Positions 1-64,000 of a stretch of DNA of 64,000 nucleotides are shown here, piece by piece (the stretch's first letter is position 1; the number at the start of each line of letters is the position of its first letter). The DNA is from Polaromonas sp. Lineage in GTDB: Bacteria > Pseudomonadota > Gammaproteobacteria > Burkholderiales > Burkholderiaceae_C. The notes beneath the pieces are model-generated. The model made no database searches, was not told where the DNA came from, and was given only the letters and a program-made list of their open reading frames with translations. Made by a program: the position numbers and the translations under genes. Location of the stretch: contig NZ_JABBPC010000018.1 of NCBI RefSeq assembly GCF_012927485.1, positions 1 to 64,000 on the forward strand, written 5' to 3'.

Positions 1-422
1 ATCGTCCCTTTGAACAACCGGGAGTATTTGCGGATCTCTTCAAAATCAACCGGCAACACAATCGCTTGCGGGCACAGCTTGGCGGCCTTCATCATGCCCA
101 TCGCCGAACCCACGCCAAATGTCCGCGCCGCGTAGGTTGCCGTGGTAATCACGCCGCGTCCCACATAGTCTTTGAGCAGCGGAAAATCTTCCACTGAAAT
201 AAACCGAAGCGCTCGCTCGCCCTGGGTTGCCAGCAGGGCCTCATCCACTGTGCGCCGCCCACCGCCAATCACCACCGGCAAGCCCTTCAGTTGCGGATAG
301 CGCAGCAGCTCAACCGACGCAAAAAAAGCGTCCATGTCGAGGTGGGCGATGCGGCGAATTTTGGGCAAGGTGTTGAAGGGCAAGGTCGCGGTAACCGGAT
401 CAATGAAGCAAAAGTAAGCCAA
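1..422 (-). CDS. dinB: DNA polymerase IV, 5' part (cut by window edge)
   Basis: Y-family translesion DNA polymerase; only the N-terminal ~140 residues are inside the window and the gene runs off the left edge. The translation shows the palm motif AHLDMDAFFASVE with the metal-binding aspartates, followed by LRYPQLKGLPVVIGGGRR and YVGRGVITTATYAARTFGVGSAM, all typical of DinB. The frame is open from a TTG at 422, directly after an in-frame TAA at 423-425. The first ATG (335) lies inside the conserved motif, so the true start must be upstream, probably one of the TTG codons between 422 and about 365. No LexA-type CTGT-N8-ACAG box was found upstream. Function confident, start uncertain. Confidence 0.85.
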   Translation of the reverse strand, partial: MAYFCFIDPVTATLPFNTLPKIRRIAHLDMDAFFASVELLRYPQLKGLPVVIGGGRRTVDEALLATQGERALRFISVEDFPLLKDYVGRGVITTATYAARTFGVGSAMGMMKAAKLCPQAIVLPVDFEEIRKYSRLFKGT

Positions 423-659
423 TTAAATTCGACGTCGTGAAAACCGAGCCCTCGATTATTCAATACGCCGCAATAAGGGCGGGAAAATAGTTATCCCGTT
501 CCACGAACCGAGGGTATCGGAGGAAGCTTAAAAAGTAGAAAGATTGAGAGTGGGCGACCATAGGCGGGAACCTACAGTGTCCCTCGCTTTCCACCGACAG
601 GCCAGCGCGGGAAGGTGTCAAAGAATAATGTTTTTTAGTCATTCCAAGGAAAGCCTCTC

Positions 660-1481
660 ATGAATTACATCGCCACTGCCGATAAAACCAAGCTGTACGT
701 TAAAGATTGGGGCAGCGGCCGTCCGGTCATTCTGCTTCATGGCTGGCCGCTGTCCTCCGATAGCTGGGATGATCAGGCCATGGCGATCGCGGATGCTGGT
801 TGCCGCGCCATTGCCTACGACCGGCGCGGTTTCGGCCGTTCTTCGCAGCCCTGGAGCGGCTATGACTACGACACGCTTTCCGATGACCTGGCGGCGGTAA
901 TCGAACAAACTGGCGCGACGGATGCAACCCTGGTGGGGTTTTCCATGGGCGGCGGAGAAGTTGCGCGCTACATGTCCCGCCATGGCGGCAAGTCGGTCAC
1001 GAAAGCCGTTCTAGTCTCTTCGGTTGTCCCTTTCATGCTCAAAACAAACGACAACCCGGAAGGCACGGACCAATCTGTTTTCGACACCATGGCCCAGGCC
1101 ATGAAAGAAGACCGTGCGAAGTTTTTTGGCGGGTTCTTCAAGGATTTCTATGGTTCCAGCATGCTTTCCCATACAGTTAGTGAGGAAGTTCTTCAGTGGT
1201 CGCGCAGCGTTGCGATGCAGGCCGGTTTGAAACCAACCCTGGCATGCGCAAAAGCCTTCGCGTCCACAGATTTCCGCGGTGACCTGGCATCGTTTAAAGT
1301 TCCGACCTTAATTATTCACGGCACGGGGGACAAGACGGTTCCGATCGACGCCGCTGGCCGGGCTGCAGCCAAAGGCATCCCGGGCTCCACACTGATCGAA
1401 TATGGGGGTGCGCCACACGGATTGTTCGCAACTGAAAAAGAGCGGTTTACCAAAGACCTGCTCGATTTCATCCAAAGTTAG
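660..1481 (+). CDS. alpha/beta hydrolase, non-heme chloroperoxidase/arylesterase type
   Basis: 273-residue cytoplasmic alpha/beta-hydrolase of the chloroperoxidase/aryl-esterase group. The oxyanion-hole motif LLHGWP is at residues 25-30, the nucleophile elbow GFSMGG gives Ser95, and Asp224 (HGTGDKTVP) and His253 (APHGLF) complete the triad. These enzymes hydrolyse small esters and can carry out perhydrolysis or cofactor-free halogenation; the substrate cannot be told from sequence. The ATG at 660 has a Shine-Dalgarno AAGGAAAG about 8 bases upstream. The gene stands alone on the plus strand, divergent from dinB and convergent with the lactate dehydrogenase gene. No symbol is given because the family is large and poorly resolved. 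Confidence 0.9.
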   Translation: MNYIATADKTKLYVKDWGSGRPVILLHGWPLSSDSWDDQAMAIADAGCRAIAYDRRGFGRSSQPWSGYDYDTLSDDLAAVIEQTGATDATLVGFSMGGGEVARYMSRHGGKSVTKAVLVSSVVPFMLKTNDNPEGTDQSVFDTMAQAMKEDRAKFFGGFFKDFYGSSMLSHTVSEEVLQWSRSVAMQAGLKPTLACAKAFASTDFRGDLASFKVPTLIIHGTGDKTVPIDAAGRAAAKGIPGSTLIEYGGAPHGLFATEKERFTKDLLDFIQS

Positions 1482-1500
1482 TACGCTACGCTACGCTACG
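1482..1500. repeat. short tandem repeat TACGC, 3.8 copies
   Basis: Directly after the hydrolase stop codon (1479-1481) the pentamer TACGC is repeated three full times plus TACG (1482-1486, 1487-1491, 1492-1496, 1497-1500), degenerating into TTGCG. It lies between two convergent genes and encodes nothing. Slippage could change its copy number. Confidence 0.8.
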
Positions 1501-1561
1501 TTGCGTGCGATGACCACGGCGGGCGGGATGGCTTGATTGTCGAGGTCCCGTCTCTCGTCGG

Positions 1562-2710
1562 TCAAAACGTTCCCGGAAGCAGGATGCTTTGGTCGACCGT
1601 CTCGATGTCGGTCTTTCCGCAAAATGCCATCGTCAGGTCCAGTTCGTTGCGGATGATCTTTAGCGCTTTGGTGACGCCAGCCTCACCCATGGCACCCAAG
1701 CCATAGAGAAAGGCGCGGCCGATATAGGTTCCCTGGGCGCCCAGAGCGCGGGCTTTAAGAACATCCTGACCGGAGCGAATACCGCCGTCCATGTGCACCT
1801 CGATCTGGCTACCCACGGCATCGACGATGGCGGGCAAGGCGTGAATGCTGCTTTGGGCGCCGTCAAGCTGGCGGCCGCCGTGATTGCTGACGATCAGCGC
1901 ATCGGCACCGGAATTGACGGCGAGCCTGGCATCCTCCACATCCTGAATGCCTTTGAGAATGATTTTGCCGCCCCAACGTTTTTTGATCCACTCCACATCG
2001 CCCCAGTTGAGTGCCGGGTCGAACTGCTTGGCGGTCCATTCGGACAGGCTCCCCATGTTTTCCACACCCTTGACGTGACCCACGATATTGCCGAACTGCC
2101 GGTGCTTGGTTCCCAACATGCCCAGTGCCCAGCGGGGCTTGCTGGCGATGTTGATCAGGTTTGCAAGGGTCAGCTTGGGCGGGGCCGACAGGCCGTTCTT
2201 CAAATCCTTGTGGCGCTGCCCAATAATTTGCAGGTCCAGCGTGACCACCAAGGCCGAACAGTTCGCGGCTTTAGCGCGATCAATCAGGCGTTCAATGTAG
2301 TCGCGGTCTTTCATGACGTACAACTGGAACCAGAACGGATGGCCATCCGTGCTTTGAGCGACGTCTTCGATGGAGCAAATGCTCATGGTAGACAGGGTGA
2401 AGGGGATGCCGAACTTTTTGGCCGCCTGCGCCGCCAGGATTTCACCGTCAGCGTGCTGCATGCCCGTCAGGCCCGTGGGCGCAATGGCCACCGGCATGGC
2501 CACCTTCTGGCCGATCATCGTGGACGCAGTGCTTCGGTTTTCCATGTTGACGGCCACGCGTTGTCGTAGCTTGATGGTCTGGAAATCGGCTTCGTTGGCG
2601 CGATAGGTGCTTTCGGTCCACGAGCCCGAATCGGCATAGTCGTAAAACATACGGGGAACGCGTTTTTGCGCCAGCACGCGCAGGTCTTCGATGTTGGTAA
2701 TCACGGTCAT
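1562..2710 (-). CDS. lldD: FMN-dependent alpha-hydroxy-acid dehydrogenase, probably L-lactate dehydrogenase
   Basis: 382 residues, full length for the family. It oxidises L-2-hydroxy acids (probably L-lactate to pyruvate) with FMN, passing electrons to the quinone pool or oxygen. A TIM-barrel FMN_dh domain spans nearly the whole protein. The signature SNHGGRQLDG holds the active-site His277 and Arg280; Lys253 (ILKG) and the phosphate-binding HMDGGIRSG (Asp308, Arg312) are present, as is the N-terminal FYDYADSGSWTE. The start ATG at 2710 has AGGAG about 7 bases upstream. It follows the htrA terminator on the same strand and is probably a separate unit. Related glycolate or mandelate oxidases share the fold, so substrate is inferred. 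Confidence 0.88.
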   Translation of the reverse strand: MTVITNIEDLRVLAQKRVPRMFYDYADSGSWTESTYRANEADFQTIKLRQRVAVNMENRSTASTMIGQKVAMPVAIAPTGLTGMQHADGEILAAQAAKKFGIPFTLSTMSICSIEDVAQSTDGHPFWFQLYVMKDRDYIERLIDRAKAANCSALVVTLDLQIIGQRHKDLKNGLSAPPKLTLANLINIASKPRWALGMLGTKHRQFGNIVGHVKGVENMGSLSEWTAKQFDPALNWGDVEWIKKRWGGKIILKGIQDVEDARLAVNSGADALIVSNHGGRQLDGAQSSIHALPAIVDAVGSQIEVHMDGGIRSGQDVLKARALGAQGTYIGRAFLYGLGAMGEAGVTKALKIIRNELDLTMAFCGKTDIETVDQSILLPGTF

Positions 2711-2884
2711 GTCTGGTCTCCTGAAGCGCCAAATTTCAAAACATTGATGCTACCGGTTTGAGAGCGAGGGCGATTGAATAAATTTTTGACCTGGACAATT
2801 TATTTCAACAAGGCAGGATGACGCACCGCAAAACGCCGTCAAGGCGCCCGCCCGTTGACTGCGTTTATCGCCTGACACGGCAAT

Positions 2885-2913
2885 AAAAAAGGCGGGTTCA
2901 AGCCCGCCTTTTT
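2885..2913 (-). terminator. intrinsic terminator of htrA
   Basis: Perfect hairpin: six A's and GGCGGG (2885-2896), loop TTCAAG, then CCCGCC and TTTTT (2903-2913). On the minus strand it lies about 28 bases past the htrA stop. Its A and T flanks make it potentially bidirectional. Confidence 0.9.
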
Positions 2914-2940
2914 CCCGTTGCCCTTCAGCGGGGCAGCCGC

Positions 2941-4446
2941 TCAGCCGAGATTCACCGGAACAAAAATCTTGCTGTCGCCTCGTTGGATCAGCAGGGCCAC
3001 CGACTTGTCCGATTTGGCGACCGCCGCTCGAACCTGATCGAGGTTTTTCATCGGCACGCCATTGATGGAGATCAGCACGTCGCCAGATTGCACGCCCGCC
3101 AGCGCCGCTGGCCCTGTGGCCTGCTGAACCAGTAAACCGCTGTCGATACCCGCCTCCTGTTTCTCATCGGGTTGCAATGGACGCAGTGCCAGGCCTAGCT
3201 TGCCTTGGTTGGGCGCGTCTTTTTTGCTGGCCACCTGGACTGATTTATCGTCGGCATTGGCAAGGCGTGCAGTGAGTTCTTTCGATGAGCCCTGGCGCCA
3301 GATGTCCAGCTTGACGGTGTCGCCAGGGGTCGCCAAACCTATCAGCGCTGGCAGGTCGCCTGAAGACACGATAGGCTGCCCATTGACCTTTCGGATCACG
3401 TCGCCCGACTGCAAGCCGGCCTTTTCGGCGGGGCTGCCTTTTTCCACTGTCGACACCAGGGCGCCTTCCGGCTTGTCCAGCTTGAAGGAGTCTGCAAAGG
3501 CCTGGTTAACTTCCTGCACCGCCACCCCCAGGCGCGCATGCTCGACTTTTCCGGTGGCCACAATCTGGTTCTTGATCTTTGCGGCGACGTCAATCGGAAT
3601 GGCAAACGACAGGCCTTGGTAACCACCGCTCCGGCTGTAGATTTGCGAGTTGATGCCCACCACCTCACCGCGCGTATTGAACAGCGGTCCACCGGAGTTG
3701 CCGGGATTGATGGGCACATCGGTCTGAATAAACGGAACGGCGCTGTCGTCGGGCAACGACCGACCTTTGGCGCTGACGACGCCGGCAGTGACGGTGTTTT
3801 CAAAACCGAAGGGAGAGCCTATCGCGAGCACCCACTCGCCAACCTTGAGATCACTGGTTTTCCCCAGAGCGACCACCGGTAGATTTTTGGCGTCAATTCT
3901 CAGCACGGCGATGTCGGTTTTGGGGTCGGCACCGAGTACCTTGGCGCGGAACTCACGCCGATCTGTCAATTTGACCGTGACTTCCTTGGCATCGCGGACC
4001 ACGTGGGCATTGGTCAGGATAATGCCGTCGCTACTGACGATAAAGCCGGAACCCTGGACGTGGGTCGGTGTTGACTCCTGCCCGCCTTGTTCGCCGGGTC
4101 CTCCGCCCGGATGCTGGTGCTGCTGAAAGCGCCGGAAAAATTCGAAAAATGGGTCGTTGGGCATCCCCTCTCCATCACCCCGCGCTACCGGCGAGTCATC
4201 CGCCACCTTGGTGGTGCCGGTCACGCTGATGTTGACGACTGCCGGGCCGTAGCGTTCAGTGATCTGGGAAAAATCCGGAAGTGCCATAGGGGTGGCAGGG
4301 ATGCCACTGGCGACCATGGCGGCGGGTGGGGCTGCCGTGGCGGTTGAATTTATTGCGTTGAAGGCGCCAACCCCTGCGCCCCCAATGGCGCCAGCAGTCA
4401 GCAGCGCGACGACCAGCCGGGTATTTCTCAATGCAGCGGATTTCAT
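2941..4446 (-). CDS. htrA: periplasmic Do-family serine protease (DegP/HtrA type)
   Basis: 501-residue periplasmic protease/chaperone. An N-terminal signal segment (about residues 10-35, LVVALLTAGAIGGAG) is followed by a trypsin-like domain with the triad His148 (TNAHVV), Asp178 (KTDIAVL) and Ser251 (NPGNSGGPL). Two PDZ domains lie at about 295-385 and 415-495. A glycine/histidine-rich loop at 108-122 corresponds to the LA loop of DegP. The start ATG at 4446 is preceded by AAGGA. It lies directly downstream of the qseBC-like pair on the same strand but has its own promoter, with a direct-repeat operator (4510-4526) shared with that regulator. A second Do protease is encoded at 48154-49620. 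Confidence 0.93.
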   Translation of the reverse strand: MKSAALRNTRLVVALLTAGAIGGAGVGAFNAINSTATAAPPAAMVASGIPATPMALPDFSQITERYGPAVVNISVTGTTKVADDSPVARGDGEGMPNDPFFEFFRRFQQHQHPGGGPGEQGGQESTPTHVQGSGFIVSSDGIILTNAHVVRDAKEVTVKLTDRREFRAKVLGADPKTDIAVLRIDAKNLPVVALGKTSDLKVGEWVLAIGSPFGFENTVTAGVVSAKGRSLPDDSAVPFIQTDVPINPGNSGGPLFNTRGEVVGINSQIYSRSGGYQGLSFAIPIDVAAKIKNQIVATGKVEHARLGVAVQEVNQAFADSFKLDKPEGALVSTVEKGSPAEKAGLQSGDVIRKVNGQPIVSSGDLPALIGLATPGDTVKLDIWRQGSSKELTARLANADDKSVQVASKKDAPNQGKLGLALRPLQPDEKQEAGIDSGLLVQQATGPAALAGVQSGDVLISINGVPMKNLDQVRAAVAKSDKSVALLIQRGDSKIFVPVNLG

Positions 4447-4493
4447 GAATAAATTCCTTGAGTTAAAGGCACGCAGCGGGTGCTGATGTCCAA

Positions 4494-4526
4494 AGTATGA
4501 GGAGGCTGCCTTAGCCGAAACTTAAA
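4494..4526 (-). promoter_or_regulatory. PmrA/QseB-type operator and -10 of htrA
   Basis: Plus-strand positions 4510-4526 read CTTAGCCGAAACTTAAA; on the gene strand this is TTTAAG-N5-GCTAAG, a direct repeat with 11-bp period like the PmrA box (YTTAAG-N5-YTTAAG). Ten bases downstream on the gene strand is CATACT (4499-4494), a plausible -10, so the box covers the -35 position as in activator-dependent class II promoters. The same layout occurs at 6628-6660 before the regulator gene. Confidence 0.65.
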
Positions 4527-4566
4527 CTTGGCGTGCGTGAAGAGCCGAATGCGCAGCGGCTGAAGT

Positions 4567-5949
4567 TCACGCGTCAACGCGGCTAGGTATTGGCGTCGTA
4601 GTGGCTGGAATAGCCGGAAAACGCAGCTCGACTTTCAATCCGCCCAGCCGGGTTGAGCGGTCCAACGCGATTGTTGCGCCATGCCGCTGGGCGATGACTT
4701 TGACAATCGCCAGCCCCAGGCCACTGCCGGTTTCGGCGGGTACATCACTGGCGCGAAAGAAGCGGTCGAAGACGCGTGGGAGGTCTTCCGGCTGGATGCC
4801 GGGTCCGCTGTCTTCGATGTTCAGTACCGCTTGTGCCTCCTGGACCTGAAGGGAGACATCCACTTGGCCGGATGTGGGCGTGTATTTGATCGCGTTATCG
4901 AGCAAATTACGCAGCAAAATGCGCAAGGCCTCGCGTTGACCTTTTATCTCGATAGCGGTCTGCCCCCTCTGGTTGTCTGTCAAACCCAAGTCAATATGTT
5001 TGTTCCCGGCCTGCGGCAGAACGTCCGCCACCGCCAGTTTCACCACTTCTTGCAGGTCAACCGGCTCACCACCGGCTTGCCCCGTACCAGCCTCTTCCCG
5101 GGCCAGTAAAAGAAGCTGTTCCACGAGCCGGATGGCGCGGTCTATGCCACCGTTCAAACGGGCGATGCCGGCTTCACGGCTGGCGGGATCTTCCTCAGTG
5201 CGACGCAGGGCTTGGGCCTGAAGCTTTAATGCCGTCAGTGGCGAGCGCAACTCATGCGCTGCATCGGCCACGAAGCTGGTCTGTGCATCGAAGGCGCTGC
5301 GCACTCGTCCGAACAGCAAGTTGAGCTCGTCCACCAGGGGGCGCACTTCATCTGGAAGCCCCTCGTCGGACAGGGGTGAAAAATCGTCGGCGGCGCGGCT
5401 GGCGACCTCACGGCGTGCGCGTTCTATCGGGGCCAAGGACCGGGTGATCACCCACCAAACGGCCAGCATCAGCAAGGGCGTCAGAAAAGCGAAGGGCAGA
5501 ACAGCCTTGAGGGCTAGCGATCGGGCCCGCGCCGTGCGCGCGCCCAGGTCCTGCGCGATCTGAACGGTTTGCGCGGCGGTTTGCAGCGAATAGACGCGGT
5601 AATGGTTGCCATCGGCCTCGACATCGGAAAATCCCAAGACCGCGCGGGGAGGCAGTACGGAATGGGTGGAACGGAATAGCTGGGTGCCGTCCGGTCCCCA
5701 TATCTGGACGTAAAGATCAAAATTATCGTTAACGCCGCTTTCTGCCAAAGGAAATCCCGGCGGCACACCACCCTGCAACGAGCGGGCCATTTGCTGCAGA
5801 TGGTCGTCGAATAAAGCGTCGGCCTGTTGCAGCGCACCCCGGTAGGCGGTGATGGCCTGCAATACGGCGGCTAGCAAAATTGCCACCAGCACAAACCAAA
5901 GCAGCCGCCCTCTGAGCGAGTGCGATGTTTTCGATGTCATTCGGTTCAT
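4567..5949 (-). CDS. qseC: sensor histidine kinase, QseC/PmrB type
   Basis: 460-residue inner-membrane kinase. TM1 is at about residues 15-35, a periplasmic sensor region at about 36-145, TM2 at about 148-168, then HAMP, HisKA with the phospho-acceptor His232 (FVADAAHELRSPLTALK), and a HATPase_c domain with the N box (RNLLDNAIKYTP), G1 (DSGPGI) and G2 (GSGLGLAIV). The start ATG overlaps the stop of the response regulator by 4 bases (ATGA, 5946-5949), so the two are translationally coupled. The assignment to the QseBC/PmrAB group rests on architecture and on the PmrA-like box upstream; the signal sensed is unknown. Confidence 0.88.
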   Translation of the reverse strand: MNRMTSKTSHSLRGRLLWFVLVAILLAAVLQAITAYRGALQQADALFDDHLQQMARSLQGGVPPGFPLAESGVNDNFDLYVQIWGPDGTQLFRSTHSVLPPRAVLGFSDVEADGNHYRVYSLQTAAQTVQIAQDLGARTARARSLALKAVLPFAFLTPLLMLAVWWVITRSLAPIERARREVASRAADDFSPLSDEGLPDEVRPLVDELNLLFGRVRSAFDAQTSFVADAAHELRSPLTALKLQAQALRRTEEDPASREAGIARLNGGIDRAIRLVEQLLLLAREEAGTGQAGGEPVDLQEVVKLAVADVLPQAGNKHIDLGLTDNQRGQTAIEIKGQREALRILLRNLLDNAIKYTPTSGQVDVSLQVQEAQAVLNIEDSGPGIQPEDLPRVFDRFFRASDVPAETGSGLGLAIVKVIAQRHGATIALDRSTRLGGLKVELRFPAIPATTTPIPSRVDA

Positions 5950-6605
5950 TGCTTGGGCACCAGATAGCCCAGGCCCCGCACGGTCTGTATGACCTCATTG
6001 CCAAGTTTTTTACGCACGCCGTGAATGTAGACTTCGACCGCGTTGCTGCTGATCTCGTCCTTCCAGCTGAAAAGCTTTTCTTCAAGCTGTGCGCGCGACA
6101 GCACCACGCCGGGCCGGGCCAATAGCGGTTCCAGCACCGCCCATTCCCGCGCAGACAGGGACACCGGTTGGCCCTGCACGGTCGCTTCGCGGGTCGCGGG
6201 GTTCAGGCTGACACCCTTGTGTTCAAACACCGGTTCGCCCCGACCGGCACTGCGGCGTATCAACGCCCGTATACGAGCCAGCAGTTCGTCGGTGTCGTAA
6301 GGTTTAACCACATAATCGTCGGCCCCGGCATCAAGGCCGGCAATTCGGTCACCTACGGCGTCTCGCGCCGTGGCGACCAGCACTGGAACGGTGCTGCGCC
6401 TGGCGCGAAGTGCCCGCAGAACGTCCAGGCCGTCGCGCCGCGGCAGACCGAGGTCCAATAAGACCAGGTCGTACTGCGCGCTCCGCAGGGCCTCGTCCGC
6501 CATGTTGCCGTCCTTGACCCAATCCACGGCATAGTGTTCTGCGCGCAGCACGTGCAGTACCGTCTCTCCAATCATGGTGTCGTCTTCAACCAGAAGTAAA
6601 CGCAT
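5946..6605 (-). CDS. qseB: OmpR-family response regulator, QseB/PmrA type
   Basis: 219-residue DNA-binding regulator. The receiver domain has the acidic pair (VEDD), phospho-acceptor Asp51 (LLDLGLP) and Lys101 (VVKPY). The winged-helix Trans_reg_C domain occupies about 125-217 (SAREWAVLEPLL, NAVEVYIHGVRKKL, IQTVRGLGYLV). It is the first gene of a two-gene operon with the kinase. Its promoter contains a PmrA-type box (6644-6660), which predicts autoregulation, and the same box precedes htrA. Start ATG at 6605 with AAGGA about 9 bases upstream. Confidence 0.9.
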   Translation of the reverse strand: MRLLLVEDDTMIGETVLHVLRAEHYAVDWVKDGNMADEALRSAQYDLVLLDLGLPRRDGLDVLRALRARRSTVPVLVATARDAVGDRIAGLDAGADDYVVKPYDTDELLARIRALIRRSAGRGEPVFEHKGVSLNPATREATVQGQPVSLSAREWAVLEPLLARPGVVLSRAQLEEKLFSWKDEISSNAVEVYIHGVRKKLGNEVIQTVRGLGYLVPKQ

Positions 6606-6627
6606 TGTGGATTCCTTGCAGCCGCCC

Positions 6628-6660
6628 AGTGTGCAGTCTGGTGCTTAGACGAATCTTAAA
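6628..6660 (-). promoter_or_regulatory. PmrA/QseB-type operator and -10 of qseBC
   Basis: Plus-strand 6644-6660 reads CTTAGACGAATCTTAAA; gene strand TTTAAG-N5-TCTAAG. Exactly ten bases downstream on the gene strand is CACACT (6633-6628) as the -10. Box, spacing and -10 position are identical to those upstream of htrA, with only two base differences across the 17-bp box. Confidence 0.65.
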
Positions 6661-6691
6661 GGGCAGCGCCGGAATGTCGCTCTCCGCGGAG

Positions 6692-8131
6692 TCAGCTTTG
6701 CGCCAGTCGCACCTGATGTCGTGCGATCTGCGCCTGCACCTGCAGCGGGGCGGTACCGCCCAAAATATTGCGGGCATTGAGCGAGCCGCGCAGACTGAGC
6801 ACCCCGTAAACGTCTTTCTCAATTTTCGGGTTGAACTGCTGCAGCACTTCGAGGGGTAGTTCAGACAGGTCCACGCTGTGTGAAATCGCGGCCTTCACGG
6901 CATGCGCCACGGTTTCATGGGCGTCGCGAAAAGGCAGGCCCTTTTTCACCAAGTAGTCGGCCAGGTCGGTGGCGGTGGCATACCCTTTCAGGGCGGCGCG
7001 TTCCATCGCCTCGGGCTTGACGGTGATGCCGCCCACCATTTCAGCGAAGATGCGCAAGGTGTCCTTCAGCGTGTCCACGGTGTCGAACAGAGGCTCCTTG
7101 TCTTCCTGGTTGTCCTTGTTGTAGGCCAGCGGCTGGCCCTTCATCAGGGTGATCAGCGCCATCAAATGACCGACGACGCGGCCGGTCTTTCCGCGCGCGA
7201 GTTCGGGCACGTCGGGGTTCTTTTTCTGCGGCATGATGGACGAGCCGGTGCAGAATCGGTCGGCAATGTCGATGAAACCAAAGCTCTGGCTCATCCACAG
7301 CACCAGCTCTTCGCTCAGGCGGCTGATGTGCACCATGGCCAAGGAAGCGGCGGCGGTGAATTCAATCGCAAAGTCGCGGTCACTGACGGCGTCCAGGCTG
7401 TTTTGGCAAACTTGAGCCTGGCCTTGGTCATCGACCATGCCCAGCGTGCGGGCGACGCGCTCGCGGTCCAGCGGGTAGCTGGTTCCGGCTAATGCCGCCG
7501 CGCCCAAGGGGAGACGATTAACCCGTTTGCGCACCTCCAGCATGCGCTCAGCGTCGCGGCTGAACATTTCCACGTAGGCGAGCAGGTGATGGCCAAAGCT
7601 GACCGGTTGCGCCACCTGCAAATGGGTGAAGCCGGGCAGGATGACCGCTACATTTTTTTCGGCCATATCGACCAACGCCTTTTGAAAATCAGTCAGCAAG
7701 CCACTGATCAGGTCAATCTCGCCGCGCAGCCAAAGGCGCACATCGGTGGCGACCTGGTCGTTGCGGCTGCGACCGGTGTGCAGGCGTTTGCCCGCGTCAC
7801 CGACGATTTGCGTCAGACGGGCTTCGATGTTGAGGTGCACGTCTTCAAGATCCAGCTTCCATTCAAAAGCGCCTGACGCGATCTCAGTGGTGATCTGCGC
7901 CAGGCCTTTCTGGATTGATGCGTGGTCGGCTGGCGCGATGATTTTTTGCGCCGCGAGCATGTCGGCGTGAGCCAGCGAGCCAGCGATGTCGGCTTGCCAA
8001 AGACGCTTGTCAAAAAACACGCTCGCCGTGTAGCGCTTCACCAGGTCGCTCATGGGCTCGGAAAAGAGGGCGGACCAGGCTTGGGATTTTTTGTCGAATT
8101 GATTCACGTCGGGCTTTCTTTGGGCGGTCAC
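6692..8131 (-). CDS. argH: argininosuccinate lyase
   Basis: 479 residues. It cleaves argininosuccinate to arginine and fumarate, the last step of arginine synthesis, as a cytoplasmic homotetramer. The fumarase/ASL signature [12 protein letters not shown] (residues 297-308) carries the catalytic Ser298; HTGRSRND (118-125) and Thr169-His170 (GFTHLQ) are also present. The GTG at 8131 has no clear ribosome site; a second in-frame GTG at 8107, giving [11 protein letters not shown], has AAGAAAG upstream and may be the real start. It is divergent from the kinase gene at 8308. The argH / AlgZ-AlgR / hem order recalls the Pseudomonas arrangement. Confidence 0.96.
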
Positions 8132-8307
8132 GGGTCGGGCGGTGCGGGCTGCAGACTAAGCGTCCAGCTGCGCTATTCTGGGTTCGGTTTAAATAGTGGT
8201 TCAACCTGTGGCGGGAAGACCATGGCCGGTGCAATACTCATGCCTGAGATTTTATCTGTGCCGAAAACTTCCTTGGAAAACCCGGTCGGTTTGGCCGAGA
8301 GGCTTCA

Positions 8308-9399
8308 ATGTCGCCAACAATAGTAAAAGAACTGATGACACCGTCTCCTAATCCAAAGACCTTTGACGAGTCCACGCTACGGGGAACCCTCAGTATGAAA
8401 GACGAGGACATGATGCCGCGCCTGCCGGAGAGTGCGACCTTGTTTGACGCCTGTCACGTGGGGTTGGTGTTGCGTGTGGTGTTGTTTGTGGAAGCGGTGG
8501 TGGCGGTGGGGTCCCTGTTTGGGGAGGGTCAAGCGGTTGACTGGCTGCTGCGGTTTGCGCTGCTGACCGCAGGGGCGCTGCCTGCCACGTTGGCGTGGCT
8601 GGTCGCTATCTGCGCATTCAAAGTACGCCTGTGCAGGTTGAACGCTGCACTCCAATGGACGGCGGGTGTAGTGCTGGGGTTGGCGGCGGGGCTATATGGC
8701 TGCGGCTTGCTGACGGCTATGGGGTTGTTGAAACCGCCCCCATGGTGGGGCAGTGGCGCTGCAGGTGCTTTGCTCTCTGCGATGGTGCTGGCGGGCCTTT
8801 TCTGGCGCGCGAAGGCCCGCGCACCGGCGACTGCGGCGGCTCGACTGGCCCAATTGCAGTCCCGTATTCGGCCGCATTTTTTATTCAATACCCTCAACAG
8901 CGCTATCGCCTTGGTGCGTGCCGAGCCGGCCAAAGCCGAGGCTGTGCTGGAAAACCTGAGCGAGCTGTTTCGCAACGTACTGGCCGACCCGGCGGAGACG
9001 GTCACGCTGGGGCAAGAAATTGCGCTGGCCCGGCGTTACCTGGAAATTGAGCAAATTCGCTTTGGGGAGCGCTTGCAGGTGGAGTGGAGTCTGGATGCCG
9101 GCGCGGACCTGGCCAAACTGCCGCCACTGCTGCTGCAGCCATTGGTGGAGAACGCGGTTATTCACGGGGTAGAGCCCAGCCCCAGCGGCGCGAAGATCAA
9201 GATATCCACGCTCAAGCGCGGAAGCACCGTCGTCATCAAGGTGACTAATTCAACGCCCGCCGGGGTGGGCGTGCGGGGTCAGGGGCTGGCACTGGCGAAT
9301 GTGCGGGAACGCCTGGCCCTGCTGCATGATGTTCAGTCCCGCTTCAGGATCAGGTTCAAGGATGGCGTATTTCAAGTCAGGCTGGAGATTCCCCTATGA
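8308..9399 (+). CDS. LytS/AlgZ-family sensor histidine kinase
   Basis: 363-residue membrane kinase of the His_kinase (PF06580) type. About four membrane segments lie between residues 50 and 168. The cytoplasmic kinase region has the phospho-acceptor His190 in RPHFLFNTLNS, typical of the LytS/AlgZ (FimS) group, and ends in a HATPase-like domain (LLLQPLVENAVIHGV; GQGLALANVRERL). The start ATG has GAGAGG about 5 bases upstream; an in-frame ATG at 8395 is an alternative. Its stop overlaps the LytTR regulator start by 4 bases (ATGA). The stimulus is not known; in Pseudomonas the homologous pair controls alginate and pili. Confidence 0.88.
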   Translation: MSPTIVKELMTPSPNPKTFDESTLRGTLSMKDEDMMPRLPESATLFDACHVGLVLRVVLFVEAVVAVGSLFGEGQAVDWLLRFALLTAGALPATLAWLVAICAFKVRLCRLNAALQWTAGVVLGLAAGLYGCGLLTAMGLLKPPPWWGSGAAGALLSAMVLAGLFWRAKARAPATAAARLAQLQSRIRPHFLFNTLNSAIALVRAEPAKAEAVLENLSELFRNVLADPAETVTLGQEIALARRYLEIEQIRFGERLQVEWSLDAGADLAKLPPLLLQPLVENAVIHGVEPSPSGAKIKISTLKRGSTVVIKVTNSTPAGVGVRGQGLALANVRERLALLHDVQSRFRIRFKDGVFQVRLEIPL

Positions 9400-10136
9400 G
9401 CCTGAAAGTATTGGTGGTGGACGACGAGGCGCTGGCCCGTTTGCGCCTTCGCACCTTGTTGGGGGATTGCGTGGCGCCCGCTGCCGTGGTGGGTGCCGAA
9501 GCGGCGGATGCGGTGCAGGCCATGACCGCCCTGCAGCGCGAGCACTTCGATGTGGTGTTGTTGGACATTCGCATGCCGGGGGTAGACGGCATTAAGCTGG
9601 CCCGAACCCTTGCCGCTTTGCCCAAGCCGCCCGCTATCGTGTTTGTTACGGCGCATTCCGAACATGCCGTGGAGGCCTTCGAGGTCGAGGCGGTGGACTA
9701 CTTAACCAAGCCGGTGCGGCTGGATCGTTTGCAGCAAGCACTCTTAAAAGCGGAGCGCCAAACTCAATTGGAACGGGTTCTTCTACCTGATTCTCCTGAT
9801 CAAGTACTGATCATCCAGGATCGGGGCAGGACCGAACGCGTACCGCTGGCCGAGGTGCTGTACTTCAAGGCTGAACTTAAATACATCACCGTGCGAACCG
9901 CCAGCCGCAGCTATATTCTGGACGGCTCGTTGAGCGAGCTGGAAGAACGCCACGCCGCGCAGTTCATGCGGATACACCGCAATGCACTGATTGCACGGCG
10001 TGCCGTGCGGGCGCTCGAAAGGCATTTCGATCCCGAGGAGGGCGAAGGCTGGGCGGTGCGGCTCAATGGCATTGATGACCTGCTGGTGGTTTCACGCCGA
10101 CAGCTCAGCGCAGTGCGGGAAGTCATGGCGGGGTGA
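9396..10136 (+). CDS. algR: LytTR-family response regulator (AlgR/LytR type)
   Basis: 246 residues. The N-terminal receiver has Asp9/Asp10, phospho-acceptor Asp57 (VVLLDIRMPG) and the switch Lys of YLTKPV; the C-terminal LytTR DNA-binding domain spans about 140-245 (RTERVPLAEVLYFKAELKYITV, then FMRIHRNALI). Translationally coupled to the kinase before it, it forms a cytoplasmic partner pair. The symbol follows the Pseudomonas argH-algZ-algR-hemC neighbourhood, but here hemC lies 13 kb away behind the glucan-synthase genes and ppc. Target genes cannot be told from this window. Confidence 0.85.
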   Translation: MSLKVLVVDDEALARLRLRTLLGDCVAPAAVVGAEAADAVQAMTALQREHFDVVLLDIRMPGVDGIKLARTLAALPKPPAIVFVTAHSEHAVEAFEVEAVDYLTKPVRLDRLQQALLKAERQTQLERVLLPDSPDQVLIIQDRGRTERVPLAEVLYFKAELKYITVRTASRSYILDGSLSELEERHAAQFMRIHRNALIARRAVRALERHFDPEEGEGWAVRLNGIDDLLVVSRRQLSAVREVMAG

Positions 10137-10272
10137 TGCGGGTGCGCGGCCCGGGCCTCAGGCCTCCATCAGTTACGCGCACGCTCTTTTCCGGCGCAAG
10201 CGTCCTACAGCGTTTTGCTGCCGAGTCGTGTTGAATCAAGGCACAACAAGGGCGGCTTTATGGAGCAACAAC

Positions 10273-11451
10273 ATGACTGAAGAACACGCTGTGGACACGC
10301 CACTCGCTGATGCTGACGCTCGCGCGGTGGCCGTGCCCGACCCGGAGCGAGTGCTCCTTCACATGCCGGTAGACATCCGTAATTTGTCGCTGGTGGTGCT
10401 GGCCGCCCTGGCGAGTCTTTTCGTGCTTCACTGGGCCAAGGCGGTCTTTATCCCGGTGATGCTCAGTGTGTTGTTCAGCTACGCGCTTTCGCCGCTCGTT
10501 AACTGGATCGAGGTCCGGCGCGTGCCGCGCTGGTTGAGCGCCGCGGTGCTGCTGCTGACGATTATTTGCGCCATCGGATTCGCTGCTTATTCGCTTGCCG
10601 ATCAAACGGTGCGACTCGTGGAAGCCCTGCCGGTCGCCGCGCAAAAGCTCAGACAGGCCGTGAAAACCCACGGCGGGAAATCGAACAATACGCTGGAAAC
10701 CGTACAGAAAGCCGCCGCTCAACTGGAGCAGGCGGCCCAAGAAAGCAATGTGGCGGCCGGCCTCGCACGCGGCACCATGCGGGTGGTCGTCGAGCCCTCT
10801 CACTTCAACATCAAGGACTATCTATGGTCGGGTACTGTCGGTCTGATCGCCCTGATAGGCCAGGCCGCGGTAGTCGTCTTCCTGACCTATTTTCTGATGC
10901 TCTCCGGCGACACCTTCCGTCGCAAGCTGATCAAGCTGGCCGGCCCCACTCTCAGCAAGAAAAAAATCACACTTCAGGCATTGCAAGAAATCACGGGGCA
11001 AATTCAACGCTATCTGCAGATGCAGCTGCTGATCAGTGCATTGGTGGGCGTTCTGACCTGGCTAACCTTGCTGGCGATAGGACTCGACAATGCTGCGGTG
11101 TGGGGTGTTGTCGCAGCGGTATTGAATTTAGTGCCCTATGCAGGCTCGATGATCATGGCGGCGACCTCGGCGCTGGTTGGCTTTTTGCAGTTCGGTTCGC
11201 TCAACATGGCCTTGGTGGTGGGCGGCGCCTCGCTGGTCATTCACACCCTCATCGGTAACCTGCTGGCGCCCTGGCTGACCAGTCGAACCAGCAGCATGAG
11301 CCCGGTGGCGGTGTTTGTGGGGCTGCTCGCCTGGGGCTGGTTGTGGGGGGTGTGGGGCCTGTTGCTGGGCATACCCATCCTGATGATCGTCAAGTCCATT
11401 TGCGACCGGGTGGATGACTTGAAATCGATTGGCGAATTTCTGGGGTCATAG
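10273..11451 (+). CDS. AI-2E/PerM-family transport protein
   Basis: 392-residue polytopic inner-membrane protein of the AI-2E transporter family (PF01594; PerM/TqsA group). A pair of hydrophobic segments near residues 35-75 (LSLVVLAALASLFVLHW, then VFIPVMLSVLFSYALSPLV) is followed by another pair, a soluble central stretch rich in Ala/Gln, and a C-terminal block with the conserved VWGVVAAVLNLVPYAGS and GVWGLLLGIPILMIVK. The ATG at 10273 has GGAG about 8 bases upstream; the open frame continues upstream but there overlaps algR out of frame. The substrate is unknown in most members, and autoinducer export should not be assumed. Confidence 0.85.
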   Translation: MTEEHAVDTPLADADARAVAVPDPERVLLHMPVDIRNLSLVVLAALASLFVLHWAKAVFIPVMLSVLFSYALSPLVNWIEVRRVPRWLSAAVLLLTIICAIGFAAYSLADQTVRLVEALPVAAQKLRQAVKTHGGKSNNTLETVQKAAAQLEQAAQESNVAAGLARGTMRVVVEPSHFNIKDYLWSGTVGLIALIGQAAVVVFLTYFLMLSGDTFRRKLIKLAGPTLSKKKITLQALQEITGQIQRYLQMQLLISALVGVLTWLTLLAIGLDNAAVWGVVAAVLNLVPYAGSMIMAATSALVGFLQFGSLNMALVVGGASLVIHTLIGNLLAPWLTSRTSSMSPVAVFVGLLAWGWLWGVWGLLLGIPILMIVKSICDRVDDLKSIGEFLGS

Positions 11452-11523
11452 GGGCTGGCGTTTCCCCAGGGACGCCACGCTCGCCGGTAGCGATTGGTTT
11501 TAGGGCGGTCCGGGCGATCGGTG

Positions 11524-14500
11524 TCACCCTGATCGGCTGGGAAACGCATAGTCCGGTTGTGGGGTGGGTACCGCTTCGCCTCGCACAAGCAACACGGCTC
11601 GCGCAGGCAGGGCATCGAGCTCAACCCATTCGCCCCACGCCACCAGTTGATCGGCCACCAGCGACGGTTCAGCCTCGGCGTCGCGCTGCCAGTGCACCGT
11701 GATGTCGCGCCCCTGTAGCTGCAAGCGAATTTCCACGGCGGGCCAATGCGCCGGCAAGCGCGGCGACAAGGACAACCGCCCGGGTCGCACGGCCAGGCCC
11801 AGCAGCGTTTCTAGCGCGGCCCGATAAAGCCACGCGGCCGAGCCGGTGTACCAGCTCCAGCCACCCCGGCCGATGTAGGGGGCGGCGCTGTAAACGTCGC
11901 CGGCCATTACGTAAGGCTCAAGTTCGTAGGCCGGGCCACGTTGGGCATGCTGACTTCGGTGCGCCGGGCTAAGGTCTTGAAAACTTTGCCACGCCCCTTC
12001 GGTATCTCCGCTGAGGGCCTGGGCCATCAGCGCCCAGACACCCGCGTGCGAATACTGGCCCCCGTTTTCGCGCACGCCCGGTGGGTAAGCCTGGATGTAG
12101 CCGGGGTTGTTCTCGGAGTTTCTCAATGGCGGATCCAGCAGCCGCAGCAAACCGGCCTGTTCATCGATCAGCTGGCGCTTGAGTTCGTGCATGGCGGGGA
12201 TCGTGAACGCTGGCGTGGAGGCGCCTGACAGCACCGCCCAAGCCTGCGCGATGAGGTCGATGCGGCATTCGCTGTTGGCGGCCGAGCCCAGCGGTGCGCC
12301 GTTGTCGAAAAAGGCGCGGCGAAACCAGGCGCCGTCCCAGCCTGCATCATGGAGCGCGGCGATCCAGCCGCTGCGCGCCTCGATCCAGCGCGCCGCACGC
12401 GTATCGTCGCCGCGCCTTTTGGCCAAGGGCTGGAAGATCTCGACCACGCTGCACAAAAACCAGCCTAGCCAAATTGATTCTCCGCGGCCCTCATGGCCCA
12501 CCCGGTTCATGCCATCGTTCCAGTCGCCGGTGCCCATCAGGGGCAAGCCGTGCGCGCCCACCGCCAGGCTGTGGTCGATGGCGCGGGCGCAGTGCTCGTA
12601 AACAGTGGCAGACTGCGCACTGACTTGCGGTGCATAGTAAGCGTCCTCGGCGCCCCCGGGAATCTGCGGGCCGTCGATGAAAGGGACGGTTTCATTGAGC
12701 AAGGCGACATCGTCAGTCACCTGGATATAGTGCGCGCAGGCGTAAGGCAGCCAGAGTAAGTCGTCGGAAAAATGCGTGCGCACGCCTTCCCCGCTGGGGG
12801 CGTGCCACCAGTGCTGAACGTCTCCTTCGGGGAATTGGCGCGATGCATTCAGCATGATTTGCTCGCGCAGGCGCGCTGGATCGGCCAACGCCAAGGCCAT
12901 CGCGTCCTGCAACTGGTCCCGAAAACCGAAAGCGCCGCCGGCTTGGTAGAAACCGGCCTTGGACCAGAGGCGGCACACCACCGTCTGGTAAAGCAGCCAT
13001 CGGTTGACCAAGGCGTCGAACAGGGGGTCGGGCGTTCGCACCTGCACCTTGCCGAGCAGTTGCGACCACCAGTTCTTCACCTCGGTCAGGGCTTTGTGGG
13101 GATCGCGCCGGGTCCATTCCAGAACCATTTGCTCCGCAGCCGTGGCATTGCCGGCATGGCCCAGGATGAAACTGAATTCCGCCGCATGGCCGCTGACGAG
13201 GTCGAATTCGCCTGTGAGCGCGGCGCAGGGATCCAGTGCGCCGCCATAACGACGCCCCAATGTGGCGGGAAGCACCAGGCGTCCCAAGGCGTCGAAGAAT
13301 TCGCCTCGGTCGCAGGTCCATTGAATGTCGGCCGCTGCACCGAAATCCTGCTGAAGAGCAAGGAACGCCGTGGAGCCGCCAAAGCCGTCCTGGCTCTCGC
13401 GTTGCTGCGCCAACACGGCCGCCTGCGTTGGGCTGTTCCAGGTCTGGAGCGTCCGGCGCGCGCCGCGCGATGCGCCCAGCTGCCATTCCACCATGCCGAT
13501 GGCGCGCAATCGGCGCCGGCCAGTGCCTTCAAGCCGGACCTGCACCTGCACGACTTTTACCGCCTCGTTGAGGTCGGCGTAAAAAGTCGTCTCCAGTCGC
13601 AGGCCCCCTTGCAGTCCTTCAAACACTGAATAACCTTGACCATGGCGCACGCGCCAGCGGCTTTCCGGTGCAGCGAACAAGGACGGCGCCAATGGAAAGA
13701 CCTGGCCGCTGTCCACGTCCTGCAGCAGCCAATGCTCAAAGGCGGGGTCGCTGACCGGATCGTTAGACCACGGCGTGATCTGGTGCATTCGACTGTTGGT
13801 TGCCCAGGTGTAGCCACTGCCGGTTTCGGACACCTGGAAGCCGAAGCTCGGATTGGCAATCACGTTGACCCAGGGCTTGGGCGTTCGCTGGCCGACTTGC
13901 AACTCGAAAGAGAATTCGCCGTTGGCCGGGTCGAAGCGGCCTCTGGGTGCCATATCGGTCGCCATCGTGGCCGGCGGCACCGCGCCGGAAAGTAGTTTCC
14001 GGGGAATGGCGCGATTGCGTTGCGGAAGCCAACTCTCGTGCAGCGCCGCCACCTGCATTTCCAGGGGTCGGCCATCGGCCGTGAGCACGACACGCGCCAG
14101 CCCGGCCAGCGCGGTTTTTTCGGTGGTCGCCGTTTCCTGCTCGCGCAGCAGATAAAAACCGGCGGAGGAGGCCGCCGCGTCATTGCGCGGAAAGCTGTGT
14201 TGCACGTCCTCTATCAACCGATCGCGCAGCGCCAGAATATCGCGCTGCAGCGGCATCAGGTAAGAGTTGGGTTCACTGTTAAGAACCACCACATCCACCG
14301 CCAGCCCGCCAAAAGCCCACCAGGGTTGCGCCCTCAATAGCGAATGTACCAACGGTATTCCGCTGGGCGAATGAATGTGTACCAGCACGATCGGCTTGTC
14401 ACCCGAGAGGCCGAAGCGCCAGAGTTGGCGTTGGTCCAGCGGCAGGCGTTCAGCCCCTGGCCGGGGCATGCTGTACATCAGCGCGGTGGTCAGGTCCTGC

Positions 14501-17500
14501 AACGCCAGATTTTCCTCGGGGGTCAATGCCAGGTCGCGCAAGCGCACCTGCGCCAGCGTGGCGGCCATGCGGGTCGCCCGCTCCACATGCATCGGCTGCA
14601 GGTACTTGTCGATGCGCGCTGCCAGCTCGTCTTCGGTTTCCGCAGCGGCGGTGGCGAAGCTCAACTTTGCCATGGCCCCGGGTGCCAGTCGCAGCTTCAC
14701 GCGCAGGCTGGCCACCGGGTCGAGACCGTTGATCGGGTTGCCCTCCGCGCTCTTGGGTTGCGGCATCAGGGCCGGCTGGTGCGCGGGGTAGTTACGGCCA
14801 GCGAATACCCGGCGGTCGACGATGCAGTCCACCGAAATCAGGTCGGCCTCTGCCTCGGCCAGGAAGTGCGCCACGGCCATTTTGGGGTCCCCGTGCAGCC
14901 GAGGCTGGCGCGTCAGCATCAGCGTGCGCCATGACGGCTCCCAGCGGGTCTGCACGAATAGATTGGAGAAAGCGGGGTGCGCTTCATCGGCGCGCGGGTC
15001 GGCCAGCACGGCCTCGAAGCACGAAAGCAATTCCAGGGTTTGTTCGGTGCGGCCTGAATTGTGCAGAGTCACCGTGCGCAGTTCGGTGTCATCCTCAGGG
15101 CTCACGAGCACGGTGATGGTGGCGCTCAGATCGTCGTCCTGAGCATCAAATTGGACCCGGTCGGCCATGAACCGCGCCTGGTAGCGCCAGCCGGGGCCAG
15201 GCGCTGGCATGCTGGTGAGCGAGGTCACGTCGGGTCGCCCGCTCTGGCGCAGGTAAAAGAAGCTGCCGTAGCCGTCTCGCAACAGGTCGTCGCGCCAGCG
15301 CGTGACGTTGCGGCCGCTCCAGCGGCTGACGCCAGCGCCGTTGGCGCGCAGCGCGACGCTGTAACGGCCGTTGGACAAAAGATGAGTAGGTTGCCAGCCC
15401 GGGTTAAGGGGATTGACGTCGCGCGACTGGAACACCGGCTCCGGCACGTAGCCACCCGGCTCCGGCGGCAAGCGCGGCTCCGCGCTCTCGACGATCTGGC
15501 GCGGAGTACGCTCATGCAGCAGCGCCTCGTGCGCGGCCACCTGCGGGTCGGCAGAAAACCAGCGCCGTGGCGCATCGCCGCACAGCACATTGCACAAAGC
15601 CGCCAGCGCCATGCCCTGATGGTGCGCCATGTAGGCCTCCACGACGCTGAAAGCCTGATCGTCGGATTGGCGCGAGACGGTGAAGTCGAGTGACTCGAAC
15701 AGACCCAGTTCGCCGCGCGCACCCAGCCGCTCCAACTGCTGGAGATTGAGTACGGCTTCACGCGGTTCGAGTGCAGTGGCCAAAAGGGTCGCATAGGGCG
15801 CGACCACGCGGTCGGTGGGTGGTGTGCGCCGCAAGGCCAGGCGGGGTACGCCAAACGGCGAATACTGAAAAGCCAGCGAATGGTCCTGCGCGAAATAGGC
15901 CGACTCGGAAACGCCCCAAGGCAACTGCTGCGCCGCGCCGAACGCCCGCTGCTCGGACACCGCCGCAGACGCTGCCGTGTTCAGCAGGCCGTGCTCGGGC
16001 TCATGCATCAGCAGCGACGGCATCAGGTATTCGAACATGGATCCGGACCACGACTTCAGCCCCGGTACCACGCCGACCGACAGGAAGGGCCGACCAAGGG
16101 CGGCCCAGTGGCGCCGCGGCACGTCGCCCTTGGCGATGGCCAGAAAGCTGGTCAATCGCGATTCAGAGGCCAGCAGGTCGTAGTAGCTCGCGTCGAGCAC
16201 TTGCTCCTGCACCCGCAGACCGATGTGGAAAAGGTGACGTTTGCTGTCGTACAGACCGCGAAAGTCCATCGCGGAGTACAAAGACTGGCAGCGCTGCGAC
16301 AGGCGTAGCAAGGCGGCCTGCGCTGGCTTGCCGTCGGTAGCCCCCTGTCCCAGGTCGATGCAGGCCTGCGCGACCGCCAGCAAGAGGCCTGCAAGGTTGC
16401 CGCTGTCGACCGCTGACACGTAGCTCGGCTGAAGAATTTCAAGCGTGCGCGTGTCGTACCAATTCAGCAGGTGACCTTCGTGCTTCGGGAGCCGTTCAAT
16501 GGTGTCGAGAGAGGATTCCAGCCGATGGATAAGCTCGCCCGTGCTAATCCAGCCAAACTCACGCGCGCAGCAGACTGCCAGCAGGTATAAACCGACGTTG
16601 GTAGGGGAGGTACGGTGTGCCAGCGTGGGCTCCGGCACCAGTTGCAGGTTGTCTGGTGGCAGGTGGTTGTCTTCGGGGCCGACGCAGCGCTCAAAATAGC
16701 GCCAGGTGTCGCGCGCCAAAGCCTGCAGGTAAAGCCGGTCCTTGCTTTGCAGATTTTGTGCGGCGCTGCGTAAGCTGGGCACGCTGGCCCACCAGGCCGG
16801 CAATGGTGATAAGGCCCACAGCATGAACAGCGCAATTCCGGCCAGCGGATGCACCCCCGCCGGCGCGGCCATTACAAGCGCGGCGCAAATCAACGAAGCC
16901 GCGGCATGCTGCCGCACGAACACCGCCAATTCGTTGCGGGACGAGGCCCGGGCCTGCGCGGCGGTGGTCCATTCGAGAAGCATCGTTCGACTCACCGCCA
17001 TGCGCCAGAGCGAACGAAAAGCCGCGTCCAGCAGAATAGTCGCCTGCGCGGGGATTTGGCTGAACTGCCAGAGCGCGCTGACAAAGGTGCGCAGCAGTTC
17101 GTTGCGACCCACGTGAAAGAAGTGGCGCCAGGCAATGCCCCGGCGTGTGGGCACCAGTCCGGCCAGCGCCCCGAGCAGGGGTCCGGCCAGCAGGGCGGCG
17201 AAGGTTGCAAGCAGGGCCGTGGACAGCGGCATCGCCCCTGTAAAGACGACCCAAACGAGCAGGCCGAACGTGGCGGGCACCACCAGTGAGCGGCGCAAGT
17301 TGTCGGCCATCTTCCACAGGCCCAGCGCGTCCACCCCGTAATGCCTGGCGTGCCACATGAGGGGCAGCAGCTGCCAATCGCCGCGGGTCCAGCGGTGCAA
17401 GCGTGACGCAGCCACGCCGGCATGGTGCGGATGATCTTCAATCAAGATCACGTCGCTGACAAAGCCACAGCGCGCGATGCTGCCTTCCAGCAGGTCGTGG

Positions 17501-19725
17501 CTAAGTACGGATTCTTCCGGCAGGCGCGCGTCGAGCACCGCGTGAACTGCCTCAACGTGAATCAGCCCTTTGCCGCTAAAGCTGCCGGTGCCGAACAGGT
17601 CCTGGTAGACATCCGAGACCCCGCTGTTGTAGGGGTCGATGCCACATTGGCCGGCAAACAGTTGATGGTAGGGGGTGCGTTCTGCAGCACCCGGCAGGGG
17701 CGTGACAATGCGCGGCTGAAGAATGCCGTAACCGCCGACCACGCGGCGTGAGTCGGTATCGATCCGGGGCGCGTTCAGCGGGTGGGCCGCGACGGATACG
17801 AGCTCGCTCAGCGCACCGGGTGGCAGGCCGGTGTCGCTGTCCAGGGTGACCACGTAGCGGATGCCGTCTGCCAGCCTGAGGCCTGGTGCCATCGGCGCGA
17901 AACCTGCCATGCTGCCCGTAACCAGCGTGCGCAGTAATTGTTCCAGCTTTCCACGCTTGCGCTCCCAGCCTAGCCAGCGCTGCTGCGTCTCGCACCAGCT
18001 GCGCGGTCGGTGAATCAGCAGAAAGCGCGGTGGGTGACCTTCAGGTGCCAAATACCGTGCGTTCAGCACCGCTATGTGTGCCAGCGCGTCCTGGATCAGC
18101 GTGACGTCGCCGGGCACACTGGCGCTGGGCGCATCGTCCCAGTCCGTAAGCAGCGCAAACTGCGCTTCCTGCTCGCGGTTGGCCAGCCAATGCATTTCAA
18201 GCCGCTGCGCCAGTTCCCGCGTGGCAGCTGCCGAGGTGAGCAAGGTGGGCACCACCACCAGCACCCGGTGTTCTGGCGGGATGCCACTAGCGAAGTCCAG
18301 CCTCGGCAGGAAATGCATCTTTAGTGATTCTGCGATCAATCGATGTACGAAGGCGGCGGCGGCTTCAGACGCTGGCCATGCCAACAGAAATAGTGCGATC
18401 CACCCTTGCCAGGCAATGACGCCCATGCGTTGTGCGGCTGCGAACAAAAGGACTGCGGTACCCAGCACGATGGCACCGATGTAGAGACCCAGTCGCCAGT
18501 CGCGGGGTAGCGGGCCTGTCGCGACACCGCGCCCGGGCATGCCAAGCACCGCTTCCAACCGAGGCCGGCCGGAAACGATCAGGTGAAAGCCGGCAGTGCG
18601 CTCCGCGGCGGCTGCGGGCATAGCGAAAGGGACCGCCTGCGCCGCAGCGACGACGGCCTCAGCCACTTCGCACTCGGATTTGCGACTCTGCCGCGCCAGC
18701 CGCTCCATCGCCTGAGTGATTTGCTGGCGTGTGAGTTCGCTTTCCAGCGCGAAGCTGGGCAGCCGCCTCAGCAACCGCAACGAACAGCTCACCGGCTCGA
18801 TGAGATCCGCCCAATCGATCTGGCCGATCAGGCGCAAGGTGGTGATGATGTTGCCGACGGTCAGGTTGGCCGCCACTTGCGCGGTCTGACTTTCAGCCAT
18901 CAACGCGTGCCCGTTGGGGCAGTGCCGCTCAGTCCACAGCACCAGCGCGGGCGAACTGTCGAGCCGCTCCGTGGGCATGCGTTGCCACAGCTGCGTCAGG
19001 TAGTTGCGCTGCAGGCCGCGCTGCTTCATCAGCGCATCAAGCGAGTCAAGGGCGGCATCATCCAGCTGGGCGGAACAATCCCAAACGGCATGAGCTACTT
19101 CGCGCGCGACCTTGCCTTGGGCAATCTCGTCGGCCATTCGGCGCAGGTTCTCAAGCAGTACCACGCGCAGCGTTGTCGGCAAGGCCCATAGTTCGTTCAG
19201 GCGCAGTTCGCTGTGTTGCTGGTAAGCGTTGAGAAATGCCGTGAAGACATCCGGGTTCAGGACGCTGTCCGTGTGCGCGACGTAGGCCCACGCGATGCCA
19301 TAGACGCGAGGTAGTCCCTGTAAAGGCGCAGCCGCCAGTTTGGGCAGGCTGGCGTAATAGCGACGCGGTACGCCTTCCCGGATCTGCTGCAACTGGGCTT
19401 CGACCAGCGGAAAATTGTCCAGCAGCCACTCGGCGGCCGGCGTGACGTAATGGCCGCTGCGCGAAGTGAGCGCTACATAATCGTAGGCCTCGCGCAGGGC
19501 GGCGAGGTTTTCCTCAACGCGTGGGAAAAAGGAGAGGTGGTGGCGCGAGTTGCCATCGGCTTCAACCACCTGAGCCTGCGCCAGACTGCGCCCGTGCTCC
19601 TCAAAGCGCTGGATACCGAACAGTTCAGCCCGAATCGGCGGTTCCGCTTCGCCCAGGCGCGACAGAAGAGTTTTGCGGGCGTGTGGGGTTAGTGCTTCGA
19701 GCCGGTCAAGGACGGACGCGTCCAC
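11524..19725 (-). CDS. ndvB: cyclic beta-1,2-glucan synthase (GT84-GH94)
   Basis: 2,733 residues, close to the ~2,800 of Sinorhizobium NdvB and Brucella Cgs. It polymerises, cyclises and trims beta-1,2-glucan from UDP-glucose at the inner membrane; the product is a periplasmic osmoregulated glucan. Order of parts: N-terminal region to ~400; membrane segments ~412-460; GT84 domain ~475-760 with the DSD motif at 629-631, EDHP and RGDWQ; further membrane segments ~815-1000; a glucoamylase-like region; then repeated carbohydrate-binding modules and the GH94 phosphorylase domain with GTGDWNDGM (general acid Asp2401). The start is GTG at 19725, 12 bases after the stop of a small membrane-protein gene. 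No ndvA-type exporter is seen nearby. Confidence 0.93.
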   Translation of the reverse strand: MDASVLDRLEALTPHARKTLLSRLGEAEPPIRAELFGIQRFEEHGRSLAQAQVVEADGNSRHHLSFFPRVEENLAALREAYDYVALTSRSGHYVTPAAEWLLDNFPLVEAQLQQIREGVPRRYYASLPKLAAAPLQGLPRVYGIAWAYVAHTDSVLNPDVFTAFLNAYQQHSELRLNELWALPTTLRVVLLENLRRMADEIAQGKVAREVAHAVWDCSAQLDDAALDSLDALMKQRGLQRNYLTQLWQRMPTERLDSSPALVLWTERHCPNGHALMAESQTAQVAANLTVGNIITTLRLIGQIDWADLIEPVSCSLRLLRRLPSFALESELTRQQITQAMERLARQSRKSECEVAEAVVAAAQAVPFAMPAAAAERTAGFHLIVSGRPRLEAVLGMPGRGVATGPLPRDWRLGLYIGAIVLGTAVLLFAAAQRMGVIAWQGWIALFLLAWPASEAAAAFVHRLIAESLKMHFLPRLDFASGIPPEHRVLVVVPTLLTSAAATRELAQRLEMHWLANREQEAQFALLTDWDDAPSASVPGDVTLIQDALAHIAVLNARYLAPEGHPPRFLLIHRPRSWCETQQRWLGWERKRGKLEQLLRTLVTGSMAGFAPMAPGLRLADGIRYVVTLDSDTGLPPGALSELVSVAAHPLNAPRIDTDSRRVVGGYGILQPRIVTPLPGAAERTPYHQLFAGQCGIDPYNSGVSDVYQDLFGTGSFSGKGLIHVEAVHAVLDARLPEESVLSHDLLEGSIARCGFVSDVILIEDHPHHAGVAASRLHRWTRGDWQLLPLMWHARHYGVDALGLWKMADNLRRSLVVPATFGLLVWVVFTGAMPLSTALLATFAALLAGPLLGALAGLVPTRRGIAWRHFFHVGRNELLRTFVSALWQFSQIPAQATILLDAAFRSLWRMAVSRTMLLEWTTAAQARASSRNELAVFVRQHAAASLICAALVMAAPAGVHPLAGIALFMLWALSPLPAWWASVPSLRSAAQNLQSKDRLYLQALARDTWRYFERCVGPEDNHLPPDNLQLVPEPTLAHRTSPTNVGLYLLAVCCAREFGWISTGELIHRLESSLDTIERLPKHEGHLLNWYDTRTLEILQPSYVSAVDSGNLAGLLLAVAQACIDLGQGATDGKPAQAALLRLSQRCQSLYSAMDFRGLYDSKRHLFHIGLRVQEQVLDASYYDLLASESRLTSFLAIAKGDVPRRHWAALGRPFLSVGVVPGLKSWSGSMFEYLMPSLLMHEPEHGLLNTAASAAVSEQRAFGAAQQLPWGVSESAYFAQDHSLAFQYSPFGVPRLALRRTPPTDRVVAPYATLLATALEPREAVLNLQQLERLGARGELGLFESLDFTVSRQSDDQAFSVVEAYMAHHQGMALAALCNVLCGDAPRRWFSADPQVAAHEALLHERTPRQIVESAEPRLPPEPGGYVPEPVFQSRDVNPLNPGWQPTHLLSNGRYSVALRANGAGVSRWSGRNVTRWRDDLLRDGYGSFFYLRQSGRPDVTSLTSMPAPGPGWRYQARFMADRVQFDAQDDDLSATITVLVSPEDDTELRTVTLHNSGRTEQTLELLSCFEAVLADPRADEAHPAFSNLFVQTRWEPSWRTLMLTRQPRLHGDPKMAVAHFLAEAEADLISVDCIVDRRVFAGRNYPAHQPALMPQPKSAEGNPINGLDPVASLRVKLRLAPGAMAKLSFATAAAETEDELAARIDKYLQPMHVERATRMAATLAQVRLRDLALTPEENLALQDLTTALMYSMPRPGAERLPLDQRQLWRFGLSGDKPIVLVHIHSPSGIPLVHSLLRAQPWWAFGGLAVDVVVLNSEPNSYLMPLQRDILALRDRLIEDVQHSFPRNDAAASSAGFYLLREQETATTEKTALAGLARVVLTADGRPLEMQVAALHESWLPQRNRAIPRKLLSGAVPPATMATDMAPRGRFDPANGEFSFELQVGQRTPKPWVNVIANPSFGFQVSETGSGYTWATNSRMHQITPWSNDPVSDPAFEHWLLQDVDSGQVFPLAPSLFAAPESRWRVRHGQGYSVFEGLQGGLRLETTFYADLNEAVKVVQVQVRLEGTGRRRLRAIGMVEWQLGASRGARRTLQTWNSPTQAAVLAQQRESQDGFGGSTAFLALQQDFGAAADIQWTCDRGEFFDALGRLVLPATLGRRYGGALDPCAALTGEFDLVSGHAAEFSFILGHAGNATAAEQMVLEWTRRDPHKALTEVKNWWSQLLGKVQVRTPDPLFDALVNRWLLYQTVVCRLWSKAGFYQAGGAFGFRDQLQDAMALALADPARLREQIMLNASRQFPEGDVQHWWHAPSGEGVRTHFSDDLLWLPYACAHYIQVTDDVALLNETVPFIDGPQIPGGAEDAYYAPQVSAQSATVYEHCARAIDHSLAVGAHGLPLMGTGDWNDGMNRVGHEGRGESIWLGWFLCSVVEIFQPLAKRRGDDTRAARWIEARSGWIAALHDAGWDGAWFRRAFFDNGAPLGSAANSECRIDLIAQAWAVLSGASTPAFTIPAMHELKRQLIDEQAGLLRLLDPPLRNSENNPGYIQAYPPGVRENGGQYSHAGVWALMAQALSGDTEGAWQSFQDLSPAHRSQHAQRGPAYELEPYVMAGDVYSAAPYIGRGGWSWYTGSAAWLYRAALETLLGLAVRPGRLSLSPRLPAHWPAVEIRLQLQGRDITVHWQRDAEAEPSLVADQLVAWGEWVELDALPARAVLLVRGEAVPTPQPDYAFPSRSG

Positions 19726-19737
19726 CCGTCAGTCCGC

Positions 19738-19968
19738 TCAGGCCAAGGCCAGTAGGACCAGGCCGCAGATGACGAACAACGCTCCCGTGGTCACGATTCG
19801 CGGCGACACGAGGGCATGAAGTGACTCCACCGCGGCGCGCAGGAAGAAAAGACGTCCGCGCGATCGCTCGCAGTCATTCATGTGCGAAGCCAGGGCGATA
19901 AAGTCACTAGAGACGAATTCATTGGCAATTGCAAAGCGACTTGTTGCTGGTGTATTGGACGGGATCAT
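19738..19968 (-). CDS. small hypothetical membrane protein upstream of ndvB
   Basis: 76 residues, family not recognised. A polar N-terminal half (NEFVSSDFIALASHMNDCE) is followed by a basic stretch and a single C-terminal membrane helix (about residues 56-76, VTTGALFVICGLVLLALA). The ATG at 19968 has a strong AGGAG about 10 bases upstream, and the stop is only 12 bases from the ndvB start, so it is probably the first gene of an ndvB operon. A possible -10 (GATAAT on the minus strand, 20036-20031) lies about 60 bases upstream. It might anchor or regulate the synthase; that is inference from position. Confidence 0.7.
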   Translation of the reverse strand: MIPSNTPATSRFAIANEFVSSDFIALASHMNDCERSRGRLFFLRAAVESLHALVSPRIVTTGALFVICGLVLLALA

Positions 19969-20112
19969 GATTGTCGGTCTCCTGAGGGGTGCCGCCTGAA
20001 CCGCGAACCAGTGGCAGGTTTGTGGGGCGCATTATCTATCCTAGGAGCCGAAAACGTTGAACGCCATCAGACGCGTCCGCCCCGGCTGTAGGACCGGACC
20101 GACAGTAAGGCG

Positions 20113-22989
20113 TCAGCCGGTATTTCGCAGCCCGGCTGCGATCCCGTTGATCGAAATATGAATGCCCGTTTGTACTCTCTGGTCGGCCTGGCCTGCACGG
20201 TAACGACGCACCAGCTCGACTTGCAAATGGTGCAAAGGATCGATGTAAGGAAAACGGTGGCGGATGGAGCGCTGCAGTGAGGTGTTACCGGCTAGCCGCT
20301 GCTTTTTCCCAGTGATCAGAGTCAGGGCTTCTGCGGTACGGTGCCACTCCGCCTCAATCGCAGTAAAAATCTTTTTACGCAGTTTGGTATCGCTTACCAA
20401 CTCGGCATAGCGCGAAGCCAGCGCCAGATCGCTTTTGGCCAGCACCATGTCCATGTTGCTCAGCAGGGTGCGAAAAAAGGGCCATTGCCGGTACATTTTT
20501 TGCAGCAAGCCGAGCGCTTCTTTGCGACTCGCGGGCGAACCGCCTTGCTGCAAAAATTGCTCAATTGCAGAGCCAAAGCCCAACCAGCCGGGTAAGGTCA
20601 GACGGCATTGGCCCCAGCTGAAGCCCCAGGGGATGGCGCGCAGGTCTTCAATTTTCTGCGAGGCTTTGCGTGAAGCCGGGCGCGAGCCGATGTTGAGTTC
20701 GGCAATCTCGCGGATGGGAGTAGCGCTAAAAAAATATTCCGTAAAGCCGGGGGTTTCGTACACCAGCGCGCGGTAGGCCGCCATGCTGGCTTGCGACAAC
20801 TGGTCGGCGGTCTCCAGAAACACCTTGGTTGCGGGTTTGGTCGGTTGAAGCAGGGTGGCTTCTAATGTGGCGGCGACCAGGGTTTCCAGATTGCGGCGGC
20901 CAATTTCGGGATTGGCGTATTTGGAGCCAATCACTTCGCCTTGTTCCGTCAGGCGAATCTGTCCGCGTACGGTGCCGGGAGGCTGCGCCAGGATGGCCTG
21001 GTAGCTGGGGCCACCGCCGCGGCCCACCGTGCCGCCGCGCCCATGGAACATCCTTAACTGGATGCCGTGGGAGCGGGCTAACTGGTCGAACAGTTCCACC
21101 AAGGCGATTTCGGCGCGGTACAACTCCCAGTTGCTGGTAAAAATTCCGCCGTCCTTGTTGCTGTCGGAATAGCCGAGCATGATGTCCTGCTCACTGTACT
21201 GATCAGGACAGCTGCGCTGCACCATCGGTGCCACGCCGGGCAGCGCGTAAAACGCCCGCATGATGGGTGCCGCATTGCGCAGGTCTTCAATGGTTTCAAA
21301 CAACGGCACCACAATCAGGTCGCAGGTCGCCTGGTTGTCCAGCGTGCCGTGCATCAGCCCCACTTCTTTTTGCAGCAGCAACACTTCGAGCAGGTCGCTC
21401 ACCGTTTCGGTGTGGCTGATGATGTAGTGGCGGATGGATTCCTTGCCGAAACGCGCCCGCGCCGTACTGGCAGCTTCAAAGATGGCCAGCTCACTTTGAG
21501 TGTGCGCCGAGTAGGGGGCGCCCACCACGCGCAGAGGCCGTGCGTCGTTAAGCAGTCGCATCAGCAGCGCGCGTTTCGCGGTCTCGTCCAGCTTGCCGTA
21601 TTGGGCCTCGATGCGCGCCACGGCCAGCAGCTCGGCGACGACTTCTTCGTGCTTGTCGGAACTCTGACGCAGGTCCACGGTGGCCAGGTGGAAACCAAAC
21701 ACTTCCACCGCGCGGATAAGCGGGTGCAGGCGCCCGGCGCTCAGCGCTTCGCCATGGTGGCTTCGCAGTGAGTCCTCAATGGTGCGAAGGTCGGCCAGAA
21801 AATCTTCAGCCAGGGCGTAAGCGTTTTGCGGCGCCACCGCATGACGGGCAGCATCGCCTCCCGTCAGATCCTTCAGCGTAGCCGCCAACCTGGCGTAAAT
21901 CCCGGTCAGGGCACGACGGTAGGGTTCGTCCTTGCGGTGCGCGCTGGTGTCGGGTGAACTTTCGGCCAGGGCGCGCATCCCGGCGCTGAAATCCACCAGC
22001 ATCGCCGATAGTGACAGCTCACTGCCCAGAAAATGCACCTCGGTCAGGTAGTGGCGCAGCGCCACTTCGGCCTGCCGACCCAGCGCATAGTTGAGTGTTT
22101 CGGCGCTGACATTCGGATTGCCATCGCGGTCTCCGCCTATCCACTGACCCATGCGCAAAAAGCTGTGTACGGGGAGGTTGCTTAATTCGCGCTCAAGGTT
22201 GGCGTAGATTTTGGGGATCTCGCGCAGAAAAGTGGCCTCGTAGTAGCTCAGTGCGTTTTCGATTTCGTCGGCTACCGTGAGCTTGGAAAAGCGCAGCAGG
22301 CGCGTTTGCCACAGCTGCATCACGCGGGCCCGCAGTTGGGCTTCGTTGGCCGCCAGTTCGCGCGGAGTCAGCGCATCTTTGGCGGCATTTACAGCGTGCG
22401 CGAGCGCCTTGATTTCATCGCGCGCAGTCAGCAGCTGCGCAATCGCGCGTTCGGCATCCAAAATGCTTTTTCGTTGCACTTCGGTCGGGTGGGCGGTGAG
22501 CACCGGCGAGACAAAGCTGTGGGCCAGGGTGTCGGCTATGGTCGCGGGGGCGATTCCCGCCCAGCGCAAACGGGCCAGTGCCACTTCTATGCTCCCCTCC
22601 TGGGTGTCGCCCGCGCGCTCGTGGATCGCCCGGCGGCGAATATGGTGCCGGTCTTCGGCCAGGTTGGCCAGATGGCTGAAGTAGGTGAACGCGCGGATGA
22701 CGCTAACGGTTTGATCTCCCGACAAACCTTTGAGTAGTTTTTTAAGCGCCTTATCGGCCTCATGGTCGGCATCGCGGCGAAAGGCTACGGAAAGCTTGCG
22801 CACCTGTTCGATCAGTTCGTAGGCGGGCACGCCAACATGGTCGCGAATCACATCGCCGAGAATCCGGCCCAACAGCCGAATGTCCTCCACCAAAGGACGC
22901 TCGTTGTCTCTGGCTCGGCTGGGCGCCTTGTCTCTGGCGTCCTCCGCAACGTCTTCCCTGATTGCTTTTGCACGCACGGAATTGACCAT
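20113..22989 (-). CDS. ppc: phosphoenolpyruvate carboxylase
   Basis: 958 residues; carboxylates PEP to oxaloacetate, an anaplerotic supply to the TCA cycle. Catalytic His167 is in [13 protein letters not shown], and the second signature [14 protein letters not shown], the [11 protein letters not shown] loop and the invariant C-terminal GLRNTG are all present. The open frame extends to an ATG at 23025, but the ATG at 22989 is preferred because AGAGGG lies about 6 bases before it. The gene is divergent from hemC across a gap of about 70 bases that must hold both promoters. Confidence 0.96.
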
Positions 22990-23058
22990 CTTTACCCTCT
23001 GTTTCTGAAGCTCGCATGCTAGCATTCACCTTCTTTCAAGATTACAGATGGGCTACGA

Positions 23059-24090
23059 GTGTCTCCAGAGTTTCAAACCGTCAAGAAAGTTGTGAAAAGA
23101 GTGGTGATCGCGACGCGCGAAAGTCGTCTCGCGCTTTGGCAGGCGGAGTATGTCAAGGCTTTGCTTGAATCGCGTCTGGGCTGGCAGGTGGATCTGCTGG
23201 GAATGACGACCCAGGGCGATCAGATTCAGGACCGGTCTTTAAGCAAAGTGGGCGGCAAGGGCTTGTTCGTCAAGGAACTCGAAGTCGCGCTCAGCGAAGG
23301 CCGGGCCGACCTCGCGGTGCATTCCTTGAAGGATGTACCGATGGATTTGCCGGAAGGATTCGCGCTGGCATGTGTGTTGGCGCGCGAAGACCCGCGCGAC
23401 GCCTTTGTGTCGAACCAGTTTGCGTGCTTGTCCGATTTGCCGCAGGGCGCGGTGGTGGGTACTTCCAGCTTGCGCCGACTGGTGCTGCTCAGGGCTTTGC
23501 GACCAGACCTAAAAATAGAACCGTTACGCGGCAACCTCGACACACGCCTGCGCAAACTCGATGAAGGCCAGTACAACGCGATTGTGCTCGCCGCTGCCGG
23601 GCTCAAACGGCTGGGCCTGGAGGCGCGCATTCGCAGTACTTTTGCGCCCGCTGACATGCTGCCCGCAGCCGGGCAGGGCGCTTTGGGGATTGAAGTTCGG
23701 ACCGAGCGCGGCGACTTGATGGAGGCGCTGGCAGCCTTGGCGCATCAGCCTACCTGGCTGGCGGTCACGGCGGAACGAACCGTTTCGCGCGCCATGGGCG
23801 GCAGTTGCTCCATGCCTTTGGCGGCCTTCGTTGCCGCTCCGGTTCCCAGTCCGGGAAGCGCAGACGGCAGCTGCGCCATGCGACTGGAAGCGGCTTGGGG
23901 GGACCCGACAAGCGTTCCGGTTTCATCTGGGGGTATCGAGTCGTCGAGTGGTTTGCCAGTCCCCCTCGTCCGGGCCCAAAAAACTGCAATGGTTCGCAAC
24001 TTTGAAGAGGCGGAGGCCTTAGGCGAGGAGGTCGCTGCGCAGTTGCGCGCGGGCGGCGCGGTCTGGGCCAGCAACCCCGCCGTCCTGTGA
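23059..24090 (+). CDS. hemC: hydroxymethylbilane synthase (porphobilinogen deaminase)
   Basis: 343 residues. It joins four porphobilinogens into hydroxymethylbilane using a dipyrromethane cofactor bound to Cys250 ([12 protein letters not shown]). Asp92 (HSLKDVP) and the arginine-rich loop GTSSLRR are present. The start is GTG at 23059 with no strong ribosome site; in-frame GTG codons a little downstream are alternatives, and residues before about 13 are not conserved. An insertion of about 30 residues around 265-295 ([21 protein letters not shown]) is non-conserved. It is the first gene of hemC-hemD-hemX-hemY. Confidence 0.96.
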
Positions 24091-24986
24091 TGTCTGGGGC
24101 CGGTGTGAACGCTGCCCGCGTCATCGTGACGCGGCCGGCGCGTGAGGCTCAGCACTGGGTCCAGCAGCTACAACAAAGCGGCGTACAGGCCGAAGCCTTG
24201 CCCCTGATCGAAATTGTCGCGGCCTCTGCCGCCGCCAATCTGGAGGCACTGGAGCAAGCCTGGAAAACACGGGACCAATACGCCGCTTGTTTGTTTGTCA
24301 GTGGCAATGCGGTGGAGTACTTTTTTAAGGGAAAAGAGGCGTTAAGCTTTTTTTCTTGGTCACAACCAGCGATGGATAAGGTAGCAAACACCGGGAGTCC
24401 AGTCGTCAGTGGCCTGCGTTGTATGGCCCCCGGCCCAGGCACCGTGACGGCGCTGTTGGCCGCCGGCATTCCTATCGAGCAAATTGATGCGCCGGCTGCG
24501 GATGCCCGTCAATTTGACTCTGAAGCCTTGTGGAGCGTCGTTGGCCAGCGAGACTGGCGGGGGCGGCGAGTGCTGGTGGTGCGCGGGGAAAGCCTTGCAT
24601 CTGCGGGGGTTTCTGAGGGCGGTGACGGCGCATCACCGGGGCGCGACTGGATCACCCGTCAGTGGCAGTCTGTCGGTGCGCAGGTTGATTTTGTGGGGGT
24701 GTACCAGCGCCGCGCCCCCCAGCTGACCGATGCGCAGATCCGGCGCGCGCAGGCGTCCAGCACGGATGGATCGGTGTGGCTTTTTAGTAGCTCGGAAGCG
24801 GTCGCGAATTTGACCAGACTGCCAGCACTGTCCGCCATGGACTGGCGTTGTGCGCGTGCTGTGGCAACGCACCCGCGTATTCTTGAGGCCGTGCGGGCCG
24901 CTGGCTGGGGTGTTGCTGTGGAGTCACGCCCGGCACTGAAGGACATCAGGGACACGCTTCGATCGATAGAATCGACTTATCCATGA
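24090..24986 (+). CDS. hemD: uroporphyrinogen-III synthase
   Basis: 298 residues; closes hydroxymethylbilane with D-ring inversion to uroporphyrinogen III. The family is poorly conserved; recognisable parts are VIVTRPAREAQHW at the N-terminus, MAPGPGTVTALLAAGI in the middle, RVLVVRGESL and VWLFSSSEAVANL. The ATG at 24090 shares its A with the hemC stop (GTGATG), so translation is coupled; a GTG one codon upstream is also possible. Identification rests on these motifs and its place between hemC and hemX. Confidence 0.93.
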   Translation: MSGAGVNAARVIVTRPAREAQHWVQQLQQSGVQAEALPLIEIVAASAAANLEALEQAWKTRDQYAACLFVSGNAVEYFFKGKEALSFFSWSQPAMDKVANTGSPVVSGLRCMAPGPGTVTALLAAGIPIEQIDAPAADARQFDSEALWSVVGQRDWRGRRVLVVRGESLASAGVSEGGDGASPGRDWITRQWQSVGAQVDFVGVYQRRAPQLTDAQIRRAQASSTDGSVWLFSSSEAVANLTRLPALSAMDWRCARAVATHPRILEAVRAAGWGVAVESRPALKDIRDTLRSIESTYP

Positions 24987-26098
24987 GTGACCTCCAGCCC
25001 GCACAGCCCGAACCACTTGCACCTGACGGCGAAGCCGTGGTGCCAGACACTTGGCGGCTGCCCCGAAAATGGGCGCTTTTAATGGCTGCGGTGGCTGCCG
25101 CAAGTTTACTGTTCAGTGGTTTGCTGTGGCAAAAACTCGGCACTATCCAGGAGGAACTCGCCCGCCGCAGCGCGGATTCGGGCGCCCAGGCGATTGAAGC
25201 GCGAACTCTGGCCCGCCAAGCCCAGGACAGTACGCGTGAACTGTCGACGCGTTTGGCGATGCAGGAATCCCGCATCAGCGAAGTCAGCCTGCAGCGCACC
25301 CAGCTCGAAGAGTTGATGCAAAGCCTGTCCCGATCCCGGGATGAAAATCTGGTGGTGGATGTAGAGTCGGCGCTGCGGCTAGCGCAGCAGCAGGCGCAGC
25401 TTACCGGCAGCGCGGAGCCTTTGCTCGCCGCACTTAAATCGGCCGACCAGCGCCTGTCACGCGCCGCTCAGCCCCGGCTGAACCCCTTGCAGCGCGCGAT
25501 GGCGCGGGACATGGATCGCATCAAATCGGCCAGCCTTACCGATGTGCCCATGTTGCTGATCAAACTTGACGAGCTGGCACGCCTGACTGACGAACTCCCC
25601 GTGGCCAACGCAATGGTGACGGGTAGCGCGGCCCGCAGCGCTGGCTCGTCCGCTTCGACCGTGCCCGCACCAAGGGCCTCGGTCCCCGGCTCCGGCAAGA
25701 CCTCGCTGCTGGTGTTTGACAAACAGGTGTTCGCTGCCTGGTCGCAGCGCACGCTGGACAGCGTTTGGGAGGAGGCTCGCGGGCTGCTCCGGGTAAGTCG
25801 CATCGACCAGCCCGAGGCCGCCTTGCTGGCACCTGACCAGTCCTTTTTTCTGCGTGAAAACCTCAAGCTGAGGCTGCTCAATGCGCGCCTGGGCTTGTTG
25901 TCGCGCCAGACCGAAGTCGCGCGCGCCGATTTGGCCCGAGCCAACGCCTGGTTGGATAAATACTTTGATCCGACTTCGCGCAAAACCCAGTTGGCGGTTC
26001 AGTTGCTCGCCCAAGTGCAGAGCCAGCTGAAAACCAGTGAGTTGCCGCGTCTGGACGAAACCATGGCCGCGCTGACCACCGCGGCTGCAGGCCGCTAA
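24983..26098 (+). CDS. hemX: HemX-like membrane protein (putative uroporphyrinogen-III C-methyltransferase family)
   Basis: 371 residues, HemX family (PF04375). One membrane helix (about 30-48, WALLMAAVAAASLLFSGLLW) is followed by a long charged coiled coil (about 50-135) and a helical C-terminal part with VESALRLAQQQAQLTG and LLNARLGLLSRQ. Despite the family name, no SAM-binding methylase motif is visible, so a structural or scaffolding role in tetrapyrrole synthesis is more likely. It overlaps hemD by 4 bases (ATGA). Confidence 0.9.
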   Translation: MSDLQPAQPEPLAPDGEAVVPDTWRLPRKWALLMAAVAAASLLFSGLLWQKLGTIQEELARRSADSGAQAIEARTLARQAQDSTRELSTRLAMQESRISEVSLQRTQLEELMQSLSRSRDENLVVDVESALRLAQQQAQLTGSAEPLLAALKSADQRLSRAAQPRLNPLQRAMARDMDRIKSASLTDVPMLLIKLDELARLTDELPVANAMVTGSAARSAGSSASTVPAPRASVPGSGKTSLLVFDKQVFAAWSQRTLDSVWEEARGLLRVSRIDQPEAALLAPDQSFFLRENLKLRLLNARLGLLSRQTEVARADLARANAWLDKYFDPTSRKTQLAVQLLAQVQSQLKTSELPRLDETMAALTTAAAGR

Positions 26099-26114
26099 AG
26101 GGCAGAGGCTGACC

Positions 26115-27404
26115 ATGCGTGCTGCTCTTTGGTTTCTGGCCTTGTTTGGCGTGGCGGTCGCGGTGGCCCTGTTTGCGGGCAACAACCAGGCCGTGGTCAG
26201 CATCTTCTGGCCACCCCACCGGGTCGATATTTCGTTCAACCTGATGGTGCTGCTGCTGGCGGGGCTGTTCCTGCTGATGTACCTGGCCTTGCGCGCTATT
26301 TCGGCCGTATTCTCCTTGCCGGCAGAAGCCCAGCGCTGGCGCGCCCAACAAAAAGAGCGCGCCATGTACGGTGCGCTCATGGACGCGCTGGCGCACTTGC
26401 TGGCCGGGCGTTACATCCGTTCAGCCAAGTCGGCCCAAAACGCGCTGGCTCAGGAAAAAAGTCTCGGGGTGTCCGCCGATCAATCTGGTCTTGCAACCGG
26501 TCATAGTGAGAGCCGCGCCAGCCAATTGCGTTCGCTGGCGCACCTGCTGGCGGCTCAAAGCGCGCAATCGCTGCAAAACAAGGCGCTGCGGGACCAGCAC
26601 CTGCAATTGGCGCTTCAGAGTTCGGCCCAGCGGAATGCGCAGGAGGCGCGTGAGGGCGTACAGTTTCGCGCGGCGCGCTGGGCGCTGGATGATCGGGACG
26701 CGGGTGCGGCACTCGATTGGCTGGCCCAATTGCCGCAAGGCGCTGCGCGGCGCACGCTCGCGCTGCGCATGAAGCTACGCGCCGCTCAGCAGGCCCGGCA
26801 AACCGCCCAGGCGCTGGAAACCGCACGCCTGCTGGCGAAGCACCGCGCCTTTTCTCAGACCGCTGCGCAGAGCATTGTGCGCGGCTTGGTGCTGGAGTTG
26901 CTCAATGAGGCGCATGACCCGGCGCAACTGCAGCAGGCTTGGCGCTCGCTGGACGAAAATGAACGCGCCATGCCCGAGCTGGTGGTGCATGCGGCATCGC
27001 GCCTGATGGCGCTTCACGGCGATGCCGAGCTCGCCCGTTCGTGGTTGCTGAAGGTTTGGGACCAGACAATGCAGCCTGGTTATAGCTTGGGCGATAACTT
27101 GGGCATCAAGCTGATCACCGTGCTGGAGGCCAGCCTCGATTCCTTGGATGCCGCCTGGCTGGCCCGAATTGAAACGGCTCAGCTCAACCGTCCGCGTGAT
27201 GCCAACCTCCAGTATCTGGCCGGCATGGCCTGTCTGAGTCGTCAGTTGTGGGGCAAAGCCCGCCAGCTCCTGTCGCAAGCCGCACCGGCTTTGCAGGATA
27301 CAACGCTACGCCGCAATGCTTGGCGAGCCCTGGCGGCCTTGGCCGAGCAGCGCGAGGATGAAGCGGCCGCCGCGCAAGCGTACAAGCAGGCCGCGCAGGT
27401 ATGA
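26115..27404 (+). CDS. hemY: HemY-like TPR membrane protein
   Basis: 429 residues. Two N-terminal membrane segments (about 5-22 and 38-62) form the HemY_N domain (MRAALWFLALFGVAVAVAL), with HRVDISFNLMVLLL between them. The remainder is helical with TPR-type repeats (ALDWLAQLPQGAARRTLALR; NLQYLAGMACLSRQLWGKAR). Bacterial HemY of this type is not protoporphyrinogen oxidase; it is a tetrapyrrole-operon protein of unclear function. Last gene of the hem operon, followed by a terminator at 27583-27610. Confidence 0.9.
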   Translation: MRAALWFLALFGVAVAVALFAGNNQAVVSIFWPPHRVDISFNLMVLLLAGLFLLMYLALRAISAVFSLPAEAQRWRAQQKERAMYGALMDALAHLLAGRYIRSAKSAQNALAQEKSLGVSADQSGLATGHSESRASQLRSLAHLLAAQSAQSLQNKALRDQHLQLALQSSAQRNAQEAREGVQFRAARWALDDRDAGAALDWLAQLPQGAARRTLALRMKLRAAQQARQTAQALETARLLAKHRAFSQTAAQSIVRGLVLELLNEAHDPAQLQQAWRSLDENERAMPELVVHAASRLMALHGDAELARSWLLKVWDQTMQPGYSLGDNLGIKLITVLEASLDSLDAAWLARIETAQLNRPRDANLQYLAGMACLSRQLWGKARQLLSQAAPALQDTTLRRNAWRALAALAEQREDEAAAAQAYKQAAQV

Positions 27405-27582
27405 CCGCAGTGCGCCTTTAGTCTCAGCACGGGCTTAAACAACTTCAAATTCCCGACCAAAAGTTACGTCGGTAGGCTTGGTTTTCCCTTTCACCTCCCA
27501 TTCCTACAGGGTTCTTTGCAGGCGCTGGCTATGCCTCACTCGGGAACAAAGGACGTCGGCGCGCGAAATCGGCCATGGCCAC

Positions 27583-27610
27583 AAAAAAAGGCCTGCAAAG
27601 GCCTTTTTTT
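27583..27610. terminator. bidirectional terminator between hemY and rne
   Basis: Seven A's and GGCC, loop TGCAAA, then GGCC and seven T's. It sits between two convergent genes (hemY on plus, rne on minus) and can serve both strands. Confidence 0.9.
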
Positions 27611-27637
27611 ACGGAGGACGCTACTTCTTTCCGGGAA

Positions 27638-30600
27638 TCAATCTGCCAATTTTTCAAACGGCAGCGGCATGGTGCTCAAATCACGCTTGGTTTCAACCAG
27701 CACCAGCGGAGCTTCGTCCGATACCACCCGTGGAGCGCGAAGGCGTGGCACCTGAACAGGCTTGACTTCCGCGGCCATGGCGGCTTTCGCCTCGGCAATC
27801 TTGGTCGCGTCAGAATTGATCCACTGGAGACCTGAACCCTGGGCAACCTGCGCTAAATCCTGCAAGGACAGGTCGTAGGATTGAACCTTGGGCAGTGCAA
27901 TGACCGTCGATACGGAAGTCGCCGCTTGCGTTGGAGCAGGCGCCGGCGCAGCGGCGGGCAGTGATGTTGCGTATGCTGGTGGCGCTGCAGTTGCTATTGA
28001 TTCAGTAGCAGATGGAGCCCTCTCCTGAGGAGCTTTAGCCGGATTCGACTCCAAGGCTTCCGAATTAGCGGAAGCACCGGAGCCGTCAGCCGGCGTTTCG
28101 ATGCGCTCGCCCCGTTCGCGGCGGTCGCGGCCATAGCGGTCGCGGCTGCGACGTTCGCGAGGCTGGCGGTCTGGACTCTCTTCCTGTCCTTCGGTGCGAC
28201 CTTGCAGGTCCCTGGATGAAGCGGGGACAACCGGATTGCCGGCCTCATCCAAAACCGCTACGACTGCAGGGTGAGCGGCATCAAAGCTGTCAGTGCGAGT
28301 GCTTGCGACGGGCGGTGTATTGCCATCCGTGCGATCGTTGCGCTGATCGTTGCGTCGTCCGTTGCGCTCGCCACCGCGTTCACGTCGGCCATCGCCGCGC
28401 CCATCTTGCTGGCGTTCGCCGTCACGGCCCATTTCCTGAGCGGCTCTCTGGGTGGGTCGGTCCTGGCGCTGTCCAGTCGCTTCGCCACTTGCGGCTGCTG
28501 CCATCGCGGCCTGGTTGGCCAGCGCGAGATCCTGCTCGACGGCATCGCGCGGGATGCGGTCACCCCGCTCACGGCGATTGCGGTCACCCCGTTCACGCCC
28601 TTCACGGCCGTCGTTGCGAGGTTGTTCGTCGTTGCGGCCTTCCTGGCGATTTTCGCTAACCGGACGTTCCTGGCGATCCGGGCGGCCTCCTTCGACACGT
28701 CCTTCGGGATTGCGCTCACGGCGTTCGCCAGTTCGGCCGTCGTTGCGATTTTCGCTGCGACCTTCGGCGCTGCCTTCAACCCGGTTTTCAGGCCGCCCAT
28801 CACCGCGGCCACGGCCGCCGCGACGTCCATCCCGGCCACCGCGCTCTGAACGCTCGCCGCGCTCCGGCCGCTCGCTGCGTCCATCAGGGCGTCCGTCGGG
28901 GCGGGCGTCACGTCGTCCTTCGCCGCGCTCGCTGGTTGGGACTTCCTTGACCGCCGGTGCCACAGCGGGTGTTTCCGTACCGCTAAACAGGCTCTTCAAC
29001 CAGCTGAACATTCCTTTTTCAGCAGCTGCCGGTGTACGAGCGGATGAGGGGGTCTCGGGGCGTGGAACTGCTCGGGGTGCAGCAACGGGCTGCGCCTGCG
29101 GCCTAGGCTGAGCTGCAGGGGCGGGTGCGTCGGGCAACACGCCCTTGATGATCGGTTCCTGCTTGTTGTGCTTTTCCTGGCTGCGGCGCGTCACCGTCGT
29201 CGGATCCTCAATTTCTTCGGCCAGCTTGTAGCTGGCTTCAATATTGTCCAGGCGCGGGTCATCGTGCTTCAGTCGCTCAAGGCGGTAGTTGGGCGTTTCC
29301 AGGGTCTTGTTGGGCACCAGCAAGACGTTGATGCGTTGTTTGAGCTCGATCTTGGCGATTTCAGATCGCTTTTCGTTCAGCAGAAATGACGCCACGTCGA
29401 CAGGCACCTGGCACAGCACGGAAGCGGTACTGTCCTTCAAGGATTCTTCCTGAATGATGCGAAGAATCTGCAGCGCGGAGCTTTCAGTGTCGCGGATATG
29501 GCCGGAGCCGCCGCAACGTGGGCAGGGGATCGAAGCGCCTTCATTCAGTGCCGGGCGCAGGCGCTGGCGGCTCATTTCCATCAGACCGAATTTACTGATG
29601 GTGCCGAACTGTACGCGTGCCCGGTCTTGCCGCAGGGCGTCGCGCAAGCGGTTTTCAACATCGCGGCGGTTGCGCGACTCTTCCATGTCAATAAAGTCGA
29701 TCACGATCAGGCCACCCAAATCGCGAAGACGCATCTGGCGAGCCACTTCATCGGCGGCTTCCAGGTTGGTGCGAGTGGCCGTTTCCTCGATGTCGCCGCC
29801 TTTGATCGCGCGGGCCGAGTTGACGTCGACCGATACGAGCGCTTCGGTGTGGTCAATCACAATTGCTCCGCCGGAAGGCAGTTGCACGGTACGTGCGTAG
29901 GCCGACTCAATCTGGTGCTCGATCTGGAAGCGGCTAAACAGTGGCGCGTCGTCCCGGTAGCGCTTCACGCGGTGCTCGTGCTCAGGCATCACATGGGCCA
30001 TAAACTGGCGCGCTTGTTCGTACACATCGTCGGTGTCAAACAGGATATCGCCGATGTCGCTGTTGAAGTAATCGCGGATCGCGCGGATGACCAGGCTGGA
30101 TTCCTGGTAAATCAGGAATGCGCCTTTACCGCCTTTGCCCGCGCCGTCAATCGCGGTCCAGAGCTTTAGCAGGTAGTTCAGGTCCCACTGCAATTCGGGT
30201 GCGCTTCGGCCAATGCCGGCGGTGCGCGCGATGATGCTCATGCCGCCCGGGTATTCGAGTTGGTCAAGAGCTTCCTTGAGCTCCGCGCGGTCCTCGCCTT
30301 CGATGCGGCGCGACACACCGCCGCCACGGGGGTTGTTGGGCATCAGCACTACATATCGACCGGCCAGAGACACAAAGGTCGTCAGGGCCGCGCCTTTATT
30401 TCCGCGCTCTTCTTTTTCGACCTGTACCAGCAGTTCCTGACCTTCTTTGATCACATCGCTGATGCGCGCCTGGCTGACCGGTACGCCTTGCGCAAAGTAT
30501 TGTTTGGAAATTTCCTTGAAGGGCAGAAAACCATGGCGGTCTTCGCCGTAATCGACAAAACAGGCTTCCAGCGAAGGTTCGACGCGGGTAACGACGGCCT

Positions 30601-30727
30601 TGTAAATATTGCCTTTGCGTTGCTCACGCCCTTCAATTTCAATTTCGTAGTCGAGGAGTTTTTGTCCGTCAACAATCGCCAGCCGGCGTTCTTCGGCCTG
30701 TGTGGCATTTACCAGCATCCGTTTCAT
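27638..30727 (-). CDS. rne: ribonuclease E
   Basis: 1,029-residue endoribonuclease that starts mRNA decay and matures rRNA and tRNA. The catalytic half contains an S1 domain (~36-119), a 5' sensor/RNase H-like region, and the DNase I-like part with catalytic Asp301 (SVDVNSARA) and Asp344 (IVIDFIDME); the zinc link CPRCGGSG is at 402-408. From about 520 the protein is disordered, with a highly repetitive Arg/Gly/Glu/Asp tract (~625-830) and an Ala/Pro-rich end, the scaffold that would bind RNA and degradosome partners. The ATG at 30727 has AAAGGAAAAG upstream. The RG tract gives long spurious open frames on the other strand. Confidence 0.96.
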
Positions 30728-31354
30728 GGTGCTTTTCCTTTATCGTTCTTCATTCTGATGGTTCGACCCGTCTCTTGGACGTTTCGAAGCATCGCATGCC
30801 CAAAATGAACCAACGATGCCAGAGTGGACGCAGTGCGAACGTGGGGAATTGCCGGAGAGCTTTTGACAGCACCGAGGCCAACTGAAAAATCAGTCAGCTA
30901 AGTGGTCTGGGCGTTGGCGCGTGGATGGAGTGAGCAGGGGTCCGACAGATAATTGCTACCAAGAAGATAGCTTCATATGCCTTCTGTACAAGATCTACAA
31001 GCTGATTTCTGCCCAAACCGAGGGCCAAAAGGCGCCGGTGGCATATGAAAATCAGACTGACCAGTGTTGTCATCAGAAGGCTACCCGTTGAAGGACTTGA
31101 ACTCAGCTGGATCCGCATGCAGCCCTTCGTGAGGGACTTGGGCTGCACACATGGTATTCCGTAGTTGTATTCGCAAAACGTCGACTCGTCTGCCGTGCAA
31201 TATGCTCGCCGCGAGGTGTCTGGCACCCGTCGCTTGCGCGCCATTGTCAGCATTGGCATCGACCTTCCAGCGAGGCTGTTTGTGGCCTTTTTAGGGGCTT
31301 GGGATTGGCGTGGATTAAACTCCAAGCAAATCAACTACTTACAGCTTATCGCTA
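30728..31354. other. long non-coding region between divergent rne and rluC
   Basis: About 630 bases with no convincing gene. Short frames exist on both strands, but none has a ribosome site or family resemblance. It must hold the rne promoter and 5' leader; in E. coli the rne leader is long and is the target of RNase E autoregulation, so a leader of a few hundred bases is plausible here too. The rluC promoter lies at the right end. No clear -35/-10 pair stands out. Confidence 0.6.
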
Positions 31355-32512
31355 GTGAAACACATTATAGGGGCAGCTTCAAGCAAGGTAAAACGAACGG
31401 TTAAAGCGCCCTTCCAGACCGCCATGCCCCAACGCCAAGCCAAGCCCGATCTTGAAATTCCTGTTGACGTAGCGAAGGCCGCTCCACAGGCGACCTTGGT
31501 GACGGTGGACGAGGATTACGCGGGGCAACGGCTCGACAATTTTCTGATTCGCCAGCTCAAGGGCGTGCCTAAAACCCATGTTTACCGCATCATCCGCAGT
31601 GGCGAAGTGCGGATCAACAAGGGCAGAGCGCAGGCTGACACCCGTCTGAAAACAGGGGATATCGTGCGCCTACCGCCTGTTCGGACCTCGGAGCGGGCTG
31701 AACAAAAAGCCCAGGCTATGGCCGAAGAGGTGGCCCGGCACGGTGCCAGTTCCACCGTCGGCGGTTATGCGCCCTCGCGTGAATTTCCGGTTCTTTTCGA
31801 AGACGACTTTCTGCTGGCCATTGACAAACCGGCGGGTGTTGCGGTGCACGGCGGCAGCGGCGTGAGCTTTGGAGTGATAGAGCAACTGCGCATGGCGCGG
31901 CCCGAGGCTGATTTTTTGGAGCTGGTGCACCGGCTGGATCGCGACACCAGCGGCATTTTGCTGATTGCCAAACGACGTATGGCCCTAAAATTACTGCAAG
32001 AGCAGTTCAGGGAGCGCGAAACCGATAAGGTTTATCTGGCGCTGGTGAGTGGCAATTGGCCGGCCAATCACCGTGTCATCGACCAGGCGCTGCACAAATA
32101 CCTGCTGCCTGACGGCGAGCGTCGCGTGAAGGTGGTCGCCAGCGATCATCCCGACGGGATGAGGTCGGTCACCTTGATCAAGGTGAAGGCTGCCATTGCG
32201 GCCAATCCTGCCGCACCATCGACGCCATTTACATTGCTGGAAGTGACCATCAAGACCGGCCGCACGCACCAGATTCGAGTGCACTTGGCCAGCGAAGGAC
32301 ATCCGATTGCCGGAGACGATAAATACGGCGACTTTGAACTGAATCGGGCGCTACAAAAATCCGGCGCTGGTGGGCCCTCGTTGAAACGTATGTTTTTGCA
32401 TGCCGCGAGTCTGAAATTCAGTCATCCCAAGACGCGAAAAGCCATTCATCTGGAGGCGAGATTGCCCGAAGAGCTGCAGCAGTTTTTACCCGCTCGACCT
32501 GTGAAGGACTGA
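31355..32512 (+). CDS. rluC: 23S rRNA pseudouridine synthase C
   Basis: 385 residues. It isomerises specific uridines of 23S rRNA (positions 955, 2504 and 2580 in E. coli). An S4 RNA-binding domain (~55-110, GQRLDNFLIRQLKGVPKTHVYRI) precedes the RluA-type catalytic domain; the motif HRLDRDTSG carries the catalytic Asp195, and GRTHQIRVHL is also present. The GTG at 31355 lacks a ribosome site; the ATG at 31424 (MPQRQAKP) is an alternative start. It stands divergent from rne, the usual proteobacterial arrangement. Confidence 0.92.
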   Translation: MKHIIGAASSKVKRTVKAPFQTAMPQRQAKPDLEIPVDVAKAAPQATLVTVDEDYAGQRLDNFLIRQLKGVPKTHVYRIIRSGEVRINKGRAQADTRLKTGDIVRLPPVRTSERAEQKAQAMAEEVARHGASSTVGGYAPSREFPVLFEDDFLLAIDKPAGVAVHGGSGVSFGVIEQLRMARPEADFLELVHRLDRDTSGILLIAKRRMALKLLQEQFRERETDKVYLALVSGNWPANHRVIDQALHKYLLPDGERRVKVVASDHPDGMRSVTLIKVKAAIAANPAAPSTPFTLLEVTIKTGRTHQIRVHLASEGHPIAGDDKYGDFELNRALQKSGAGGPSLKRMFLHAASLKFSHPKTRKAIHLEARLPEELQQFLPARPVKD

Positions 32513-32567
32513 GAAATCGCGACGACTGCGCCCGGCAGCGTTTGGCCGGGCCAGCGACAATACCGGG

Positions 32568-33227
32568 ATGAAACTTAGAAATTTCGACCTGATTGCATTC
32601 GACTGGGACGGTACGCTGTACGATTCCACCAAAATTATCGCGCGCTGCATCCAGGCTGCGGTGCGTGACGTGGGTGGTACGGTCCCTAACGACGAGGCGG
32701 CAGGCTACGTGATCGGCCTGGGTCTGATGCAGGCATTGGCCCATGCCGCGCCCGATGTACCGCCCGAAAAATATCCGGAACTGGGCCTGCGCTATCGTCA
32801 CCACTATGCCGCTCACGCCAACGACCTGAGCCTCTTCGAGGGCGTTTTGCCTTTGCTTGATGGGCTAAGGGCGCGCGGCCATCTGTTGGCTGTGGCGACC
32901 GGAAAATCAAGGCTTGGGCTGGACGAAGCGCTTCAAAGCGTTGAACTCAAGGGTGTTTTTGACGCCTCCCGCACCGCCGATGAGACGGCCGGAAAGCCGG
33001 ATCCGCGCATGCTTCACGAGCTGATGGCGCAGCTTGATGTTCCGCCCGAACGGGTCTTGATGGTGGGAGACACCACGCACGATCTTCAGATGGCCCTCAA
33101 TGCGGCCTGCGCCAGCGTCGGGGTGAGCTACGGTGCGCATCAGCCGGACGCTTTTGTGGCCTTTGGCCCGCGCCATGTCGCGCACTCGGTGCAGGGTCTG
33201 CACGACTGGCTTCTCGCCCACGGTTAG
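32568..33227 (+). CDS. HAD-family hydrolase (phosphoglycolate phosphatase-like)
   Basis: 219 residues, HAD superfamily with a helical cap. Motif I FDWDGTLYDS (nucleophile Asp12, acid Asp14), motif II VATGKS, Lys in GKPDPRM and motif IV GDTTHDLQMA are all present. Family members remove phosphate from small phosphorylated metabolites; the closest named group is Gph, but the substrate is not determined. It lies 55 bases after rluC on the same strand and probably in the same transcript. Confidence 0.9.
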   Translation: MKLRNFDLIAFDWDGTLYDSTKIIARCIQAAVRDVGGTVPNDEAAGYVIGLGLMQALAHAAPDVPPEKYPELGLRYRHHYAAHANDLSLFEGVLPLLDGLRARGHLLAVATGKSRLGLDEALQSVELKGVFDASRTADETAGKPDPRMLHELMAQLDVPPERVLMVGDTTHDLQMALNAACASVGVSYGAHQPDAFVAFGPRHVAHSVQGLHDWLLAHG

Positions 33228-33260
33228 CGCGCAGCGCCTTACCTGACTTTTAATCCACCG

Positions 33261-33626
33261 ATGAACCAGTTGTTGCCCCTTTGCAATTCCAGTGATCTGC
33301 TGGAGGGCGGCCAGGCAGTGCCGTTTGATCTCAACTATGCCGGCGAGACCTGTCGGGCCTTTGCAATCCGTTATGAAGGTTTGCCCCATGCTTACTTGAA
33401 CCGCTGCACGCATGTGGCGATGGAGTTGGACTGGCAGCCTAACCGGGTTTTTGACGACAGTGGCCAGTGGCTGTTGTGCGCCAGCCATGGCGCGGTGTAC
33501 CAGCCCGAGACCGGCCAATGCGCAGGTGGCCCGTGCCATGGCGGACTGGTCAAAATAATGCTTTCAGAAAGTTGCGGAATTGTTTATTGGCATTCCGCTT
33601 ACAACCTCAAGCCAGTACAGTTCTAA
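33261..33626 (+). CDS. Rieske [2Fe-2S] domain protein
   Basis: 121 residues forming a single Rieske domain. The cluster ligands are Cys49-x-His51 (NRCTHVAME) and Cys73-x2-His76 (LLCASHGAVY), followed by GQCAGGPCHG. No signal peptide or membrane helix is seen, so it is a cytoplasmic ferredoxin-like protein. Its redox partner is unknown. The gene sits between the HAD phosphatase and the SppA-type peptidase, a linkage that suggests co-transcription rather than shared chemistry. Confidence 0.9.
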   Translation: MNQLLPLCNSSDLLEGGQAVPFDLNYAGETCRAFAIRYEGLPHAYLNRCTHVAMELDWQPNRVFDDSGQWLLCASHGAVYQPETGQCAGGPCHGGLVKIMLSESCGIVYWHSAYNLKPVQF

Positions 33627-33647
33627 TACTTCTCTAAACTAGCGACT

Positions 33648-34694
33648 ATGAACGATTCAAACCGCCCCGGCAACACCGACCCTTCTTTTGATCCGCCACA
33701 CGATCCAGGCCATCCAAATCAGCCTGTCTCCCGTTCTCAAAAATCGGATGGAATTGACCCGTCGGCCGCTCCGGGTTGGGAGCGGGCGGCGCTAGAGAAG
33801 CTGGCGTTTGCATCGCTCAGCGAACAGAAAGCCTCGCGTCGCTGGAAAACATTTGTTCGCCTCTCTTGGCTGGCGTTCTTTGTAGTCCTGGTGTGGATTG
33901 GATTGCACCGCGGTGCGCCGGTCAGTGACGCGACCACCCCGCATACGGCGGTGGTGGAGATCAAAGGTGAAATCGCTGCCGGCGCTGACGCCAGTGCCGA
34001 GTTTGTGAATGCGGCGCTGCGTGCTGCGTTTGAAGACGAGGGTGCCAAGGCTATTGTGCTGCTGATCAACTCGCCTGGCGGTAGCCCGGTGCAGGCCGGC
34101 ATGATGAATGACGAAATCTTGCGCCTCAAGGCGAAATATAAAAAACCGGTTTACGCCGTGGTGGAAGAAACCTGCGCTTCAGCTGCGTACTACATCGCCG
34201 TGTCAGCTGACAAAATTTATGTAGACAAGGCGAGTATCGTTGGCAGCATTGGCGTGTTGATGGATGGTTTTGGATTTACGGGTTTGATGGAAAAGCTGGG
34301 CGTGGAGCGTCGGTTGCTGACCGCCGGTGAAAACAAGGGCTTTCTTGACCCCTTCAGCCCGCAAAGCGAGAAGCAGCGCGCCTTCGCGCAGAGCATGCTG
34401 GACCAGATTCACCAGCAGTTCATCGCAGTGGTCAAAGCCGGGCGTGGCAAGCGCTTGAAGGAAACGCCGGAGATGTTCAGTGGCCTCTTCTGGAGTGGTC
34501 AGCAGGCGGTGGAGCTGGGCTTGGCCGACCAACTAGGCAACTTGGACTACGTCGCGCGCGAAGTGGTCAAGGCCGAGGAAATCATCGATTACACGCGTCG
34601 CGAAAACGTGGCGGAGCGGCTGGCCAAAAAGTTTGGTGCCGCCATGGGGGAAGGTGCCGTGAAGGCTTTCAAGGCGATCCCTGCGATTCGATAA
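33648..34694 (+). CDS. sppA: signal peptide peptidase, S49 family (SppA type)
   Basis: 348 residues, the short single-domain form of SppA. A long polar N-terminus (~1-68) is followed by one membrane helix (about 70-87, VRLSWLAFFVVLVWIGL) and a periplasmic S49 protease domain. The nucleophile is Ser178 in ETCASAAYYIA and the general base Lys230 in AGENKGFLDPF; the LINSPGGSP loop precedes them. It degrades signal peptides left in the membrane. Expected to form a homo-oligomer, unlike the tandem-domain E. coli enzyme. Confidence 0.92.
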   Translation: MNDSNRPGNTDPSFDPPHDPGHPNQPVSRSQKSDGIDPSAAPGWERAALEKLAFASLSEQKASRRWKTFVRLSWLAFFVVLVWIGLHRGAPVSDATTPHTAVVEIKGEIAAGADASAEFVNAALRAAFEDEGAKAIVLLINSPGGSPVQAGMMNDEILRLKAKYKKPVYAVVEETCASAAYYIAVSADKIYVDKASIVGSIGVLMDGFGFTGLMEKLGVERRLLTAGENKGFLDPFSPQSEKQRAFAQSMLDQIHQQFIAVVKAGRGKRLKETPEMFSGLFWSGQQAVELGLADQLGNLDYVAREVVKAEEIIDYTRRENVAERLAKKFGAAMGEGAVKAFKAIPAIR

Positions 34695-34730
34695 GCGCTT
34701 GGGTGGGCGGCTCTCCACGCCGCTTTAAGC

Positions 34731-34767
34731 AGTCGCAAAAAAGTGTGGCGGGAGTTTTTTGCCGACT
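34731..34767. terminator. bidirectional terminator between sppA and the methylase gene
   Basis: AGTCG-CAAAAAA (34731-34742) pairs with TTTTTTG-CCGACT (34755-34767), leaving one bulged base and a 12-base loop. The A and T tracts inside the stem make it usable from either side, fitting two convergent genes. Confidence 0.6.
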
Positions 34768-34796
34768 TTTTGACTTCGACTGCGGCTGGATGCTCG

Positions 34797-35573
34797 TCAG
34801 CGGCCTATGGAAAAAACCGTGGGTAAGTCCAGCGCTGCGACCGGTTTACCCTGTTTCCAAGCACTCACCTGTGCGCTGCGCGACCACCCCGTGTCCATCG
34901 TCAGACCGCAACTTAGTGCCAGCCGGGTAGTTCCCTGCAGCGTTTGCAGCAGCGACTGGAAAAGGGCGGCATTGCGGTAGGGCGTTTCAATAAAGAGCTG
35001 TGTCTGACCGGTTTTGAGGACCAGCGACTCCAACTCACGGAGGCGCTGTGTCCGTCCGGCGGGGTCTTGCGGCAGATAGCCGACAAACGCGAAGCTCTGG
35101 CCGTTGAGACCGCTCGCGGCCAACGCCAGCATCAGCGACATAGGACCTGTCAGTGGCACCACCTGCAGACCGAGGTCATGGGCTGCGCGCACTACCGACG
35201 AGCCCGGGTCGGCAATGGCAGGCATACCCGCTTCGCTAACCAGACCCATGTCGCGGCCTTCTACCGCAGCCACGAGCAACGGTCGCGCGTCGAAGTTGCC
35301 GGTGTGGTCCCCCTTTTTATGAACTTCGCGCGGCAACTCTTGAATTTGCAACGTTTGCAGTGTGTGCGCCAAGGGCTGGAGCTCGTTTATGCGCTTCAAA
35401 TAAGCACGCGTACTTTTGGCGTTCTCGCAAATCCAGCAGGGCAACTGGGCGGCGATCTGCAACGTGCGCAAAGGCATCACATCCTGCAGAGGCGCTTGAA
35501 CCTTGCAGCCAAAATCAAGCGGGGCGGGTACCAGGTAGAGCTTGCCAAGCACCGCATTTGACGCTTCATTCAT
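34797..35573 (-). CDS. SAM-dependent methyltransferase, RsmI/tetrapyrrole-methylase family
   Basis: 258 residues of the TP_methylase fold, resembling RsmI (16S rRNA C1402 2'-O-methyltransferase). Visible motifs are the N-terminal LYLVPAPL, SEAGMPAIADPGSSVV (residues ~113-128), the LTGPMSLMLALAASGL loop and LFIETPYRN. RsmI proper usually has a glycine-rich start and a C-terminal extension; this shorter variant adjoining maf is a separate subgroup whose target is unknown. The start ATG overlaps the maf stop by 4 bases (ATGA). Confidence 0.85.
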   Translation of the reverse strand: MNEASNAVLGKLYLVPAPLDFGCKVQAPLQDVMPLRTLQIAAQLPCWICENAKSTRAYLKRINELQPLAHTLQTLQIQELPREVHKKGDHTGNFDARPLLVAAVEGRDMGLVSEAGMPAIADPGSSVVRAAHDLGLQVVPLTGPMSLMLALAASGLNGQSFAFVGYLPQDPAGRTQRLRELESLVLKTGQTQLFIETPYRNAALFQSLLQTLQGTTRLALSCGLTMDTGWSRSAQVSAWKQGKPVAALDLPTVFSIGR

Positions 35574-36208
35574 GATTGGACCTCGCGGTTGGCTAGAACG
35601 GCCACGCCGGCTGCCCGAATCATTCTGCAGGTACGAATCAGCGGTAGCCCGACCAGTGCTGTAGGGTCATCGCTGTCAATCGATTCCAGCAGTGCAATTC
35701 CCAAACCCTCGCTTTTGGCGCTGCCTGCGCAGTCATAGGGTTGCTCTGCACGCAGGTAGTTTTCAATCTCGTCATCAGTCAGATCGCGAAACCTCACTTT
35801 GACTGCGGCCAGACTGCTCTCCTCAAAACCGCTTTCCAGGCACACCACGGCTACTGCGGTTTGAAAAACCACGGTTTGCCCCCGCATCCTGCGCAATTGG
35901 GCGACTGCCCGTTCATGGGTACCCGGTTTGCCCAGCGACAGACCGTTCAGGTCTGCCACTTGGTCGGCTCCAATAACCACCGCATGCGGGGCGGAGTGAG
36001 CAACCGCCCGCGCCTTGCTCAGTGCCAGACGCGTGGCGAGCAGCCGGGGGGTTTCGCCGGGTAACGGGGTCTCGTTCACCTCGGGGGCGACCACGGTAAA
36101 CGGTACTCCGAGTCGCTGCAGCAGTTCGTGGCGATAGCGCGAGGTTGACCCCAGAATAAGTGGGCGGGTTCTTGGCGATACGTTTACCAATAAGGTGTCA
36201 GGATTCAT
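35570..36208 (-). CDS. maf: Maf-like nucleoside triphosphate pyrophosphatase
   Basis: 212 residues. Maf proteins hydrolyse non-canonical or methylated NTPs (YceF type: m7GTP) to monophosphates. Motifs: LGSTSRYRHELL at 20-31, EVNETPLPGETP, and VVIGADQVADLNG with the catalytic Asp. Its start abuts the divergently oriented yceD, the usual maf/yceD-rpmF neighbourhood. It begins a two-gene minus-strand operon with the methylase gene. Confidence 0.92.
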   Translation of the reverse strand: MNPDTLLVNVSPRTRPLILGSTSRYRHELLQRLGVPFTVVAPEVNETPLPGETPRLLATRLALSKARAVAHSAPHAVVIGADQVADLNGLSLGKPGTHERAVAQLRRMRGQTVVFQTAVAVVCLESGFEESSLAAVKVRFRDLTDDEIENYLRAEQPYDCAGSAKSEGLGIALLESIDSDDPTALVGLPLIRTCRMIRAAGVAVLANREVQS

Positions 36209-36233
36209 GCCTCGATTCTCTTACACTGCAAGG

Positions 36234-36776
36234 ATGTCCAGATCTCATCAAGCCAACCGGCTCAACATGCAGGGGCTCGCTCAAGACGGCGTGCCGCTGA
36301 TCGAAACCACTTTGCTGCAAAATTTGGAGCGCCTTGCACAAGAAACGCAAGGGCTACAACCCGATTCGGCCGTTCAGTGGCAGGCTCGCGGTGAATTGCG
36401 TCCCCACGACGGCGCTGATGACGAGGTGTGGTTGCATCTTCAGGCCAAAGCCTTGATCCCGTTGACTTGTCAGCGTTGTATGGGTGTTGTTTTCACGCCC
36501 GCAGAAGTCAATCAGTGGTACCGTTTCGTGGCCAGCGAAGACATCGCCATGGCGGAAGACGACCAGTCCGAAGAAGACCTGCTGGTGATGACCCCTCAAT
36601 TTGATCTGCTGGCTGTCCTGGAAGATGAGTTGTTGATGGCCCTGCCACTGGTACCTATGCATGACAGCTGCCCAGTCGCTTCTGCGTTGCAGGCTGGCGA
36701 GGCTGACATTGCAGGTGACACTGGTGTGAAAGTGAATCCTTTTGCCGTGCTGGCGCAACTCAAGAAAAAAAATTAG
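36234..36776 (+). CDS. yceD: YceD/DUF177 protein (23S rRNA accumulation protein)
   Basis: 180 residues, DUF177 family; linked to 23S rRNA accumulation in E. coli and almost always upstream of rpmF. The central motif LTCQRCMG carries the paired cysteines, followed by an acidic patch (EDDQSEEDLLV) and a C-terminal NPFAVLAQLK. The ATG at 36234 gives the N-terminus best matching the family (RLNMQGLA) but has poor ribosome-site spacing; the ATG at 36207, with AGGA 4 bases before it, would overlap the maf start. Confidence 0.88.
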   Translation: MSRSHQANRLNMQGLAQDGVPLIETTLLQNLERLAQETQGLQPDSAVQWQARGELRPHDGADDEVWLHLQAKALIPLTCQRCMGVVFTPAEVNQWYRFVASEDIAMAEDDQSEEDLLVMTPQFDLLAVLEDELLMALPLVPMHDSCPVASALQAGEADIAGDTGVKVNPFAVLAQLKKKN

Positions 36777-36860
36777 TTGCGGGGTGTTAAATTAAGAGTC
36801 TCGAATGCAGCGATTGTCTGGACGCCTAGAAAACGGAAGTAAGTCACCCTGTATCGAGCT

Positions 36861-36866
36861 ATAATC
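36861..36866 (+). promoter_or_regulatory. -10 element upstream of rpmF
   Basis: A perfect TATAAT hexamer about 98 bases before the rpmF start. No good -35 is seen 16-18 bases upstream. It would give rpmF-plsX-fab a promoter of their own apart from yceD. Confidence 0.5.
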
Positions 36867-36963
36867 AAAAGCTTCGCGTACCGACGTAGTGACACGGCCT
36901 CATACGGTCCCGCTATCCGTTGTGCGTAATTTACCAACCCCTACACCCCCTCAGGAGCGGATT

Positions 36964-37146
36964 ATGGCCGTCCAGCAAAACAAAAAGTCACCTTCGAAGC
37001 GCGGGATGCACCGCTCGCACAATGCACTGACCGTGCCAGGTATCGCTGTGGAATCAACCACCGGTGAAACCCATTTGCGCCACCATATCAGCCCAACGGG
37101 TTTTTACCGTGGCCGCAAGGTGCTGAAATCCAAAAGCGAAGCGTAA
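36964..37146 (+). CDS. rpmF: 50S ribosomal protein L32
   Basis: 60 residues, the standard length of bL32. The sequence begins [20 protein letters not shown], strongly basic, with no zinc-binding cysteine pairs (the C-minus form). The ATG at 36964 has AGGAG about 7 bases upstream; the open frame continues further upstream but that part is leader. It is followed by a terminator hairpin, so L32 can be made in excess over plsX and fab products. Confidence 0.97.
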
Positions 37147-37164
37147 TTTCACGCTTTAAGTACT

Positions 37165-37198
37165 GGCCCGCACTTATACTGCGGGCCTTTCTCTTTTT
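37165..37198 (+). terminator. terminator/attenuator between rpmF and plsX
   Basis: GGCCCGCA, 7-base loop, TGCGGGCC, then a T-rich run (TTTCTCTTTTT). It lies 19 bases after the rpmF stop and upstream of plsX, so read-through would be partial. Confidence 0.8.
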
Positions 37199-37230
37199 AA
37201 AGTCAAATTCTTGACTGCGCGGGTTTGCTC

Positions 37231-38343
37231 ATGATTAGGATCGCTGTAGATGCCATGGGGGGCGACGTCGGCCCCTCCGTCACTTTACCGGCAAGTCTGG
37301 CCTTTCTGGACGGCCACCCCGAGGCGGCTTTGGTGCTGGTGGGTAAACCAGAGCTTATGGCTGCGCATCCGCTATATGCCCGGCTACGTTCACATGAACG
37401 TTGCAAAATAGTTGATGCCAGCGAGGTCGTCACCATGGATGATCCGATAGAGATAGCCTTACGGCGCAAGAAGAATTCATCCATGCGGGTGACCATTAAT
37501 CAAGTTCAAAACGGTATTGCCCAGGCTGCAGTGTCTGGCGGCAATACGGGCGCTTTGATGGCAATCGCTCGCTATGTACTTAAAACGATGGACGGTATCG
37601 ATCGTCCGGCAATTGCCTCACAGTTGCCCAACGCGGCGGGTGGGGCCACAACAGTGCTCGATCTGGGTGCCAATGTGGACTGTACCGAAGACCATTTGCT
37701 TCAGTTTGCGGTGATGGGGTCTGCACTGGTCGCTGCCATTACCGACAACCCCGCGCCCAGTGTCGGGCTGCTGAATATTGGTGAAGAGGCCATAAAAGGC
37801 GGCGAAACCATCAAAAAGGCGGGAAAACTGTTGCGATCCGCCTCTGATTCTGGCGATATAAATTTCTATGGAAATGTTGAAGGAAACGATATTTTCAAGG
37901 GCACGACCGATATTGTGGTCTGCGATGGCTTTGTTGGTAATGTGGCGCTCAAAACCAGCGAAGGGCTGGCCAATATGATTAGTGACTTTATCAAGGCAGA
38001 ATTTTCGCGCAATATGTTGACGAAGATTGCGGCTATCGTTGCTTATCCGGTGTTAATTGCATTTAAAAATAGATTTGACCATCGCCACTACAACGGCGCC
38101 GCGTTACTCGGCTTGAAGGGGTTGGTATTCAAAAGCCATGGCTCGGCGGACGCCTTTGCTTTTGAGCGGGCGCTCAATCGGGCTTATGATGCGGCTCGGA
38201 ATAACTTGCTTGAGAGGGTTCGCGAGCGTATCGCCCATGCCGCGCCGTTGCTGGGTGCGGCGCAAATAGCGCTGTCAACCAAGATGGCGCTTCCGGTTTC
38301 TTCAATACCCGTCGATTCTCCAGTTTCGACACCGGCACATTAA
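37231..38343 (+). CDS. plsX: phosphate acyltransferase PlsX
   Basis: 370 residues. It converts acyl-ACP to acyl-phosphate, the acyl donor for phospholipid synthesis by PlsY; peripheral membrane protein. It starts [17 protein letters not shown] and contains [34 protein letters not shown] and [14 protein letters not shown], all typical. The ATG at 37231 is chosen over the TTG at 37225; neither has a strong ribosome site. It is followed by fabH after 3 bases. Confidence 0.96.
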
Positions 38344-38346
38344 TCC

Positions 38347-39324
38347 ATGACTCGTTATTCACGCATTACCGGCACGGGTAGTTATTTGCCACCCCGCCGA
38401 CTGACCAACGCCGAACTTGCTGCCGAACTGGCGGTCAAAGGTGTTGAAACGTCCGACCAATGGATTGTGGAGCGTACCGGGATTCGGGCCCGCCACTTCG
38501 CCGCCCCAGATGTTTCCAGCAGTGACCTTGCTTTTGAAGCCGCCAAAAAGGCACTTGAAGCCGCGGGTTTGCAAGCGTCCGACATTGATCTCATCATCGT
38601 TGCCACCTCAACGCCGGATATGGTGTTTCCATCAGTGGCCTGCATCCTGCAGAACAAGCTGGGTATTAGCGGATGTCCGGCTTTTGATATCCAGGCCGTT
38701 TGCAGCGGATTTATCTATGCGTTAACCGTGGCTGACGCCATCATCAAAACCGGTTCGGCGACCAAAGCCTTGGTCATAGGCGCGGAAGTGTTTTCGCGCA
38801 TTCTCGATTTTTCAGACCGGACCACCTGCGTGCTCTTCGGCGATGGAGCGGGCGCCGTGGTGCTGGAGGCATCCGACACGCCCGGCATCCTCGCCAGCGA
38901 TCTGCACGCCGATGGCAAACACGTCGGTATTTTGTGTGTCCCCGGCCATGTATCGGGTGGCCAGGTGTTGGGCGACCCGCTACTGAAAATGGACGGGCAG
39001 GCCGTGTTCAAGCTGGCCGTAGGCCTTTTGGAAAGTACGGCCCGCGCCACACTGGCGAAAGCGAATCTGACTGACGCCGATGTGGACTGGATGATTCCCC
39101 ATCAAGCGAACATCCGCATCATGCAAAGCACAGCCAAGAAGTTGAAAATGCCATTCGAGAAAGTCATTGTGACGGTCGATCAGCACGGCAATACTTCTGC
39201 GGCGTCGATTCCGTTGGCGCTGGATGTGTCGGTGCGAAGCGGCAAGGTCAAAAAAGGCGACACCCTTTTGTTTGAAGGGGTGGGCGGCGGCTTCACGTGG
39301 GGTGCCGTGCTTCTTAATTATTGA
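38347..39324 (+). CDS. fabH: beta-ketoacyl-ACP synthase III
   Basis: 325 residues. It starts fatty-acid synthesis by condensing acetyl-CoA with malonyl-ACP. The catalytic triad is complete: Cys119 ([11 protein letters not shown]), His252 ([10 protein letters not shown]) and Asn282 ([10 protein letters not shown]). It is closely spaced to plsX. The next fatty-acid gene, fabD, is displaced by 2.2 kb by two envelope-type genes. Confidence 0.97.
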
Positions 39325-39372
39325 GATGCTGGCATTAATCCACCGTCCAGCTTCTGACAGACAGGTGGTCCC

Positions 39373-40773
39373 TTGGCTCTCAGACCGTCAGTTTTAACAA
39401 TCTGGGCAGACCGTTTCACAGCCCTGTTGCTGGCGGGCGCTTTTGCCGTTGCGGGCTGGAAAATTATTAATCGTGATCCCGCTGGAAACTTTTTAGCAGT
39501 TCCTCAGCAGTCTGCGTTTCCGCCAGGCGCTCAGCGCGCCGTCGCGACAGCCGCGCCGGCTAAAAGCGCTCTAGCACGACATCTGTCACCGGATGGGAGG
39601 TTCCGGTTTGATGCGCAGTTTGTTTCAGCAAAACCAGGCCAAGCGGTGCATGCCGCCTCCATCGTCGAGTTGAACGATGGCCAATTGCGGGCCGTCTGGT
39701 TCTCGGGGTCTCGCGAGGGTGCCGGCGACGTCACCATTCAAACCGCAGTGATGGATGCCACCAGCCAGCATTGGAGTGGGGAAAGCACGATCTTCAACCG
39801 GCAGCAAGTTCAACAGGGCCTGTGGCGCTATGTCAAAAAACTGGGTAATCCGGTAATCGCCCGTGCACCTGATGGATCACTTTGGTTGTGGATGGTCAAT
39901 GTTTCCTTGGGCGGATGGGCCGGCAGTTCCATTAGTTGGGCGCGTTCCGTGGACGATGGCGTCACTTGGAGCGTTCTCCGGCGACTGGTCACCTCCCCCT
40001 TTCTCAATATCAGCACCTTGGTCAAAGGCGCGCCGATTTTTTACCAAAACGGTTTTATTGGACTGCCGGAATATCACGAGTTTGTGACGAAATTTGGCGA
40101 AATTTTGCAAATCAACGCTCAGGGGCAGGTGGTCGATAAAATCCGCATCCCGGGCAGCCGGACCAGCCTGCAACCGGTGATGCTGGTGTCAGGATCAGAA
40201 CAGGCGCAGGTGTATATGCGCTCGGGCAGTGCCCGCAACGTGATGACGTCAGCCACAAACGATGCTGGCAAAAATTGGCAGACAACGCATGAAACGACGT
40301 GGCCCAATCCCGATTCAGCGCTGGCTGGGGTTGTGACCAGTACGGGAACGCAGTGGATGGCCTTAAACCCGACCCACCGGAGCCGCGAGATTCTTGCGCT
40401 GTTGCAGACAAGCGCAGGGGGTGATTTTGAGGGCGCTCCAGAATGGGTCGTGGAATCGTCGACCAGCCCCCAAACAAACCTCTCAATCGGCAATTACGAA
40501 CGTTTATTAGCTAACGAACTCAGGAGCGAAGGGGCGAGCGAAGAACAGAACCAAGCCTATGTGGCCAGCGCCAAGCGCCAGTTGTGCGGCGCTCAGAACT
40601 GCGCAGAGGAGTTTTCATACCCCTATTTATTGCAGAGCCGCGACGGCTATATTCACCTTGTGTATACGTGGCACCGTACGCGCATCAAGCATGTGCGGTT
40701 TGATCCGTTGCAGTCCCTCCAACCTGTTCGCGCCGCCCTGGCCAGCCCCCTCGATGCTCCCGCCCCTCACTGA
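39373..40773 (+). CDS. sialidase-like BNR/Asp-box protein
   Basis: 466 residues. An N-terminal hydrophobic segment (about 14-30, ALLLAGAFAVAGW) serves as signal or anchor, followed by a beta-propeller-like region with two Asp-boxes: SVDDGVTW (192-199) and TNDAGKNW (295-302). The YPYLLQSRDGYIHLVYTWHR segment near the end is typical of BNR_2 exo-sialidase-like proteins. It probably acts on glycans outside the cytoplasm; true sialidase activity is not shown, since the arginine triad could not be placed with confidence. The start is TTG at 39373 with GGTGG upstream. It overlaps the next gene by 20 bases and lies between fabH and fabD. Confidence 0.8.
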   Translation: MALRPSVLTIWADRFTALLLAGAFAVAGWKIINRDPAGNFLAVPQQSAFPPGAQRAVATAAPAKSALARHLSPDGRFRFDAQFVSAKPGQAVHAASIVELNDGQLRAVWFSGSREGAGDVTIQTAVMDATSQHWSGESTIFNRQQVQQGLWRYVKKLGNPVIARAPDGSLWLWMVNVSLGGWAGSSISWARSVDDGVTWSVLRRLVTSPFLNISTLVKGAPIFYQNGFIGLPEYHEFVTKFGEILQINAQGQVVDKIRIPGSRTSLQPVMLVSGSEQAQVYMRSGSARNVMTSATNDAGKNWQTTHETTWPNPDSALAGVVTSTGTQWMALNPTHRSREILALLQTSAGGDFEGAPEWVVESSTSPQTNLSIGNYERLLANELRSEGASEEQNQAYVASAKRQLCGAQNCAEEFSYPYLLQSRDGYIHLVYTWHRTRIKHVRFDPLQSLQPVRAALASPLDAPAPH

Positions 40774-41404
40774 TCTGATTGCTTTGCTGGGCATCGATTT
40801 GGTGCTATGCGCCGGGTGCTTGCGCGGGCTGAACGGGCGGTCCGGAGTGACGCGTGTCAGCGGACCTGCCAAGTGGATCACCGCAATGGTTTTTGTGGTC
40901 TTGTGGTTCCCTTTGGGAGCTGACCACCTTCCGATCCTGGCTTATGTGCGCGGCATCAGTTCAGACTTAAGTGTTACGTTAGTGGCGCTCGCTGCTCTGG
41001 ACTTGTCCCGTCGCTTTTTTGGGCTTCGGGCAGTGGGTCAGCAGGAGTGGAGGACGCTGAGCGGTGTGGTCGCTTGCGCAGCCTTGGTTTTATATCCGCT
41101 GGCGCTGGGGTGGGGTGATTGGGACGCCTATCGGGCCGGGTGGGGCACTCCCGGCATGTGGTTGGCTTTGTTGACGATAGCGCTTTTTTGTTGGGCCAAA
41201 GGATTGCGGCTTTTGCCGGTATTAGTCGCCCTGGCCTTGCTCGCATGGAGTGCTGGACTCCTTGAGTCCACCAATCTGTGGGACTATCTGATGGATCCCT
41301 GGTTGGCCACTGCGGCGCTTTTTCAATGCATAAGGTGGGGCGTGGTGCAATGGCTGGCACGATCCAAGCGACCAGCTTCGGGTCCTGTACCCTCGTCGCC
41401 CTGA
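40754..41404 (+). CDS. multi-pass membrane protein of unknown function
   Basis: 216 residues, not recognised. About six hydrophobic segments, including DLIALLGIDLVLCAGCL, WITAMVFVVLWFPLGA, TLVALAALDL, TLSGVVACAALVLYPLALGW, MWLALLTIALFCWA and LLPVLVALALLAWSAGLL, with few charged residues between them. The ATG at 40754 overlaps the end of the sialidase-like gene by 20 bases, so the two are translationally coupled and likely work together. A longer open frame upstream is out of frame with, and inside, the neighbouring gene and is not used. Confidence 0.7.
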   Translation: MLPPLTDLIALLGIDLVLCAGCLRGLNGRSGVTRVSGPAKWITAMVFVVLWFPLGADHLPILAYVRGISSDLSVTLVALAALDLSRRFFGLRAVGQQEWRTLSGVVACAALVLYPLALGWGDWDAYRAGWGTPGMWLALLTIALFCWAKGLRLLPVLVALALLAWSAGLLESTNLWDYLMDPWLATAALFQCIRWGVVQWLARSKRPASGPVPSSP

Positions 41405-41511
41405 CCCGCCGCAAGCAAATCTATTTCAGCATTGAATGGCTATGGCGCGTTTTCTTAAAATGGTCGTCGATACTCTCGGGGCTGGAAGAAGTTAATAACT
41501 GGAGTAATTAT

Positions 41512-42462
41512 TTGAAACCGTTCGCTTTTGTGTTTCCCGGGCAGGGCTCGCAGTCGGTGGGCATGCTGGATGCTTGGGGCGACCACCCTGTTATCGCGCA
41601 AACTCTGGCGGAAGCCTCTGAAGCCCTGGGTCAGGATATTGGCAGGTTGATTAAAGAAGGACCGAAAGAAGCGTTGGCCTTGACCACCAACACCCAGCCT
41701 GTGATGTTGGTCGCGGGTGTGGCCGCTTACCGAATGTGGATAGCTGAAACCGGCGTAGCGCCGACTTTGATGGCCGGCCACTCTCTGGGCGAATATTCCG
41801 CCCTAGTGGCTTCGGGCGTACTGTCCTTGTCGCAGGCCGCGCCGCTGGTGCGTTTTCGGGCGGAGGCGATGCAGGATGCCGTTCCTGTGGGTGTGGGCGC
41901 GATGGCCGCGATCCTGGGCATGGAGGCAGTTAGGGTCATTGAAGGATGCGCGGAGACGGTGCGGGCGTTTGGGCCTGATAGTTCTGAGGTGGTTGAAGCC
42001 GTCAATTTCAACGATCCTATGCAAACAGTCATTGCGGGCACGAAAGCGGCCGTGGAAAGAGCTTGCGAAGTGCTCAAAGCCAACGGTGCCAAACGTGCCC
42101 TGCCTTTGCCGGTCTCGGCGCCTTTCCATTCCAGCTTGATGAGGCCGGCTGCCGAAAAACTTAAAGAAAGATTGGCCGCGGTGGATTTTGCGGCGCCCCA
42201 AATTCCGGTCATCAACAACATCGCAGTCGCCGTCGAGATACAAGCTGACCGCATTCGGGAAGCGCTTTATGCACAGGCGTTTCGCCCGGTGCGCTGGGTA
42301 GAATGCGTCCGGGCCATCAAGGCGCAGGGGGTGACCACCCTGGTTGAATGCGGACCGGGCAAAGTGCTCGCCGGGATGGTTAAAAGAATTGATTCAGAAT
42401 TGACGGGGGCGCCGTTGTTTGATCCAGTTTCGTTGGCTGCAGTGAAGGAGATGCTGGCATGA
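41512..42462 (+). CDS. fabD: malonyl-CoA:ACP transacylase
   Basis: 316 residues. It loads malonate onto ACP. N-terminal KPFAFVFPGQGSQSVGML, nucleophile Ser91 in MAGHSLGEYSALVA and His206 in SAPFHSSLM. The start is TTG at 41512, where GGAG lies about 8 bases before and homology begins exactly; the open frame upstream is not conserved. It overlaps fabG by 4 bases (ATGA). Confidence 0.95.
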   Translation: MKPFAFVFPGQGSQSVGMLDAWGDHPVIAQTLAEASEALGQDIGRLIKEGPKEALALTTNTQPVMLVAGVAAYRMWIAETGVAPTLMAGHSLGEYSALVASGVLSLSQAAPLVRFRAEAMQDAVPVGVGAMAAILGMEAVRVIEGCAETVRAFGPDSSEVVEAVNFNDPMQTVIAGTKAAVERACEVLKANGAKRALPLPVSAPFHSSLMRPAAEKLKERLAAVDFAAPQIPVINNIAVAVEIQADRIREALYAQAFRPVRWVECVRAIKAQGVTTLVECGPGKVLAGMVKRIDSELTGAPLFDPVSLAAVKEMLA

Positions 42463-43205
42463 ACGACGTGAAGTTTGACGGTCAAGTTGCGCTAGTCACC
42501 GGTGCATCGCGCGGAATAGGTGCCGCCATTGCGCTCGAATTAGCCGAAAAGGGTCTGAAGGTTGTTGGTACGGCGACGAGCGATGAAGGGGCTGCCAAGA
42601 TCAGCAACATGCTCGCTGCATTTCCAAGCTGTATCGGCAAGAACCTGAATGTGAACGACGGGGCGGCTGCTGAGGCGCTTATAGACAGTATTGTAAAAGA
42701 GCATGGTGGCTTGCAGGTGCTTGTAAACAATGCGGGCATCACGCGCGACATGCTGGCGATGCGCTTGAAGGACGATGATTGGGACGCGGTACTGGATACC
42801 AATCTCAAAGCCGTGTTCCGCATGAGCCGTGCGGTGATGCGAACTATGATGAAGCAGCGCTATGGCCGCATCATCAGCATTACGTCGGTGGTAGGGGCGT
42901 CAGGCAATGCCGGTCAAGCCAATTACGCCGCAGCCAAGGCCGGCGTGGCAGGCATGACGCGTGCACTGGCGCGCGAATTGGGTCCCCGTAACATTACGGT
43001 AAATTGCGTGGCGCCAGGCTTTATTGAGACTGACATGACGGCTAGCTTGCCAGAGGAACAGCAAAAAGCACTTTTGGGACGAATTCCATTGGGCCATCTT
43101 GGAAAGCCCCAAGATATTGCTCATGTGGTGGCATTCGTCGCCAGTCCGCAAGCTTGCTACATCACCGGCCAGGAAATTCATGTGAATGGCGGCATGTACA
43201 TGTAG
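42459..43205 (+). CDS. fabG: 3-oxoacyl-ACP reductase
   Basis: 248 residues, short-chain dehydrogenase. It reduces beta-ketoacyl-ACP with NADPH. The cofactor loop TGASRGIG (14-21), NNAG (90-93) and the catalytic Ser143-Tyr156-Lys160 (NYAAAKAG) are present; it ends in the usual VNGGMYM. It is coupled to fabD by an ATGA overlap. A 169-base gap follows before acpP, containing a TAAAAT hexamer near 43336 that may be part of an acpP promoter. Confidence 0.97.
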   Translation: MNDVKFDGQVALVTGASRGIGAAIALELAEKGLKVVGTATSDEGAAKISNMLAAFPSCIGKNLNVNDGAAAEALIDSIVKEHGGLQVLVNNAGITRDMLAMRLKDDDWDAVLDTNLKAVFRMSRAVMRTMMKQRYGRIISITSVVGASGNAGQANYAAAKAGVAGMTRALARELGPRNITVNCVAPGFIETDMTASLPEEQQKALLGRIPLGHLGKPQDIAHVVAFVASPQACYITGQEIHVNGGMYM

Positions 43206-43344
43206 TCTCCAGTCAGTGATGGGCTAGTGTGACCTTGCCTAGGGTATGAAAACGGCGGGTTGATATTGAAAAAAAAGAAATCGGAGCCGGTTTTTATTCG
43301 TCCGGCCCGGCGCCGAGGGAAACGCCGCTAACGCGGTAAAATAA

Positions 43345-43629
<285 letters not shown>

Positions 43630-43641
43630 GCCGTCATCAAA

Positions 43642-43677
43642 CCTGAAAAGCCAATCACGGTCTTTTCAGGCTTTTTT
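43642..43677 (+). terminator. acpP terminator/attenuator before fabF
   Basis: CCTGAAAAG (43642-43650) pairs with CTTTTCAGG (43662-43670), 11-base loop, followed by CTTTTTT. It ends 13 bases before the fabF start, so fabF must be reached by read-through. Confidence 0.75.
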
Positions 43678-43690
43678 CCAGGAATACTGA

Positions 43691-44935
43691 ATGAGCCGTC
43701 GTCGTGTCGTCGTGACAGGTCTGGGTTGTGTCACCCCGGTAGGGAATACCGTGGCCGATTCCTGGGCTAATTTGCTTGCCGGGACGCCCGGTATTGACTT
43801 AATTACGCAATTTGATGCAAGCAATCTTGCCTGTAAATTCGCCGGGGAGGTCAAGGGTTTCAATATTGCGGATTACATCCCCGAAAAAGAAGCTCGGCAC
43901 ATGGACCGTTTCATTCATCTCGGGCTTGCCGCGGCCTTTCAGGCGGTGGCTGACAGCGGTCTGCCCACGGGCGAAGCACTGGGCGATGAGCAGGCGACCC
44001 GTATCGGTTGCAATATTGGTTCGGGTATTGGCGGTTTGCCGATGATCGAGCAGATGCATTCCGAATTGGTGAATCGTGGTCCACGCCGAATTTCACCATT
44101 TTTTGTACCTGCAACGATCATCAACATGATCTCCGGTCACGTGTCGATCAAGTTTGGCTTCAAGGGTCCCAACATCGCAGTCGTAACGGCTTGCACTACC
44201 GGCCTTCATGCAATCGGCTTATCCGCACGCATGATTGAGTATGGGGACTGCGACGCGATGGTGGCCGGCGGTGCTGAAGCGACAGTCTCGCCTCTTGGCG
44301 TTGGCGGCTTTGCAGCGGCTCGCGCACTTTCAACCCGCAATGAAGACCCGAAAACGGCTTCCCGTCCTTGGGATAAAGACCGCGATGGCTTTGTGCTGGG
44401 AGAGGGCAGTGGCGTCGTGGTGCTCGAGGAATATGAACACGCAAAAGCGCGTGGCGCCAAGATCTATGCCGAAGTCAGTGGTTTTGGTATGAGCGCCGAC
44501 GCCTATCACATGACCGCACCCGATGTCGACGGTCCCCGCCGTTCGATGGTCATGGCGTTGAAAAATGCCGGCGTTAATGCCGATCAGATTCAGTATCTCA
44601 ATGCGCATGGCACTTCCACGCCGTTAGGTGACCTGAACGAAACGAATGCCATTAAAGCGGCCTTCGGCAGCCATGCCAAAAACATGGTGGTCAGCTCGAC
44701 CAAATCCATGACCGGCCACTTGCTGGGCGGCGCTGGCGGCATCGAGTCGGTGTTCACGGTGCTCGCATTGCATCATCAAAAAATACCGCCCACCATCAAC
44801 ATCTTTAATCAGGATCCCGAATGCGATCTGGATTACTGCGCCAACACAGCGCGAGATGCCAAAATCGAGATTGCGGTCAAAAACAATTTCGGATTTGGAG
44901 GCACTAATGGCACGCTGGTATTCAAGCGCGCGTGA
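43691..44935 (+). CDS. fabF: beta-ketoacyl-ACP synthase II
   Basis: 414 residues. It elongates acyl-ACP with malonyl-ACP. The catalytic Cys168 ([12 protein letters not shown]), His306 ([12 protein letters not shown]) and His343 ([12 protein letters not shown]) are all in place, and the Lys of STKSMTGH is present. It starts [12 protein letters not shown] and ends in [14 protein letters not shown]. Last gene of the fatty-acid cluster. Confidence 0.97.
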
Positions 44936-44983
44936 CGCAATCAGATTTAGTTTCGTTAAACATCCGTCGAACCACCAATCGCC

Positions 44984-45523
44984 TTGAGCACACACAACGC
45001 CCCGCCGGTTGTCTACCCGCTGGGGCGTTCGCATTTTCAGGGTTGGTTCTTGCTCGGGTTTTGGGTCGCAGGCCTGCTGTCGCTGCTGCTCTGGTTTTAC
45101 GTCACCCGGCAACTGGATTGGCGGATGGATCTGGCTGTAGCCGCCGTTGTAGGTGCAGGCGTGGCAGCGCGAGCTGGCTGGAATAGTGCACCCGCTGGTC
45201 AGTTGGCATGGGATGGGGAAGTCTGGCGCTGGGAAAGTTTGAGTTACCAGACAGGAATCGCGGAGCAAGAACTCTCAGTGATTGCTGATTTCCAGCAACT
45301 GCTGCTGCTCCGGCTCGAAAACCATGCGGGCGCCAAGCTTTGGCTCTGGGTGGAGAGACGGGCATCGCCAGAGCGCTGGCTGGATTTGCGCCGGGCGGTA
45401 TATTCTCCGCAGAAGTCGTCGGCCACTTCACTGCCGCGTAATTTGCTGCAGGCAGAGCCGCAGTTGGCTGTGGCAGTATCGAGTCCTGTGCCGCCTGTCG
45501 ATGTCACGCAAATAAAGTCATGA
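44984..45523 (+). CDS. hypothetical membrane protein upstream of rpoE (YgfX-like)
   Basis: 179 residues. Two adjacent membrane segments (about 20-40, GWFLLGFWVAGLLSLLLWFYV, and 47-64) are followed by a soluble part with AWDGEVWRWESL and LLLRLENHAGAKLWLWVERRASPERWLDLRRAVYS. This layout resembles the YgfX/CptA-toxin-like family (PF07254), but the match is by architecture only. The start is TTG at 44984 (MSTHNAPPV); its stop overlaps the rpoE start by 4 bases (ATGA), so it is co-translated with the sigma factor. Confidence 0.72.
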   Translation: MSTHNAPPVVYPLGRSHFQGWFLLGFWVAGLLSLLLWFYVTRQLDWRMDLAVAAVVGAGVAARAGWNSAPAGQLAWDGEVWRWESLSYQTGIAEQELSVIADFQQLLLLRLENHAGAKLWLWVERRASPERWLDLRRAVYSPQKSSATSLPRNLLQAEPQLAVAVSSPVPPVDVTQIKS

Positions 45524-46155
45524 GTGCCGATATCCCACCCTTGCAAGCCGAGCGTGCGGTCGATAGCGACGCCCTGCTGGTGGAGCGCGCGGTAGCGGGC
45601 GATCAAAAGGCATTTGAACTGCTGGTCATCAAATACCAGCGGCGCATTCAGCGTTTGATAGGGCGCATGGTCCGCGATGTGGATCTTGTGGAAGATATTG
45701 CCCAGGAGACGTTTATCCGGGCTTACTGTGCATTGGCGCAGTTCAGGGGCGAGGCCCAGTTCTACACTTGGCTGTACCGGATCGCGGTCAACACCGCCAA
45801 AAAGGCCTTGATGGACCTCAAGCGGAATCCGACCGTTTCGGAAAATTCCTTCAAATCTGGGGACGACGATGAAACTTCCCCGTTGGAAAACGAACTAATT
45901 AGTTCCGAAACGCCAGATGCCGTGCTGGCAAGCAAGGAAATAGCGGAAATTATTAATGCGGCGATGGACGCGTTACCGGAAGAGCTCCGCCAAGCAATCT
46001 CCTTGCGCGAAATAGAAGGGTTGAGCTACGAAGAGATATCGGAGGCCATGAATTGCCCCATTGGTACGGTTCGATCACGCATTTTTAGGGCCCGCGAAGC
46101 TATTTCGGAGAAAGTTAAGCCCTTGCTGGAAAACCAGTCGGGCAAGCGCTGGTGA
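45520..46155 (+). CDS. rpoE: RNA polymerase sigma-E factor
   Basis: 211 residues, ECF sigma factor (RpoE/AlgU). Region 2 contains LIGRMVRDVDLVEDIAQETFIRAY and FYTWLYRIAVNTAKK; region 4 contains ALPEELRQAISLREIEGLSYEEIS and GTVRSRIFRAREAI. It directs the response to misfolded envelope proteins and is followed by its anti-sigma factor and periplasmic regulator genes. A non-conserved acidic linker (SGDDDETSPLENELISSE) joins the two domains. Confidence 0.95.
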   Translation: MSADIPPLQAERAVDSDALLVERAVAGDQKAFELLVIKYQRRIQRLIGRMVRDVDLVEDIAQETFIRAYCALAQFRGEAQFYTWLYRIAVNTAKKALMDLKRNPTVSENSFKSGDDDETSPLENELISSETPDAVLASKEIAEIINAAMDALPEELRQAISLREIEGLSYEEISEAMNCPIGTVRSRIFRAREAISEKVKPLLENQSGKRW

Positions 46156-46196
46156 AACGTGCGGATCAAAGAGTCAGAAATGCGTCCCTGTAAGTC

Positions 46197-46871
46197 TTGA
46201 GCGATCAAAAAAAACGGGCAGACTCGCTGCCCACGAACATGGTGAAACCGTCTATGCAAACCAGCGAACTAATGTCGGTCTTGGCGGATGGCCAATTGGC
46301 CGGTAAGGACTTTGTAGCGGCTTTGCAGACCTGCCAGCAGGATGAGTCTGCACTGGCCTGCTGGAACACCTACCACTTGATCGGTGATGTACTGCGATCT
46401 CCCGCCTCGTTGGTGTTAGGTGGGGACCTGGTTTTTGTTAGTCGGATCAGCCAGCGTTTGGCACAGCTATCCCTGGATGGGGTGGAGCTTCGTTCTCTTG
46501 AATTCGGTTCTGTACTGCCGACCGAGGGACCAGCCGCCGAGGAAGTTACCCATCGCCGCGGCCCGGCGTCCAACGATGGTAATTTCCGTTGGAAGCTGGT
46601 GGCTGGTTTTGCTTCTTTGGCGGCCGTCTCGGCACTTGCTTGGGACGTATCCAGCTTTCTGACTACGGTCTCTGCTCCGCAGCAACTCGCCCAGATTTCA
46701 GGGCCCCACCAATTGGTTGTGGATTCACCACGGGGCCCGATGGCGGGCGACGCCCGGCTTTATGAGTTGCTGGCTGCGCACAAGCAGTTGAGCGGTATGT
46801 CCGCCTTGCAGGAGCCCTCAGGCTTTTTGCGAAATGCTACTTTTGAAACGTCGCAAAACACGGGGCGCTGA
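46197..46871 (+). CDS. rseA: sigma-E anti-sigma factor RseA (MucA)
   Basis: 224 residues. The cytoplasmic RseA_N domain (SELMSVLADGQLAGKDFVAAL, CWNTYHLIGDVLRSP) holds sigma-E inactive; a single membrane helix lies at about 139-160 (LVAGFASLAAVSALAW), followed by a periplasmic tail of about 60 residues that RseB would bind. The start is uncertain: TTG at 46197, or ATG at 46239 or 46254; the last gives MQTSELMSVL, the best family match. Expected to be cleaved by DegS- and RseP-type proteases, not encoded here. Confidence 0.9.
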   Translation: MSDQKKRADSLPTNMVKPSMQTSELMSVLADGQLAGKDFVAALQTCQQDESALACWNTYHLIGDVLRSPASLVLGGDLVFVSRISQRLAQLSLDGVELRSLEFGSVLPTEGPAAEEVTHRRGPASNDGNFRWKLVAGFASLAAVSALAWDVSSFLTTVSAPQQLAQISGPHQLVVDSPRGPMAGDARLYELLAAHKQLSGMSALQEPSGFLRNATFETSQNTGR

Positions 46872-46907
46872 CTCCACGTTGAGTTCCGGTAATGTTCGCA
46901 AAAATCC

Positions 46908-48011
46908 ATGAAATTTAAGTCTTTTTGTTTTCTGACCATTGCAGGATTTGTGCTCTTTGCTATGAATTATGTAGCAGCTCAGGCACCTTCATCGGTGGCC
47001 CAATTTCCAGCCGAAACGACTCAGGGAAAAATAGCGCCCTCGGGCGGTAGCGCAGGACGGGAGGCGATAAGCCTGGGAGCCAGTTCCAACGCACCGGCTT
47101 TAGCGGCAGAGTCCAAGAGCGTCAATGACTGGTTGATGCGCATGCACGATGCTTCAAGAAAACGGGCCTATATCGGAACCTTTGTCGTGTCGTCAGGCGG
47201 CGTGATGTCAAGTGCGAAAATCTGGCATGTCTGCGAAGGCAACCAACAGATGGAACGGATTGAAACGCTTACGGGTGCCCCGCGGTCTATTTTCCGGCAC
47301 AACGATCAGGTGATCACCTTTATGCCCGACCAGAAGGTGGTTCGCAGTGAAAAACGGGAGTCGTCAGACATGTTTCCCGAGTTTCTTCAGTCGGCCGATA
47401 GCCACATCGCCGACTTTTACAAGATTCGGTCGGACGGCGTCGAGCGGGTGGCGGGGGTCAAGTCTGACATCATCATGCTCGTTCCCAAGGACAACATGCG
47501 ATTTGGCTACCGTGTCTGGACCGAGCAGAAGAAAGGCTTGGTGGTAAAACTGCAGACACTGGACATCGATGGCAAGGTGCTTGAGCAGGCCGGGTTTTCA
47601 GAGCTGCAACTCGATGCGCCCGTCAAGATGGATAAACTCATTCGGATGATGGGCAAAGTAGAGGGCTACCATGTTGAAAAAGCCGTCTTGGTGAAGACGA
47701 CGGCAAGTGTCGAAGGCTGGGTTTTGAAGGCGCCCGTGGCCGGCTTTAAACCGATGAGTTGCTATAAGCGTCCGCCTGTCTCGACTGTGGGCGATGAACC
47801 TCTACAGTGGGTTTTTTCCGATGGCCTTGCCTCTGTTTCCATCTTTGTGGAGCCCTTTGATCCGCAGCGTCATGGTAAGGAATCCACGTTGTCATTGGGC
47901 GCTACCCAGACGATAACTAAGCGCATGGATGGGTACTGGATAACCATCATGGGAGAAGCGCCCATTACAACTTTACGGCTCTTCGCCAGTGGGCTGGAGC
48001 ATAAGAAGTAA
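46908..48011 (+). CDS. rseB: periplasmic sigma-E regulator RseB (MucB)
   Basis: 367 residues. A signal peptide (about 1-26, FLTIAGFVLFAMNYVAAQA) precedes an LolA-like N-terminal domain (DWLMRMHDASRKRAYIGTFVVSSGG) and a C-terminal domain (SDGLASVSIFVEPF, GYWITIMGEAP) typical of MucB/RseB. It binds the periplasmic part of RseA and shields it from cleavage, sensing envelope lipopolysaccharide. Third gene of the rpoE operon. Confidence 0.93.
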   Translation: MKFKSFCFLTIAGFVLFAMNYVAAQAPSSVAQFPAETTQGKIAPSGGSAGREAISLGASSNAPALAAESKSVNDWLMRMHDASRKRAYIGTFVVSSGGVMSSAKIWHVCEGNQQMERIETLTGAPRSIFRHNDQVITFMPDQKVVRSEKRESSDMFPEFLQSADSHIADFYKIRSDGVERVAGVKSDIIMLVPKDNMRFGYRVWTEQKKGLVVKLQTLDIDGKVLEQAGFSELQLDAPVKMDKLIRMMGKVEGYHVEKAVLVKTTASVEGWVLKAPVAGFKPMSCYKRPPVSTVGDEPLQWVFSDGLASVSIFVEPFDPQRHGKESTLSLGATQTITKRMDGYWITIMGEAPITTLRLFASGLEHKK

Positions 48012-48153
48012 GACGGGGCGCTCCAGCAAGAATTTCCGAAAAACGTTGCGCCTATGGGCGGATTGTTTTTCTTGCTGCTGACCCCCAACTGCCTGACTTG
48101 ATGTAACGATAACTTTTTTTGCCTGACTACCAATACTTATGACGAGGTTGATG

Positions 48154-49620
48154 ATGCATGAATCGAATTTAAAATCCCTGCGTTCCTATCTCGCGGCGGG
48201 TTTATTGACCGTTGTTGCCGCGACCGCCGCGCTGCCTGTCACACCCGTGTGGGCGCAAACGCGCACCTTGCCCGACTTCACCGATCTGGTTGAGCAAGTT
48301 GGCCCCTCGGTGGTTAACATCCGTACCCTTGAAAAAGTCAAGACCTCTGCCGGAGGAGGTGCCGATGAGCAAATGCTCGAATTCTTCCGGCGTTTCGGCA
48401 TTCCCGTGCCGCCCAACATGCCCCGAACACCACATCCTGATCGCAACCAGCCGCAGTTGCCCGACGAGGATCAGCCCCGTGGCGTGGGTTCTGGGTTCAT
48501 CCTGACGGCGGACGGCTTCGTCATGACCAATGCGCATGTGGTTGAAGGCGCGGATGAGGTGGTCGTCACGCTGACCGACAAGCGTGAATTCAAAGCCAGA
48601 ATCATTGGCGTTGACAAACGCAGCGATGTTGCCGTGGTGAAGATTGAGGCTAATGGACTAGCGGCCGTGAAAATTGGCGATATAAACCGCCTTAAGGTGG
48701 GCGAATGGGTCATGGCTATCGGCTCACCGTTTGGCCTTGAAAACACGGTTACTGCGGGGATTGTCAGCGCAAAGCAGCGCGATACCGGCGACTACCTACC
48801 CTTCATCCAGACCGATGTGGCGATCAACCCCGGGAACTCGGGTGGACCTTTGATCAATATGCGCGGAGAGGTCGTGGGCATTAACAGCCAGATCTATTCA
48901 CGTTCAGGCGGCTTTCAGGGCATATCCTTTGCCATCCCCATTGACGAGGCGACCCGCGTGGCTGACCAGTTGCGCGTTAGCGGCAAAGTAACGCGCGGGC
49001 GCATCGGCGTTCAGATTGACCAGGTAACCAAAGAGGTGGCCGAATCTATAGGGCTTGGCAAGACCCAGGGCGCGCTTGTGAGAGGCGTGGAGAGCGGCGC
49101 ACCTGCGGAAAAAGCGGGCATAGAAGCTGGCGACATTATCATTAAGTTTGACGGCAAGCCGATTGAGAAAGCCGGTGATCTCCCGCGTATGGTCGGCAAT
49201 GTGAAGCCGGGTGTCAAAGCGGTGGTGACTGTATTCAGACGCGGATCGACCAAAGATTTGGCCGTCATCATCGGCGAAATGGAATCCGAAAAACCAGTTC
49301 AGAAAACTTCGGGGCCAGAGCCCAAACCGCCATCGGCTGGCCCCGCGAAAGTGCTGGGTATGGTTCTGAGCGAGCTACCTGATTCGCAGAAAAAAGAGCT
49401 CAAGATCAAGGGCGGCGTGAAAGTGGAAACCGCTGACGGCGCAGCTGCCCGGGCCGGGCTTCGGGAAGGCGATGTGATCGTGGCGATTGCAAATTCTGAA
49501 ATCAAGAGTGTCAAAGAGTTCGACGCTGCGCTGGCGAGGATCGACAAATCGAAGGCGGTCAACGTGTTGTTTCGGCGCGGCGAGTGGGCGCAGTATGCGC
49601 TGATCCGACCTGCACATTGA
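48154..49620 (+). CDS. mucD: periplasmic Do-family serine protease (MucD/DegP)
   Basis: 488 residues from the ATG at 48154. ATGs at 48139 and 48151 are in frame, but CGAGG at about 48143 best serves 48151 or 48154. A signal peptide ends near TPVWAQ. Counting from 48139, the protease triad is His133 (TNAHVVEG), Asp163 (RSDVAVV) and Ser234 (NPGNSGGPL); two PDZ domains follow. The LA-loop region (FRRFGIPVPPNMPRTPHPDRN) differs clearly from that of the htrA paralogue. It lies in the sigma-E operon, the usual place of mucD. A hairpin terminator follows at 49678-49709. Confidence 0.94.
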   Translation: MHESNLKSLRSYLAAGLLTVVAATAALPVTPVWAQTRTLPDFTDLVEQVGPSVVNIRTLEKVKTSAGGGADEQMLEFFRRFGIPVPPNMPRTPHPDRNQPQLPDEDQPRGVGSGFILTADGFVMTNAHVVEGADEVVVTLTDKREFKARIIGVDKRSDVAVVKIEANGLAAVKIGDINRLKVGEWVMAIGSPFGLENTVTAGIVSAKQRDTGDYLPFIQTDVAINPGNSGGPLINMRGEVVGINSQIYSRSGGFQGISFAIPIDEATRVADQLRVSGKVTRGRIGVQIDQVTKEVAESIGLGKTQGALVRGVESGAPAEKAGIEAGDIIIKFDGKPIEKAGDLPRMVGNVKPGVKAVVTVFRRGSTKDLAVIIGEMESEKPVQKTSGPEPKPPSAGPAKVLGMVLSELPDSQKKELKIKGGVKVETADGAAARAGLREGDVIVAIANSEIKSVKEFDAALARIDKSKAVNVLFRRGEWAQYALIRPAH

Positions 49621-49677
49621 AGGGCACGGTTTCTCTGGTTGGAAGCCAAACCAATTAGCTAAGTTTTTAATTCCCGC

Positions 49678-49709
49678 AAAACCCCGTATTTTTTTAGCAA
49701 GGGGTTTTT
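49678..49709 (+). terminator. mucD terminator
   Basis: AAAACCCC (49678-49685) pairs with GGGGTTTTT (49701-49709) across a 15-base T-rich loop, about 58 bases after the mucD stop. It closes the rpoE-rseA-rseB-mucD operon and separates it from lepA. Confidence 0.75.
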
Positions 49710-49740
49710 CTGAGCGAGCCAACACTTTTCTAGGCTTAAA

Positions 49741-49860
49741 ACAACTTTTTATTGAGAGAGAAATTCATAAATTTGTTTGTAGCCACCTATTTAAGGCTTC
49801 GTCATGGATCGATTTCTATATAATTCTGCAAGACTTCTGCATTTTTTAGATATAAAGAAA
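49741..49860. other. AT-rich segment (about 29% GC) next to DnaA boxes
   Basis: Counted by eye, 35 of 120 bases are G or C, about 29%, against roughly 60% in the neighbouring genes. It includes runs such as CATTTTTTAGATATAAAG and TCTATATAATTCT. It ends about 40 bases before the first DnaA-box-like 9-mer, the relative placing of an unwinding element in bacterial origins. Function is inferred only. Confidence 0.5.
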
Positions 49861-49902
49861 CCGGGAACAAATGGGTTCAAGTTTATTGGAGCTATCCCGG
49901 GC

Positions 49903-49970
49903 TGATCCACAGGTCATCCACATGTTGTCCAGAGGTCATCAACATAAAATTGTGAATAAGTTGTGCATAA
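49903..49970. promoter_or_regulatory. array of six DnaA-box-like 9-mers with 11-bp phasing
   Basis: Forward: TGATCCACA (49903-49911), TCATCCACA (49914-49922), TTGTCCAGA (49925-49933) and TCATCAACA (49936-49944), with 1, 1, 2 and 2 differences from TTATCCACA. Reverse: TGTGAATAA (49951-49959) and TGTGCATAA (49962-49970), whose complements TTATTCACA and TTATGCACA match TTATNCACA exactly. Start points are 11 bp apart within each group, so DnaA would sit on one face of the helix. Boxes seen directly; role inferred. Confidence 0.65.
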
Positions 49971-50040
49971 GTTTCCTGTTGCTAGCTTGCAACGACAAAA
50001 ATATGGCTGTTTTGGGGCTGTTCGCTAAAGGCTTTTTGCC

Positions 50041-50046
50041 TACAAT
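50041..50046 (+). promoter_or_regulatory. -10 element of the candidate small RNA
   Basis: TACAAT (5 of 6 to TATAAT). The position 17 bases upstream reads CTGTTC, a weak -35, so an activator or a weak promoter is likely. Confidence 0.4.
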
Positions 50047-50052
50047 GAACTT

Positions 50053-50117
50053 CCAACTATCGCAGTTGCCATAGATTGTTGGTTCAGGGCGCGTCGCTAC
50101 TTGACGCGCCCTTTTTT
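50053..50117 (+). ncRNA. candidate small RNA upstream of lepA
   Basis: A transcript starting a few bases after the TACAAT hexamer (50041-50046) and ending at the strong terminator at 50087-50117 would be about 65-70 nt. Its 5' part can form a hairpin between CCAAC (near 50053) and GTTGG (near 50079), followed by the GC-rich terminator stem and a six-T tail, the usual plan of a short Hfq-type small RNA. No Rfam family was recognised by eye. It could instead be an attenuated leader of lepA. Confidence 0.4.
50087..50117 (+). terminator. strong intrinsic terminator upstream of lepA
   Basis: GGGCGCGTC (50087-50095), loop GCTACTT, GACGCGCCC (50103-50111), then six T's: a 9-bp perfect GC-rich stem. 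No protein gene ends here, since mucD ends 470 bases upstream and has its own terminator; this implies a separate short transcript. Confidence 0.9.
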
Positions 50118-50125
50118 ATGGTCTT

Positions 50126-50153
50126 TTGCGAATAGTCTTTAATCTCTTCGCAA
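50126..50153. repeat. inverted repeat in the lepA leader
   Basis: TTGCGAA (50126-50132) and TTCGCAA (50147-50153) with a 14-base spacer, ending 29 bases before the lepA start. It could be an operator or an mRNA hairpin. Confidence 0.45.
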
Positions 50154-50182
50154 TACTTTCAAGTACTTAGGCGTTCTCGTTG

Positions 50183-51994
50183 ATGAATCACATCAGAAAT
50201 TTTTCGATCATTGCACACATTGATCATGGCAAATCCACGCTTGCAGACAGGATCATCCAGCGTTGTGGTGGCCTGCAAGATCGCGAGATGAGTGCTCAGG
50301 TGCTTGATTCGATGGATATCGAAAAAGAGCGTGGGATAACTATCAAGGCGCAGACCGCCGCGTTGAAATACAAGGCACTCGATGGTCAGATTTATCACCT
50401 CAATCTGATCGACACCCCGGGACATGTCGACTTTTCTTACGAGGTCAGTCGCTCGTTGTCTGCCTGTGAAGGTGCGTTGTTGGTGGTGGATGCCAGCCAA
50501 GGTGTCGAGGCACAGACTGTTGCCAACTGCTACACGGCATTGGAGTTGGGTGTGGAGGTTGTACCCGTGTTGAATAAAATGGATTTGCCGCAGGCCGACC
50601 CAGACAACGCCAGGCAGGAAATCGAAGACGTGATCGGTATTGATGCGACCGACGCGATTCCGTGCAGTGCCAAGACCGGCATGGGTATTGACGAAATTCT
50701 GGAAGCTGTGATTGCTCGGATCCCACCCCCCAAAGGCAACCCGAACGGCGCCCTGCGCGCGATGATTATTGACAGCTGGTACGACGCCTACGTGGGCGTG
50801 GTCATGCTGGTACGTGTGGTGGATGGGCGCTTGGCCAAGGGTGATCGGATCAAGCTCATGGCCAGTGAAGCCACCTACAACGCAGATCAGTTGGGCGTCT
50901 TCACCCCCCACACCGAGGAGCGTCAGTCACTCGAAGCCGGAGAAGTGGGCTTTGTGATCGCAGGCATCAAGGAACTTCAGGCGGCGCGGGTCGGCGATAC
51001 CCTGACCATGATCAAGCCCGGTACGGGTGGCGCTGCTTTCACGGCCACCGAGCCGTTGCCTGGCTTCAAGGAAATCCAGCCTCAAGTGTTCGCCGGCCTC
51101 TATCCGAGCGAGGCTAGCGAGTACGAGTCGCTGCGAGACGCGCTGGAAAAGCTCAAGCTCAACGATGCATCGCTGCATTACGAGCCTGAAGTCAGTCAAG
51201 CCCTTGGCTTTGGATTTCGTTGCGGATTTCTGGGCCTGCTTCACATGGAAATTGTCCAGGAGCGGTTGGAGCGGGAGTTCGATCAGGATCTGATCACGAC
51301 GGCGCCTAGTGTGGTGTACGAAGTGGTCAAGGCCGATGGCGAAATCATGCGGGTCGAGAATCCGTCGAAAATCCCCGACGCCGGAAGAGTCAGTGAGATT
51401 CGCGAACCCATCGTCACAGTGCATCTTTATATGCCGCAAGATTGTGTAGGCGCCGTCATGACGCTGGCCAATCTCAAGCGCGGCGTTCAGTTGAACATGG
51501 CCTACCACGGCAAGCAGGTCATGCTGACGTACGAGATGCCTCTGGGCGAAATCGTGCTGGACTTCTTTGACAAGCTGAAATCCGTCTCTCGCGGCTACGC
51601 ATCGATGGATTATGAGTTCAAGGAATTCAGGGCCTCCGATGTGGTGAAAGTCGATATTTTGCTCAATGGCGAGAAAGTAGACGCGCTGTCCATCATCGTT
51701 CACCGCAGTCAGTCGGCCTATCGGGGGCGAGCCGTAGTGGCCAAAATGCGTGAAATTATTTCTCGACAGCAATTCGACGTGGCGATCCAGGCAGCCATCG
51801 GGGCCAACATTATTGCGCGTGAGACAATTAAGGCGCTGCGCAAGAACGTGATCGCCAAGTGCTACGGCGGCGATATTTCACGTAAGCGCAAACTCCTTGA
51901 AAAACAAAAAGCAGGAAAAAAACGCATGAAACAAATCGGTTCTGTGGAGGTACCTCAAGAGGCGTTCCTCGCCATATTGCAGGTAGAAGATTAA
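50183..51994 (+). CDS. lepA: elongation factor 4 (LepA)
   Basis: 603 residues, translational GTPase that back-translocates or remodels stalled ribosomes. It starts [19 protein letters not shown], with the P-loop AHIDHGKS, switch [10 protein letters not shown] and NKMD; elongation-factor domains follow and the unique C-terminal domain ends in [22 protein letters not shown]. The ATG at 50183 is preferred over the TTG at 50180. The stop overlaps the lepB start (TAATG). Confidence 0.97.
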
Positions 51995-52971
51995 TGCGCA
52001 GCGTAATGAGTTCAATCACGGCGGTGGTGCTGGCGGCGTTTGTGGGTTACGGCGCGGCCTGGTATTTGGGTGCTGTAGAGGGCAATTTTTCTCTGCTGCT
52101 GTTTTTGGCCACGGTGGTCACTGGCATCTACTGGCTTGCCGAGCGATTTTATTTTCTGCCACAGCGGCGACAAGCCGTTGTAGCGCTCGAAGTGAGCGCT
52201 TTGAGTCGCCAGGCTGAACTAACCAAAATGGGCATTAGCCAAGTCGACGACAACACCAAGGAAGTCAAAGCTCGCCTCATCATGCAGCCGTGGTGGCTGG
52301 ACTGGACCGCTGGCTTGTTTCCGGTGATTGTCGTGGTGTTTCTGCTGCGTTCTTTTCTGTTTGAGCCTTTCAAGATTCCGTCTGGTTCCATGATCCCGAC
52401 CTTGCTCGTCAACGACCTGATTTTGGTTAATAAATTTCACTATGGTGTGCGCCTGCCGGTCATTAACACCAAGATATTTGACAACCACAGCCCGGAGCGC
52501 GGTGATGTGATGGTATTCCGCTATCCACCCAAACCTAGCCTGGATTACATCAAACGCGTTGTCGGCATCCCTGGCGACGAGGTGGCTTACCTTAACAAGA
52601 AGCTCACCATCAATGGGAAACCTTTGGTCAAGACACCCTTGCCCGATTTTTTTGATGAGGATGCGCTGCGCTACGCAAAGCAGTTTCAGGAGGTCAATGG
52701 CGACCGGAAATACCGACTGCTCAACGACGAAGATCGTCCGGCTTTCATCCCGGGTGCTGATGACTTTCCCTTCAAAGAAAATTGCCGTTACAGCAGCGAG
52801 GGCGTCGTGTGCAAGGTGCCGGAAGGGCACTATTTCATGATGGGGGACAACCGCGATAATTCACTGGATTCCCGCTATTGGGGTTTTGTCCCAGAGAAGA
52901 ACATTGTGGGTAAGGCCTTTTTTGTATGGATGAATTTCGGCAACCTGAAACGTATTGGTGCTTTCCAGTAA
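51994..52971 (+). CDS. lepB: signal peptidase I
   Basis: 325 residues. Membrane segments at about 7-27 and 31-48 and a further one at 106-121 precede the periplasmic catalytic domain. The Ser/Lys dyad is Ser132 (KIPSGSMIPTL) and Lys187 (DYIKRVVGIPGD); the box GDNRDNSLDSRYWGFV is complete. It removes signal peptides from exported proteins. Coupled to lepA by a one-base overlap, the classic lepA-lepB pair. Confidence 0.96.
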   Translation: MRSVMSSITAVVLAAFVGYGAAWYLGAVEGNFSLLLFLATVVTGIYWLAERFYFLPQRRQAVVALEVSALSRQAELTKMGISQVDDNTKEVKARLIMQPWWLDWTAGLFPVIVVVFLLRSFLFEPFKIPSGSMIPTLLVNDLILVNKFHYGVRLPVINTKIFDNHSPERGDVMVFRYPPKPSLDYIKRVVGIPGDEVAYLNKKLTINGKPLVKTPLPDFFDEDALRYAKQFQEVNGDRKYRLLNDEDRPAFIPGADDFPFKENCRYSSEGVVCKVPEGHYFMMGDNRDNSLDSRYWGFVPEKNIVGKAFFVWMNFGNLKRIGAFQ

Positions 52972-53058
52972 TTTCGACCTTGGGGCAGGCACTAGGGAGT
53001 GCTCAGCTAACTGTTTAATAGGACTCACATGGCTTTCTAGTCAACGCAGGAGAAAAAA

Positions 53059-53400
53059 ATGAAATATCAGCAGCATGGAATTTCCTTCATCGGCCTCTTG
53101 TTTGTGGGGGGCGTTTTGGCGGTCGCTAGCGTCTTGATTGTCCAGGTTGTGCCAACGCTGATTGAATTCCAGGCCATTACCAAGGCGGCCAGCAAAGCCA
53201 CCGAGGGCGGCACAGTCGCAGAAATAAGAGCTATTTTCGACAAGGCCGCAGCGGTTGATGACATTAAATCAATTTCGGGAAAAGATTTGGAAGTGACCAA
53301 GGAAGGCGATAAGACCGTTGTCGGTTTTGCGTACACCAGAGAAATTCACTTGGCTGGCCCTGCGTACCTGCTGCTTAAGTACAACAGTCGATCGAAGTAA
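53059..53400 (+). CDS. DUF4845 pilin-like membrane protein
   Basis: 113 residues. An N-terminal type-IV-pilin-like helix (HGISFIGLLFVGGVLAVASVLIVQVVPTLIEF) is followed by a small soluble domain with VAEIRAIFDKAAAVDDIKSISGKDLEV. DUF4845 proteins regularly lie between lepB and rnc in Beta- and Gammaproteobacteria; their function is unknown. AGGAG lies about 8 bases before the ATG. Its stop directly abuts the rnc start. Confidence 0.88.
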   Translation: MKYQQHGISFIGLLFVGGVLAVASVLIVQVVPTLIEFQAITKAASKATEGGTVAEIRAIFDKAAAVDDIKSISGKDLEVTKEGDKTVVGFAYTREIHLAGPAYLLLKYNSRSK

Positions 53401-54102
53401 GTGCGAGCCACTGCCACCTCAAGCGCCGACTTGCTTGCCCTGCAAAAGTGCCTTCAGCACGATTTTTCCAATCCCAAGCTGCTCGCACAGGCGCTGACGC
53501 ATCGCAGTTTTTCAGCCGACAACAACGAACGAATCGAGTTTTTAGGTGATTCCGTCCTGAATTTGGCCGTGGCCGCCCTGTTGTACGAACAGCTCAGCGA
53601 GGTCCCCGAGGGCGATTTGTCGCGGGTACGTGCCAACCTTGTCAAGCAGGACACCCTTCACAAACTGGCTTTGGTGCTCGGTCTGCCGGACCGGTTGCGG
53701 CTGGGCGAAGGGGAAGCCAAATCTGGTGGACAGAATCGGCCGTCCATATTAGCCGATGCCTTGGAAGCGGTGATTGGCGCGGTGTACCTGGATGCGGGCT
53801 TCGACAAGGCCGACCAGTTGGTGCGGCGCCTATTCAAGGATGTCGAAATCAACCCCCAGATGCAGGCCATCGGCAAAGACCCGAAGACCGAATTACAGGA
53901 GTGGTTGCAAGGCCGCAAAATGAAGTTGCCGATTTACCGCGTGGTAGGCACCATGGGGGCTGCGCACAAGCAGACATTCGAGGTGGAGTGTGAGATAACC
54001 GAATATGGTCGGGCTGAGCGCGGCATCGGCGGCTCTCGCCGAGTCGGCGAGCAGGCGGCCGCAACGGCCATGCTGATGTTTGTCAAAACGCTGGATTCCT
54101 GA
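53401..54102 (+). CDS. rnc: ribonuclease III
   Basis: 233 residues. It cuts double-stranded RNA in rRNA precursors and regulatory RNAs. The signature [13 protein letters not shown] carries the metal-binding residues, with the second acidic cluster [17 protein letters not shown]; the C-terminal double-strand RNA-binding domain (~158-230) holds [18 protein letters not shown]. The start is GTG at 53401, immediately after the preceding stop. The first dozen residues are not conserved, so a later start is possible. Confidence 0.95.
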
Positions 54103-54143
54103 CTCAGCGCTATAAAAACTTTAGCCCAACACCTTTAAAGATT

Positions 54144-55223
54144 ATGAGTACAGGTAAAAAAGAACCTAAAAAACCAATAAAAGCGGCCGCAAAAGCGCCG
54201 ATCAATGCGCCGGGGGTGAAGTCCCTTGAACCAGGGCCTGGTCAAGATGCGCTCGGAGCCATGCTGGCTAACGCGTTGTTGTCCCGGGGCGCGGCGGTGC
54301 CTGCCGCCGATCTCCTTTCCACCGTCGACATTCCACCCGTCGGCGATCAGCGGTGCGGCCTGATTGCCATTGTCGGCAAACCCAATGTGGGTAAATCAAC
54401 CTTGCTGAATGCGCTGGTGGGCCAGAAAATCAGCATTACATCGCGCAAGGCTCAGACCACACGGCATCGCATCACAGGCATGCGCACCGTCAACGCAACC
54501 CAGTTTGTATTTGTGGACACGCCGGGATTTCAGACCCGGCATGCCAACGCTTTGAACCGTTCGTTGAATCGCACGGTCGTCGGAGCCGTCAACGATGTGG
54601 ATTTGATCGTGTTTGTTGTGGAAGCGGGCCAGTTCAACCAGGCCGATGCCAGGGTGCTGTCTTTGTTGCCCGAAAAAACACCCGCAATTTTGTTGGCTAA
54701 TAAGTTTGACCTGATTCATCGCCGCGCTGAAATTGCTCCATGGCTTAAGGAGATGCAGGAGCGCCACAACTTCGCAGAGTTTGTGCCCATGTCGGCCAAC
54801 AGTAGCAAGGATGTCGAGCGCTTGTTCGGTATTTGCGAAAAATATCTTCCGCTACAACCGTGGATGTACGGCGCAGACGAACTGACCGATCGCAGCGACC
54901 GCTTTATGGCCGCCGAGATCATTCGCGAAAAACTGTTTCGTCTTACGGGCGACGAGTTACCTTACACCTCGACCGTGTTGATTGACCAGTATCAGGAAGA
55001 GGGTAATCTGCGCAAGATCGCTGCGACCATCGTGGTTGAACGCGACGGTCACAAGGGCATGATCATTGGCGAAAAAGGCGAGAAACTGAAACGTATCGGA
55101 ACCGAAGCCCGGCACGAGTTGGAAGCGCTGACGGGGGGCAAGGTGTTTCTTGAGATATGGGTGAAGGTTCGCTCGGGCTGGGCTGATGATGAGGCTCGGG
55201 TTAAAACTTTTGGCTATGAGTAA
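54144..55223 (+). CDS. era: GTPase Era
   Basis: 359 residues, longer than the ~300 typical because of a Lys/Ala/Pro-rich N-terminal extension of about 70 residues with no recognisable domain. G1 [11 protein letters not shown], effector [12 protein letters not shown] and NKFD motifs are followed by the KH domain ([19 protein letters not shown]). It binds the 3' end of 16S rRNA and aids 30S assembly. It follows rnc, as in most Proteobacteria. Whether the extension is translated depends on the start: ATG at 54144, no strong ribosome site. Confidence 0.95.
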
Positions 55224-55400
55224 CTTGTTGGACACCCTGTTTTTCACTTTGTGCCGGGCGCTGCTCCCAAAAGGTTTTGAACCTTCTTGGAAGGGGCCGG
55301 CGCGGCGTTCTGAGGCATTCCCGACCGCGTGTGCGCTGCTACCGCCCGCTAGAGTCGCCATCACTCGGTATGTTGAAGCGGTTGCATGAGGACTTAGGCT

Positions 55401-56150
55401 GTGGCGGTTAAACGCATCAGTGACGAGCCCGCTTATGTGTTGCACCGCTACGACTGGAGCGAGTCCAGCCTGATCCTGGAGGTTTTCACCCGCCAGTACG
55501 GGCGGCTGGCGCTGGTTGCACGAGGCGCAAAAAAGCCCAGCTCCCGTTTCCGTCCGATTTTGCTGCCCCTGCAGCCTCTGCATGTTGCTTTTGGCGGGGA
55601 TGCTGAAATCCGCACCCTCAAAAGTGCTGAATGGCAAGGTGGCCATGTCATGCCTACGGGCGACGCCCTGTTGTCGGGCTACTATGTCAATGAATTGCTG
55701 ATGCGCCTGCTGGCCCGCGATGACCCGCATCCAGCCCTTTTCGACAGCTATTCCGCCACGGTCCAACTGCTTGCCAGTCAGAGCATCGACACGCTGCAGC
55801 TGGCGCTGCGGGCGTTTGAACTGCGCTTGCTGCGCGACATCGGCCTCTTGCCCATGCTGGATGCTGAAACCGCGACGCTGGGCCGTCTAGAAAGCCACAC
55901 CCGCTATGTATTGGTGCCGGAGGCTGGTCTTAGACAGGCGCACGACGACGACCGTGCCAGCCTGCCGGGGGAGCAATGGGAGTCACTTCAGCGGGCGCTG
56001 GACAATGACGCCCCGTTTTCCGACACTGTTCGAGCCTGTATTCCCAGCCTTGGTGAACTTAAAATCCAGCTTCGCGCGTTGCTGCACTACCATTGCGGTG
56101 TGAAGGTTTTAAAAACTCGGCAAATGATGATGGATCTGCAAGCTCTCTAA
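55401..56150 (+). CDS. recO: DNA repair protein RecO
   Basis: 249 residues. It helps load RecA at gaps in the RecFOR pathway. The N-terminal OB fold ([40 protein letters not shown]) is typical; the C-terminal helical part lacks a zinc-binding Cys4 cluster, as in many Proteobacteria. The start is GTG at 55401 with AGGACTTAGG upstream. The 177 bases between era and recO hold no recognised gene, only a short AAGGTT-TTG-AACCTT palindrome at 55271-55285. Confidence 0.94.
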
Positions 56151-56164
56151 CAATCAATATCGCC

Positions 56165-57007
56165 ATGACAACCTTTTCTCCATCCGCGCCTAAGGCTGCT
56201 CCCGAGGTCAATCACAAGACGGTCCTGTCGGTCAACGTGAATAAAGTAGCATTGCTTCGCAATACGCGGCACCTCGACATCCCGAGCGTCACGCGAGCCG
56301 CCGAGTTGTGTCTGCAGGCCGGCGCGCACGGTATTACGGTGCATCCGCGACCCGACGAGCGTCATATTCGTCCCGCCGATGTGTACGAAATCGCCGCGCT
56401 GATGAAAGACTGGCCTCACTGCGAATTCAATATTGAAGGTAATCCGTTCCAGAATCTGATGCACTTTGTGCGGGACCTATCAGCCCGAGGCTTGCCGCTG
56501 CATCAATGCACCTTTGTGCCGGATAGCGAGGATCAGTTCACCAGTGACCATGGCTGGAACTTTCCAGACGACGCAGAGCGTCTCAAACCCCTTATTGAGC
56601 AGGCGCACGCGCGGGGAGTGCGGGTGAGCCTTTTCATGGATCCAGTCTCTGAAGCAATGGCCGCAGCAAAAGCTGTGGGCGCCGACCGGGTTGAGTTCTA
56701 TACCGCTTCCTACGCGCATCCCGGGTCAGCGGCCGAAAAAAAAGGTGTTTTAAGCCGTTTCGTCCTTGCCGGAAAAGCCGCAGCAGTTATGAATTTAGGG
56801 GTGAATGCCGGTCATGACTTAAACCGTGACAACCTTACGGCCTTCCTGCGGGCAATGCCTGGCGTGAGGGAGGTATCCATCGGTCACGCGCTGATCGCCG
56901 ATGCGCTGGAGCTGGGTTACAGTGCTGCGGTCAAAGATTACCTGCGATGCATTGACGAGGCTTTTATTAAGGTTCTTCCTGCTACCCCCGTCTCAGTTGC
57001 CCGATGA
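56165..57007 (+). CDS. pdxJ: pyridoxine 5'-phosphate synthase
   Basis: 280 residues. It condenses 1-deoxyxylulose 5-phosphate with 3-amino-2-oxopropyl phosphate to pyridoxine 5'-phosphate in vitamin B6 synthesis. Motifs: [37 protein letters not shown] and AGHDLNRDN. The ATG at 56165 gives the family start; a longer open frame overlaps recO and is not used. The N-terminus carries about 20 extra residues. Overlaps acpS by 4 bases (ATGA). Confidence 0.96.
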
Positions 57008-57408
57008 TCTACGGCATTGGGACTGACATTTGCGATGTGCGCCGTATTCGAGCGAGTTTTGAACGCCATGGCGAGCGGTTTGCCCGCAAGATCCTCAGCG
57101 ATGGCGAACTCGACACTTGGAAGGCCCGTGGTACGCGCTGGCCGGACCGGGGCGTCAGTTACCTTGCTACGCGCTTTTCCGCGAAGGAAGCCTTCAGCAA
57201 AGCCATTGGCCTGGGAATGCGTCTTCCCATGACTTGGCGCCACTGCGAAATTGCCAATGCGGCAGCCGGACGGCCCGAGATAGTGTTGCACGGCACGTTG
57301 AAGGCCTGGTTTGAGGCGCGCCATCTCACTGCCTTTGTCACCGTGACCGACGAAACCGATTACGCCGCCAGTTTTGTGGTGGTAGAACGCGGCCGGTTTC
57401 CAGGCTAA
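57004..57408 (+). CDS. acpS: holo-[acyl-carrier-protein] synthase
   Basis: 134 residues. It transfers 4'-phosphopantetheine from CoA to Ser37 of AcpP. The N-terminal [15 protein letters not shown] holds metal-ligand Asp8, and the second ligand Glu is in [15 protein letters not shown]. Coupled to pdxJ, the standard neighbourhood in Proteobacteria. Confidence 0.96.
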
Positions 57409-57427
57409 GACTCCCACTCTGTAAACC

Positions 57428-58498
57428 ATGACTTCACTCGTTTCTGAACACGCCCCTCTCATCATTGACATTGCCGGCCTGTCGCTTAGCAAAGCCGATC
57501 GCCGTCGACTCAAGCATCCGCTCACCGGCGGCGTCATATTGTTTGGCCGCAACTGGAAAGACCGCCAGCAGCTCGTTGACCTCTGCGCTGAAATCAAAAG
57601 CGTGCGCGAAGAGCTGCTAATCTGTGTTGACCACGAAGGCGGCCGCGTACAGCGCTTTCGTACCGATGGTTTTACCCATTTGCCGCCGATGCGCGCGTTG
57701 GGCGATTGCTGGATAAAAGATCAGCTCGCGGCCACCAATGCGGCCACTGCCAGTGGCTACGTGCTGGGGGCTGAGCTGCGGGCCTGCGGTGTGGATTTGA
57801 GCTTCACGCCGGTGCTCGATTTGGACTATGGGGAAAGCGGCGTCATCGGCGACCGCGCCTTTGGGCGTGATCCGCGGGTGGTCAGTTTGCTGGCCAAAAG
57901 TTTGATGCATGGGATGCTGCAAAGCGGCATGTCCAATTGTGGCAAACACTTTCCCGGTCATGGTTTTGTGAAAGCGGATTCGCACACCGACATTCCGATT
58001 GATAAACGCAGCCTAAAGGCGATTCTGGCAGATGACGCCGCGCCTTATGAATGGCTTAACACGACGCTCACCGGCGTGATGCCCGCGCATGTTATTTATC
58101 CCAAAGTGGATCCGCGACCTGCCGGATTTTCGAGCAAGTGGCTTAACTTTATTCTGCGCAGTCAGCTCGGCTTTGGTGGCGCGATTTTTAGCGATGACCT
58201 GAGCATGGCGGGTGCGCGCATGATAGACGGTCACGATGTGAGTTACACCCAGGCGGCAGTCACTGCGCTCAATGCTGGCTGCGACATGGTAGTGCTGTGC
58301 AATCAATCGGTGGGTGAAGGCAAACCGTTAGACGAAATACTCGAAGGCTTGGCCGAGGCTCTTCTAAAGGGCCAATGGGAGGCTATGGAGGCTAGCGAAC
58401 TGCGCCGGCGGGCATTGTTACCGCAAAGCAGGGCGCTCGCTTGGGATGCCCTGATGGTTCAGCCCGCATACATGCATGCGCTTGGCCTTCTACCGTAA
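57428..58498 (+). CDS. nagZ: beta-N-acetylhexosaminidase
   Basis: 356 residues, GH3. It cleaves GlcNAc from anhydro-muropeptides during cytoplasmic cell-wall recycling; its products signal AmpC induction in some bacteria. Motifs: CVDHEGGRVQRF, the flexible loop KHFPGHGFVKADSHTDIP with the His/Asp catalytic pair, and FSDDLSMAGA with nucleophile Asp256. Last gene of the long plus-strand run from rpoE. Confidence 0.95.
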   Translation: MTSLVSEHAPLIIDIAGLSLSKADRRRLKHPLTGGVILFGRNWKDRQQLVDLCAEIKSVREELLICVDHEGGRVQRFRTDGFTHLPPMRALGDCWIKDQLAATNAATASGYVLGAELRACGVDLSFTPVLDLDYGESGVIGDRAFGRDPRVVSLLAKSLMHGMLQSGMSNCGKHFPGHGFVKADSHTDIPIDKRSLKAILADDAAPYEWLNTTLTGVMPAHVIYPKVDPRPAGFSSKWLNFILRSQLGFGGAIFSDDLSMAGARMIDGHDVSYTQAAVTALNAGCDMVVLCNQSVGEGKPLDEILEGLAEALLKGQWEAMEASELRRRALLPQSRALAWDALMVQPAYMHALGLLP

Positions 58499-58523
58499 CC
58501 GCCGCATTCCTGAATCGCGCTGA

Positions 58524-59042
58524 TCAGCCCGAAGAGGCATTGGCAGGCCAAGCCAGTTTGCCGGCGGCGTCGATGTGAGTCAGGTAAACCCGCAGGTCGA
58601 ATTCATACTGATGGTAGCGTGGCTCCATGTGAGTGCAGAGCTGGTAAAACGCTTTGTCGTGCCCCTTTTCCTTGATATGAGCCAGTTCGTGCACTGTAAT
58701 CATCCGCAGGAATTCCACCGGTACTTCCTTGAACAGCGTCGCCACGCGAATCTCCCGCTTGGCCTTGAGCTTGTGACCCTGAACGCGAGACACGGTCGTG
58801 TGCGTCCCCAGCGCGTGAGAAATGACGTGGAGCTTGCTGTCAAACGTCACTTTGGAGAGCGGCTCGGCGTTGCGTAGGAAATCGCCTTTCAGCGCCATGA
58901 CGTAATCGTACAAAGCCTTATCGGTTCGTACCCCGTGGGCATGACGGTATTTATTGAGCAGCATATTGCCCAGCCGCCCCTGCGCCAGCAGCTGTTGCAC
59001 CTGTGTCTGGAGATTTTCGGGATACCCGGCAAGGTATTTCAT
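58524..59042 (-). CDS. YgjP-like metallopeptidase-fold protein
   Basis: 172 residues from the ATG at 59042 (MKYLAGYPENL); ATG 59054 and TTG 59069 are in-frame alternatives. The zinc motif HELAHIKEKGHDKAFY and a later THMEPRYHQYEFDL place it in the YgjP/WLM (DUF45) group, with SprT-like features. No signal peptide, so cytoplasmic. Its physiological substrate is unclear. An inverted repeat (59061-59079) lies just upstream. Confidence 0.85.
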   Translation of the reverse strand: MKYLAGYPENLQTQVQQLLAQGRLGNMLLNKYRHAHGVRTDKALYDYVMALKGDFLRNAEPLSKVTFDSKLHVISHALGTHTTVSRVQGHKLKAKREIRVATLFKEVPVEFLRMITVHELAHIKEKGHDKAFYQLCTHMEPRYHQYEFDLRVYLTHIDAAGKLAWPANASSG

Positions 59043-59060
59043 TGAAAAAGGCATCAGTTT

Positions 59061-59079
59061 AGCTATCAAATGAATAGCT
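59061..59079. repeat. inverted repeat upstream of the YgjP-like gene
   Basis: AGCTAT-CAAATGA-ATAGCT: two 6-base arms around a 7-base centre, lying 19-37 bases before the chosen start. Possible operator; no known consensus matched. Confidence 0.35.
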
Positions 59080-59128
59080 CATGTGGCTTTAGCGACCGCG
59101 CTAAGGGAGTAAATGACCAAGAAGCTTC

Positions 59129-60694
59129 TCAAACTTCGCGCCGGAGTGCCGGAAACAGAATCACATCCCGGATGCTGGGGCTGTCAGTCAGCAACATCAT
59201 CAGGCGGTCTATGCCTATCCCGCAGCCCCCGGTTGGCGGCATACCGTACTCCAGCGCACGGATGAAGTCGTGGTCGTAGAACATGGCTTCGTCATCACCG
59301 CCGTCCTTGGCCGCCACCTGAGCATTGAAGCGTGCGGCTTGTTCTTCGGCGTCGTTCAGCTCGCTGAACCCATTGCCGAATTCGCGGCCGGTGATGTAAA
59401 GCTCAAAGCGTTCGGTCACGCCAGGATTGGTGTCGCTGGCGCGGGCGAGTGGCGAAATTTCAACTGGGTGTTCGCAGATAAAGGTAGGTTGCCAGAGTTT
59501 TTCTTCAACGGTTTCTTCAAAATACAGCACTTGCAAACTTGCAAGGGAACGAGCCTGCAGGCGGTTTTTCGCTTCGGTCAAACCCAGCTTTTTCAACGCG
59601 TCGATCAGCCATCCCGCGTCGTCCACATGGTCTCCGGCTTCGGTATGTTTGAGGATGGCCTCGCGGATGGTGATGCGCTCAAAGGGCTGACTCAAGTCAA
59701 CCGCTTTGCCGCCATAGGTCATTTGCAATGATCCAACCACCTTTTGTGCCGCGTCCCGAACCAGTGCTTCGGTAAATGTCATCAAATCGGCGTAGTTCCA
59801 CCATGCCGCGTAGAACTCCATCATGGTGAACTCCGGGTTGTGGCGAACGCTGATGCCCTCGTTGCGGTAGCTGCGGTTGATTTCAAATACCCGTTCAAAG
59901 CCGCCCACGATCAGACGCTTGAGGTAGAGTTCGGGCGCGATGCGCAAGAACATTTCCTGGTCCAGCGCGTTGTGGTGGGTTTTGAATGGTTTGGCATTGG
60001 CACCGCCCGGAATCGGGTGGAGCATGGGGGTTTCCACTTCAAGAAAATCATGGGCGACCATGAACTCACGAATTCCGCTCACAGCCTTGCTGCGTGCCAT
60101 AAAACGCTTGCGTGCTGCTTCGTCCATGATGAGGTCTACATAGCGCTGACGGTATTTGACTTCCTGATCCGCCATGCCATGAAATTTGTCGGGCAGGGGC
60201 CGAAGGCTTTTGGTCACCAGCCGAATCCTGTCGGCGTGAATGGACAGCTCGCCCGTTTTGGTTTTGAACAGCGTGCCCGCCGCCGACACGATGTCGCCCA
60301 AGTCCCAGTGCTTGAAGGCTGCGTGAACGTCTTCGCCTACCCCGTCATTGTTGATGTAAACCTGAATCCGTCCGCCGGACGGGCCAAACGAGGCGTCTTG
60401 CAAAGTTGCAAAGCTGGCTTTTCCCATCACGCGCTTGAGCATCATCCGCCCCGCGACGTGAACCTTGACCGCCAGCGACTCCAGTTCGTCCTTGCTTTTG
60501 CTGTCATATTGCGCGAATAGCGCTTCGGCCCGGTGTTCAGGCTTGACGTCGTTGGGGAAAGCGACGCCTTTACCGTCGGCCTCGTTTTGGCGGAGTAGTT
60601 TGAGCTTTTCGCGGCGTTCGATGATCAACCGGTTTTCATCCTGTGGAGCGGGGGCAGCGCTGGCTGCTGGGAGGGCGTTTAGTGGGGTGGACAT
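59129..60694 (-). CDS. lysS: lysyl-tRNA synthetase (class II)
   Basis: 521 residues. It charges tRNA-Lys. An N-terminal helix ([15 protein letters not shown]) and an OB-fold anticodon-binding domain (~75-180) precede the class II catalytic core with motif 2 ([21 protein letters not shown]) and motif 3 ([13 protein letters not shown]). A short Ala/Pro-rich N-terminal tail (~1-20) is non-conserved. A hairpin lies about 30-50 bases upstream in the leader. Confidence 0.97.
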
Positions 60695-60724
60695 AAGGTC
60701 GGTATTCCGGAAAGAGGTCGAGAA

Positions 60725-60743
60725 AGAGGGCGATGCGCCCTCT
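60725..60743 (-). other. hairpin between the LON-domain gene and lysS
   Basis: AGAGGGCG (60725-60732), loop ATG, CGCCCTCT (60736-60743): a perfect 8-bp GC-rich stem with a 3-base loop. On the minus strand the following bases are TTTCTCG, so it is at best a weak terminator of the upstream gene, or a leader structure of lysS. Confidence 0.5.
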
Positions 60744-60865
60744 GCAAAAAGGGGGCTGAAAAACGCAGAACCTCTAATTTTAAGTTTTTCAGCGGCTGTT
60801 TTTTCCGCAGCGTGCTCAGGACGGCGTATTTACTCGGCCATACGGCGCAAACATTCGCCCAAAAT

Positions 60866-61531
60866 TCAGAACGAAATACCGGTTCGTTCCAAAATATCGC
60901 CGACCAGCTCGAGTCTTAGCAACGGGTTATCCAGCATCATTAGCCTTTGTCGTAGCTCTAGCGGCATCGGCAGCAATTCACACCAGCGATTGGCGACCCA
61001 GCCGCAGTCATCCAGCGTGTACGGCGGCAATAGCGGCATTTGGGCAGCGGGAACGCCACGCTCTTTCAGGCTAGCGATCAATTTGGCAAGTGCCGAGGCG
61101 GTACTCTGCAAATCGTCGGGAATCCGGACGGACTGATCGTCCATCAGCCGGGTGACATCGGCGATCCAAAGACCATGTTTGAGTTTTTCCCGTCTGAAAA
61201 TTTCAAACCGGTGAGTCCCCACGCAGTTGATCACCATCAGGCCAGGCTGGGATATCGAAAAATCGGTGATCGTTGCCAGGGTGCCCACGTTGCTGAAGGC
61301 CTCGGGCGCAAAATCACCTGCGGCGCGGTTGGGCGCCGTATGGTTGGGTCGGCGTACCTCCGAACCCTCAGTGAGCGAGACGATACCAAAAGGCGCTCCG
61401 GCCTTATGGCATTTGCCGATCATGTCGAGGTAGCGGACTTCAAAAATTCGCAGCGGTAGCAAACCGCCAGGATACAGAACGGTGTCTAGCGGAAACAGCG
61501 GGAGGGAGATCAGTGTCAGGTCGTCGGACAT
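60866..61531 (-). CDS. LON-substrate-binding-domain protein
   Basis: 221 residues from the ATG at 61531. It consists of the Lon N-terminal substrate-binding domain alone (LISLPLFPLDTVLYPGGLLPLRIFEVRY; FGIVSLTEG; VGTLATITDF), without the ATPase or protease parts of Lon. Stand-alone proteins of this kind are widespread and of unknown role. In-frame ATGs at 61561 and further upstream give longer forms, but homology starts near 61531. Confidence 0.88.
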   Translation of the reverse strand: MSDDLTLISLPLFPLDTVLYPGGLLPLRIFEVRYLDMIGKCHKAGAPFGIVSLTEGSEVRRPNHTAPNRAAGDFAPEAFSNVGTLATITDFSISQPGLMVINCVGTHRFEIFRREKLKHGLWIADVTRLMDDQSVRIPDDLQSTASALAKLIASLKERGVPAAQMPLLPPYTLDDCGWVANRWCELLPMPLELRQRLMMLDNPLLRLELVGDILERTGISF

Positions 61532-61662
61532 GGCGTCGTGCTTCAAATTGTGATCACCCATATCATCCCACGCTCCCTTGGAGTTACTTCTCTTCTGCAC
61601 TCAAACACGCTAGGCCCAAAGGGACTATCCGATCGGCAGAAGAGCAGCGACGATACTTTCTT

Positions 61663-62535
61663 TTAGCTCACTGCGTCTGCCGGTTGTTTGAGCAGCATGG
61701 CCAGCGAGTTGGCCACCGTCTTGCGCAGTTCCCGGCGATCACAAATGAAATCAATGGCGCCTGTCGTTTGAAGGAATTCTGCGCGCTGAAACCCCTCGGG
61801 GAGGGTCACCCGCACAGTGGATTCAATGACGCGCGGGCCAGCGAAGCCTATCAGGGCCTTGGGCTCGGCGATCACGATGTCACCTACAAACGCAAAACCG
61901 GCACTGACGCCCCCCATGGTCGGATCGGTCAGCACGCTGATGTAAGGCAGATCTTTTTTGGCCAAGCGAGTTAGCGCCGCATTGGTTTTGGCCATCTGCA
62001 TCAGGCTCAAGATACCCTCTTGCATACGCGCGCCCCCGGTGGCTGTGAAGCAGATAAACGGTACCTTTTGCTCGATGGCTGCATGCACACCCCTGACAAA
62101 GCGCTCGCCCACCACGCTCCCCATGCTGCCACCCATGAAGTCAAATTCAAAACAGGCGACCACGACGGCAATGCTGTGTACAGCACCGCCCATCACGACC
62201 AGCGCATCGGTTTCGCCAGTGTTCTCCATGGCCTCCTTGAGGCGCTCGGGGTATTTTCGGCTGTCCTTGAACTTAAGGGCATCCACCGGGAGCACTTCCT
62301 GCCCTAGTTCGTAGCGGCCTTCGGCGTCGAGGAAGGCGTCCAACCGGGCTCGTGCGCCGATACGGTGGTGGTGGCTGCACTGCGGGCAGACGTTCTGGTT
62401 TTTTTCCAGATCGGTCTTGTACAGCACGGCCTCGCAACTCGGACACTTGATCCACAAACCTTCAGGCACACTGCGGCGCTCGGTCGGGTTGGTGGGATTG
62501 ATTTTTGGCGGAAGGAGTTTTTCTAACCAAGACAT
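61663..62535 (-). CDS. accD: acetyl-CoA carboxylase carboxyltransferase subunit beta
   Basis: 290 residues. With AccA it transfers CO2 from carboxybiotin to acetyl-CoA, giving malonyl-CoA for the fab genes. The N-terminal zinc ribbon (CPSC ... CPQC) and the crotonase-like core ([44 protein letters not shown]) are typical. The ATG at 62535 ([12 protein letters not shown]) is preferred, with AAGGA about 10 bases before it. It follows trpA, the usual trpBA-accD order of Proteobacteria. Confidence 0.97.
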
Positions 62536-62636
62536 GGAGGTGGTCCTTGTGGGGATACGCGCTAGCGAAGCCGCTTTTGCTGCCATCGTTCGCAGCAGAA
62601 AAGCACAATTATGCGCTGGCTTTGGCGCACTAAAAA

Positions 62637-63455
62637 TCAGTCCAAAGCCATTCGAATTTCCTTTAAAAAGTCGCGCGCAACCGCCGCGACTTTTTCCCGA
62701 GGCTGTTTCTCGATCAACTGAATGATCTTGCTGCCAATGACCACTGCGTCAGCGACTTTGCTGATGGCTTTAGCGGTCGCGGCGTCTCGAATGCCAAATC
62801 CCACGCCCACAGGTATGCTGACGTGTCGGCGAATGCGCGGAAGCATGGTTTCCACGGCATGTACATCCAGCGTACCCGCTCCTGTTACGCCTTTTAAAGA
62901 AACGTAATACACATAGCCGCTGGCCACTTCTGCCACTTGCGCCATGCGCGCGTCAGTACTTGTGGGTGCCAGTAAAAAGATCAGATCCATGCCGTGGTCA
63001 CGCAGCTTGCGGGCAAATTCCACACACTCTTCAGGCGGGTAGTCAACGATCAACACGCCATCGACTCCGGCTTGGGCGGCGTCCCGGATGAAAGCGCTTT
63101 CGGATTGGCCCGCGCCGTGTTTGATGTCGTAGCGCTCGACCGGATTGGCGTAGCCCATCAGCACCACGGGGGTTTTATTGTCTTTCGTACGGAAGACTCG
63201 CACCATCTCGATAACCTGATCCAGTCCGACACCGAAGGCGAGTGCTTTGTCTCCGGCTTTCTGGATCACCGGTCCGTCGGCGCTCGGGTCGGAAAAAGGC
63301 ACGCCCAGCTCGATCACGTCGGCGCCTCCGGCCACCATCCCGTGCATCAACTCCGGGGTAATGTCAGCAAACGGAAAGCCTGCGGTAACGTACGGAATGA
63401 GCGCCTTGCGGCCTCTACTTTTCAAGCTGGCGAAGGTCGCGGCGATACGGCTCAT
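62637..63455 (-). CDS. trpA: tryptophan synthase alpha chain
   Basis: 272 residues. It cleaves indole-3-glycerol phosphate to indole and glyceraldehyde 3-phosphate; indole passes to TrpB. The catalytic Glu49 ([12 protein letters not shown]) and Asp60 (SADGPVIQ) are at the same positions as in Salmonella TrpA, and PTSTDARM and GVGFGIRDA are present. Coupled to trpB by a 4-base overlap (ATGA, 63452-63455). Confidence 0.97.
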
Positions 63456-64000
63456 GAAGGTATCCCGTTGTGCTTGGCACCTTTCACGGCCAAGCCGCGC
63501 ATGGAAGGTCGGTCATAGAAATCCGCGCCAGACAGGTCTGCCACAGTGCCGATGTCTTTGTCACCCCGACCTGACAGGTTGACCAGAATGCTTTCGTCGC
63601 TGCGCATGGTTTTGGCCAGCTTCATGGCATAGGCAATGGCGTGGGCGGACTCCAGCGCCGGAATAATGCCTTCGGTACGGCACAGGTAATGGAAAGCTTC
63701 CAGTGCTTCGATATCGGTAATGCCAACGTATTCAGCCCGCCCGATGTCTTTCAGGAAAGCGTGCTCGGGTCCCACACCGGGGTAGTCCAGTCCGGCGCTG
63801 ATACTGTGGGTTTCTGTGACCTGACCGTCTTCATTCTGCAAAACATAGGTGCGATTGCCATGCAACACGCCCGGCAAACCGCGCTGAAGCGATGCCGAGT
63901 GCTTGCCGCTGTCAAGCCCTTCGCCCGCCGCTTCCACGCCGATCAGTCGGGTTTTTTCATAGCCGATATAAGGATGAAAAATACCCATGGCATTGCTGCC
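63452..64000 (-). CDS. trpB: tryptophan synthase beta chain, 3' part (cut by window edge)
   Basis: The C-terminal ~182 residues of TrpB; the gene enters from the right edge and the PLP-binding lysine lies outside. The visible part begins [12 protein letters not shown], the phosphate-binding GGGSNA loop, and includes [31 protein letters not shown] and [11 protein letters not shown]. It condenses indole with serine. First of the trpB-trpA pair. Confidence 0.95.

Follow-up and report, generated by a model that had tools for sequence, protein, structure and literature searches.

The array of six DnaA-box-like 9-mers in this 64-kb stretch of DNA (hereafter the window) appears to be the regulatory region of a small RNA (sRNA) gene that had been overlooked between mucD and lepA, and to lie upstream of it. 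The comparative data described below make it fairly probable that this DnaA-box-controlled sRNA represses histone-like proteins by pairing at the starts of their mRNAs. A stricter version, in which DnaA directly controls the single-copy sRNA, which in turn would shut off the translation of histone H1-like, SWIB-domain and HU-like proteins at their start codons, is offered as a tentative but serious possibility. If true, it would constitute a direct circuit from the replication initiator to chromosome packing, maintained across more than 100 genera, and would address the open question of how bacteria couple chromosome compaction to replication and growth. The locus brings together a single-copy RNA, a predicted regulator (DnaA) and predicted nucleoid-protein targets, an arrangement that point mutations could test. 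The coordinates of its elements are summarized in Table 1.

Table 1. Sequence features of the region upstream of lepA in the window.
Feature	Coordinates	Strand	Basis or remark
Four forward DnaA-box-like 9-mers, 11-bp spacing	49903..49944	+	copies start at 49903 (TGATCCACA), 49914 (TCATCCACA), 49925 (TTGTCCAGA) and 49936 (TCATCAACA)
Reverse DnaA box TTATTCACA	49951..49959	-	position -90 of the sRNA -10 hexamer
Reverse DnaA box TTATGCACA	49962..49970	-	position -79 of the sRNA -10 hexamer
Palindrome TGTTGC-N6-GCAACG	49977..49994		sequence; conserved at -64..-47 in 102 upstream regions
Conserved element GGCTTTTTGCC, immediately 5' of the -10	50030..50040	+	conservation
Inferred sRNA-promoter -10 hexamer TACAAT	50041..50046	+	invariant in 23 distinct same-genus sequences
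Putative small RNA gene: hairpin CCAAC...GTTGG (50053-50082), then terminator	50053..50117	+	conservation, fold
Invariant loop core GCAGTTGCCA	50062..50071	+	antisense to ATGGCAACTGC nucleoid-protein gene starts
Predicted intrinsic terminator of the sRNA, AGGGCGCGTC...GACGCGCCCT + T run	50086..50117	+	terminator prediction, conservation
lepA, downstream neighbour	50183..51994	+	gene reading

All six 9-mers reported in a preliminary description of the window were found at their positions. The reverse pair matches TTATNCACA exactly and the first two forward copies differ from TTATCCACA by one base, both as described there, while forward copies 3 and 4 are each two bases off TTATNCACA. The 11-bp phase of the forward boxes was recovered as a direct repeat of spacing 11. 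Single boxes are unremarkable, since the window contains 26 of them with up to one mismatch, compared with 24.4 expected from shuffles. Four of these 26 matches are packed into the 68 bp of the array, and no second place with two boxes inside 70 bp was found elsewhere in the window. Similar phased pairs are likewise uncommon genome-wide: the pair TTATNCACANNTTATNCACA, with up to two mismatches, has three sites in the 3.5-Mb genome from which the window derives, two of them in the array, and its reversed-pattern control has none. Across 10 genomes, the same search yielded 20 sites in total and none for the reversed control, with a site upstream of lepA in nine of the 10 genomes (the exception is G148). 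Another genome of the genus, assembled as a single contig, contained no same-strand box pairs at 10–12 bp, with up to one mismatch in each box, in the 400 kb sampled. The array is genuine and not a product of chance. The strongest argument for this is its positional conservation among relatives, in which the boxes are kept at a fixed place across the family genomes. Both the rarity and the conservation on which the preliminary description had staked the array were thus borne out.

The fixed place of the boxes is defined relative to the -10 hexamer of the inferred sRNA promoter. With positions counted from the first base of TACAAT (position 0) and ±2 tolerated at offsets -90 and -79, 95 of the 102 genomes that carry the RNA core described below (core genomes) have one or both reverse boxes within one mismatch, and 62 have both. 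No boxes occur at 17 control offsets in the same 102 genomes. Neither reverse box is found within one mismatch in the other seven (G050, G060, G067, G070, G082, G096 and G148). A similar picture emerges within the genus, where a search of 41 genomes provided 30 lepA-upstream loci (L005–L034): at least one reverse box (≤1 mismatch) is in place at 25 loci, and the RNA is kept without the box pair at five (L008, L019, L020, L022 and L031). These core genomes and same-genus loci devoid of the pair suggest that DnaA control is dispensable in some lineages. The forward boxes are the weaker half of the array and are less well conserved; with up to three mismatches, they are detected at -115, -126, -137 and -148 in 68, 50, 46 and 29 of the 102 genomes, respectively. 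While the spacing between the boxes and the -10 hexamer is fixed, the distance from the lepA motif to the -10 hexamer varies between 149 and 295 bp. The boxes thus stand at a constant distance from the predicted promoter, a property expected of a DnaA-regulated promoter.

The base counts of the reverse boxes in the 102 core genomes follow TTATN[C/A]ACA, in which the final ACA hardly varies; these counts take the best of five offsets with up to three mismatches, a selection that favours the consensus. This pattern, including its near-fixed 3' triplet, agrees with what we take to be the DnaA-box consensus, and exact TTATCCACA lies inside the dnaA loci of seven of the 10 genomes inspected. The identification of the 9-mers as DnaA boxes, made in the preliminary description, is thereby partly supported, in that the reverse-box pattern fits. 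Another explanation accepts the RNA and its nucleoid-protein targets as real but assigns the boxes to a different protein with a similar motif, or leaves the control to a factor at the palindrome alone. The palindrome equals or exceeds the boxes in conservation, the genomes and loci listed above lack the box pair, and the forward boxes drift to TTGTCCAGA and TCGCCCACA forms, all of which would suit such a factor. We nevertheless regard this explanation as unlikely, although deserving of some weight, because the reverse boxes fit TTATN[C/A]ACA and exact copies reside in the dnaA loci. DnaA remains the predicted regulator in what follows.

The segment downstream of the boxes is even more conserved than the boxes themselves. 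The block GGCTTTTTGCC-TACAAT-GAA..-CCAACTATCGCAGTTGCCATAGATTGTTGG-TTC-AGGGCGCGTC...GACGCGCCCT-TTTTT is present, with small variations, at all 30 same-genus loci, and an alignment of its 23 distinct same-genus sequences contains 67 invariant columns out of 89, with a mean column identity of 94%. The predicted 5' end of the sRNA lies at about 50052–50054, which would give a length of about 65 nt. Its fold has a z-score of -4.79, no compensatory pairs occur among the 22 pairs in the same-genus alignment, and single-structure folds leave between four and all 10 of the 10 core bases unpaired. A mini-ORF of nine codons over the RNA (ATG AAG ... CCA TAG) was considered and rejected, as its frame is broken by 1-nt indels between species. 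A predicted promoter of its own, a predicted intrinsic terminator and the absence of a conserved ORF are the properties of a trans-acting sRNA gene.

The RNA is widespread in the family and occurs as a single copy. When 120 family genomes representing 119 genera were searched with a covariance model (R1), 105 of them gave a single match each. R1 was built from an RNAalifold structure that pairs the promoter hexamer with the hairpin, a structure not used for the mechanism, and it overlooks some diverged copies, such as that of G082, which was recovered by reading. Upstream of lepA, the exact core GCAGTTGCC was located in 103 of the same 120 genomes (119 genera), comprising 102 detected by script and G108, in which core, boxes and lepA are all present and which the lepA pattern had missed. 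R1 matched three of the 17 genomes that lack the exact core, namely G084, G123 and G125, and the latter two each carry a core one base off GCAGTTGCC. In an order-wide sample of 120 genomes under strict filters, R1 matched only three known family members; the remaining 117 comprise 20 listed as belonging to other families and 97 of unlisted kinship. No Rfam family was matched at its gathering score in the window region and five loci. Weak matches to the Rfam AsrC model over the lepA start reached 14.9–27.2 bits (gathering score 111). They cover 50183–50253 on the minus strand of the window and recur at L035, L073, L084 and L093, and these repeated weak matches are probably due to chance. A distant blastn search of a phage collection returned six records, four corresponding to the lepA-coding end and two to a 22-base match in a phage gene. 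In five genomes in which the core is absent (L294, L303, L302, L306 and L311, in G076, G090, G134, G120 and G062, respectively), TACAAT and a G+C-rich terminator-like hairpin still precede lepA, and the sequence between the two differs; the arrangement looks as if an altered RNA were still made there.

Boxes and RNA mostly occur together. In 16 of the 17 genomes lacking the exact core, including G125, no box within one mismatch was found in the 420 bp before lepA, and the boxes are kept in G123 despite the lack of an exact core. The preliminary description had suggested three roles for the array, namely a DnaA-controlled lepA promoter, an additional origin and a titration or reactivation site of the datA/DARS kind. 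The first comes closest, but the promoter concerned would be that of the sRNA and not of lepA: the boxes keep their spacing to the sRNA promoter (-90/-79, ±2), their separation from lepA is variable, and array and lepA are divided by a predicted terminator. At the loci read, lepA does lie downstream of the array. An origin would be expected beside dnaA-dnaN or at the GC-skew minimum, and dnaA is located elsewhere in all 10 genomes examined: it is on another contig in the window's own genome, and in nine relatives it lies 18–41% of the chromosome away (22–28% in seven of them), with contigs taken as circular. The GC skew of G129, computed over 20 stretches of 20 kb, was noisy. An array serving as the lepA promoter or as an additional origin is barely credible.

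DnaA-box clusters of the datA/DARS kind are known, and the present array shares with them, and with oriC-type arrays, the clustering of boxes at helical spacing. Six boxes within 68 bp, away from dnaA, could accordingly be a titration or reactivation site to which the sRNA promoter is an incidental neighbour. The present array differs from those systems in being locked to an sRNA promoter, with a spacing to the -10 hexamer that is fixed across the family, and in its absence from 16 of the 17 genomes lacking the exact core, so that it does not look independent; moreover, usually only the reverse pair is strong. A dedicated titration site is thus very improbable, and of that suggestion the box cluster itself is what stands. 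Titration may still be a side effect of an array whose primary role would be the control of the sRNA.

The antisense of the invariant loop is exactly ATGGCAACTGC, which contains a start codon. This sequence forms the start of K/A-rich nucleoid-protein genes encoding SWIB-domain, histone H1-like and sometimes HU-like proteins. A scan of 10 genomes with TGGCAACTGC, from which the first three loci per genome were taken (30 loci), contained four gene starts, all of which encode MATA(K)KK proteins; one of them is an H1-like protein of G113. The predicted target protein in the window's own genome has a SWIB/MDM2 domain and a K/A-rich tail. SWIB proteins were detected by a PF02201 search in 120 of 120 family genomes and in none of 14 controls. 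MAT-type SWIB starts were readable in 112 genomes, with a script that favoured the exact start among several in-frame candidates. Among genomes with the core, 93 of 95 have exactly ATGGCAACTGC as this start, the broken ones being G082 and G151, compared with seven of 17 among those without it. In the 10 coreless genomes with broken starts, codon 2 is GCC or GCT and codon 3 is ACC or ACA, among other changes. SWIB paralogues with other starts (L197, L198, L201 and L216) have no match to ATGGCAACTGC. Eight core genomes provided no SWIB start for this count. They include G101, whose MATAKK start, ATGGCCACTGC, contains GCC, precedes the SWIB domain by 108 bp and seems broken; this genome has two lepA loci, one with the RNA and one without.

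The association between the core and the exact SWIB start gives a Fisher p of about 2e-8, uncorrected for phylogeny. This value overstates the independence of the observations, since core losses are few and the coreless genomes are mostly adjacent: a lepA tree that covers 87 of the 120 genomes implies about four core changes and eight start changes, with 12 of 16 coreless genomes adjacent to one another. The association is supportive rather than independent evidence, and a stronger argument comes from codon usage. In 100 exact SWIB genes, past codon 6, GCA accounts for 515 of 3099 alanine codons and ACT for 33 of 425 threonine codons, and despite this minority use codons 2–3 are GCA ACT in 93 of 95 core genomes.

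The match extends beyond the SWIB genes. MATAKK starts, irrespective of codons, were matched in 115 of 120 genomes; the matches listed number at least 150 in at least 72 genomes, at least 137 of them from 65 core genomes. Among the matches listed, core genomes contribute 137 MATAKK starts, of which 129 are exact, and at least two exact genes are present in 56 of the 65 core genomes; seven coreless genomes contribute 13 starts, four of them exact. Of 30 MATAKK genes sorted by eye, 12 are SWIB, 14 H1-like, two HU-like and two unrelated. The unrelated genes, L345 in a core genome and L369 in G123, have other codons at their starts. Family scans of single examples identified SWIB in a SWIB protein, HC2 and the NCBIfam model hist_H1_lk_Burk in L360, and Bac_DNA_binding in L374. 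The window's own genome has two MATAKK matches, and the start was read for the SWIB one. Since the MATAKK genes read are mostly SWIB, H1-like or HU-like, the predicted regulon consists of nucleoid proteins. In Waddlia, a small SWIB protein is reported to be bound all along the genome (PMC6426960). Many of the family genomes contain a second SWIB domain within a frame of about 1000 aa, probably that of a topoisomerase; the alignment of the small SWIB protein with the NCBIfam topoisomerase III model scores below the cut-off of that model.

These starts could also be read as the outcome of early-codon preference combined with shared K/A-rich N-terminal tails, with no pairing and some other role for the RNA. 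The exact start is indeed kept in seven of the 17 genomes that lack the exact core, and the MATAKK tail is common to three protein families that are possibly homologous there. Codon 4 is biased as well, with GCA or GCG found there in 127 of the 129 exact starts among the matches listed, and an early-codon bias may therefore contribute. Such a preference would have to account for the use of GCA ACT at codons 2–3 against the habit of the same genes, for the drift of these codons in the 10 coreless genomes, and for the other codons in L345, an unrelated MATAKK gene within a core genome; we consider it improbable as a full explanation. No covariation of codon 4 with the base 5' of the RNA core was seen by eye. 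Predicted duplex energies of 94 pairs average -35.5 kcal/mol, compared with -25.2 kcal/mol for shuffled leaders, of which 163 of 4700 reached the observed energy; this support is weak, since the method ignores internal structure. With phylogeny roughly handled, the antisense match to translation starts appears to be under selection, as would be expected for the targets of a trans-acting sRNA.

Considering the geometry of the promoter and the conservation of the target starts, the following mechanism may be envisaged for a DnaA-controlled sRNA. DnaA would bind the phased box pair and set the transcription of the sRNA, and a second factor at the palindrome may act together with DnaA on the promoter. 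The sRNA hairpin would present GCAGUUGCCA for pairing with AUGGCAACUGC at the mRNA start, a loop–start contact predicted from complementarity. Pairing over the start codon would block translation initiation on the nucleoid-protein mRNAs. No clear -35 hexamer is present and a sigma-70-type promoter scan gave no match; the missing -35 points to DnaA as an activator and not a repressor. This activator role, like the purpose of DnaA control, is a guess. With the sRNA under DnaA control, the synthesis of nucleoid histones would follow DnaA activity, and hence the growth or replication state of the cell.

The nearest precedent for the proposed mechanism, by analogy, is IhtA of Chlamydia. Complementarity between 6 nt of IhtA and the opening 6 nt of the hctA ORF, ATG included, is described, and occlusion of the start site is suggested (PMC3469542). 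IhtA is a small RNA repressing the histone H1-like protein Hc1, as is predicted here, and an H1-like mRNA whose start codon would be covered by the complement is also present in our sequences (for example, L360). The two systems differ in the bacteria concerned, in the length of the complement (10–11 nt here), in the two or three nucleoid-protein families addressed here and in the DnaA-box array upstream of the present RNA. The likeness suggests convergence, in which two distant groups with H1-like histones would have arrived at start-codon restraint by an sRNA. In a Caulobacter study, ncRNAs are predicted to be DnaA-regulated from upstream boxes, on the basis of motif predictions in one species (PMC5988900). 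That study likewise proposes ncRNA genes under the control of the replication initiator through upstream boxes; the present box pair is phased with the promoter in 95 of 102 genomes, nearly all from different genera, and the RNA and target set differ.

Among the known small RNAs of related bacteria, the Betaproteobacteria toxic small RNA family (RF02278) includes the double-hairpin RNAs ncS03/05/27/62 of B. cenocepacia, with three to five copies per Burkholderia genome (PMC5688073). These are also very short two-hairpin RNAs predicted to cover translation starts, whereas the present RNA has one match per genome, and the loci searched hit no Rfam model other than the weak AsrC. The ncS35 RNA of B. 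cenocepacia was considered as the same RNA and rejected, as the accessible description gives it a different place and restricts it to a few Burkholderia. Among the papers listed from the open-licence literature, none was recognised as being about the present RNA, and lepA is not mentioned in the available portions of PMC5719362, PMC10987360, PMC7563307 and PMC10175445. The sRNA lists for B. cenocepacia and B. thailandensis, as far as accessible, identify their entries by position or locus tag and not by gene name, so this transcript may already figure in such a survey under a number.

In the genome from which the window derives, the dnaA locus (L001, C13:17267-21613) shows, by eye, long inverted-repeat sequences carrying DnaA boxes on both flanks of dnaA. 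Within L001, positions 900–945 pair with 3053–3105 and positions 1050–1080 with 2905–2945, and the origin region looks as if it were mirrored around dnaA.
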